From: Lachnospiraceae bacterium
GTDB taxonomy: Bacteria; Bacillota; Clostridia; Lachnospirales; Lachnospiraceae
Direction of reading: 5' to 3'
DNA: 33,925 nt
Assembly (NCBI GenBank): GCA_017962105.1
Contig: JAGCVY010000033.1
Location: 1-33,925, forward strand
The notes beneath the pieces were generated by a model. It was not told where the DNA came from. It was given only the letters and a program-made list of their open reading frames with translations, and ran no database searches. Below are positions 1 to 33,925 of this stretch, one piece after another (the stretch's first letter is position 1; each line of letters begins with the position of its first letter). The translations under genes and the position numbers were made by a program.

Positions 1-46
1 ACAGTGAACTGTAATGATATAAAGTGCTCGAAAGGAGGTAACAGGT

Positions 47-868
47 ATGACAATCAAAGCTTTTGCCAAGCTCTGCGACTGCAATCCGCAGACACTCCGG
101 TACTACGACAGCGTCGGTCTCCTAAAGCCGGCAGAGGTCGACTCCTGGACGGGCTACCGGTACTATAACGAAAATCAGGCAGTGACGTTTGTGAAGATAC
201 GCAATCTTCAAAAGGCCGGCTTCGCGATTGATGAGATCAAGGAGCTGCTTACCAAGGATGATCTCGCGATTGCCATGGCGTTCGACGCAAAAATCGCCGA
301 AGCCGAAGCGCATCTGCGGGAAATCAAAGCCATCCGCGCGTCGTACCTGACCGAAATGAGCACAATCAAAGAAAAGATCAACGAAACCAGAGAGAGGATC
401 ATCTCTGACATTAAGAGCTACAACCCCGAGGAAGAGTTCGGTATGAAACGCACCGACTATGAGGCGATGCTTACCGGGATCGAACAATGCTTCCGCGAGG
501 CCGCGGACTCCACGGAGAGCTTTCCGGATCTGGGCGAAATGCTGGCAGGCGCTTTCGCCAATGCCTCTCAGGCCGCCCCGGAGGCTCCCGATTTTCGCAC
601 CGACCCGGCCTTGGCCGTAATCTACGAGAAGCACGGCTTCCGCAATGTGAAGGACTTCCTTCCGGAGTTCGCTTCGCAGGAGAGCGGTGAGTACGGTCTG
701 GACTTCCACGTGACCGACGACAAATACGAGCACGCCATCGCGTTCTCCAACACCATCCTCTCGATGCTTCTCTCCGCCAACGAGGGAAAAAGCCGCACCT
801 TCCATTGCAACATCGCCCTTTCGGCGGACGGGCAAAACCACTTTCGGCTGCTTAAGAAGATCTATTAA
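47..868 (+). CDS. MerR-family transcriptional regulator
   Basis: Predicted DNA-binding regulator of 273 aa. Residues 1-70 form a MerR winged helix-turn-helix, with the family signature TLRYYDSVGLLKP followed by GYRYY. A long charged helix at about 75-125 matches the usual MerR dimerisation coiled coil. The remaining 145 residues are a C-terminal domain I do not recognise; it presumably senses a ligand, so the inducer is unknown. The start is set by a strong AAAGGAGG seven bases upstream of the ATG. Only 46 bp of upstream DNA are in the window, so its promoter and any divergent target gene are not visible. The gene converges on the radical SAM gene across a shared terminator, so nothing here ties it to that operon. 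The family call is firm; the function is not. Confidence 0.9.
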   Translation: MTIKAFAKLCDCNPQTLRYYDSVGLLKPAEVDSWTGYRYYNENQAVTFVKIRNLQKAGFAIDEIKELLTKDDLAIAMAFDAKIAEAEAHLREIKAIRASYLTEMSTIKEKINETRERIISDIKSYNPEEEFGMKRTDYEAMLTGIEQCFREAADSTESFPDLGEMLAGAFANASQAAPEAPDFRTDPALAVIYEKHGFRNVKDFLPEFASQESGEYGLDFHVTDDKYEHAIAFSNTILSMLLSANEGKSRTFHCNIALSADGQNHFRLLKKIY

Positions 869-904
869 AAACAAGGGGCTATCGTCGATAGCCCCTTGTT
901 TTTT
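866..904. terminator. Bidirectional Rho-independent terminator
   Basis: A near-perfect inverted repeat (ACAAGGGGCTATCG and its complement) is flanked by an A-run on the left and a T-run on the right. It can therefore end both the MerR transcript (+) and the radical SAM transcript (-). Confidence 0.9.
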
Positions 905-916
905 GTTTCTATTTCC

Positions 917-1957
917 CTATTCTACAGGCAATCCCTCCGCGGCATTCATGGCGCGGGCACAGCGGGGCGCTTCGTAAAGCTTCCCGTGCACAAAATAGTT
1001 GTAAGACCGGCATCCGCCGGCGCAGTAGGCGCCGAGCTCGCATTCGGCGCATGGACCGGTCAGCATGGTCTCGTCAAACTTCCGGTTGTACGCAAAGGCA
1101 TCCGGGTCCTCCCAGATGTCGCGAAGGGTCCTCTCCCTGAGATTTCCCTCCGTAAAATGCGGATCATACATGGACTCGCATCCCCGCACGTTGCCGACGC
1201 TGTCGATGCCGATGGACGACAGTCCTGCGCGGCATCCGGTGTAGTAGGCCTTCCCGCTCATATTGCCGCGGATGCTCCCCTCCTCCGGCGTGAAATATCC
1301 GATGTTGTCCGCTACGCCAAGCATAAACGGCGCCTGCCGCATGTGCCCCGCTGCGAAGGCGATCACCTCCCGCGGGTCAAAGTCAATGTCGATGCCGCCG
1401 TTGGCGGCGTTTCCCATGGGCGAGCATGCCTGCAGCTGCCAGGCGAAGATCCCGCTGCCGAGAAGAGTCTCGTACAGAACAGGCAGCGTTTTTGCATTGG
1501 CCGCATTCAATGTGCTGATGACCGATACCGGGATCCCGCTGCCCGAAAGCTTTGCGATCGCCGCTACGGCGCGGTCGTAACTGCCCTTCTGGCGGTACGC
1601 ATCGTGCACCTCCCTCGGGCCGTCTAAGGAGACCGACACAGACTCTACATTGAGACGCTTAAGGTCCGCAAGAAGCGCATCCCCGAACAGGAAGCCGTTG
1701 GTTATGATGTTCACGCGGATCCCGTGGCCGGTGAGCCTTCCGACGATCTCCTTCCAGTCCTTCCGCATGAACACTTCGCCGCCGATCATGGAGACGCGCT
1801 CACAGCCAAGCTCCGCCAGCTGATCCGCGACGGAGAAGCACTCTTCCGTTGTAAGCTCGTTCTCTCTCGCCCGGCCGCCCGCCGAGCCGCAATACTTACA
1901 GGAAAAGCAGCACGCGAGCGTGATCTCCCAGACGCAGTGCCGTAGGTTGTACATCAT
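917..1957 (-). CDS. Radical SAM/SPASM maturase-like enzyme
   Basis: A 346-aa radical S-adenosylmethionine enzyme with a C-terminal SPASM domain. The SAM iron-sulfur cluster motif is CX3CX2C at C16, C20 and C23. The SPASM domain has the canonical CX2CX5CX3CXnC spacing (C303, C306, C312, C316, C333), plus GC pairs near residues 242 and 261 that can ligate auxiliary clusters. This is the architecture of maturases that form crosslinks in ribosomally made peptides (PqqE, AlbA, sactipeptide and streptide-type enzymes) and of sulfatase maturases. Its ATG overlaps the stop of the upstream VYAGP-repeat gene as ATGA, so the two are translationally coupled and that protein is the obvious candidate substrate. 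No peptidase or exporter adjoins. The stop codon is TAG. The enzyme class is certain; substrate and chemistry are inferred. Confidence 0.93.
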   Translation of the reverse strand: MMYNLRHCVWEITLACCFSCKYCGSAGGRARENELTTEECFSVADQLAELGCERVSMIGGEVFMRKDWKEIVGRLTGHGIRVNIITNGFLFGDALLADLKRLNVESVSVSLDGPREVHDAYRQKGSYDRAVAAIAKLSGSGIPVSVISTLNAANAKTLPVLYETLLGSGIFAWQLQACSPMGNAANGGIDIDFDPREVIAFAAGHMRQAPFMLGVADNIGYFTPEEGSIRGNMSGKAYYTGCRAGLSSIGIDSVGNVRGCESMYDPHFTEGNLRERTLRDIWEDPDAFAYNRKFDETMLTGPCAECELGAYCAGGCRSYNYFVHGKLYEAPRCARAMNAAEGLPVE

Positions 1958-2577
1958 ACGTTCACCTGCTCCTCATTGTTTTTCAAAGGAGTTGCACAGA
2001 ACGGGCAGAAGCGGAAGCCGGGTTCGACCTTCGAGCCGCACTCCTTACAAAACATCAGTTTTGATCCCATCATGGCGCCGGACGTCTCTCCGGAATTCTC
2101 CGGATCCTCCGGTTTCGGCATCATGTCCGCACGGAAGCCCTGCATCTGCGCAGGTCCCGCGTAGACAAACATCATCGTCGGCCGGTTCTGTGACTGCATT
2201 GCCCAGTAATCCGGTCCGGCGTACACCGCCACCATCGTCCGCGGATCGATCTTCTCTTCCTCCGGTTCCGGCTCCTCATTTTCCGTCGTTTCAATTTCCG
2301 TTGCTTCGGGGTCCGTTGCTTCGGTTTCCGTTGCTTCGGGATCCGACTCCTCCGGCTCTTCCGGTTCTTCCGGATCTACCTCATAGCCGATCTCGTCCAT
2401 CATTCCGGGGCCGGCATAGACGTCACAGATGTTGGGATCATCGTTCTCATCGTCGTCCTCATCCCCGGGGGTGTACCCGGGCATCTGCCCCGGTCCCGCA
2501 TAAACACGGCCCATGCGTGTCCCCGTCATTCCGTTTCCCGGATATTTTCTCTTCTTTAACCCATCAAAAAGTCCCAT
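1954..2577 (-). CDS. VYAGP-repeat acidic zinc-ribbon protein, candidate radical SAM substrate
   Basis: A 207-aa soluble protein I do not recognise. It carries four copies of VYAGP followed by a G/D/A-Q/M/Y-M/W tail, at residues 25-29, 53-57, 118-122 and 138-142. Two acidic, low-complexity spacers separate them (39-48, and 68-112 rich in E, P, T and D, with a degenerate EAT(E/D) repeat). The C-terminus is a zinc ribbon with CX2C pairs at C177/C180 and C191/C194. The N-terminus begins MGLFDGLKKR. There is no signal peptide or double-glycine leader. An AGGAGAAGGAGAG stretch precedes the ATG. Repeated identical cores beside a coupled radical SAM/SPASM enzyme suggest that each tyrosine-containing core is modified, with the ribbon or N-terminus acting as recognition element. 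That role is inference. Confidence 0.8.
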   Translation of the reverse strand: MGLFDGLKKRKYPGNGMTGTRMGRVYAGPGQMPGYTPGDEDDDENDDPNICDVYAGPGMMDEIGYEVDPEEPEEPEESDPEATETEATDPEATEIETTENEEPEPEEEKIDPRTMVAVYAGPDYWAMQSQNRPTMMFVYAGPAQMQGFRADMMPKPEDPENSGETSGAMMGSKLMFCKECGSKVEPGFRFCPFCATPLKNNEEQVNV

Positions 2578-2659
2578 GAAATCTCTCCTTCTCCTGCCGC
2601 ATCACCGTCCGATGCGGAAAATGCTTTCCTCTTCCGGCCGGCATTCCGGCCTCATCTGC

Positions 2660-2688
2660 ATCATACCACAAATCCGTCTGCGGGACAA
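2660..2688 (-). promoter_or_regulatory. Sigma-A-type promoter of the VYAGP/radical SAM operon
   Basis: On the minus strand TTGTCC and TATGAT are separated by exactly 17 bp. The inferred leader is about 75 nt and contains a CGGAAAATG copy at 2615-2623. Confidence 0.7.
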
Positions 2689-2719
2689 TTACGATTCCGC
2701 CCTTCTTCTCTTGTTTTTA

Positions 2720-2748
2720 TTGACAGTCATTTTCCGATAAAGTATAAT
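2720..2748 (+). promoter_or_regulatory. Consensus promoter of the isomerase-like gene
   Basis: A perfect TTGACA and a perfect TATAAT are separated by 17 bp. A copy of the iterated motif (CATTTTCCG, 2728-2736) sits in the spacer. Perfect boxes predict strong constitutive transcription, in line with the codon use of the gene. Confidence 0.88.
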
Positions 2749-2798
2749 AGATTTAATGGCGGCACACGCCAAATAAGAGAAAGGTTTGGTACTTTAGA

Positions 2799-4274
2799 AT
2801 GAGCAATATTCCTGTAGTAAAACTCGGTATTGTTGCCGTTAGCCGTGACTGCTTCCCGATCGTTCTGTCCGAGAAGAGACGCGCCGCTATCAAGGCAGCT
2901 TACAAGGGCGACCTCTATGAGTGCCCCGTAACGGTTGAGAACGAGCTTGATATGCTCAAGGCAGTTGAGGATGTGAAGAAGGCAGAGTGCAACGCACTTG
3001 TTGTGTTCCTCGGCAACTTCGGTCCTGAGACTCCCGAGACTTTGATCGCTAAGAACTTCGACGGCCCTGTAATGTTTGTTGCAGCTGCTGAGGGTGACGG
3101 CGACATGATCAACGGCCGTGGCGACGCATACTGCGGTATGCTGAACTGCTCCTACAACCTCGGAATGCGCCACCTCAAGGGCTATATTCCGGAGTATCCG
3201 GTAGGAACCGCTGATGACATTGCGAAGATGATCGCTGACTTCGTTCCGATCGCTCGCGCTATCATCGGTGTTAAGAATCTTAAGATTATCACCTTCGGAC
3301 CTCGTCCGCAGGACTTCTTCGCCTGCAACGCTCCGATCAAGGGTCTCTATGAGCTTGGCATCGAGGTTGAGGAGAACTCCGAGCTTGACCTCTTCGTAGC
3401 TTACAAGGCACATGAGAACGATCCTCGTATCCCTGAGGTTTGCGCTGACATGGCAGCTGAGATGGGCGAGGGCAAGTATTATCCTGAGATGAGCGCACGT
3501 ATGGCACAGTTCGAGCTTACGCTCCTTGACTGGGCTGAGCAGCACAAGGGCGCACGCAAGTATGTGGCATTTGCCGACAAGTGCTGGCCTGCATTCCCCG
3601 AGACCTTCGGTTTCGAGCCTTGCTACGTGAACAGCCGTCTTGCAAGCCGCGGTATCCCGGTATCCTGCGAGGTTGATATTTACGGTGCTCTCTCCGAGTA
3701 CATCGGCGCTTGCGTGACCGGCGATGCGATCACCCTGCTTGACATCAACAACTCTGTTCCTCAGTACATCTACGACGAGGACATCAAGGGCAAGTACGAT
3801 TACAAGCTTACCGATACGTTCATGGGCTTCCACTGCGGTAACACCCCGTCCTGCAAGATGTGCAGCGACCGTGCGATCAAGTATCAGCTCATCCAGCACC
3901 GTCTCCTTGAGCCGGAAGGAAGCGAGCCTGATTTCACGAGAGGAACCCTTGAGGGCGACATCGCAGCAAGCGACATCACCTTCTATCGTCTGCAGTGCAA
4001 CAGCGACGGAGAGCTTGTTTCCTACATCGCTGAGGGCGAGATCCTCGACGTACCTACCCGTTCCTTCGGTGGTATCGCAATCTTCGCCATCAAGGAGATG
4101 GGACGCTTCTATCGCCACGTGCTCATCCAGAAGAGATATCCTCACCACGGTGCGGTTGCATTCGGTCACTGCGGCAAGGCCCTGTTCGAGGTATTCAAGT
4201 TCCTCGGCATCAAGGACATTGCTTACAACCAGCCGAAGAGCCTTCCTTACCCGACCGAGAATCCCTGGGCATAA
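2799..4274 (+). CDS. L-fucose/L-arabinose isomerase family protein
   Basis: A 491-aa cytosolic protein of the L-fucose isomerase-like superfamily (COG2407-type), which interconverts aldoses and ketoses using a divalent metal. Candidate metal or active-site residues are E291 and D293 in the CEVD segment and H345 in FHCGN. A cysteine-rich CX2C follows at 352/355. Length fits the family. The true substrate cannot be read from sequence, and no sugar kinase, aldolase or transporter adjoins. Codon use is unlike the neighbours, with many CTT, GCT, CGT and GTT codons, a signature of very high expression; this matches its consensus promoter and strong terminator. The ribosome site is weak (AGAAAGG, about 14 bases from the ATG), so the start is less certain than the frame. 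A single-gene transcript is likely. Confidence 0.85.
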   Translation: MSNIPVVKLGIVAVSRDCFPIVLSEKRRAAIKAAYKGDLYECPVTVENELDMLKAVEDVKKAECNALVVFLGNFGPETPETLIAKNFDGPVMFVAAAEGDGDMINGRGDAYCGMLNCSYNLGMRHLKGYIPEYPVGTADDIAKMIADFVPIARAIIGVKNLKIITFGPRPQDFFACNAPIKGLYELGIEVEENSELDLFVAYKAHENDPRIPEVCADMAAEMGEGKYYPEMSARMAQFELTLLDWAEQHKGARKYVAFADKCWPAFPETFGFEPCYVNSRLASRGIPVSCEVDIYGALSEYIGACVTGDAITLLDINNSVPQYIYDEDIKGKYDYKLTDTFMGFHCGNTPSCKMCSDRAIKYQLIQHRLLEPEGSEPDFTRGTLEGDIAASDITFYRLQCNSDGELVSYIAEGEILDVPTRSFGGIAIFAIKEMGRFYRHVLIQKRYPHHGAVAFGHCGKALFEVFKFLGIKDIAYNQPKSLPYPTENPWA

Positions 4275-4304
4275 GGATGCGGATTGCATAACAGCATAAA
4301 GCGG

Positions 4305-4339
4305 AAATGGGAACTGCCTCACCGGCGGTTCCCATTTTT
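4305..4339 (+). terminator. Rho-independent terminator of the isomerase-like gene
   Basis: A stem of about 14 bp (AAATGGGAACTGCC with its complement, one G-T pair) closes a short loop and ends in TTTTT. Confidence 0.88.
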
Positions 4340-4382
4340 GATCTGTTCTGTTCGATTGTACTTTTCACTGAAATTGTACGTT

Positions 4383-4886
4383 TTACCGGAACCGCATCTC
4401 CCAGACGACGCAGAACACGAACAGCGCCACCGTGATCACGGATACCGCGATCCTCGCCTTTCCCCGGAACAGCCAATCCGCGCAGGGCTTCAGCGCCTTG
4501 AAGAAAAACAGGGCCAACAGACCGAAGGCGGCGCTGCTGATAACGCAGATCCTGCCCTGATAATTGAGCGGCCACTCCTCGTAGGACCAGAGCTCGGTGT
4601 GGAACTTACGCTCGATCACATAGGACGCCGCCAGCTCCACCGCCGTCGTCACCAAAGCGCTGCCGAAGAACAGGACAAACACGTTGCGGAACCGATGGAA
4701 CAGGACGTACAAAAGAAGCATTCCGAACCCGTAGATCGGGCACATCGGAAGATGCAGCACTCCCCGGTCCACGTACCGTCCGAGAGTGAAATATACGCAA
4801 ACGATCTCATAAACCCAGCCGACAAACGCCGCTGCCATAAACAACAGCAGATATTTCGTCAGACCGTAGTATGTTTTCTTCGCCAT
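4383..4886 (-). CDS. Small four-helix membrane protein, putative ABC-transporter type IV (CmpB-like) family
   Basis: An integral membrane protein of 167 aa with about four to five transmembrane segments. Family signatures seen are GWVYEI near the N-terminus, PIYGFG in the middle, and a WPLNYQGRI-type segment before the last helices. These match PF06541, a family of unknown biochemical role despite its name. I chose the ATG at 4886 because GGGGGAG lies just upstream; an in-frame ATG four codons earlier would place the start on top of that ribosome site. It follows the HAD gene by 34 bp and is probably co-transcribed with it. A CGGAAAATG copy (4896-4904) fills most of that gap. Confidence 0.8.
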   Translation of the reverse strand: MAKKTYYGLTKYLLLFMAAAFVGWVYEIVCVYFTLGRYVDRGVLHLPMCPIYGFGMLLLYVLFHRFRNVFVLFFGSALVTTAVELAASYVIERKFHTELWSYEEWPLNYQGRICVISSAAFGLLALFFFKALKPCADWLFRGKARIAVSVITVALFVFCVVWEMRFR

Positions 4887-4920
4887 AGGCTCCCCCATTT
4901 TCCGTCGGATAAGCGTACCG

Positions 4921-5796
4921 TCACGGCAGCTCCAGTTTGAGGATCTGCTGCTCCGTCTTGATATCCTCCCTCGCCGCAACCTCGTTGATGATGGTCTTGA
5001 TCAGCCGCATCATCTCGGACCGCGCACTGTAATCCGCCGCCGTAAAATAACTCAGCCGCCCGTCGGCGTAGAGCTTGTACACCTTCTCCTTCGCCTGCTT
5101 CTCCGGGTCGTACACGCCGATGGAGTAACCGCCGCGGCTCTTCACCAGCCGCATGCACGGAATGTCGGTGGCGCTGTCGCCGATGTACACGATATTCTCG
5201 TAAGGGATGTAGAGCTTCGACTCCTCCATGCTGTCGTTCACCCGCTCATCGTACTCCTCGAAGATGCCCTTGGCAATCCGGAATATGTACTGCGTCTTGT
5301 TCGTGTAATTGACCGCCTGCGCAGGCCATTCGGCGATCCCGTCGGGCGAATACAGGTAGGAGGATGCATAGATCCGGCTGATCTTCGGCGCGATCCTGCT
5401 CCCCTCGATGATCTCCTTCAGGCCGGAGGAGATGATATAGTGCTCCACGACGATATTCATGGACTCCGCGTATTTGTTCACGCGGTCAAACCATCCTTCC
5501 ACACCCTTGAACAGCGGAACGCTTCGTCCCGCCTCCTGAAAATACTCCCGCTTGATGGACTTCCGCTTAGCCTTGGAGAGAGTCAGCAGCTGGTACATCC
5601 ACGCGAGGTTGTTGTCCATCCGGTTCTCATGGGCCAGCTCGTCCGCCTGCTTCCAGAAGTCCGCCTTGTCCATGGCAAGGGAAGGGATCAGCGTAAAGGC
5701 CTGCATGTCATCGGGGGAAAGGGTCTTGTCAAAATCATAGCAGATCGCCATGCGCCGCACGCGGTTTTTGATTGCATCAACATCGGCTGTCTTCAT
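4921..5796 (-). CDS. HAD-superfamily phosphatase
   Basis: A 291-aa haloacid dehalogenase-type hydrolase, probably a cytosolic phosphatase. Motif I is DFDKTLS with nucleophile D21 and acid/base D23. Motif II is SSG at 123-125. A lysine in KTQY at about 167 can serve as motif III. Motif IV is GDSATD at 206-211. A helical cap of roughly 80 residues lies between motifs I and II. The substrate is unknown. Two adjacent ATGs exist; the second (5796) sits six bases from AGGAGG, whereas the first is only three, so I prefer it. A consensus -10 lies 50 bp upstream, which rules out the much longer N-terminal extension that is also open. It leads a two-gene operon with the small membrane protein. Confidence 0.88.
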   Translation of the reverse strand: MKTADVDAIKNRVRRMAICYDFDKTLSPDDMQAFTLIPSLAMDKADFWKQADELAHENRMDNNLAWMYQLLTLSKAKRKSIKREYFQEAGRSVPLFKGVEGWFDRVNKYAESMNIVVEHYIISSGLKEIIEGSRIAPKISRIYASSYLYSPDGIAEWPAQAVNYTNKTQYIFRIAKGIFEEYDERVNDSMEESKLYIPYENIVYIGDSATDIPCMRLVKSRGGYSIGVYDPEKQAKEKVYKLYADGRLSYFTAADYSARSEMMRLIKTIINEVAAREDIKTEQQILKLELP

Positions 5797-5845
5797 CATT
5801 TTCCTCCTCACAAAAAAACAAATCTTCAGGACGCCCCACAGCAAA

Positions 5846-5874
5846 ATTATATCATATCGCCCCTCTTCTGTCAT
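5846..5874 (-). promoter_or_regulatory. Promoter of the HAD gene
   Basis: ATGACA and a perfect TATAAT are 17 bp apart on the minus strand. A CGGAAAATG copy (5875-5883) abuts the -35 box. The same ATGACA -35 occurs at 28044-28049. Confidence 0.8.
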
Positions 5875-5908
5875 CGGAAAATGCTTTCCGCGCATTTGTC
5901 GGAAATCC

Positions 5909-5936
5909 TTGCATTTCTTTTCTTTCATGCTACAAT
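5909..5936 (+). promoter_or_regulatory. Promoter of the yitT-like gene
   Basis: TTGCAT and TACAAT are separated by 16 bp, divergent from the HAD promoter. The -35 boxes are about 35 bp apart, so one regulator could serve both. Confidence 0.68.
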
Positions 5937-5978
5937 TAAAGGAGGATGTGTTGCTGTTTGATCATACGGAGGCGCGAC

Positions 5979-6860
5979 ATGTTTGACAACAAAAGAGGAA
6001 CCGTGCGGAGCGGCGTCACCAACTTCACCATCTGCTGCATCGCTTCGCTCATCTATTGTCTCGGCGTAAACTTTTTCATATTGCCCGGCGGCCTGTATTC
6101 CGGCGGGTTTACCGGTATTGCGCAGCTCCTGTCCCTTCTCGCTAAGGGAACCCGGCTCGAGCCGTACAACATCCGCGGTATTCTTTATTTTCTGATGAAC
6201 ATCCCGATCGTTATCCTCGGCTGGCGGGTTCTCGGCGGCAAGCCGATGATCAAGGCGGGGTTCACGATCCTTCTGGAAAGTGCCCTCATGTCCCTTCTTC
6301 CGATCCCGAAGGAACCCATCATCTCGGACGCCCTCACCAACACCATCGTGGGCGGCTTCTTCGAGGGTATCGGCAGCGGTCTCTTGTACATCGGCTTCGG
6401 CTCCGGCGGCGGCACGGACATCATCGGCATCGTCCTAAGCCAGAAGTACCGCTCCCTGACCGTCGGAAAGGTTTCCCTCGCCGTCAACATCGTGGTGTAC
6501 GCGGTGTGCGCGATCATCTTCAACCCGGAGGTTGCCGTGTACTCCATCATCGCCGCGTTCTGCTGCTCGCTCATCATCGACCGGATTCATCTGCAGAACC
6601 GCTCCGTGACCGTCAACATCTTCACCAACAAGGAGCATGAGATCAGCGACTGGATCCGGGACAACATCGACCGCAGCGCCACGATCTTCACCGGCACCGG
6701 CTCCTACTCCGGCGCCGAGCGAAAGCTCGTCATCAGCGTGATGTCGGAGTATGAATTCCGCCAGCTGCGGCACGCGCTGCACGACCTCGACCCGACGGCG
6801 TTTGCCAACGTCTATCCTTCCGTTGCCGTGCTCGGCGCGTTTGAGAAACGGTTGTCGTAA
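5979..6860 (+). CDS. YitT-family membrane protein
   Basis: A 293-aa integral membrane protein. About five or six hydrophobic helices fill residues 15-205, including the glycine-rich LPGGLYSGGFTGIAQ and GFGSGGGTDI loops typical of YitT/DUF161. A soluble C-terminal DUF2179 domain follows, ending in a PxVAVLG-like segment. Family members are widespread in Firmicutes; some are linked to ion or metabolite transport, but the substrate is not established. The start at 5979 is chosen because GGAGG lies six bases upstream. An ATG at 5946 directly abuts another GGAGG and is unlikely to be used. The gene appears to be a single transcript with its own promoter and terminator. Confidence 0.9.
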   Translation: MFDNKRGTVRSGVTNFTICCIASLIYCLGVNFFILPGGLYSGGFTGIAQLLSLLAKGTRLEPYNIRGILYFLMNIPIVILGWRVLGGKPMIKAGFTILLESALMSLLPIPKEPIISDALTNTIVGGFFEGIGSGLLYIGFGSGGGTDIIGIVLSQKYRSLTVGKVSLAVNIVVYAVCAIIFNPEVAVYSIIAAFCCSLIIDRIHLQNRSVTVNIFTNKEHEISDWIRDNIDRSATIFTGTGSYSGAERKLVISVMSEYEFRQLRHALHDLDPTAFANVYPSVAVLGAFEKRLS

Positions 6861-6866
6861 TGAACA

Positions 6867-6907
6867 AAGCCTTCGAAATCCCAGAGATTCCGAAGGCTTA
6901 TTTTTTT
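6867..6907 (+). terminator. Terminator of the yitT-like gene
   Basis: AAGCCTTCG pairs with CGAAGGCTT across a partly paired interior, followed by A and seven T residues. On the minus strand it is followed by TTTGTTC, so it may also serve the opposing gene. Confidence 0.88.
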
Positions 6908-7344
6908 CAGGATAAGAGCATCACCACGGTGAGGATCTCCATGCCGAACCCTGCGATCAACCCGACGATGGTCGTGGTGACGGCATACCGGTCGAGAACG
7001 CGGCCCCGCTTCTCCAACAGCCGCACGCGGCATGTCCGGTCGGTTTTATACAGTCTCTTTCGGAAAATGCCCTCCTCCGGGAAGAGGCAGGGATATTCCG
7101 TCTCGCCGATGCGGTAGAACGCAACCTTGTGGGAGCTTTCCGGCGTCGGCTCACCCACTCTCGTAAACACCGCCTCTTTCGGTTCCGAGATCAGGACAAG
7201 GAACAGCGCGTAGATAAAAAAGACGGTCAACCCAAAGGACGCAATCAAAAGCACGCCGTAGCCGGCATAAAACAGCAGGCCGGGGTTGCCGGTCAGCACA
7301 AAGATCAAGACGCCGATGATCAGGAAAATGATAACGTACTGCAT
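6907..7344 (-). CDS. Unrecognised small membrane protein
   Basis: A 145-aa protein with two N-terminal transmembrane helices (about 2-20 and 25-50), a charged cytosolic-looking region of about 70 residues and a C-terminal hydrophobic helix (about 121-145). I do not recognise the family. The middle region holds basic stretches such as FRKRLYK and RVRLLEKRGR. The start ATG at 7344 overlaps the stop of the preceding gene in a TGATG, so the two are translationally coupled. An ATG three codons earlier also exists but lacks a ribosome site. Its function probably relates to the upstream partner. Confidence 0.75.
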   Translation of the reverse strand: MQYVIIFLIIGVLIFVLTGNPGLLFYAGYGVLLIASFGLTVFFIYALFLVLISEPKEAVFTRVGEPTPESSHKVAFYRIGETEYPCLFPEEGIFRKRLYKTDRTCRVRLLEKRGRVLDRYAVTTTIVGLIAGFGMEILTVVMLLS

Positions 7345-7706
7345 CAGTGGCACCTGCTCGCATAACCCCGCAGGAGATACTGCACAAGAAAAATCTTCTG
7401 CCGTTCCTCCGGGCTCACGGTCTCCCTCTTACGGATTGCCTCCAGCGCGCGGATGCAGGAGTAGCGGTCGTAGTCGCCGAGCTCCTCCATTCCCTCCGGC
7501 ACCGGTTCCATGGAAACAAAAGCGAGAAGCCGCAGAAGCACCTTCTCGTTGATCTCCGCGCCCTCTCCGCCTTCCTCCCCGAGGAGGCAGATCAGGTCAA
7601 GGATTATCTTCTTTACCTCGGCCGTGGTATGGTCCTCTCCCATGGCGCAAACCAGGGGAGCGTCATCCTCGCCGATATTTTCCAAATACAGTTCCATCGC
7701 GTCCAT
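7344..7706 (-). CDS. Unrecognised small acidic protein
   Basis: A 120-aa soluble, acidic and largely helical protein with no motif I recognise. It contains a Glu/Gly-rich turn near residues 44-50 (GEEGGEGAE) and is otherwise Leu/Glu-rich. The ribosome site is weak (TTAGGATG about six bases before the ATG). It is coupled to the downstream membrane protein through TGATG, so the pair probably functions together. The 34 bp up to the next gene show no clear hairpin, so it may be read through from the Gln/Met-repeat gene. It is probably a real gene because of the coupling and uninterrupted frame. Confidence 0.65.
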   Translation of the reverse strand: MDAMELYLENIGEDDAPLVCAMGEDHTTAEVKKIILDLICLLGEEGGEGAEINEKVLLRLLAFVSMEPVPEGMEELGDYDRYSCIRALEAIRKRETVSPEERQKIFLVQYLLRGYASRCH

Positions 7707-7740
7707 AACGGTTCATCCTAACACTTTATTTCATGAGGGG

Positions 7741-8367
7741 TCATTGCAGCGGCTTATTGTTGTTCATAACCTGCTGCAGCTGCGCCTCCAAAAGCTCCTG
7801 ATCGACTCTCTGCTGTTGGAGTATCTGTTGCTGCATCATCTTCTGCTGAACCAGCTGCTGCTGTGCCATCTGCTGTTGAAGCATCTGTTGCTGCGCCATC
7901 TGCTGCTGTAGCATCTGCTGTTCCGCAAGCTGGCGCTGCATCACCTGCTGGCGCTCCCGCTGACTCGCGATCTGCTCCTCATAGACATCCGTAAAATACG
8001 GATTGTACTGCACGGCCATGTCGTCCACATGGTCCATCTCCGGATTCGGCTCCTGCGCCTGGTTCTGCGGCATCAAGGGCGCCGCCATATTCTGTCTCAT
8101 CATCTGCTGCTGCATCATCTGCTGCTGAAGTATTTGCTGCTGGAGCATCTGCTGCTGGTATGCATTGTTGGGCACTGTCTCCGACTTGAACGCCTTGCGG
8201 TATGTGCCGCGGATTCCCTTGATGGTTAAAAAAGAGAATATGGCAAGAGCGATCGCCCGGAAAATATCGAGACTTCCTTCCCGAATATAATCCACACCGA
8301 CCGATACCAATGCGCACGCAAACAAGATCAGCAAAAAGAAGAGAAATGCATTGATGACCTTTTTCAT
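7741..8367 (-). CDS. Gln/Met tripeptide-repeat membrane protein
   Basis: A 208-aa protein with two N-terminal transmembrane helices (about 4-24 and 36-52), a short basic loop, then two long Gln/Met-rich tracts (residues 71-92 and about 140-187). The tracts are built from QQQM, QQQI and AQQQM units and separated by a mixed linker with prolines and acids. The tracts would form extended coiled coil or a low-complexity assembly domain, facing the cytoplasm if both helices cross. No enzymatic motif is present. GGAGGAGG before ATGAAAAAG fixes the start. The repeats are encoded by CTG/TTG-rich trinucleotide runs prone to slippage, so length may vary among strains. I do not recognise a named family. 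Confidence 0.8.
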   Translation of the reverse strand: MKKVINAFLFFLLILFACALVSVGVDYIREGSLDIFRAIALAIFSFLTIKGIRGTYRKAFKSETVPNNAYQQQMLQQQILQQQMMQQQMMRQNMAAPLMPQNQAQEPNPEMDHVDDMAVQYNPYFTDVYEEQIASQRERQQVMQRQLAEQQMLQQQMAQQQMLQQQMAQQQLVQQKMMQQQILQQQRVDQELLEAQLQQVMNNNKPLQ

Positions 8368-8400
8368 AGCCTCCTCCGACACTGTCAACACCGTCATACG

Positions 8401-8430
8401 GAAAACGGGGCTGCACCAGGCAGCCCCGTT
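8401..8430 (-). terminator. Terminator of the GlsB-like gene
   Basis: ACGGGGCTGC pairs with GCAGCCCCGT around a loop, followed on the minus strand by TTTTCC. The GC stem is strong and the T-run short. Confidence 0.78.
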
Positions 8431-8464
8431 GCCATTTCGTCAGTTACAATCCGATGGCTTCCGT

Positions 8465-8707
8465 TTATTTCTTCAGGAAGAATCTTCCAAGTGCAATCAG
8501 GATGCAGGTACCGAGAACACCACCGATGATGTTACCGATGATACCATGGAAGCTGATTCCGATGAGGCCGAATACGAAGTTACCGAGAACACCACCGATA
8601 AGACCGAGGATGATGTTGATCAGCAGACTGTTCTTCGAGCCCATAAACATTCCTGCAAGCCAACCGCAGATACCACCGATTGCCAAAGAAATAAGAATAT
8701 GCCACAT
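8465..8707 (-). CDS. GlsB/YeaQ/YmgE-family small membrane protein
   Basis: An 80-aa, very hydrophobic protein with three transmembrane segments and glycine-rich helices. These include GGICGWLAG at the start, then GLIGGVLGNFVFGLIGI and GNIIGGVLGT, the pattern of transglycosylase-associated or GlsB/YeaQ/YmgE proteins (PF04226). The family is tied to general or envelope stress in several bacteria, but the molecular function is unknown. GGAGG precedes the ATG by nine bases. It has its own promoter and terminator and so is probably monocistronic. The family call is firm. Confidence 0.92.
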   Translation of the reverse strand: MWHILISLAIGGICGWLAGMFMGSKNSLLINIILGLIGGVLGNFVFGLIGISFHGIIGNIIGGVLGTCILIALGRFFLKK

Positions 8708-8788
8708 AAATATTTACCTCCGTATCATTTGTTTCGCGGGCCTTACGCAACGGCCCGTTCCTCGGGCTTTCCCCCTCGGACTGAAGTC

Positions 8789-8817
8789 ATAGTATCATAC
8801 TTTTTCGGAAAATGCAA
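8789..8817 (-). promoter_or_regulatory. Promoter of the GlsB-like gene
   Basis: TTGCAT and TACTAT lie 17 bp apart on the minus strand. The iterated motif (8806-8814) overlaps the -35 box, so the box reads TTGCATTTTCCG. Confidence 0.7.
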
Positions 8818-8830
8818 TGGTTTCGGGCCC

Positions 8831-8851
8831 AAAAATGTAAATTTAATTTAC
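8831..8851 (-). terminator. Weak AT-rich hairpin after the GH43 gene
   Basis: GTAAAT and ATTTAC form a 6-bp stem with a 3-nt loop, followed on the minus strand by ATTTTT. It may end the GH43 transcript, but the stem is weak. Confidence 0.4.
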
Positions 8852-8880
8852 TTTTAATCTTTCTAACATTATCTTAATCT

Positions 8881-10218
8881 TCACATCTTGCGGAAGGTAA
8901 ATTCGGAAAATGCGAACAGCTCACGCCCCGCAAACATCTCCGGGAACCATCCGCCGGCCGTGCTCTCCGCCCTGAAGAACACCGCGTGCCGGCCGGTCAG
9001 GGCCTGCACATCCGAGGTATACACACCGTCTGCCAGCCCGACATCCACAACACCGATCTCCGGCCCGTCCGGCGCATCGAGGTGCACATGAACCTTAGAA
9101 TAGATCCCCCGGCCTTTCACGCGCAGCAAAAGCTGCATCGTTTTGCTTGAGAAGTCCTCGCCGAAGTCAAAGTACTTGTAGCCGAGCACACAGTCGTGGG
9201 TGATGTTCACAACACTCCGGGTGAAGGGATCATTTTCCGTCACAAAGCAGCCACCCGTAAGGTAGCAGGCAAGCTCCGCCGGCGTAATCTCGTAAGGGTT
9301 GAGGGACTCCTGGAATCCGAGGGAAGTCATCTCCACCTCAGGGATCGTTCCGTCCGGAAGGATCTCTATCTTCTCCACGCAGCCGCGGCGCGACATGATC
9401 GTGTTGTTGGTCATGCGGTGATAGAAAATGTACCACTGATCCTTGATCCTGCAGATCGAGCCGTGGTTGTTGCCGGCCGGATAGTTGATACCGTTATCCA
9501 CGATTGTCCCGCGGATCACATACGGTCCGAGGGGCTTGTCGGATGTCGCGTACATCAGCCGGCTTCCGCGGCGCGGCGAGTAGATCAGGTAGTAGGTGTC
9601 GCCGATCTTCCGCGGGGAACATGCCTCGTAGAAATCCTCCGGCTTCTGCCCCGGCGGCAGGATGTCCTCCACGAAGGTGTCGTCCTTCGTGTCCACCATG
9701 GTGTCCGCATCCAGTTCCACGCCGAAGGACCGCTCAAAGCCGCAGTACACGTACACACGGCCGTCATCGTCCACCAGGACACCCGGGTCCACGAACCAGC
9801 CGTCGCCGTAGCCCACCTCGTGGGGCGTCACCGGCTCCCCGTGGCGGTACTGATCGATCAGGGTGAAGGGTCCCTCCGGCTTGTCGCTCACTGCGACGCA
9901 CCCGTGGGCGCCCATAATATATGCATAAAGGTAGTAGCGGCCGTCCTTCTCCACAACGTCCGGGGCGAAGAGATAGCCGTCCGTCCACGCTGCGGTGTCA
10001 CTCTTGTGATCCGTATCGTCCGCCGTATGGAAAATGTGACCGTGGCAGGTCCAGTGGTTCAGATCGTCGACGGACGCAGACCAGCAGAGAAGCTTGTGGT
10101 CGCAAAATGCATCCGAAGCCGCCTGGTCATGGCTTCCGTACACATACACGCGGTCTCCGAACACCCGCGGTTCTCCGTCCGGAATATACTCCCACAAGGG
10201 CAAATAGGGGTTTGGCAT
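8881..10218 (-). CDS. Glycoside hydrolase family 43 protein with C-terminal beta-sandwich
   Basis: A 445-aa predicted arabinofuranosidase, xylosidase or related enzyme. The five-bladed propeller spans about residues 1-315. Expected catalytic acids are visible: general base D14 (IPDGEPR), pKa modulator D144 (FVDPGVLVDDDG) and general acid E198 (YEACSP). Repeated blade signatures such as DGRYYLYAY and DTYYLIYSP agree. Residues about 325-445 resemble a CBM6-type carbohydrate-binding beta-sandwich. There is no signal peptide, so it probably acts inside the cell on imported oligosaccharides. AGGAGG is five bases from the ATG. It follows alr by 50 bp without an obvious terminator and may share its transcript. 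The exact sugar cannot be assigned. Confidence 0.9.
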   Translation of the reverse strand: MPNPYLPLWEYIPDGEPRVFGDRVYVYGSHDQAASDAFCDHKLLCWSASVDDLNHWTCHGHIFHTADDTDHKSDTAAWTDGYLFAPDVVEKDGRYYLYAYIMGAHGCVAVSDKPEGPFTLIDQYRHGEPVTPHEVGYGDGWFVDPGVLVDDDGRVYVYCGFERSFGVELDADTMVDTKDDTFVEDILPPGQKPEDFYEACSPRKIGDTYYLIYSPRRGSRLMYATSDKPLGPYVIRGTIVDNGINYPAGNNHGSICRIKDQWYIFYHRMTNNTIMSRRGCVEKIEILPDGTIPEVEMTSLGFQESLNPYEITPAELACYLTGGCFVTENDPFTRSVVNITHDCVLGYKYFDFGEDFSSKTMQLLLRVKGRGIYSKVHVHLDAPDGPEIGVVDVGLADGVYTSDVQALTGRHAVFFRAESTAGGWFPEMFAGRELFAFSEFTFRKM

Positions 10219-10268
10219 AGGAACCTCCTGTCATCTGTAAACTGCAGCGCCTCCCGCAACAGCCGGGA

Positions 10269-11462
10269 TCACATGCGCAGCATCAACTCCTCTTCGATAA
10301 TCTCGCCGCCGCGGATATAGTGTCGCGGCACGCGTTTGCTGACGGCGCAGGTGAGTTCGTAGGGGATTGTTCCCGCAAGCTGTGCCATCGTCTCGATGGG
10401 ATTGTGCGGTCCGAAGATTTCAATCTCGGAGCCGATTCCCACATCCGGCTTGTCCGTCAGGTCGATCATGCACATATCCATGCAGATCTTGCCGCGCTGC
10501 GGCGCCGGCCCGTCAGCCGTCATCAGGCTGCACCGGTTGGAGAGGCAGCGGAAGAAACCGTCTGCGTATCCGTAGGGCAGCACGCCGATGCGCTCGGTAT
10601 GTGTTGTTTTATAGATGCCGCCGTAACTGATCGCCGTCCCGGCGGGATAAATCTTGATCGTAGAAACATTGGTCTTCAGCGCCATCACCGGCTTCAGTCC
10701 GAGTTCCGCCGCAAAATCCCCGTAACCGTACAGAAGAAGTCCCGGCCGGACCATATCAAGGAAGGTCTCCGGATAGCGTGCGACCGCTCCGGTGTTCGCA
10801 CAATGGCGGAGCGCAAACTTCCGTCCGATCCGCTCCTCAACGCCGGCGATCACATCGGTGAACAGTTGAAACTGATGCTAAGTATAAGCCTTCGCTTCCT
10901 CGCCCGGCTCATCGGAAACCGCAAAATGAGTGAATATCCCCTCGGCGTCGAGTCCCTGCATGGAAACCGCTTCACATATGCCTTCTACTCCTGTAGAAAA
11001 CATGTCGCCGTCGCAGAGATACCCAAGTCTGGACATTCCCGTATCCACCTTGATGTGGATCCGCAGCGTCCCGCCTAAGCGTGTCGCTTCCTCCGAGTAC
11101 TCCACCGCCTTCGCCTTGCAGGTGACTGCCTGTGTGATATCATATTGAAGAAGTCTCTCAACCTGCTCCTTCGGCGTATGGCCTAGGATCAGGATCGGCA
11201 TAGTGATTCCGTTCAGGCGAAGCTCCATCGCCTCGTCGATACTGCTGACTGCGAGATAATCCGCGCCTTCCTCCTGAAGTGTCCGTGCCACGACAACCGC
11301 GCCGTGCCCGTACGCATCTGCCTTCACAACACCCAAAAAACGAACTTTCTTCCCGTCCGCACCGCTGTTTCCGGCGTTCACCCGTGCACACAGCGTCCGG
11401 AAATTGTGAACCAGCGCGTCCAGATCAATCTCCGACCAGGTTCGTATCAAAGTAGATTCCAT
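10269..11462 (-). pseudogene. alr: Alanine racemase interrupted by an in-frame TAG
   Basis: A PLP enzyme that converts L-alanine to D-alanine for peptidoglycan. Full reading would give 397 positions, normal for the family. The PLP lysine is in VVKADAYGHGA and the catalytic tyrosine in ISYGG. Codon 195 is TAG (10878-10880). The frame continues without any shift into HQFQLFTDVIAGVEERIG, and both halves are otherwise intact. Homologues usually carry Lys, Glu, Gln or Arg here, so one base change from AAG, GAG or CAG explains it. TAG ends the radical SAM gene in this same window, so general reassignment is unlikely. Options are a recent nonsense mutation, a sequencing error or readthrough. The start follows GAGGCGG. 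Its promoter is at 11527-11555. Confidence 0.85.
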
Positions 11463-11526
11463 GTTTCCGCCTCGCAAAATGGTACATCGAAGCTCCCCAC
11501 CCGGGAGCGCCGACTGTATTTGCCTT

Positions 11527-11555
11527 ATTGTACCACAGGACAGGGCGTACCGCAA
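11527..11555 (-). promoter_or_regulatory. Promoter of alr
   Basis: TTGCGG and TACAAT are separated by 17 bp on the minus strand, about 65 bp upstream of the alr ATG. Confidence 0.65.
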
Positions 11556-11659
11556 CTCTACGGAATGCGTTTTGGCGACACAAAAATGCTTGGAAAATAG
11601 CGGATATTTTCGTATTTTACGTAATGAACCCCCCGGTGGAAGACGGCCCTCTTTTTCCG

Positions 11660-11688
11660 TTGACAAATCTTCCCTCGCGTTGTTTACT
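11660..11688 (+). promoter_or_regulatory. Promoter of the MATE exporter gene
   Basis: A perfect TTGACA and TTTACT are 17 bp apart. The inferred transcript starts about 22 bp before the ATG at 11717. Confidence 0.65.
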
Positions 11689-11716
11689 GAAAAAAAGCCC
11701 TGCGGGGGAAAATCGC

Positions 11717-13108
11717 ATGAAAACCGATGCTAAGGAAATCAGATTTTTCGAGCAGGAACCGGTTCCGGTCGCCATCGCGCACCTCGCCCTTCCGACGATT
11801 GTCGGACAGATCATTCTGGTGCTTTACAACATGGCCGACACCTTTTTCATCGGTCTGACCGGAAGCGACGCCAAGCTGGCCGCTGTGACCGTATGCCTGC
11901 CCGCATTCATGTTCCTTTCTGCGATTGCCAACCTGTTCGGAGTCGGCGGTGCCGGGGAATCGGCCCGCAGTTTGGGAAGCAGTGACAGAAAGAGCGCAGG
12001 GGAAGCCTGCGCTTTTTCCTTCTGGGGATGCATCGCTCTGACCGTTCTCTACACGGCTCTTGCCGTCCTTCTCCGCCATCCCTTCACCGACATTCTGGGA
12101 GGCGGCGACCCCGAGGTGCACCGCTACGCGACGGGATATCTTCTCATCACCGTGGGGCTCGGCGGCCTCGGTACCTCCATGAACATGCTGATGGCCCATC
12201 TCTTCCGGAGCGAGGGCCGGAGCCTTGACGCAAGCATCGGCATCATCAGCGGAAGCCTCTTAAACATCGCCCTGGATCCGGTTTTTATGTTCGTGATCCT
12301 CCCGGAAGGGAAGGAAGTGCTCGGAGCTGCGATTGCCACCGCGCTCTCCAACTGGATCGCCCTCGGCATCATGTTGTATTTACAGTCCCGTCGGAAGCAT
12401 CCGTCCGTCCTGTCCTTCCGCTTCCCGCTTTCCCCCGACCGGAAAATGGTACGCCGCATTCTCGGCACCGGTCTTCCGGCCTGCATCATGACCCTGTTCG
12501 AAAACATCTCCTACGCCTGCCTCGACCGGTTGATGATGGCCAACGGAACCGCAGCCCAGGCCGGTTTGGGAGTTGCTAAAAAGATCAACATGCTCTCCCA
12601 CGCCACCGTCCGCGGTCTCACCCAGGGCGTGCTTCCGCTGATCGCATATAATCACGCCTCGAAAAATCTCAAGCGGATGAAGCGGGTGATCCGCGATACC
12701 GTGGTGATCGCTCTCGCAATCGGCGGCGGCTGCATGCTTGCATGTCTCTTCGCCGCACGGCCGTTGGTGGGCATCTTTGTCAAGCCCGGCGAGTCCCTGA
12801 CCCTGGGCATGCGGTTCCTGCGGATTCTGTGCATCGGGGCTCCGTTCTCCGCTGTGGCTTACACGTTCATCTCCTTCTTCCAGGCTGTCGGCCGCTGGCA
12901 GAGCGCGTTCGTGCTTGCCGTGCTTCGGAAGGGCTTCCTGGATATCCCTCTCATGTTCCTTCTCTGCCTCGTGAATCCGCTCTACGGCATCGTGGTCGCG
13001 ACGCCGGCTGCCGATTGCGTGTGTTTCCTGACGGCGATACTTTTGTACCGGCTGTACTATATGAGGAATTTGAGGGAAGGGGAGATGGCGAAGGAGGAAA
13101 AAAATTAA
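11717..13108 (+). CDS. MATE-family efflux transporter
   Basis: A 463-aa membrane protein with about 12 transmembrane helices in two homologous MatE halves (about residues 18-225 and 240-450). The first helix begins LALPTIVGQIILVLYNMADTFF, typical of the DinF/MepA-like bacterial branch, and GVGGAG follows. Members export drugs or cationic metabolites using Na+ or H+ gradients; the substrate here is unknown. I start at 11717 because GGGGGA lies upstream and a promoter ends at 11688, which excludes the longer open frame. It is divergent from alr. The C-terminus is short and charged (about 15 residues). A strong terminator follows. Confidence 0.92.
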   Translation: MKTDAKEIRFFEQEPVPVAIAHLALPTIVGQIILVLYNMADTFFIGLTGSDAKLAAVTVCLPAFMFLSAIANLFGVGGAGESARSLGSSDRKSAGEACAFSFWGCIALTVLYTALAVLLRHPFTDILGGGDPEVHRYATGYLLITVGLGGLGTSMNMLMAHLFRSEGRSLDASIGIISGSLLNIALDPVFMFVILPEGKEVLGAAIATALSNWIALGIMLYLQSRRKHPSVLSFRFPLSPDRKMVRRILGTGLPACIMTLFENISYACLDRLMMANGTAAQAGLGVAKKINMLSHATVRGLTQGVLPLIAYNHASKNLKRMKRVIRDTVVIALAIGGGCMLACLFAARPLVGIFVKPGESLTLGMRFLRILCIGAPFSAVAYTFISFFQAVGRWQSAFVLAVLRKGFLDIPLMFLLCLVNPLYGIVVATPAADCVCFLTAILLYRLYYMRNLREGEMAKEEKN

Positions 13109-13130
13109 GCGGAAAATCAGCGCAGGATCA

Positions 13131-13189
13131 ATACATGGCAGGAAAGGGCTCGAAAACACGTTTTCAGTCCCTTTCCTGCTATGTATTTT
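13131..13189 (+). terminator. Long-stem terminator after the MATE gene
   Basis: ATACAT-GCAGGAAAGGG pairs with CCCTTTCCTGC-ATGTAT, with an inner loop that can also pair weakly. It ends in TTTTC. Confidence 0.85.
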
Positions 13190-13293
13190 CGGTGAAAAAA
13201 TCCCCTTTGATTTGGATTATATAAATCCCTTTTGTTTACAGAAGGTTTACAAATTTTTCTTTTTGTCGTCAAACTTTCCTAATATTTGTACGA

Positions 13294-13299
13294 TATAAT
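13294..13299 (+). promoter_or_regulatory. -10 box and upstream dyad of small RNA copy 1
   Basis: A perfect TATAAT with no good -35 box at 16-18 bp. Upstream, TCAAA and TTTGT lie 11 bp apart as an imperfect dyad that is conserved in copy 2, suggesting an activator or repressor site. Confidence 0.65.
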
Positions 13300-13305
13300 G
13301 CAGTC

Positions 13306-13425
13306 AGAAAGAGAGAGGGAGACAGAAATCCCGATCATAAACAAGCCTATTCAAATTTTCATATAATATCAGCCCGGTAAGGCAAAACTTACTCGGGCTT
13401 CTCCTCTTTTATGGGGAGTTTTTTT
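13306..13425 (+). ncRNA. Small RNA, copy 1 (unrecognised family)
   Basis: Predicted transcript of about 120 nt from the TATAAT at 13294. Order: a 5' hairpin (GGGA/TCCC); an A/U-rich linker containing AAACAAGCCTATTCA; a strong hairpin in which AGCCCGGTAAG pairs with CTTACTCGGGCT around GCAAAA, with one bulge; a pyrimidine stretch TTCTCCTCTTTT; and a terminator formed with GGGGAG and seven T residues. The only open frame starts inside the -10 region and is not preserved in copy 2, so it is non-coding. The CU-rich stretch is complementary to Shine-Dalgarno sequences, which suggests trans-acting translational control. No Rfam family is recognised by eye. Confidence 0.78.
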
Positions 13426-13549
13426 GTGCCTGGGAGATTCCCTGATCCGGTTGGAAAACTTTCGGTTTGTTAACACATTCCCGGAAAAATCTTCTGAAAT
13501 GTTTACAAAGTGTTGTCTTTTCCGACAAACTCTGCTCATATTTGTACGT

Positions 13550-13555
13550 TATAAT
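13550..13555 (+). promoter_or_regulatory. -10 box and upstream dyad of small RNA copy 2
   Basis: A perfect TATAAT. The dyad here is ACAAA and TTTGT separated by about 11 bp, closer to perfect than in copy 1. The -35 box is again poor. Confidence 0.65.
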
Positions 13556-13561
13556 GCAGTC

Positions 13562-13677
13562 AGAAAGAGAGAACAAGAGGTTCTCAACCAAACAAGCCTA
13601 TTCATATTTTTCATATAATATCAGCCCGGTAAGGCAAAACTTACTCGGGCTTCTCCTCTTTCTTGGGGAACTTTTTT
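13562..13677 (+). ncRNA. Small RNA, copy 2 (unrecognised family)
   Basis: Predicted transcript of about 116 nt. The 5' hairpin is GAGAAC/GTTCTC, different in sequence from copy 1 but similar in position, so structure looks better conserved than sequence. The AAACAAGCCTATTCA linker, the AGCCCGGTAAG hairpin and the TTCTCCTCTTT stretch are nearly identical to copy 1. The final stem has changed to GGGGAA followed by C and six T residues while keeping its pairing with the CU-rich strand. Duplicate genes with separate promoters resemble multicopy regulatory sRNAs such as those found in tandem in other Firmicutes. Confidence 0.78.
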
Positions 13678-13693
13678 ACAATTCACAACTCAG

Positions 13694-13739
13694 AAAAAAC
13701 GATTGCCGCTGAAGGAACATCGGCAATCGTTTTCTTTTT
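13694..13739. terminator. Bidirectional terminator between sRNA copy 2 and the dehydratase-like gene
   Basis: ACGATTGCCG and CGGCAATCGT form a 10-bp perfect stem with a 12-nt loop. An A-run lies on the left and a T-rich run on the right, so it works for the minus-strand gene and as a backstop for the RNA. Confidence 0.88.
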
Positions 13740-13762
13740 CTTCTTTTCACTTTTCTTCCGGC

Positions 13763-15031
13763 TTACGATTTGGGGGCGCGGCCGGATGTGCTCTTTTGCT
13801 TTCCGTTCCCTTCCCGCTTTCTCTTCGGCAGCTTCATATCCACGAGCATCTGCACACGGTTGTAGTAATTCAGCTTCGAGCCGGAGGAGTCCGTCTCGAT
13901 GACCGTCAGCATTGCGTAAGGGAAGGCGGCCCGAAGGCTCGGGTACACGCCCCGGCCGGCGCAGACGTTGGGCAGGCACCCGAAGGGAGCGCTGCACAGG
14001 ATTTTCCGATATCCGTGACGGATGTAGTCCACCGCCTCCGCGCCCATCAGCCAGCCGTCGGCGTTGGTAAGGTTGTGGGACACATACGGGCGGGATTCGC
14101 GGTCCATGGTCCGGTAGCGGCTCATGGTGTGGAACCCGTGGCGGCGCATCGCAAGAAGCATCTCGTCCTGCGAGTACGTTAACAATTTCTTCACCGCCTC
14201 GAAGCCCGCGCGCTCAAGGCCCCAGGAAGCAGGCTTATGGGAGTCGATGTAATACAGCATGTACCACGAAAGGCCGTTCACATGCGCTTCGCACCCGTGC
14301 TCCTCCAGATACGGGATCAGGTTCCAGTTGCCGAGAGCACAGTATTTGACGTAAAATTCCGCCACGATGGCAATCTTCTGCCGCTTCTCGCCGGTCCTCT
14401 CGATCTCGCGGAAGGACTTGGCGATCCGGTCAAAGTTTTTCTTCATATGGTGAAGCGTTAGATGCTTCCCCAGACGGATGTCCGACTCCAGCTCCCTGAT
14501 CCACCGCTGCCGAAGAGCCTCGGTATCCCCCTTGTGGGCCTCGTAGGGTCTCGTCTGGTTGGCGAGCATCATCAGGATGTCGCCGTAGAACAGGCCGAAC
14601 AGCCCGCGGATCGCGGTGTCCAGCGTAATCTTCATGGTGATCTCATTGCAGACGTGACGCACGTTGATGGTCATCATGTGCGTGTCCGGAAAGCCTGCCT
14701 GATGCAGCGACCGCTCCATCAGCCCGATGTAGCACGCCCCGCGGCAGGCGTCACCCGCCGTAGGGATCAGCACGAAGGTCTTCTTCGGATCGTATTTTCC
14801 GCTCTTGAGCGCCCGCATCACCTGCCCCGCCATCAGCACAAACGGGTAACAGATGTCATAGTTCGAGTACTTCAGCCCCTCCTCGCGCACCGTGAACTCG
14901 TCGCTCTCATCGAGTGCCACCACCGCATACCCATTGCTCCAGAACATATACTTGAGGAGCGGAAAATGATCATCCAGCGTCGCGGGAAGCAGTATCGTGT
15001 GCTCTTCCCTGTCAGATCGAATCTTGTACAT
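13763..15031 (-). CDS. 2-hydroxyacyl-CoA dehydratase D-component-like protein (COG3581 type)
   Basis: A 422-aa protein resembling the C-terminal part of the large activase/DUF2229/HGD-D proteins of clostridia, here alone. Family cysteines that would bind a 4Fe-4S cluster are seen in YDICYP (C61), DACRGAC (C96, C100) and PFGCLPN near residue 360. True dehydratases need an ATP-dependent activase (HgdC-type), and none is in this window. The reaction is unknown for this clade. The frame is open back to a TTG at 15097, but that would leave a leader of about 5 nt behind the -10-like TAAAAT (15109-15114). I prefer the ATG at 15031, where family similarity begins. The C-terminal 20 residues are basic and low in complexity. 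Confidence 0.8.
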
Positions 15032-15172
15032 ATCCCCAAAGCCGTAACCGGCGTCCCCTTCCGCAGGCAGAACCCTCTCCCGCAGGTTCCGCCGCAACTG
15101 TATCTATTATTTTACCATAAAAACCCTTTTCGGAAAATACGTTTTTCTCTGCCGGAGAACCCCCGTTTGGCT

Positions 15173-15201
15173 TTGACATTTTCCGTCCCCGGTAGTATAA
15201 T
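15173..15201 (+). promoter_or_regulatory. Consensus promoter of upp
   Basis: A perfect TTGACA and a perfect TATAAT are 17 bp apart. The iterated motif (15177-15185) begins inside the -35 box, giving TTGACATTTTCCG. Confidence 0.88.
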
Positions 15202-15241
15202 CAAAGGAGCGAAAAATCGCACCCCAAGGAGGAACGGCATC

Positions 15242-15880
15242 ATGGAAAAAAAGGGTAAAGTAGTAATTATGGATCATCCGCTGTTGCAGCACAAAATCGG
15301 CATTATGCGGAGAAAAGACACTTCCACGAAGGATTTTCGCGAGCTGGTCAATGAGGTCGCGATGCTGATATACTATGAAGCAAGCCGGGATCTTCCCCTC
15401 GCGGACAAGGAGATTGAGACGCCGCTTTGCAAAACGACAGTCAAGGAGATCGCAGGCAAGAAGCTCTGCGTTGTTCCGATCCTTCGCGCCGGCATCGGTC
15501 TTTGCGACGGTATCCTTCGGATGAACCCGAGCGCCAAGGTCGGCCACATCGGTCTCTATCGTGACGAGGAGACCCTCGAGCCCCACGAGTACTTCTGCAA
15601 GATGCCTCACGACGCTGCAGAGCGCGACATCTTCGTCGTGGACCCGATGCTTGCTACCGGCGGTTCCGCCATTGCAGCCATCGACATGCTCAACAAGCGC
15701 GGTATCAAGCGCATCCGCTTCCTCTGCCTGATCGCAGCTCCGGAAGGTCTGGCAGCGCTGCAGGCTGCTCATCCCGAGGTCGACATTTACATCGGCGCAA
15801 TGGACGACTGCCTCAACGAAAAGGGTTACATCCTTCCGGGTCTGGGCGACGCCGGCGACAGGATCTTCGGCACCAAGTAA
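15242..15880 (+). CDS. upp: Uracil phosphoribosyltransferase
   Basis: A 212-aa cytosolic enzyme of pyrimidine salvage that makes UMP from uracil and PRPP. It is full length. The PRPP-binding loop is [10 protein letters not shown]. The uracil-binding C-terminal segment is [13 protein letters not shown], and the N-terminal [13 protein letters not shown] is a hallmark of bacterial Upp. AAGGAGG precedes the ATG by about nine bases. It is transcribed alone from a consensus promoter and ends at a clear hairpin. No PyrR-type attenuator is visible in its leader of about 35 nt. Confidence 0.97.
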
Positions 15881-15902
15881 GCGTTATAAAAACGAATCTG
15901 AA

Positions 15903-15936
15903 AAGGGCGGCAGAATTATCTGTCGCCCTTATTTTC
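15903..15936 (+). terminator. Terminator of upp
   Basis: AAGGGCGGCAG pairs with CTGTCGCCCTT (one G-T pair) around AATTAT, followed by ATTTTC. Confidence 0.88.
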
Positions 15937-15951
15937 GTAAGCTATCCTAAT

Positions 15952-17124
15952 TTACTGCAGTTTCGGTCCCTTGACATCGATGATCACGTACTCGGAAAAT
16001 GTCCCGGTCTTAAACTGGATTTCCCATCCGGAGATACCGGAGCTGACGATAAATGTCGTTTTCCCTCGGGTCTCTGTTCCGTAGGTCCGGTCATTCGCGC
16101 CGATCCACCGGCCGATGGGCCCTAACGGGAGCAGCTGCCCGCCGTGGGTGTGTCCGGAGAGGACCAGGTCCACGTCCGCCGCTGCCTCGGCGGCATAATC
16201 GTTCGGCTGATGGTCGATGACGATCATATACCGGCTCTTATCAAGGTCCTTCGTCAGTTCCTCCATGCTCTTTCTTGGGCCGGCTCCGTTCTTCCGGTCG
16301 CCCTCATTCTTGTCCATTCTTCCGATGATGTAGAAACAATCGGCGATGGACACCACATCGTCCTGAAGAACATTGACGCCGTTTCTCAAAAGCTCCGACT
16401 CCAGCTCCTCGGGGGTATACGCACGGGAATTGTAATATCCCTTGTCATGGTTTCCGTAGGAGTAATAGATCCCGTACTTCGGCTTCAGTTCCGTGAATGC
16501 ACGGCAGGCCGCGATCATATCCTCTCTCGTGGTGCTGTCATCGACAAAATCGCCGGCGAAGATCACGACATCCGGATTGTCCTTCGCTATGGTCCGCAGA
16601 TGCTCGGCAAATCCGTCTCCGTCGAAGGTGGTGCCGATGTGGGAGTCGGCGATCAACGCGATCCGCAGCGTGCCGTCGGGAAGAACCTTCTCCGTAGTCA
16701 GTTCATAGGAAGTGCGGGACACGTGATGCGCATGGTGCCAGCCGATGGCAAGGTAGACCGCGCACAGAACGATCGCCGCAATTCCTTCCCAGTATATCGG
16801 GAAAGACTTTTTCCCTGTTGATGTTCCGTCTGCTTCCCGCGAGGTTTCCGTCTTCTTTCTCCCGGCCCTCCGCCGAAGGAACGCGAACGGTTCCGTGAAC
16901 AGCCAAAACACCGCCAGATGCAGCACCATGATCACGGTGTTGACCACGTTGAACAGGCCGCACACGACAAACCCGAGAAGCGGTACAGCCGCCAGCAGCC
17001 GTTTCAGCCATTTCCGTCCGCCGGATATCCGCTCGACCACGCCGAACCGCTGAAACCGGGTGAACAGGTATATTATGCCGGCAATAGCAGCGCACAGTGC
17101 CGATCCCAGAATCGCTAACCACAT
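15952..17124 (-). CDS. Membrane-anchored metallophosphoesterase
   Basis: A 390-aa protein with three or four N-terminal transmembrane helices (about 2-20, 44-80 and 113-130) followed by a calcineurin-like phosphoesterase domain. Metal-binding motifs are DSH (160-162), GDFVDD (191-196), GNHD (224-227), DHQP, and GHTHGGQ near 320. This layout matches YkuE/YaeI-type enzymes; some members hydrolyse lipid-linked diphosphates, but the substrate here is unknown. The catalytic domain probably sits outside the membrane, judging from the hydrophobic layout. GGAGAT lies ten bases before the ATG. It follows the surface-protein gene by 26 bp and is probably co-transcribed with it. Confidence 0.9.
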   Translation of the reverse strand: MWLAILGSALCAAIAGIIYLFTRFQRFGVVERISGGRKWLKRLLAAVPLLGFVVCGLFNVVNTVIMVLHLAVFWLFTEPFAFLRRRAGRKKTETSREADGTSTGKKSFPIYWEGIAAIVLCAVYLAIGWHHAHHVSRTSYELTTEKVLPDGTLRIALIADSHIGTTFDGDGFAEHLRTIAKDNPDVVIFAGDFVDDSTTREDMIAACRAFTELKPKYGIYYSYGNHDKGYYNSRAYTPEELESELLRNGVNVLQDDVVSIADCFYIIGRMDKNEGDRKNGAGPRKSMEELTKDLDKSRYMIVIDHQPNDYAAEAAADVDLVLSGHTHGGQLLPLGPIGRWIGANDRTYGTETRGKTTFIVSSGISGWEIQFKTGTFSEYVIIDVKGPKLQ

Positions 17125-17150
17125 AGTTTTCTATCTCCAACGCGCTTGAA

Positions 17151-18818
17151 TCATTTCTTCTTCCGCTTATAGTTCCCGCGCCGTCTCTCCTCGCGGTGTC
17201 TCATGATCAGAAGGATTATGAGCAGAAGAAGCGGAACTCCCGCAATCCATACAAAGAGGCAGATGCCCAAAGGCTGTACCGGACAGACACCGCAGATCTT
17301 GCAGTGCGTGTCTTTCTTCTTCTCCACCGTCTCTGAAAGCAGTTCCTTCAGGTACGGGGACGACGTCGGCGTCGGTGCGGAGGTCGGACTGATCTCCGGG
17401 GTCAGGGACGGATCGTCGCCCTCCGTGAGCCGAAGCTGTACAATCTCCGTCGGAACGGTCTCATACTCGTTCTGATCACTGCCGAAGACATAATACAGTG
17501 CCCGCAGCTCAATGTCCTTCATCTCCGCCGACTGGGCATTTCCGTATCCCAGAGCCAGCAGATTTACTTTAATCTCTCCGTTGACAATATCCTCTTCGCC
17601 GCCCAGCATCACCCAGTCGGTGTCGCCGCCGCCGGCCTTTCTGGCTTCCACGTAGATCTTTGCAAAACCGCCGTCTTCCGCGATCTTCTTGGCAGCCTCC
17701 ACTGTCTCGGTGGATGCCTTCAGCGTAAACGCGATATACGGACCGGACCCGGTGTCATCGACCCCGAGATACTTAACGTCCTCGATCACCGGAGTCCGGA
17801 ACAGTTCCGGAAGGTGGAACAGCGGATTGTCGGCCTCCTTGCCGTAAGCCGCGGTTCTTGACCAGTCGGAAAACACGTAAACCACCTTCGGCGAGTTATC
17901 TCCGTCAGCGTTCTCTCCGTTCCCGTCGCCGGTGTTTCCATCCGCTGTGTTGCCATTATCGGTATTGCCGGCATTTCCGTTGTCCGCATTTCCGTCGCCT
18001 GCGTTGCCGTTATCCCCGCTCTCCGAGGCCTTAACGGTCAGCTTCACGCCGTAGCGCACACGAACGAAAACCGTGTGCTGGTCAAAGGGGATCTCCGCGC
18101 GGTAGGTTACATCCGCATTGTCCTCCCCGTCGGGATTGTCAGTATTGCCGATCGTTACAAGCTTATACTGGGATTCCTTCAGAACGCTTCCCCAGCCGGT
18201 GCTGTAGTCACCCTTGCGGCCGTTGCTCCAATGGACATCCTCCTCGTCCTTCGGGTTTCCGAGTTCCTGAAAGATTTCCACCGAATCCGAAGCCGATGTC
18301 GTGCACGGGCAGTCGATGTACGCCCACTCGCCGAGTACATACTCGTCCGGGTGCTCCTCGTCAACCGATGCATGTCCGGTGTCCGTGTCCCATTTGTCGC
18401 TGTAATGCCATGCCGTGAGACTGTCAATGGCCCAATCGACCTGTGCGAACACCTTGCACTCCGAATAGCCAAGGCTGTCCAAAAATGCCGCGCGTACCGC
18501 CTCATCCTGAGAGAGCCACGCCGTCAGGGCCGCACTCTTATCGTAAGTCACAATGCATTTGCTCGGGTTGTCCGTATCGTTGGCCGACTGTACGGTCACG
18601 CTGCCCGGCGCTTCCAAAAGTGCCTGCAGCTCCGCTGCCAGCGTGGAATCCGCTTCAAACTGCACCGAACCCCCGCTTCCCGTTCCGATCCGGCGTCCTG
18701 CATCCGCAGATGCCTCCGCCTGATGAAACAGAGCGTGTGCTCCGGACAGTACCATTGCGGCAGCCATGGCCGCCGCTGCTATTCTCCCCGCAAAGTTCCG
18801 TTTCCAACCGCTTCTCAT
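17151..18818 (-). CDS. Secreted surface protein with Cys-rich C-terminal membrane anchor
   Basis: A 555-aa protein I do not recognise. It has a Sec signal peptide (1-38, probable cut after ASA), a large extracellular region, a Gly/Asn/Asp-rich repeat linker (267-309), another globular region and a Ser/Thr/Pro stalk near 480-500. The C-terminus has four cysteines (506, 509, 512, 520) in a CX2CX2C...C pattern, then a transmembrane helix (about 521-539) and a strongly basic 16-residue tail. That order (short motif, helix, positive tail) mirrors sortase or rhombosortase signals, but no LPXTG is present. GAGGAGG seven bases before the ATG sets the start. The partner downstream is the metallophosphoesterase. 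Role in the envelope is inferred. Confidence 0.8.
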   Translation of the reverse strand: MRSGWKRNFAGRIAAAAMAAAMVLSGAHALFHQAEASADAGRRIGTGSGGSVQFEADSTLAAELQALLEAPGSVTVQSANDTDNPSKCIVTYDKSAALTAWLSQDEAVRAAFLDSLGYSECKVFAQVDWAIDSLTAWHYSDKWDTDTGHASVDEEHPDEYVLGEWAYIDCPCTTSASDSVEIFQELGNPKDEEDVHWSNGRKGDYSTGWGSVLKESQYKLVTIGNTDNPDGEDNADVTYRAEIPFDQHTVFVRVRYGVKLTVKASESGDNGNAGDGNADNGNAGNTDNGNTADGNTGDGNGENADGDNSPKVVYVFSDWSRTAAYGKEADNPLFHLPELFRTPVIEDVKYLGVDDTGSGPYIAFTLKASTETVEAAKKIAEDGGFAKIYVEARKAGGGDTDWVMLGGEEDIVNGEIKVNLLALGYGNAQSAEMKDIELRALYYVFGSDQNEYETVPTEIVQLRLTEGDDPSLTPEISPTSAPTPTSSPYLKELLSETVEKKKDTHCKICGVCPVQPLGICLFVWIAGVPLLLLIILLIMRHREERRRGNYKRKKK

Positions 18819-18862
18819 GTCGTTTCCTCCTCGAAGCAATACCTCCCGCTTCACTGCCTTTT

Positions 18863-18891
18863 ATTGTATTCGACAAAGGCGGTAAAATCAA
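18863..18891 (-). promoter_or_regulatory. Promoter of the surface protein/phosphoesterase operon
   Basis: TTGATT and TACAAT are 17 bp apart on the minus strand. A short dyad, ACCGAAAATTCGGT (18891-18904), abuts the -35 box and could be an operator, or a weak end signal for the preceding gene. Confidence 0.7.
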
Positions 18892-18921
18892 CCGAAAATT
18901 CGGTGAAAACAGGCCCCGTTT

Positions 18922-20655
18922 CTATTCCACCCAACGGTACTTCCGGAACACGCCGGGCGTCAAAATGACTTCTGCGCTGTACTCCGCCGCCGGTGTGAAA
19001 TCCTCCCAGAGACGGGTTTCCTGCACCGGGATTTCCCGTCCGGATTCCACATCCAAAAGCGCCCGAACCTTCTTTCTCGTGTGCAGTCTCACTGCATCGA
19101 GATGCAGATCGGTCTTCACGTAGCGGTACAGGATCTCCGTGCCGTCCTCATAGGTAAACGCCGAGAAGTTTCTTCCGCTTACGTACTCACCGCCCGTCAG
19201 CACGCGCTTCAGCACATCCGCCGCGTCCTTCGGCATCGCGTAGAGATCGCTGTCAAGCTCGGGCACCGCGAAGATGTAAAGCCGTCCCTTGCCGTAGGCC
19301 CTGCGCAGGAGAAGCGAGCTGTGGACATCGCCGTCGCCGCCGTTAAGCAGGGACCAGGAATCGTTGTTCCCGTGGACGATCTCCGGGAAGAGCGCCGGCG
19401 TGCGGTGCTCCGCGAACCCCGCAAAGGAGCCCGTGATATGGTACCTGCTGACCGGGATTTTCCGGCCCGTAAGCCGCGCCTCCGTAAGGCCTGCCTCACG
19501 GAGCTCATCCCCTGCCTCGCGGAAGAAGCCGCTGGTGATGACGGCATTGCCGCCCTTCTCTATGTAACTGCGGAGCTTCCCGATGATCTCCGGATCCGCC
19601 AGCGCACTCTCGGTGAGAAGCATGCGGGGAGCGTCCTCCGGGAAGAAGGGCGTGGGCTCCACCGGCACGCCAAGCATGCCGAGGCGCATCTCCAGATGGT
19701 TCTCGCCGCTCGATGCGAACGGAATGTATGCCGGCACGCCGCAGGGCTTTCCAACGCCGTCCATCAGCTTGTCGATCTTTCCCAGCTGCAGTCCCATCGC
19801 CGCCACAAAAGGGTTGTCGATCAGATCGCTCCACTGGAAATGCATCAGCTCCTTTGCCTGCGCAAAGGCCGTCAGATACGCCTGCTCCAGATACCGGTCC
19901 ATGGACCAGCAGGCGTAGGTGTCAAACCAGCCTCCGCCGTTTCGTCCCGGCCAGGCATTTTCCATATAGCGGACCAGCGAGTAGCTCAGATACTCCGGCA
20001 GGTGCTGGTCCGTGTACGCGGGGCTTCTGGTCTCCGTGCCCGTGTAGGTCGCATCGAAAATGTCGCGCTGCACCTCCGGCACGTACCCCGTAAAATGATA
20101 CGACTCCCGCCAGTTCGGATATTTCACGATCATCCGCACCTTCGGGTTCACGGCCTTCGCCGGCCCCACCACCAGATTTTCCGAGACGTCCTTCATGAGC
20201 TCCCGCCGGAAGGTCACCCAGTCCCGGTCCCCCTTCTCGCGGATGCACCGCTCGCAGGTACAGTTCGTAAAATAAAAATCGTCCAAAATGATCTCATCGA
20301 ACATTCCCGCCGTGCGCTCGGAAATCTCCTTAAGCCGGGCCCGCATGGCAGGATCGGTGTAGCAGAAGGTTGCAAACAGGCGCTGTTTGCCGGCCTCCGC
20401 ACCCTCAAAGTCGTTGATGGTGGTGGTAATCCCTCCGGAAACCTCCACACCGTGAGAGGTAAGGAACCCCTTGATCATGGCGAGCTGCCCGGTCTCCACA
20501 TCGATGTGATTCCGGTGTGTCTCCAGATACACCTTGTCGATCCCTATATATTTCTGCAGGAATTCAAGGTCGTATGCAAGCTTCTCCTGCGTGAATTTCT
20601 CCGCAACCTCCGCGGGAATGTAGACCACCGTCTTAAAGTTTTTGTAAAACCCCAT
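18922..20655 (-). CDS. Putative TIM-barrel glycoside hydrolase-like protein
   Basis: A 577-aa protein with no signal peptide. Residues about 1-320 look like a (beta/alpha)8 barrel. The segment EIILDDFYF followed by CTCERC (about 119-135) resembles the beta-4 acid and CXCXXC pattern in the GHL6-type protein at 29.6 kb. Residues about 330-470 resemble a glutamine-amidotransferase-like or beta-galactosidase trimerisation fold (YIEKGGNAVITSGFF), and a beta-rich C-terminus follows. I infer a glycosidase of an unclassified family; catalytic residues are not proven. It is the last gene after the epimerase and FMN dehydrogenase genes, supporting a sugar role. The ribosome site is poor (GAGAGGT, about nine bases upstream). 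Confidence 0.72.
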   Translation of the reverse strand: MGFYKNFKTVVYIPAEVAEKFTQEKLAYDLEFLQKYIGIDKVYLETHRNHIDVETGQLAMIKGFLTSHGVEVSGGITTTINDFEGAEAGKQRLFATFCYTDPAMRARLKEISERTAGMFDEIILDDFYFTNCTCERCIREKGDRDWVTFRRELMKDVSENLVVGPAKAVNPKVRMIVKYPNWRESYHFTGYVPEVQRDIFDATYTGTETRSPAYTDQHLPEYLSYSLVRYMENAWPGRNGGGWFDTYACWSMDRYLEQAYLTAFAQAKELMHFQWSDLIDNPFVAAMGLQLGKIDKLMDGVGKPCGVPAYIPFASSGENHLEMRLGMLGVPVEPTPFFPEDAPRMLLTESALADPEIIGKLRSYIEKGGNAVITSGFFREAGDELREAGLTEARLTGRKIPVSRYHITGSFAGFAEHRTPALFPEIVHGNNDSWSLLNGGDGDVHSSLLLRRAYGKGRLYIFAVPELDSDLYAMPKDAADVLKRVLTGGEYVSGRNFSAFTYEDGTEILYRYVKTDLHLDAVRLHTRKKVRALLDVESGREIPVQETRLWEDFTPAAEYSAEVILTPGVFRKYRWVE

Positions 20656-20720
20656 TGTTCTATACCTCTCAGTTTCTTACATCATTCGTAGACATCGCAG
20701 TTCTTATGTATCCCGGCGGC

Positions 20721-21611
20721 TCAGTTCCAATCCACCGGGTGGATCACCGCCGGATCGATGGAATGCACATCCGGCGAACCCGTGCGCACCATCATTGCCT
20801 TCAGCTCGTCTGTAATCTCCGTGAGGATGCGCGCCGCGCCGGCCGGTCCCTCCTGCGCCAGCGGTTCCATCAGGGGCCGCCCCACCGACACCGCATCGGC
20901 ACCCAGAGCCATGGCCTTGAACACGTCGAAGCCGTCCTGCATACCGCCGTCCACAATGATCGTGAGCCGGTCGCCCACCGCCTTGCGGATGTCCGGAAGG
21001 AGCATCGTCGGCGGAACCGCCCAGCGCATCAGGCCGTTGTGATGGCTTAGGATGATCCCCTTGCAGCCGATGTCCTCGCAGGTGTAGGCGTCCTTCACGC
21101 TGAGGGCGCCCTTGATGATGAAGGGCAGCTTCGTGGATTCAATATACTCCCGAAGCTCTTCGATCGTCGGAAGCTTCATCTGCTTCCCGACCACCACGGA
21201 ATCCCGGTCGTCGCGGATGTTGACCGAATGCTCCACGTCCATGCCGATGGCAAGGAACCCGCACTCCTCCGCACAGCGGATCCGGGCAAAAATCTCATCC
21301 CGGTCCGCGTAGGGCTTGATGATCTTCACCAGCTTCGCGCCGGTGGCCGCGCAGGACTCCATCTCCTCGCAGTCGCCCATGCCGATGAAGCAGAGCGCTC
21401 CCGCCTGCTTTGCCCCTGTTGCAAGAGCTGCCATGCTGGGCTTTAGGTGCGACAGTGCGCCCGTGGTCACAGGCGTCGAAAAATGTTCCCCGAACAGCGT
21501 CGTCTCCGCCGTCGGATGAACCGCGCCGACAATGCGGCTCTCCACCAGCAGGCTGTCTAAATAGCGGCGATTGATCGCGATGGAATCGCCCGAAAGAGGT
21601 CTCTCTGCCAT
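20721..21611 (-). CDS. FMN-dependent alpha-hydroxyacid dehydrogenase-like protein
   Basis: A 296-aa protein with the FMN TIM-barrel fold of the lactate/glycolate oxidase family. Visible features are the flavin lysine K167 (IIKGALS), the catalytic histidine H191 (SHHNG in place of SNHGG), DGGMQDG at 221-227, and a GADAVSVGRPL phosphate-binding end. It is shorter than LldD (about 380 aa), like the clostridial alpha-hydroxy-acid oxidising proteins. The arginine after SNHGG is absent (SHHNGLM), so substrate binding may differ. It follows the epimerase gene by 15 bp. Oxidation of a sugar-derived hydroxy acid is plausible but not shown. The start follows a GAGAAAA-type site. Confidence 0.85.
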   Translation of the reverse strand: MAERPLSGDSIAINRRYLDSLLVESRIVGAVHPTAETTLFGEHFSTPVTTGALSHLKPSMAALATGAKQAGALCFIGMGDCEEMESCAATGAKLVKIIKPYADRDEIFARIRCAEECGFLAIGMDVEHSVNIRDDRDSVVVGKQMKLPTIEELREYIESTKLPFIIKGALSVKDAYTCEDIGCKGIILSHHNGLMRWAVPPTMLLPDIRKAVGDRLTIIVDGGMQDGFDVFKAMALGADAVSVGRPLMEPLAQEGPAGAARILTEITDELKAMMVRTGSPDVHSIDPAVIHPVDWN

Positions 21612-21626
21612 AGTTTTCTCCTTTTC

Positions 21627-22469
21627 TCAAATACCGACTCCCGCCGAGGCAGCCGCCGCGGCGACCGCATCGTAGGCGGCCCGATACTCGTCAAATGTGT
21701 TCATATGCTCCAACAGAACCGGCGCATCCGCCGGAAGATATCGATCGATAATCTTAAGGATCGCCCGGAAATCCAGTTCCCCCTCCCCCGGCGAGCACTC
21801 CGTGAGCACGGTGGTGAGCTTCATCCGGTCCATATGGGAGTCCTTTAAGTGCGTGCTCCTGATGTACGGGCCGAGCTTCGCGAAACATTCCCCGATGAAT
21901 TCGTTTGCGCACAGATACCGGCGCGGCGAGTTGATCATGTTCACAAAATCCATGTGTGCGCCGAACCGGGGCCGATCAACATCGCGGATCAGCTGCAGAT
22001 ACTCGTCAGGGCCGTCGGGCACCATCCAGGGCATCGGCTCTAAGCAGTACCAGGCGCGCTTTGGCTGCACCGCATCGAGGATTTCCCGTACGGAAGCCAC
22101 AATCCGGTCGTAGGTTTCCCTCATATAGTTCGAGGGGTCCGCACCGTCCCAGCCGGCGGAACCCGCGGTGCCTGCGATATTGACGCAGCACTCAATTCCG
22201 AGCTCGTCCGCCAGCGCCAGCTGTGCCTTCGCGTACGCCATGGCCTCCGCCGCTGCCTTCGGATCCGGGTCGAAGATATTCTTCCAGACGCCGACCTCCG
22301 CGATGAGCACGTCGTGTTTTTCGGCAACCGCACAGTAGTCGTCGACCATTTTCCGGGGTGTATACGCGGAAAATGGCGCCGTCACCGCCCGGAATCCCGT
22401 CCTCACCAGTATCTCTTCCCACTCCTGCGGGTTTGTAAACCGCCCCGCTACGGTTCCTCCCAATCGCAT
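21627..22469 (-). CDS. Sugar phosphate isomerase/epimerase (xylose isomerase-like TIM barrel)
   Basis: A 280-aa protein of the AP-endonuclease-2/xylose-isomerase-like barrel family. Metal-site candidates follow the family order: Glu in CLEPMPW, Asp and His in AHMDFVN, His in STHLKDS, and Glu in LLEHMN. Such enzymes isomerise or epimerise sugars or sugar acids, or dehydrate inosose. It leads a three-gene operon with the FMN dehydrogenase and the glycosidase-like protein. AAGGAGG lies seven bases before the ATG. The coding region contains two facing copies of the iterated 9-mer (22347 and 22367) that form a 10-bp stem in the message. The substrate is unknown. Confidence 0.88.
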   Translation of the reverse strand: MRLGGTVAGRFTNPQEWEEILVRTGFRAVTAPFSAYTPRKMVDDYCAVAEKHDVLIAEVGVWKNIFDPDPKAAAEAMAYAKAQLALADELGIECCVNIAGTAGSAGWDGADPSNYMRETYDRIVASVREILDAVQPKRAWYCLEPMPWMVPDGPDEYLQLIRDVDRPRFGAHMDFVNMINSPRRYLCANEFIGECFAKLGPYIRSTHLKDSHMDRMKLTTVLTECSPGEGELDFRAILKIIDRYLPADAPVLLEHMNTFDEYRAAYDAVAAAAASAGVGI

Positions 22470-22503
22470 ACCGTTTCCTCCTTCTCCGGAATATAAAAAG
22501 CAT

Positions 22504-22542
22504 AGGGAACTTTGCCGTAAAAGTCCATAGACAAAGTTCCCT
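22504..22542 (-). terminator. Inverted repeat between ybaK-like and epimerase genes
   Basis: AGGGAACTTTG and its perfect complement are 17 bp apart. Read on the minus strand, it lies 48 bp past the ybaK stop and is followed by a T-rich stretch. It may be a terminator, or an operator for the epimerase operon just downstream. Confidence 0.6.
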
Positions 22543-22589
22543 AAAGAATGTCAGATTATTTCCGCATTTTCCTTCTCCCGGAAGAGCCC

Positions 22590-23084
22590 TTATTCCGCAC
22601 TGCTTTCGTCGATGATCAGATTCCCGTACCGACAGTTCGCCGCCCTGAGAAGATCCGCCGGAGCCAGCTCCACCTGAAACCCGACGCGCCCCGCGCTCAC
22701 GAACATCCGCTCGCACTCCTGCGCGGTCTCATGGATCCACGTGGGAAACGCCTTCTTCATCCCGATGGGCGAGCAGCCGCCGTGCACGTAGCCCGTTAGC
22801 GGCAGCAGATCCTTTTGCTTGATCATCGCAATGGCCTTTTCCCCCGCGGTTTTCGCGGCCTTCTTGAGGTCGAGCTCCGTGGCCACCGGGATGACAAACA
22901 CGTAGTATTGTCCGGTCTTGCCCTGGGTGACGAGGGTCTTGAACACCTTTGCCGGGTCCTCGCCGAGAATCCCGGCGATCTCCTCGCCGCTCATGGTCGC
23001 GTCCGGCTCATAGGTGTGGCTTTCATAGGCGATCTTCTTCGCCTCCAGCACCCGCATCACATTGGTCTTCTCTTCTTTCTTCAT
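22590..23084 (-). CDS. ybaK: YbaK/EbsC-type Cys-tRNA(Pro) deacylase
   Basis: A 164-aa cytosolic editing enzyme that hydrolyses Cys-tRNA(Pro) made in error by prolyl-tRNA synthetase. Family signatures are EEIAGILG, KVFKTLV, the basic KKAAKTAGEK region, GYVHGGCSPIGMKK (the conserved GGxSPxG loop) and the final VELAPADLLRAANC. Length is normal. The predicted ATG at 23084 lies 62 bp inside the 3' end of the EamA gene; an internal ATG at 23057 would still overlap. GGGGGAC precedes the first ATG, which I prefer. Translation is therefore closely tied to the transporter. Confidence 0.93.
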   Translation of the reverse strand: MKKEEKTNVMRVLEAKKIAYESHTYEPDATMSGEEIAGILGEDPAKVFKTLVTQGKTGQYYVFVIPVATELDLKKAAKTAGEKAIAMIKQKDLLPLTGYVHGGCSPIGMKKAFPTWIHETAQECERMFVSAGRVGFQVELAPADLLRAANCRYGNLIIDESSAE

Positions 23085-23970
23085 ATGTCCCCCTGTTCGC
23101 GATCACGATCCCGGCCAGCACCAAAGCTGCGCCGAGGAACACCGCGTAGGTCAGTTTTTCATGGAACCATAAAATCCCGTTCAAGGTAGCGACAACCGGC
23201 TCCACGGAAGCGATGATGGACGCCTGCCCGTTCTCCACCCCCTTGAGTCCGAGGGTGTAGGTCAGATACGGGATCACCGTGGAAACCAGCACGAACGTCA
23301 CGGCCAGAAGGATTCCCGACGTCGAGTCGGTGACAGCGGCCGCAACCTTCCCCGGCCGGGCCAGGAAAAGCGTCCCTGCCGTTGCAAGCAGAAATGTATA
23401 AAAACTGATGGTGTAGGTCTCATATCCCCGCATCAGTGCAAACCGTCCGAAGATGGAGTACAGCGCATATCCAAGTCCCGCGCCGAGGCCGATCAGCGCC
23501 GTCTGCCAGGTGAGCCGTTCCCCGCCTCCGAGAACCCCGGTGACGAGAATAAGGCCTGCAAAGGAAAGGGCCAGTGCAAGCATTTTCCAACGGGTCAGTC
23601 TCTCCCGGAAAATGACGGCCGACAGCAGCATCACCCACGCCGGTGCGGTATACAAAAGAATTGCCGCCACGGACAGAGAGGTCAGCGTGATCTCCTTGAA
23701 ATAGCACAGATTGAAAAAGACGATACTGAGAAGACCGGTGCCTGCGAAACACCACAGGTCCTTAAGCCGGATCCGGAACAGCCTGCGATCCTTCACCAAA
23801 AGGACAACAAACATGATCACCGTGGTGAGAACCGCCCGAAGAAACACGATATCCCAGGAGGATAGGCCCTTCCGGTCCAACGGCCGGACAAAAAGCCCCA
23901 TGCAGCCCCACAGGATGCCGGCGGTCAGCACCAGAAGGATGCTCCCTGTTTTTCTCTCCTTACAGTTCAA
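23023..23970 (-). CDS. EamA-family (DMT) transporter
   Basis: A 315-aa membrane protein with ten transmembrane helices in two EamA repeats (about 10-140 and 155-290). Typical features are GILWGCMGLF in helix 1, conserved TAPAWV near the end of repeat 1 and VEPVVATLNGILWFHEKLT in repeat 2. Members move amino acids, nucleosides or other metabolites; the substrate is unknown. The start appears to be TTG, because no ATG precedes helix 1. That TTG overlaps the stop of the VanZ-like gene as TTGA, with a purine-rich site upstream. The hydrophilic tail is encoded by DNA shared with ybaK. Confidence 0.9.
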   Translation of the reverse strand: MNCKERKTGSILLVLTAGILWGCMGLFVRPLDRKGLSSWDIVFLRAVLTTVIMFVVLLVKDRRLFRIRLKDLWCFAGTGLLSIVFFNLCYFKEITLTSLSVAAILLYTAPAWVMLLSAVIFRERLTRWKMLALALSFAGLILVTGVLGGGERLTWQTALIGLGAGLGYALYSIFGRFALMRGYETYTISFYTFLLATAGTLFLARPGKVAAAVTDSTSGILLAVTFVLVSTVIPYLTYTLGLKGVENGQASIIASVEPVVATLNGILWFHEKLTYAVFLGAALVLAGIVIANRGTYEERREDQCDAGAGGEEDRL

Positions 23971-24650
23971 GCCGGTTCTTCCTTCCCTTCCCTTTTTTTA
24001 AGGATCCCGATACGGACCCATCGCTTCTGCGCACGCTTGTTCCACACGATGAGGAACACTGCGATCGCTCCGATGGAATTCAGGATGACATCATCGATGT
24101 CCATGCTTCCGCGGCCGGTCAGATGCTGCATGTACTCGATCACACACAGGCCTCCGAGCAGTCCGATGAGGAAGCAGAGTTTATTCCGGAACAGCGGAAT
24201 AAAATACGGCAGCGCCAGCCCCACCGGCGCGAACAAAAGGATGTTTCCAAAGAGGTTTGCCGCTATGATCGTCCAATTCAGGGATCCGTTCTGATGCGCC
24301 TTCAGATAGAGCCGGATTGTCTCGAAGGGCTTCAGATTATACTGCCGCATTCCTCCGGACACCCGCCAGAACCCGGAGGTTCCGAACAGCGCCGCAAAAA
24401 GAACAATAACATACAACACAAACACGGGAAGCATCAGAAGAAAGAACTCCCTCGCTCTCTTCTCAAACGGAGTTCCCGCGATCCACAGTGCGATCCCCAG
24501 GATCCCGAACACCGGAACCAGGATCATATCCCGCATCACGGTCGCTGTGTCAAAATACCATCCCGGCATCACTAGGATCAACCCTTCGCCGATGGCGAGG
24601 AGCAATGCAAAGGCAAAGCATATTGCTCCGCCCACACGATATCGATTCAT
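23967..24650 (-). CDS. VanZ-like membrane protein
   Basis: A 227-aa integral membrane protein with about six transmembrane helices. The VanZ signature region is visible: NLKPFETIRLYL, then NLFGNILLFAPVGLALP, then EYMQHLTGRGSMDIDDVILNSIGA. VanZ proteins can raise teicoplanin resistance, but most chromosomal members have no proven role. I start at 24650 because GGGGGA lies upstream; an ATG six codons earlier overlaps that site. It follows the DinD-like gene by 42 bp, and the gap holds a CATTTTCCG copy. The stop is shared with the TTG of the EamA gene. Confidence 0.9.
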   Translation of the reverse strand: MNRYRVGGAICFAFALLLAIGEGLILVMPGWYFDTATVMRDMILVPVFGILGIALWIAGTPFEKRAREFFLLMLPVFVLYVIVLFAALFGTSGFWRVSGGMRQYNLKPFETIRLYLKAHQNGSLNWTIIAANLFGNILLFAPVGLALPYFIPLFRNKLCFLIGLLGGLCVIEYMQHLTGRGSMDIDDVILNSIGAIAVFLIVWNKRAQKRWVRIGILKKREGKEEPA

Positions 24651-24692
24651 TCCCGGAAATTCCCCCATTCAACATTTTCCGACGGAAATCCA

Positions 24693-25580
24693 TCAATCGA
24701 AGTAAACCGTCGAGTTCTCACACGCCCTCCGATACCACCAGAAAAGGACTGCCCACAATCCGGCGGATATAGCCAAAATAAGCGGAAGGACAATATACGC
24801 TGTTACAGCGAGTGACGGCCCTCTTTGGTATTTTACAAAGCCGTATGGCTCAATAAGCACCGCATCCTCCTCCAGAAGCTCCACATCTCTCCCATAGATA
24901 TCATATTTGATACCGGAGTCCAGATCGTCTGAGCTCCGGAATGGGGCATCCTTTCGGATCCAAATGGAGGCAGTGTGAGTTTCGCCCAATTCCCCGATAT
25001 AACCATGACCACCGAAGACCAGATACTCAACGCCATCCCTCGTCTCCGTCTTTGCTACCCGGTAATCATAGCCGATCAAAGAATAGCCGGACGCCAAAGC
25101 CTCCATTGCAATCTCGGAGTTCCGCATGTTTTCTCTGTCGGTCTCCCGTTTCTCACGGACCGCGCTGTTCACGACATAGAACATAACGCAGATACAGAGG
25201 ATCGGTACAGCGATCAACGTTCCGAAAAGAATTTTCCAAAGCACGCCGGTTCTCTCCTGCCGCATCCGGAAGTACATCTTCGCCTGACTGTTGGTCATGT
25301 TCTGCGGAGCACGCTCCACAAGCGTCCGGCAGGCTCTGCGGGACAACACATAGTCCTGCTCTCCGGGCATGACCGTTTCTTCGAGCGGGGCGATATCCCT
25401 GCGGCTTTTCCCCCACATATCATCCTGCTGCTGTTTCAACTCTTCCATGATCCGGTCGAGTTCGCTTTTATCCTCATACTCAAGTACCTGCGACAGCTCG
25501 CTGTAGAGCCAATACTCCATGCCGTCTTCCCGAGTGTGCCGGATCTCATCAAAAACCGTCCTGTTCTCCCCCTGTTCCAT
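24693..25580 (-). CDS. Membrane-anchored DinD-like protein
   Basis: A 295-aa protein. Residues about 9-50 (FDEIRH...GMEYWLYSELSQVLEY) and 76-108 (QDYVLSRRACRTLVE...AKMYFRMRQER) resemble, in order, the N-terminal blocks of DinD, a DNA-damage-induced protein that in E. coli antagonises RecA filaments. Unlike DinD, the rest is a transmembrane helix (about 113-139), a loop of about 110 residues probably outside the cell, and a second helix near 255-282. The fusion is unusual and the function unknown. GGGAGAAA before the ATG at 25580 fixes the start. It has its own promoter and may be the first gene of a run through VanZ-like, EamA and ybaK. The DinD resemblance is by eye. Confidence 0.7.
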   Translation of the reverse strand: MEQGENRTVFDEIRHTREDGMEYWLYSELSQVLEYEDKSELDRIMEELKQQQDDMWGKSRRDIAPLEETVMPGEQDYVLSRRACRTLVERAPQNMTNSQAKMYFRMRQERTGVLWKILFGTLIAVPILCICVMFYVVNSAVREKRETDRENMRNSEIAMEALASGYSLIGYDYRVAKTETRDGVEYLVFGGHGYIGELGETHTASIWIRKDAPFRSSDDLDSGIKYDIYGRDVELLEEDAVLIEPYGFVKYQRGPSLAVTAYIVLPLILAISAGLWAVLFWWYRRACENSTVYFD

Positions 25581-25639
25581 ACCGTTTCTCCCTTTCGTAA
25601 TTTCCCTGACCACATCGGATTGCACATGCAATTTCGTAT

Positions 25640-25668
25640 ATTATACCACACGGGAGCAAATAATGCAA
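25640..25668 (-). promoter_or_regulatory. Promoter of the DinD-like gene
   Basis: TTGCAT and a perfect TATAAT are 17 bp apart on the minus strand, about 55 bp upstream of the ATG. No LexA-type CGAAC-N4-GTTCG box was seen. Confidence 0.8.
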
Positions 25669-25681
25669 AATCCATCCTGTC

Positions 25682-26557
25682 TTACCTAAGAACTGTCCGC
25701 AACGTGTTCAGCACCCTCTTCTTGTCGGCACACCACTGCGGCTCGATCAGCAGCCGCTTCGGACCGTCTCCCGTAAGGCGGTGAATGACTGTCTCGGTCG
25801 GAAGCAGCGGAAGCGCTTTCCGCAGGAGTTCTGCATACTCGGGAAGCGTCATCACCGGCCACGGATCCCTCGCAAAATCCTCTGCCAGCTTCGTTCCGCG
25901 CAGAATCTGCAGAAGCTGCAGCTTCACGCCGTCCGGCGGCGGATTCAGTCCTGCCAGGTACCGCACGGAGTCAAGCATGTCCGCCTCGCTCTCCCCGGGC
26001 AGCCCGAAGATCAGGTGGACAATGACCGTGAGTCCGGCCTCCCGGAGCCTCCGGTAAGCGTCCTCGAAAGTGCTCCTCGGGTAACACCGGTTAACCCGCT
26101 CTGCCGTCTTATCGTTCGCGGTCTGAAGCCCCAGCTCCACCCAGACAGGCTTCGTGCGGTTCAGCTCAGCAAGCATCCCGACCATTCTGTCGTCAAGGCA
26201 GTCCGGCCTCGTCCCGATGGAAAGGATCACGATATCCTCACGCTGCAGCGTCTCCGTGTACAGCGCGCGAAGCCTCTCCGGATCTCCGTAAGTATTTGTA
26301 AACGACTGAAAATACGCGATGAAATGCTCACCGCCGGTCTTCCCTCTCACCAGTTTCTTCGCCTTCTCGATCTGCTCGGCGATCGGAGCCGGCTCCGCGG
26401 CAAATTCCCCGCTGCCACCCTCCGAACAGAAGGTGCAGCCGCCGACTCCGAGGGTTCCGTCCCGGTTCGGGCAGGTGCAGCCGGAGCTCAGCGACAGGCG
26501 GTAAATCTTCTCCCCGAACTGCTCCTTGAGCACCTCGGAAATCATTCGGACTTTCAT
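25682..26557 (-). CDS. TIGR01212-family radical SAM protein (YhcC-like)
   Basis: A 291-aa radical SAM protein. The N-terminal cysteine pattern C27-T-C29-PNRDG...GGC41-TFC44 is diagnostic of the YhcC/TIGR01212 family. Further family blocks are FQSFTNTYGD, SIGTRPDC, WVELGLQTA and VHLIFGLPGE. The protein is full length. The biochemical function is unsettled, although the family is broadly conserved and related to Elp3-like enzymes. The start ATG overlaps the Nudix stop as ATGA, so it is translationally coupled to that gene. It ends the run of genes from 27993. Confidence 0.93.
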   Translation of the reverse strand: MKVRMISEVLKEQFGEKIYRLSLSSGCTCPNRDGTLGVGGCTFCSEGGSGEFAAEPAPIAEQIEKAKKLVRGKTGGEHFIAYFQSFTNTYGDPERLRALYTETLQREDIVILSIGTRPDCLDDRMVGMLAELNRTKPVWVELGLQTANDKTAERVNRCYPRSTFEDAYRRLREAGLTVIVHLIFGLPGESEADMLDSVRYLAGLNPPPDGVKLQLLQILRGTKLAEDFARDPWPVMTLPEYAELLRKALPLLPTETVIHRLTGDGPKRLLIEPQWCADKKRVLNTLRTVLR

Positions 26558-27045
26558 GTTTCCGGCCTCTCCGTCTCTTCCCCGTTAAGCTGTACCGAAA
26601 TCAGCTCGTCATCCTTCGTGTACACCAGTTTCAGCGAAAAATAAGGTGCATTTTCCGAAAGAAGACGAAGGAACACCTTGTCGCCCTCCCAGATCGGCAG
26701 ACCGCACACCTTGTCGATATCAACCCAAATGAGGTCCCCCTCGTCGCACTCGCGAAGCTCCCCGTCCCAGGCGTCCGCCGTGTAGAGATGCATGTACTCC
26801 ACAATGTCGTCGCCGTACACAAAGGTCACGATTCCCCTCGCGCGGTAGGACCGAAGCGTCAGGCCGGTCTCCTCGAGCACCTCGCGGCGAAGGCATTCAT
26901 CCGGGCTCTCGCCGTACGCAAAATGCCCCCCGACGCCGATGTACTTGTCCTTGTTGATGTCCTTCTCCTTCTTGACGCGGTGCAGCAATAGATACTGCCC
27001 GTCGCGCTCAATATAACATAAGGTCGTCAGCTCCGGTATTTTCAT
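26554..27045 (-). CDS. Nudix hydrolase (MutT/8-oxo-dGTP diphosphatase-like)
   Basis: A 163-aa cytosolic hydrolase of nucleoside diphosphate-linked compounds. The Nudix box GX5EX7REVLEETGL is complete (G40, E46, R54-E55, E58-E59). The motif HRVKKEKDINKDKYIGVGGH before it is typical of clostridial MutT-like 8-oxo-dGTP diphosphatases. The true substrate is unproven. The gene begins inside the last 38 bp of the GtrA-like gene and its stop overlaps the yhcC-like start, so translation of all three is linked. AGGGAACC lies just before the ATG. Confidence 0.92.
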   Translation of the reverse strand: MKIPELTTLCYIERDGQYLLLHRVKKEKDINKDKYIGVGGHFAYGESPDECLRREVLEETGLTLRSYRARGIVTFVYGDDIVEYMHLYTADAWDGELRECDEGDLIWVDIDKVCGLPIWEGDKVFLRLLSENAPYFSLKLVYTKDDELISVQLNGEETERPET

Positions 27046-27496
27046 TGGTTCCCTCTTTCTTCACCGCAGTGTCCAGACTCTTTCCGAACACCACAAACCG
27101 CTGGAACAAAAACTCCGTGATCAGGTTGGTTCCCATAGCAAGCGCATCCGCGAAGCCCGCTTTCCACCCGCAGGTCTCGGTCAGGTATCTTACGCCCAAA
27201 GTCGACAACGGTGTGAACACCGCGTAGTAGGCTGCCACCTTCAGCATGGCAACGGGAACATTGGCCGCGGACTGGAAGGTGAACTTGCGGTTCAACGTAA
27301 AATTCCAAAGCACTGATAAGGAAAGGCCGCACAGATAGCATGCCCAGCTCGGAAGCGGCGTGACCGTCTCGAAAGCCATGATCGTCAGGGCCTGAATGAT
27401 GCCTGCGCTCGCCGAGAACAAAGCGAATTTCACTGCGCGGATGATTTCTTTTTTCCTGTTGTTTTCGTCGATTATATCTTCTCTGTCCGTGCTCAT
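27008..27496 (-). CDS. GtrA-family membrane protein
   Basis: A 162-aa protein with four transmembrane helices in residues about 20-135 and the GtrA signature WNFTLNRKFTF between helices 2 and 3. GtrA proteins help move undecaprenyl-linked sugars used for surface polysaccharide or teichoic acid glycosylation. No glycosyltransferase adjoins here, so its partner is elsewhere or it acts alone. The ATG at 27496 overlaps the stop of the upstream Nudix gene as TGATG. The C-terminal tail (about 25 residues, acidic) is encoded by DNA shared with the second Nudix gene. Confidence 0.9.
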   Translation of the reverse strand: MSTDREDIIDENNRKKEIIRAVKFALFSASAGIIQALTIMAFETVTPLPSWACYLCGLSLSVLWNFTLNRKFTFQSAANVPVAMLKVAAYYAVFTPLSTLGVRYLTETCGWKAGFADALAMGTNLITEFLFQRFVVFGKSLDTAVKKEGTNENTGADDLMLY

Positions 27497-27993
27497 CACG
27501 CTTCCCTCTCATCCGTCACGATATGCTCGATCCCGCTGTGCTCCCTACTCAGAAAATCCTTAAGAAATGTCGGATACGCCTTGTAACGGTCGAGTTCCTC
27601 AATGGGAATCCAGTACATGTTCTCCTTCACCCCCTGGGTGTGGCTGTCGCTGTGCAGTTCCTTCGTTCCGCGGGGCTTCATCAGAAAATAAAACGAAAGC
27701 TCGTGACAATCCATCCCCTTTAAGGAACCGCCGCTCTCATCAAAGAAGTTCTCATGAATGACCGCCAGCCGGTCCACCTCGTAGGGCACGCCGGTCTCCT
27801 CAAGTACCTCTCTTCTCACGGCATCCTCCGCCGTCTCCCCCATGTGGACACCGCCACCGATGGAGTAGTAATAATCGTCGATCTCATTGCCGGCGAAGAG
27901 CACACAGCCCTCCTCCACGATGATGGCTGCGGCGCGGTACCGGAACCACTTGTTATCCTTCGTAAAACCGCAATCGTACTTCATGATCTCCAT
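27496..27993 (-). CDS. Nudix hydrolase
   Basis: A 165-aa Nudix protein with an intact box (G47, E53, R61-E62, EVLEETGV). It is flanked by FRYRAAAIIVEEGCVLFAG at the N-terminus and a PRGTKEL/ENMYWIPIEEL segment typical of a clostridial NTP pyrophosphohydrolase clade. The substrate is unknown. Either ATG (27993 or 27984) is possible, since a run of seven G residues precedes both. It is first in the operon Nudix-GtrA-Nudix-YhcC, driven by the promoter at 28021-28049. Confidence 0.9.
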   Translation of the reverse strand: MEIMKYDCGFTKDNKWFRYRAAAIIVEEGCVLFAGNEIDDYYYSIGGGVHMGETAEDAVRREVLEETGVPYEVDRLAVIHENFFDESGGSLKGMDCHELSFYFLMKPRGTKELHSDSHTQGVKENMYWIPIEELDRYKAYPTFLKDFLSREHSGIEHIVTDEREA

Positions 27994-28020
27994 CCCCCCC
28001 TTTTTTCGTAAATTAGAGAA

Positions 28021-28049
28021 ATTATAACACTCTCCGCAGGTTCTGTCAT
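28021..28049 (-). promoter_or_regulatory. Promoter of the Nudix/GtrA/YhcC operon
   Basis: ATGACA and a perfect TATAAT, 17 bp apart on the minus strand. Confidence 0.8.
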
Positions 28050-28053
28050 CCCC

Positions 28054-28103
28054 AAAAGAAAAACCCGCCCGTTTATACCTGATAAAACGAGCGGGTTGTT
28101 TTT
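28054..28103. terminator. Terminator of the P-loop kinase operon
   Basis: AACCCGC-CGTTTAT pairs with ATAAAACG-GCGGGTT. An A-run on the left becomes a TTTTTCTTTT tract on the minus strand, and the right side also has GTTTTTC. Confidence 0.88.
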
Positions 28104-28140
28104 CTTAAGCAATACATCGATATAACATTCACAAAAAGAT

Positions 28141-28653
28141 TCACTTTGTGAACTGTGTAATATAATCCTTGATCAGGTTCGCAGTCTCGCTCACCGTCTG
28201 GTTCGTGTTGTCGATGACCAGAGGGAATTTGCCGCGATTTCTCCGAAACCACTGGTTGTATCCGATGTGCGGCAGGATCTTCTCATCCGACGTGAAACCG
28301 CGTTCCGCAGGTCTGGCGCGAAGCCGTTCCCAGATCGCCTCGTCCGAAGGGTTTAAGATGATAAACTCCGTCGAATCCACCTCCTCCGGAAGGACATGCT
28401 TCCCGATGAAATCATGGGGATTCGTGCAGGACACAAAGATCAGATCCCGTCCGGAAGCCCGTTTCACGGCCTCCGCAATGCAGTCGTCATGGTACTTCGA
28501 CTCGTGGTCCGTCCCGGCGTAATCCCACCAGTTATAGCCCGCTTCGTCGATATCAATGCATGCGTAAACCTCGGGATCCATGATCTCGTATAGCGCATCC
28601 TTCATCGTTGATTTGCCGGAGCCGCAGCATCCGCTGATCATAAACAATCTCAT
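28141..28653 (-). CDS. P-loop nucleotide kinase-like protein
   Basis: A 170-aa protein with a Walker A motif GCCGSGKS at 8-15, a CIDIDEAG acidic segment near 32-39 and a LIFVSCTNP strand near 71-80. It ends with an FPLVIDNTNQT segment. The fold resembles small kinases such as shikimate or gluconate kinases and AAA-type phosphotransferases. The phosphate acceptor cannot be inferred. AAGGAG lies seven bases before the ATG. It follows the HTH-ParB-like gene by 46 bp and probably shares its transcript. Confidence 0.85.
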   Translation of the reverse strand: MRLFMISGCCGSGKSTMKDALYEIMDPEVYACIDIDEAGYNWWDYAGTDHESKYHDDCIAEAVKRASGRDLIFVSCTNPHDFIGKHVLPEEVDSTEFIILNPSDEAIWERLRARPAERGFTSDEKILPHIGYNQWFRRNRGKFPLVIDNTNQTVSETANLIKDYITQFTK

Positions 28654-28699
28654 GGCATTTCTCCTTACCGCGCCTTAGGGACGCGCATTTTTCGAACAA

Positions 28700-29446
28700 T
28701 TATCTTCTGACTACCGTGCAGTCCTTCACGAACTCCCCGTACTTGCTCATAAAGTCGTTGTACTCGGCCTCCTCGGTGATCCAGATGATCGCCCACACCG
28801 TATCGATGCCAAGGTTCTCGAAAACCTTGTGGCGATGGTTTCCGTCGTTGAGTTCGAACTCGCCGTCCACATAGTGTACGATGATGGGCGGCATCTCGTT
28901 GCCGGCCTCGATCACCTTCGTGAGTGCCTCGATCTTATGGTTCCACCAGCCCTCGTCAATCCGGTATTTCATGGTCCCCTCAGGTCCGGCGCACCGGTGA
29001 AAAAATGAGAGAGGGAACTTCGCCGGACTGATAAAATACCGGTCGAACAGTTTTAACCCGTCGGAAAAAGGAATGTTCCGTCCCTCCTCGTTCAGATACA
29101 AATGAACCCATGCGTCCGTCTTCTCGGCCTTGCCGTATTCCAAGGCGGACGTGAGCGTAGCGCTGTACTTTAACATAGCTGCCTCCTTCTTACTGTAAAC
29201 AATCCGTTTGATGGTATCGTAAGAAAGCGCATACTGCTCCGCCAGCTCGTCAATCGTTTTGCCCCCCTGAAACGCCTCTTTGATCGCGGCGTTCCGCTCG
29301 CGGATGTAACTCTGGTATCCCGAGGTCTCACCCCAGTCTTTTTTCTCCACGCCTGCAGGTACGTAGATGGTCTCCCCCGAAACATACTTCTGGATCTGCT
29401 TCAGAAGATTTTCCGGAAAAATGTCTTTCGCATTTCGGTATCCCAT
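28700..29446 (-). CDS. Fusion of CD3324/Mor-like HTH and ParB-like nuclease domain
   Basis: A 248-aa protein. Residues 1-90 resemble the short clostridial CD3324 family: MGYRNAKDIFPENLLKQIQKY, a YVPAG strand, RERNAAIKEAF, and then a helix-turn-helix (about 64-85, DELAEQYALSYDTIKRIVY). CD3324-type proteins are normally stand-alone at about 85 aa. Here a further 155 residues follow, including MPPIIVHYVDGEFELNDGNHRHKVF (186-210), which has the layout of the ParB/sulfiredoxin fold, where GxHR-like motifs bind nucleotide. I infer a DNA-binding regulator with a nucleotide-binding or hydrolysing module. The ATG at 29446 is eight bases from AAGGAGG; one two codons earlier is too close. Confidence 0.75.
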   Translation of the reverse strand: MGYRNAKDIFPENLLKQIQKYVSGETIYVPAGVEKKDWGETSGYQSYIRERNAAIKEAFQGGKTIDELAEQYALSYDTIKRIVYSKKEAAMLKYSATLTSALEYGKAEKTDAWVHLYLNEEGRNIPFSDGLKLFDRYFISPAKFPLSFFHRCAGPEGTMKYRIDEGWWNHKIEALTKVIEAGNEMPPIIVHYVDGEFELNDGNHRHKVFENLGIDTVWAIIWITEEAEYNDFMSKYGEFVKDCTVVRR

Positions 29447-29534
29447 ATCCATCGCCTCCTTACAGGCACCACTTTACAGGACTTCTTCGGAAAATGCTAT
29501 GCCGCAAACGCTTCCTAATCGTTCTTGGCACAAA

Positions 29535-29748
29535 TCACATCCGAAGGAAAATACCGGTATAGCCTTCCTCCTTCGCAAACCGGATGGTTGTTACGCCGTC
29601 CGCATAGGTAAACGTAACCGGCGTTTTCTCCGGAATGCGGAACACCTCCTTCGGGCACTCTTCTGTGCGGACAGAAACCTCACGGTCACAGACGATGAAT
29701 CGCTCCTCGATGGTATCCATGATCTTCGCCTGCGGGTGATCACATAAT
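29535..29748 (-). pseudogene. Out-of-frame 3' end of the GHL6-type gene
   Basis: After LHMLNYV the main frame turns into a basic, low-complexity tail. A second frame reads DHPQAKIMDTIEERFIV and continues to FAKEEGYTGIFLRM and a stop at 29535. This has the beta-strand character of the C-terminal domain expected for the family. Restoring it needs one extra base near 29745. It is a frameshift mutation or a sequencing error. Confidence 0.75.
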
Positions 29749-31525
29749 TCAACATGTGGAGCACATATCCTTCCTCATGTTTCCTCAGCGTCAGCTCGCT
29801 GATCGCCGGCAGATCCGTGCTCAGATACGGTGCAGGCACAAGCTCCGCAAGGCATCTTGCTAAGATATCCCGGTAGATAGTGTATCCGTAATCGCAGTAC
29901 ATTCGGAAAATGGGGGAACTCAGGCAGATTCCCCCCTCACACCGTACAATGCCCGCATCCTCGCCGGCCTCCGGCCTCGGCGGCGTCTGTCTGTGGGAAC
30001 AGAATTTCTCGTAAGACCGCTCAAAGTACGGCTCCACGATCTGCGCCAGAACCTCGCCTCCGCAGATGCGTTCTCCGCCCTCATAAAGCACATGGTCGAT
30101 CGCAGGAATTCCCGCGAAATACTCTGAATCCAGCCGCAGGTACTGTTGGGCGTGACCTCTGTTTCCGAGGTGTGTGACCGCCATGGACGGAAGCTGCGAA
30201 CGACCGTCCTTAAGGCAGGACGTTCCGCTCATCAGGACTTTTCCTCCGCCCTGAACAAAGCGCTCAATCTTCTCCGCGGTCTCCACTCTTACGCTCACCT
30301 CGTCGGGAAGAATCAACAGTTTATACGGTTCAAGAGAGTCCTCAACATTCACATAATCAAACAGATAGTGGAGTTCCGTGAGAATCCGACAGACACCCTC
30401 CTCGCTCCTGTGGGCCTGCGCATTTTCCACGCCGGCTTTCGAGGGAATCAGCACGGCGATTTCACTCATTTTCCGGGTATTGATAAGCCACGGTTCCAGT
30501 GCCTCAATCTTCGCAAAGACATTGCCGATGCGCTCATAAACCGGCGCATCAAGGGCCCCACAGGGATGCAGCTGGTCGCCGACGCACACGGATGCGCCGT
30601 TGGCGACGCCTCTCAGGCACTCGTACTCCAAAGCCACAGGGTGCCGCAGGGAACCGAAATCGCCCCACGCGGTGAAGAATTTGCCGTTCATCATGCAAAG
30701 GGGCTGATCGTATTTGTTCAGATAATTCACGGCCACCGGAAAATGTACATATCCCCACTGGTCGCTCGGAAGCGACTCAATGTCGACAAAGTCAAAGTAT
30801 TTCCGTTTCTCCACGGAGGACGCCATGATATCTTCCCCATCGTCAAGGCGGTAGGGATGGGAGTTGAAAAACACCTCGAGATTCCCATCCAAAGATTTGA
30901 TATATTGATACATCGTCCGGCAGAACGCAGTCTCACTGATGCGGTCGAACCGTTCCACATCCGCATCGCATTCCGGATCAAGGCCCAGTTCCCGCATTTC
31001 CTCAGAGCAAGTCTCGCAGACGCAGTGCTTTCCCTGCACGATATCAATCCAGAATCCATCCGGGTGGTACAGATCAAAAATCTCACGATACTCCGCCTGC
31101 AGTATCTTCTGGTAGTCTTTATTATTGTGGCAGATATGCCTCCATGCGTAAAATGACTTCTCTCCGGGACGCTTCACCCCGGGAACGCCGCCCTTAGGAA
31201 TCGTCAGCCACTCCGGATGCCGGTCCGCCCAATCTTCGTTCCAGGAAACACAGGTATAGGCAAGCGCACGAATGTTGTATTTTCTGCACACCGCGAGCTG
31301 CGCCCCGAACAGATCAAACCTAAGGTGGGGGTGCATGGTTCCGATTTTGGTGGGATAATAATACATGCCATGGTGGCATTTGGCGAAGATGTTGATCGAG
31401 TTCACATGCGCATCCAAAAGCGTCTTTGCAAACGCCTCCGCATCGAACTTCTCCCCGACACCGTCGATGTAGGGTGATGTGTGGAAATCAAGATGGATCT
31501 GACGCATCGGCAGCTGCTTCCTCAT
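29591..31525 (-). CDS. GHL6-type (hypothetical glycosyl hydrolase 6) protein, C-terminus frameshifted
   Basis: A putative cytosolic glycosidase. Residues 1-130 match the hypothetical glycosyl hydrolase 6 pattern (RQIHLDFHTSPYI, INIFAKCHHGMYYYPTK, YTCVSWNEDWADRHPEW). GFWIDIVQGKHCVCETC carries a probable catalytic Asp and a CXCXXC, like the protein at 18922-20655. A beta-galactosidase trimerisation-like domain follows (PDEVSVRVETAEKIERFVQGGGKVLMSG). AGGAGG is seven bases from the ATG at 31525; the frame is open further upstream but has no other site. The last 50 or so residues in this frame are basic nonsense, since the true end lies in another frame. It follows the APH-like gene by 34 bp. Confidence 0.82.
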   Translation of the reverse strand: MRKQLPMRQIHLDFHTSPYIDGVGEKFDAEAFAKTLLDAHVNSINIFAKCHHGMYYYPTKIGTMHPHLRFDLFGAQLAVCRKYNIRALAYTCVSWNEDWADRHPEWLTIPKGGVPGVKRPGEKSFYAWRHICHNNKDYQKILQAEYREIFDLYHPDGFWIDIVQGKHCVCETCSEEMRELGLDPECDADVERFDRISETAFCRTMYQYIKSLDGNLEVFFNSHPYRLDDGEDIMASSVEKRKYFDFVDIESLPSDQWGYVHFPVAVNYLNKYDQPLCMMNGKFFTAWGDFGSLRHPVALEYECLRGVANGASVCVGDQLHPCGALDAPVYERIGNVFAKIEALEPWLINTRKMSEIAVLIPSKAGVENAQAHRSEEGVCRILTELHYLFDYVNVEDSLEPYKLLILPDEVSVRVETAEKIERFVQGGGKVLMSGTSCLKDGRSQLPSMAVTHLGNRGHAQQYLRLDSEYFAGIPAIDHVLYEGGERICGGEVLAQIVEPYFERSYEKFCSHRQTPPRPEAGEDAGIVRCEGGICLSSPIFRMYCDYGYTIYRDILARCLAELVPAPYLSTDLPAISELTLRKHEEGYVLHMLNYVITRRRRSWIPSRSDSSSVTVRFLSAQKSARRRCSAFRRKRRLRLPMRTA

Positions 31526-31559
31526 AGTCGTCCTCCTAAGCCCGGTTGTCTGCTCAACG

Positions 31560-32624
31560 TTACTCTTTCGCCGATCCGGTGAGCGCGTTCGATATCTCCC
31601 CTGCCTTCCGCTCGATCTCGCGGCAGATCGCCGTGCGCCAGAAGGCAAACCGCAGAAGGTCGTTTTTATTTTCCGTCTTCTTGACCAGAAACTCCTTGTA
31701 ACCGTACGAGCTTCGGGACAACTGATAGAGATAGACGTAGGGCATCGCCGCAAGGTCCCGCTCGGTCAACGGTGCATACTTCATGTACTCCCGAACGTAG
31801 GAGACGAAATCCGCGGTGTCAAAGGGTGCCCCGTCGCGGCATGCTCCACCGGACTGAACGTAGGAGCGCATGATCTCCCAAACCGCCGGAAGTGATTTGG
31901 CTGCTGAGAAATCGATGACCGCCTTCACGTGGTTTTCTTCCCATACCAGCTGGCATGCGGTGTAATCGCCGTGGGACGGCGTGTAGGTAATCCCCTCAAA
32001 CCAGTGCTTCCACTGAGGAAGCCTGCGGACCAGTTCCTTTTTGTAAACAAGATCCGCGCGGATATGGTCAAGGGTGCGGAGCAGGTTTACGTCCCTGATC
32101 GGCTCCGCGGAAGTTTTCTCTCCCGAATCCAGCACCTGCAGAAGCGCGTCAAACTTGGCGGCCGCATCCTCCACCGAAAAACTGTCCAGCCACTTCTCGT
32201 CCATATCCTTTTCCATGGGATAGTCCCGAAGAAGTGCATGGATCCTCCCGAGATACTTCGCACTCTCCGGCAGGAGTTCGTGCGGCAGATCATTTAAGTA
32301 CGTCTGCCCCTCGATGTACTCCTGCACACTGATGATATGTCCGTCCTCTTCCGTGCAGACTTCTCCCGCACCGGTCTTTTGAAACCGCGCAACCGGAAAA
32401 TCCCGCTTAGCAAGATACTCCGTCACCGCGGCTTCCCGCTCCACCTCCCCGCGGGAAATCTCACTCTGGTACTCCTTGAGAAAGAAGCTGCCTTCCTCAC
32501 AGCGGATTTCATAGCAGTTGGCAGAACCCATGGGCAGTTTACGGCTTGCCGTCATCGTAAGCCCGTACTGTCTCAGGATGTCACGAATTCGATTGTCCGT
32601 CAGCACACTCTTCTCAAGAGCCAT
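31560..32624 (-). CDS. Aminoglycoside phosphotransferase (APH)-fold kinase
   Basis: A 354-aa protein with the APH/choline-kinase fold. Visible are an ATP-site lysine (FFLKEYQ, K50), a Glu at about 63, the HGD catalytic motif (218-220) in HGDYTACQLVW, and VIDF (D238) as the DFG equivalent. The usual asparagine of HGDxxxxN is missing; Cys-Gln occupies that region. Similar proteins include CotS/YutH-like and homoserine kinase-like enzymes, so a small-molecule kinase is more likely than drug resistance. Two adjacent ATGs overlap the 3' end of the SPL-like gene; I chose the second, five bases after GGGAGGG. It shares an operon with DUF4291, the SPL-like gene and the GHL6-type gene. Confidence 0.82.
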   Translation of the reverse strand: MALEKSVLTDNRIRDILRQYGLTMTASRKLPMGSANCYEIRCEEGSFFLKEYQSEISRGEVEREAAVTEYLAKRDFPVARFQKTGAGEVCTEEDGHIISVQEYIEGQTYLNDLPHELLPESAKYLGRIHALLRDYPMEKDMDEKWLDSFSVEDAAAKFDALLQVLDSGEKTSAEPIRDVNLLRTLDHIRADLVYKKELVRRLPQWKHWFEGITYTPSHGDYTACQLVWEENHVKAVIDFSAAKSLPAVWEIMRSYVQSGGACRDGAPFDTADFVSYVREYMKYAPLTERDLAAMPYVYLYQLSRSSYGYKEFLVKKTENKNDLLRFAFWRTAICREIERKAGEISNALTGSAKE

Positions 32625-33504
32625 CATTCCCTCCCATAAGATCAAACATACTCATCTGCGGAAACTTCTCCGGCAGCTCGTTCATGTACGCAAAACAGTC
32701 GTCGGGCTGCCACATCATCCCGTTGTCCGTACAGATCCTCCGCAGAATCCCCCGAAGCTCCTTGGCATTGGGGCTGGACAATTCATAAGCGTTTCCGTAC
32801 CGCTCGATGTACCGCTCCTTCATCCCCGGAAAATGTTTATCCAATGCCGCGTAATAGTACTCCCGGTCGCCCTCCCGAAGCGTTAAGCCCATGCCGAAGT
32901 CGATGATGCCGCGAACCCCGACGCGGGCACACTCCGTAAGGATTGCGGTGACATTTTCCGCCGTATCGTTTATGAACGGAAGAATCGGAGTGATCCAGAC
33001 GATGGTTGGAATCCCGCGCTGCTGCATCTCCTCAAGGACCTCGATGCGCCGCTTTGTGTTGCACACGTTGGGCTCAAGGATCCGGCACAGATCATCGTCG
33101 TAAGTCGTAAGAGTCATCTGCACGACGCATTTGGCGGATTCGTTGATCTCCGCAAGCAGGTCGATGTCCCGAAGGATCCGGTCGGACTTGGTCTGGATGG
33201 CCAGACCGAACTCGTGGTTTCGGATGATCTCGAGGCACCGTCTCGTCAACTGCAGCTGTTCCTCGCAGTGCATGTACGGGTCAGACATAGAGCCGGTGCC
33301 GATCATGCATTTGCGGCGTTTGCTGCGCAGGGCTTGTTCCAGCAGCGCCGGTGCATTTGCCTTGACCGCGATATCCTCAAAATCATGCGTGATCTGATAG
33401 CATGTGCTGCGGCTGTCACAGTAAATGCAGCCGTGCAGGCAGCCGCGGCAGAGGTTCATGCCGTTCTGCGCGGACAGAATGGATTTTGCTTCGATGATAT
33501 GCAT
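32614..33504 (-). CDS. SPL-family radical SAM protein
   Basis: A 296-aa radical SAM enzyme. CX3CX2C occurs as C22-LHG-C26-IY-C29 within CRGCLHGCIYCDSRS. Additional family blocks are GTGSMSDPYMHCE, GLAIQTKSDRILRD and TPILPFINDTAENV. These resemble the Rv2578c/spore-photoproduct-lyase-like (COG1533) group rather than true SplB, which has a longer N-terminus and is restricted to spores. The substrate is unknown; DNA or tRNA repair is possible. GAGG lies just upstream of the ATG at 33504, which starts five bases after the DUF4291 stop. The long N-terminal open extension lacks any similarity and overlaps DUF4291. Confidence 0.9.
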   Translation of the reverse strand: MHIIEAKSILSAQNGMNLCRGCLHGCIYCDSRSTCYQITHDFEDIAVKANAPALLEQALRSKRRKCMIGTGSMSDPYMHCEEQLQLTRRCLEIIRNHEFGLAIQTKSDRILRDIDLLAEINESAKCVVQMTLTTYDDDLCRILEPNVCNTKRRIEVLEEMQQRGIPTIVWITPILPFINDTAENVTAILTECARVGVRGIIDFGMGLTLREGDREYYYAALDKHFPGMKERYIERYGNAYELSSPNAKELRGILRRICTDNGMMWQPDDCFAYMNELPEKFPQMSMFDLMGGNDGS

Positions 33505-33509
33505 AGATG

Positions 33510-33925
33510 TTACCTCTGCGGATAGGGGCGTTCCTGCGGCAGAAGTGCGGAAATGTCTTCGCCGTTTTGTCTGCGGCGGTTCAGGTCTTTGACATACGGG
33601 GTGATATCGGTCACAGCCGTAATCCATTCGCTGACATATCTGCGGACCGTATCGCCGCGCAGTCCGAGCTGAATGGAACGATACGGCAGATTCTGCCCGT
33701 GCAGATCCTTCTCCGGATCCCACTGTATGCGGACATCCGAGGCGCTGACGGCTGCCTGCCATTCCGCCCTTGTGATGCCGGATTCCGGAAAATAGGTTGA
33801 CTGTACGGCATGCTGCACGGCGTAATCAAAGCCGCTGCGTCTGAGATCAATCGCCAGCACATGCTCCTGATTCTCTTTTTCCGCCCAGCCGCAGCGGAAC
33901 ATCATCCAGAGAAAAGAGGGCTTGA
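33510..33925 (-). CDS. DUF4291 protein, 5' partial at window edge
   Basis: At least 138 residues are visible, and the frame runs off the right edge. The visible part matches the C-terminal two thirds of DUF4291: KPSFLWMMFRCGW, then VLAIDLRRSGFDYAVQHA, VRIQWDPEKDLHG, LPYRSIQLGLRGD and WITAVTDITPYVKDL. The family has about 190 to 210 residues, so 60 or so N-terminal residues are missing. Function is unknown. It is followed immediately by the SPL-like gene, whose ribosome site lies inside its last codons. Internal ATGs at 33905/33902 are within the conserved region and are not the real start. Confidence 0.88.
   Translation of the reverse strand, partial: KPSFLWMMFRCGWAEKENQEHVLAIDLRRSGFDYAVQHAVQSTYFPESGITRAEWQAAVSASDVRIQWDPEKDLHGQNLPYRSIQLGLRGDTVRRYVSEWITAVTDITPYVKDLNRRRQNGEDISALLPQERPYPQR

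Follow-up and report, generated by a model that had tools for sequence, protein, structure and literature searches.

A candidate splicease-like editing cassette of Clostridia: a radical SAM/SPASM enzyme coupled to a VYAGP-repeat protein

The gene pair and its products

The stretch of DNA analysed here (the window, 33,925 nucleotides from a Lachnospiraceae bacterium) carries on its minus strand two coupled genes, whose coordinates, strand and frames were checked. The first codes for a radical SAM/SPASM enzyme of 346 aa (917..1957), a proposed VYA-specific splicease with TIGR04103 and TIGR03913 as its best NCBIfam families; the second, encoded upstream of it, codes for a VYAGP-repeat protein of 207 aa (1954..2577), the proposed substrate, called the partner below. 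As a preliminary description of this DNA had it, the genes overlap by ATGA, the ATG of the enzyme (1957-1955) lying over the stop codon of the partner (1956-1954). The pair is flanked by a MerR-family regulator (47-868) and by a protein with an L-fucose isomerase C-terminal domain (2799-4274), and the clustering of the window's neighbour ORFs reaches at most its closest relatives (L007-L009).

The partner contains four exact VYAGP cores, at residues 25-29 (2491..2505, minus strand, as for all features below), 53-57 (2407..2421), 118-122 (2212..2226) and 138-142 (2152..2166). Among 20,000 shuffles of its 207 residues, none had a 5-mer in four copies and two had one in three copies. KYPGN (residues 11-15; 2533..2547) contains a YP motif which, from motif counts over the partners, is proposed as a recognition element; the preliminary description mentioned neither this motif nor relatives with xYG sites. 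At the C-terminal end, a zinc ribbon of the form CxxC-x10-CxxC (C177, C180, C191 and C194; 1996..2049) matches Pfam Zn_Ribbon_1 (PF13240) at 1.9e-6, above the family cut-off, and 22% of all residues are acidic. The cores, the ribbon and the acidic character had all been recognized in the preliminary description and are confirmed. Neither a Nif11 or nitrile-hydratase leader nor a Pfam match to DUF1843 was found on the partner: the Pfam families matched at E < 0.1 are zinc-ribbon and zinc-finger families only, and NCBIfam gave none. The N-terminus, MGLFDGLKKRKYPGN, does not look like a signal peptide.

In the enzyme, the radical SAM motif CX3CX2C (C16, C20 and C23; 1889..1912) is followed by a SPASM region with seven cysteines (C242, C260, C303, C306, C312, C316 and C333; 959..1234), located by Pfam (Radical_SAM, 7.8e-26; SPASM, 3.2e-7) and by alignment. 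All ten motif cysteines are invariant across 31 aligned relatives, and the full cysteine set first read from the sequence is confirmed. W173, Q174 and Q176 of a WQLQ stretch (residues 173-176; 1430..1441) are also invariant in the 31 enzymes, including those of the Nostoc nif11 type and of the GDL type, and they are absent from SkfB, PqqE and SuiB, the three families compared through profile alignments. Since the radical SAM motif starts at residue 16 and the C-terminus comes soon after C333 of 346 residues, the enzyme leaves no space in which a recognition domain could be fused.

Coupling, distribution and site pattern

A scan of genome contigs returned 14 loci at 62-94% identity. They come from MAGs of Clostridia, among them Lachnospiraceae and Ruminococcus, and several have rumen or omasum in their titles. 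In searches at E ≤ 1e-40, the enzyme gave matches in 14 of 299 genomes of the family (10 at 61% identity or more, the window's own included, and four at only 36-38%), in 9 of 291 genomes of the class (its own, three at 56-66% and five at 37-40%) and in 4 of 398 genomes of the phylum (its own and three at 37%). A phage origin was considered and rejected, the scan of viral contigs, whose reach is close relatives only, having given no match.

After removal of six duplicates, the close clade comprises 35 distinct loci. When a partner is defined by (V/I/A/L/T)Y(A/G/P/M/N/E/S/T)(G/A/P)P sites in the adjacent protein, a site-bearing protein adjoins the enzyme in all 35, and in 34 of them it lies upstream on the same strand. 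The weakest case is L044, where the partner is downstream, on the opposite strand and with a single IYAPP. L045 is also weak: its kinase-FHA protein has a single VYAAP, situated in the linker, and an AYSAP that falls within the kinase domain and may simply belong to a normal kinase motif. When the ORFs around the enzyme were clustered by BLAST at 26 clade loci, some of them interrupted by contig ends, the enzyme was present in all 26 and the partner cluster in 17; the clusters ranking after these, one of them ABC-ATPase-like, reach at most four loci, and no third conserved neighbour gene was found in more than 4 of the 26. The enzyme and its VYAGP partner are a two-gene cassette of Clostridia.

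Two clade loci deserve separate mention. The kinase-FHA protein of L045 (6105-7370, minus strand) lies directly upstream of the clade enzyme, with VYAAP and RPYPYS between kinase and FHA, and is possibly a splicing substrate; a search for its orthologue in 4 other genomes of its genus gave no match at E ≤ 1e-60. In L067, two candidate substrates stand on either side of the enzyme (401-706 and 1822-2517), the upstream one with seven cores and without ribbon, the downstream one with two cores (AYAGP and VYGGP) and a zinc ribbon.

In the genus of the window, the enzyme is present in 16 of 22 genomes and the partner in all 16 of these, 14 through a partner profile at E ≤ 1e-10 and two (G978 and G983) through the neighbouring ORF (L125 and L126). 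No profile match occurred in the six genomes without the enzyme, four of which are less than 90% complete. In the 299 family genomes, six profile matches span the repeats (E < 1e-17), all six beside the enzyme; at E ≤ 0.001 the profile matches in 283 genomes, mostly through its ribbon part, and the next 24 profile-matched loci inspected were ribbon matches in which no VYAGP-type site was found. In one ribbon-matched locus (L108), FYGAP and GYGEP occur in an unrelated ORF. The profile is incomplete, since the more diverged partners in G017, G089, G105 and G194, four genomes that have the enzyme, did not stand out among its matches. Within its reach, VYAGP proteins widespread without the enzyme, which would have spoken against the preliminary description, were sought in the 299 family and 22 genus genomes and not found.

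The site pattern was counted with a relaxed search in which Tyr and Pro are fixed and the other positions limited, giving 103 sites in 27 partner ORFs. Val occupies position -1 in 94 of them. At position +1, Ala (96 sites) is by far commoner than Gly (2), and at position +2, Gly (92 sites) is commoner than Ala (9). The sequence flanking the cores varies, while the cores are conserved. Off-pattern variants include VYGGL in L066 and AYYGP and AYFGP in loci of the genus. L066 and L067, both inside the clade, mix VYAGP with VYGGP, in L067 on two proteins. From these comparisons, x-Y-(G/A)-x-P is read as one site type, with Ala seemingly replacing Gly in the VYAGP clade.

The dipeptide YP occurs in all 27 partner ORFs, as against 9.4 expected from shuffles sparing the cores, and YPxN in 14 of 27, as against 0.48 expected. 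It is also found in the ribbon-less partners of L040, L044 and L045, though in L045 alone its probability by chance is 0.66. A zinc ribbon is recognized by regular expression in 26 of 33 partners, and the partners of L009 and L126 have it too. It was considered as the recognition element and rejected, because the ribbon is missing from several partners (L038, L040, L044, L045 and, in L067, the upstream one), while none of the partners lacks YP; we propose that the YP motif, KYPGN in the window, would serve this function.

Kinship of the enzyme and comparison with known systems

Among all NCBIfam families, the window enzyme scores best with TIGR04103 (234.2 bits, cut-off 725), which we take to be the same as IPR026482 and to be the family that the PlpX splicease of Pleurocapsa (nif11-class maturase 3) resembles. 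The second-best family is TIGR03913, that of the GDL maturases (215.8 bits, cut-off 591.75), and lower scores were obtained with WgkB (134 bits), AhbD (134 bits), the mycofactocin family TIGR03962 (128 bits, cut-off 265) and StsB (116 bits), the enzyme lying below the curated cut-off of TIGR04103, TIGR03913 and TIGR03962 alike. Each of the 31 enzymes in the alignment has matches to both TIGR04103 and TIGR03913 at E ≤ 1e-10, and also to many other SPASM families. No PDB match is named a splicease, the best being SkfB.

In a tree of the 31 enzymes (LG+C20), rooted at midpoint for drawing only and with long branches between clades that were flagged by the program, the 20 VYAGP-type enzymes form one clade (support 100/99). 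The second clade (100/98), of eight enzymes, contains L051, L061 and six that have a KYG or LYG protein in their neighbourhood, and the third (100/100) the Nostoc nif11-type and two GDL-type enzymes, to which the window enzyme is 31-35% identical. Twenty-eight residues, for example C178, E261 and R317-S318-Y319, are present in at least 95% of the VYAGP clade and in at most 15% of 16 other enzymes. Several relatives at 33-41% identity lie near proteins with xYG sites, namely LYGLP in a Nostoc Nif11 precursor and KYGVP, KYGYP and LYGIEP in Clostridia. The Nostoc enzyme (C057), annotated as a nif11-class maturase 3, has on one side a Nif11 precursor that ends in ALYGLPPELF and on the other a gene of 71 aa; an NHLP precursor is also near. 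In Clostridia, KYGVP, KYGYP, LYGIEP and LYGIP repeats occur at most 2.5 kb from enzymes 36-41% identical to that of the window, the repeat proteins being of the PIRPLYGIEP (L068), KYGVP (L046 and L072) and KYGYP (L048, L049 and L050) types. No recognizable xYGxP repeat partner was found in the stretches inspected around six other relatives (L047, L051, L064 and L109-L111), and the stretch inspected around L061 showed none, with MYGTG in a short ORF only.

The splicease system is described in the accessible parts of two papers. PlpX, a member of SPASM subclass IPR026482, excises tyramine from Xaa-Tyr-Gly, and its cluster has precursors of the nitrile-hydratase and Nif11 types and a truncated recognition protein (PMC11002830). 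PlpXY excises tyramine at XYG, the natural sites being MYG and LYG, and its tags contain PIRP(L/G)YGLPI; in a table of the same paper, two FtsZ insertions with an LYG tag are unmodified and a longer GYG tag is modified (PMC10533398). Since both FtsZ-LYG insertions stayed unmodified, tag context matters, as far as that part of PMC10533398 goes.

Like PlpXY, the window system combines a radical SAM/SPASM enzyme with a precursor having X-Y-small-residue sites, several of which are possible per precursor, and the Nostoc relative of the enzyme has a Nif11 precursor with LYGLP. It differs in the residue that follows Tyr, which is Ala and seldom Gly, in its substrate, an acidic and usually zinc-ribbon protein that lacks a Nif11 or nitrile-hydratase leader, in a conserved YP and in having no further gene shared by over 4 of the 26 loci. 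Furthermore, PlpX works with PlpY, whereas a PlpY-like protein was not found for the window enzyme. In the window's genome, PqqD (PF05402) gave three sub-cut-off matches (best E 0.0087), none of them on the window's contig, and the Nostoc gene in the position of PlpY found only itself among the ORFs of the loci compared, a diverged homologue elsewhere being possible. In sum, CX3CX2C and SPASM are shared with PlpX-type enzymes; the 725-bit cut-off is not reached, and the XYG motif, PlpY and the leader type are not found. For these reasons the window system, which would work like a splicease, is not classed as PlpX-type.

With the GDL maturases of TIGR03913, the window enzyme shares its second-best family score and W173, Q174 and Q176, and the C-terminus of the Azospirillum enzyme of this type (L062) matches zinc ribbons weakly, below the cut-off. 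In contrast, the two GDL enzymes compared are longer (474 and 516 aa) and have small DUF1843 peptides beside them, and assignment to this family is not made for a score of 215.8 against 591.75 bits and a partner without DUF1843. Both GDL-type maturases (L062, 5887-7437; L063, 5932-7356) carry a C-terminal CxxC/CxxC zinc-ribbon-like stretch, while it is the substrate that bears the ribbon in VYAGP systems. The clostridial KYGVP/KYGYP systems (L046, L048-L050 and L072) also have an xYGxP repeat protein near an enzyme 36-38% identical in its core, but their enzyme bears a TPR-like C-terminal extension and some of their substrates a chagasin-like N-terminal domain. The extension, seen in L046 (2394-3872), L048 (4580-6034) and L072 (4932-6452), is TPR-like in look (the TPR_2 match in L046 is weak, 0.0046 in Pfam) and is absent in the window enzyme. 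No literature was found on VYAGP, on YAGP with radical SAM or on TIGR04103 in a search outside which the primary splicease reports lay, and XYA sites or this clade may already be described in those reports.

Proposed chemistry, alternatives and role of the product

The reading judged probable is that of a splicease-like two-gene protein-editing cassette, in which tyramine would be excised at VYAGP and the protein would stay in the cytoplasm, likely as a protease trap. In each V-Y-A-G-P core of the repeat protein, whose gene lies upstream, the enzyme would target the Tyr. The tyramine portion of this residue (C8H9NO) would be cut out and the leftover carbonyl joined to that of the preceding Val, V-Y-A thereby becoming a Val-derived α-keto-β-amino acid (an α-ketoamide) followed by Ala-Gly-Pro. 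From its formula, the excised part has a mass of 135.068 Da, and the value printed in the accessible text of PMC10533398 is 135.0757 Da; the window protein would lose 4 × 135.07 Da, or about 540.3 Da. Because a fused domain would not fit into the enzyme and no gene resembling PlpY was found next to it, guidance would probably come from the core sequence together with the one YP motif, which in the window is KYPGN. Action at the VYAGP Tyr, already suggested in the preliminary description, is made plausible by the adjacency in 35 of 35 loci and by the genus counts (16/16 versus 0/6), and the coupling likewise suggests that the product is not a short secreted peptide but a protein.

Some features speak against splicing: position +1 is Ala at all four window sites, as against the XYG of the splicease sites described in the accessible literature, the VYAGP clade stands separate in the tree on long branches, and the scores are far under the curated cut-offs. 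The lack of a PlpY-like match, the relatives around which no xYGxP repeat partner was seen and the unmodified FtsZ insertions with the LYG tag count on this side too. Other readings thus have to be weighed, above all a cross-linking maturase that would install one C-C, C-O or thioether link per core, for instance between Val and Tyr, with a loss of 2 Da per site as in triceptide- or mycofactocin-like systems. Mycofactocin chemistry takes place on the C-terminal Tyr of a short peptide, whereas the VYAGP sites are internal. The superfamily and the full SPASM set are nevertheless the same, the repeated cores lie beside acidic spacers, TIGR03962 is matched at 128 bits, and MftC, also a SPASM enzyme, acts on Tyr and the adjacent Val according to the accessible part of PMC8326336. 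However, the scores with WgkB, TIGR03962 (128 bits for a cut-off of 265) and StsB are about 100 bits below that with TIGR04103, and xYG-site proteins occur near several relatives. Splicing is favoured over cross-links because TIGR04103 and TIGR03913 lead the scores and because of these xYG proteins; cross-linking, with its 2 Da per core the leading idea of the preliminary description, no longer leads and is considered unlikely.

Val epimerization, Tyr hydroxylation, backbone cleavage at Tyr or some other change at this site would fit a divergent clade whose chemistry could have drifted along with its 28 typical residues, but the x-Y-(A/G)-x-P site is common to the xYG-associated relatives and such a change is held to be quite improbable. 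That the repeat protein is not modified at all, its repeats forming a binding scaffold or its adjacency being incidental, could be argued from the commonness of zinc-ribbon proteins in the family; the constant adjacency, the genus counts and the conservation of cores among unconserved flanks make this very hard to sustain.

As to the role of the product, the accessible parts of two papers state that β-residues confer protease inhibition (PMC10373908; PMC11117315). Repeat proteins with KYGVP or KYGYP adjoin splicease-like enzymes in four clostridial loci (L072, 3793-4740; L048, 6059-6598; L049, 6064-6987; L050, 4802-5965), and a chagasin-like N-terminal domain is seen among them. The L072 partner has the chagasin inhibitor domain (Pfam I42, 5.3e-12), the L048 partner can be aligned with that of L072 at 31% identity (E 2e-12 in a single comparison, to which the repeats contribute), and the L049 and L050 partners align mutually; Pfam found no family in the L048 or L049 partner and no inhibitor domain in that of L050. 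In this sister group, probable splice sites are coupled to an inhibitor scaffold, and the chagasin domain of one related partner suggests protease trapping as a role. The spliced window product would be a cytoplasmic, acidic, multivalent and electrophilic protein, and its most plausible role might be to trap or inhibit a protease, of the serine or cysteine class, that accepts Val at P1.

A broader proposal is tentative and more doubtful than the reading above: stand-alone, VYA-specific spliceases of Clostridia might make intracellular, multivalent zinc-ribbon proteins that bear Val-ketoamides and serve as built-in covalent protease traps, be guided by YP in place of a leader and PlpY, and have been recruited to other proteins, including the kinase-FHA protein of L045. 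Tyramine excision is known from small bacterial peptides, and its target here is apparently an entire protein of the cytoplasm. If true, backbone editing through tyramine excision would operate on ordinary cytoplasmic proteins, with Ala in place of Gly and without a PlpY helper, and the rules for placing ketoamide handles in proteins would be wider, requiring one enzyme and a short VYAGP site. The cassette would then be a compact system in which to ask what β-amino acids do for protein function in gut and rumen bacteria, the chagasin-containing relative pointing to protease control.
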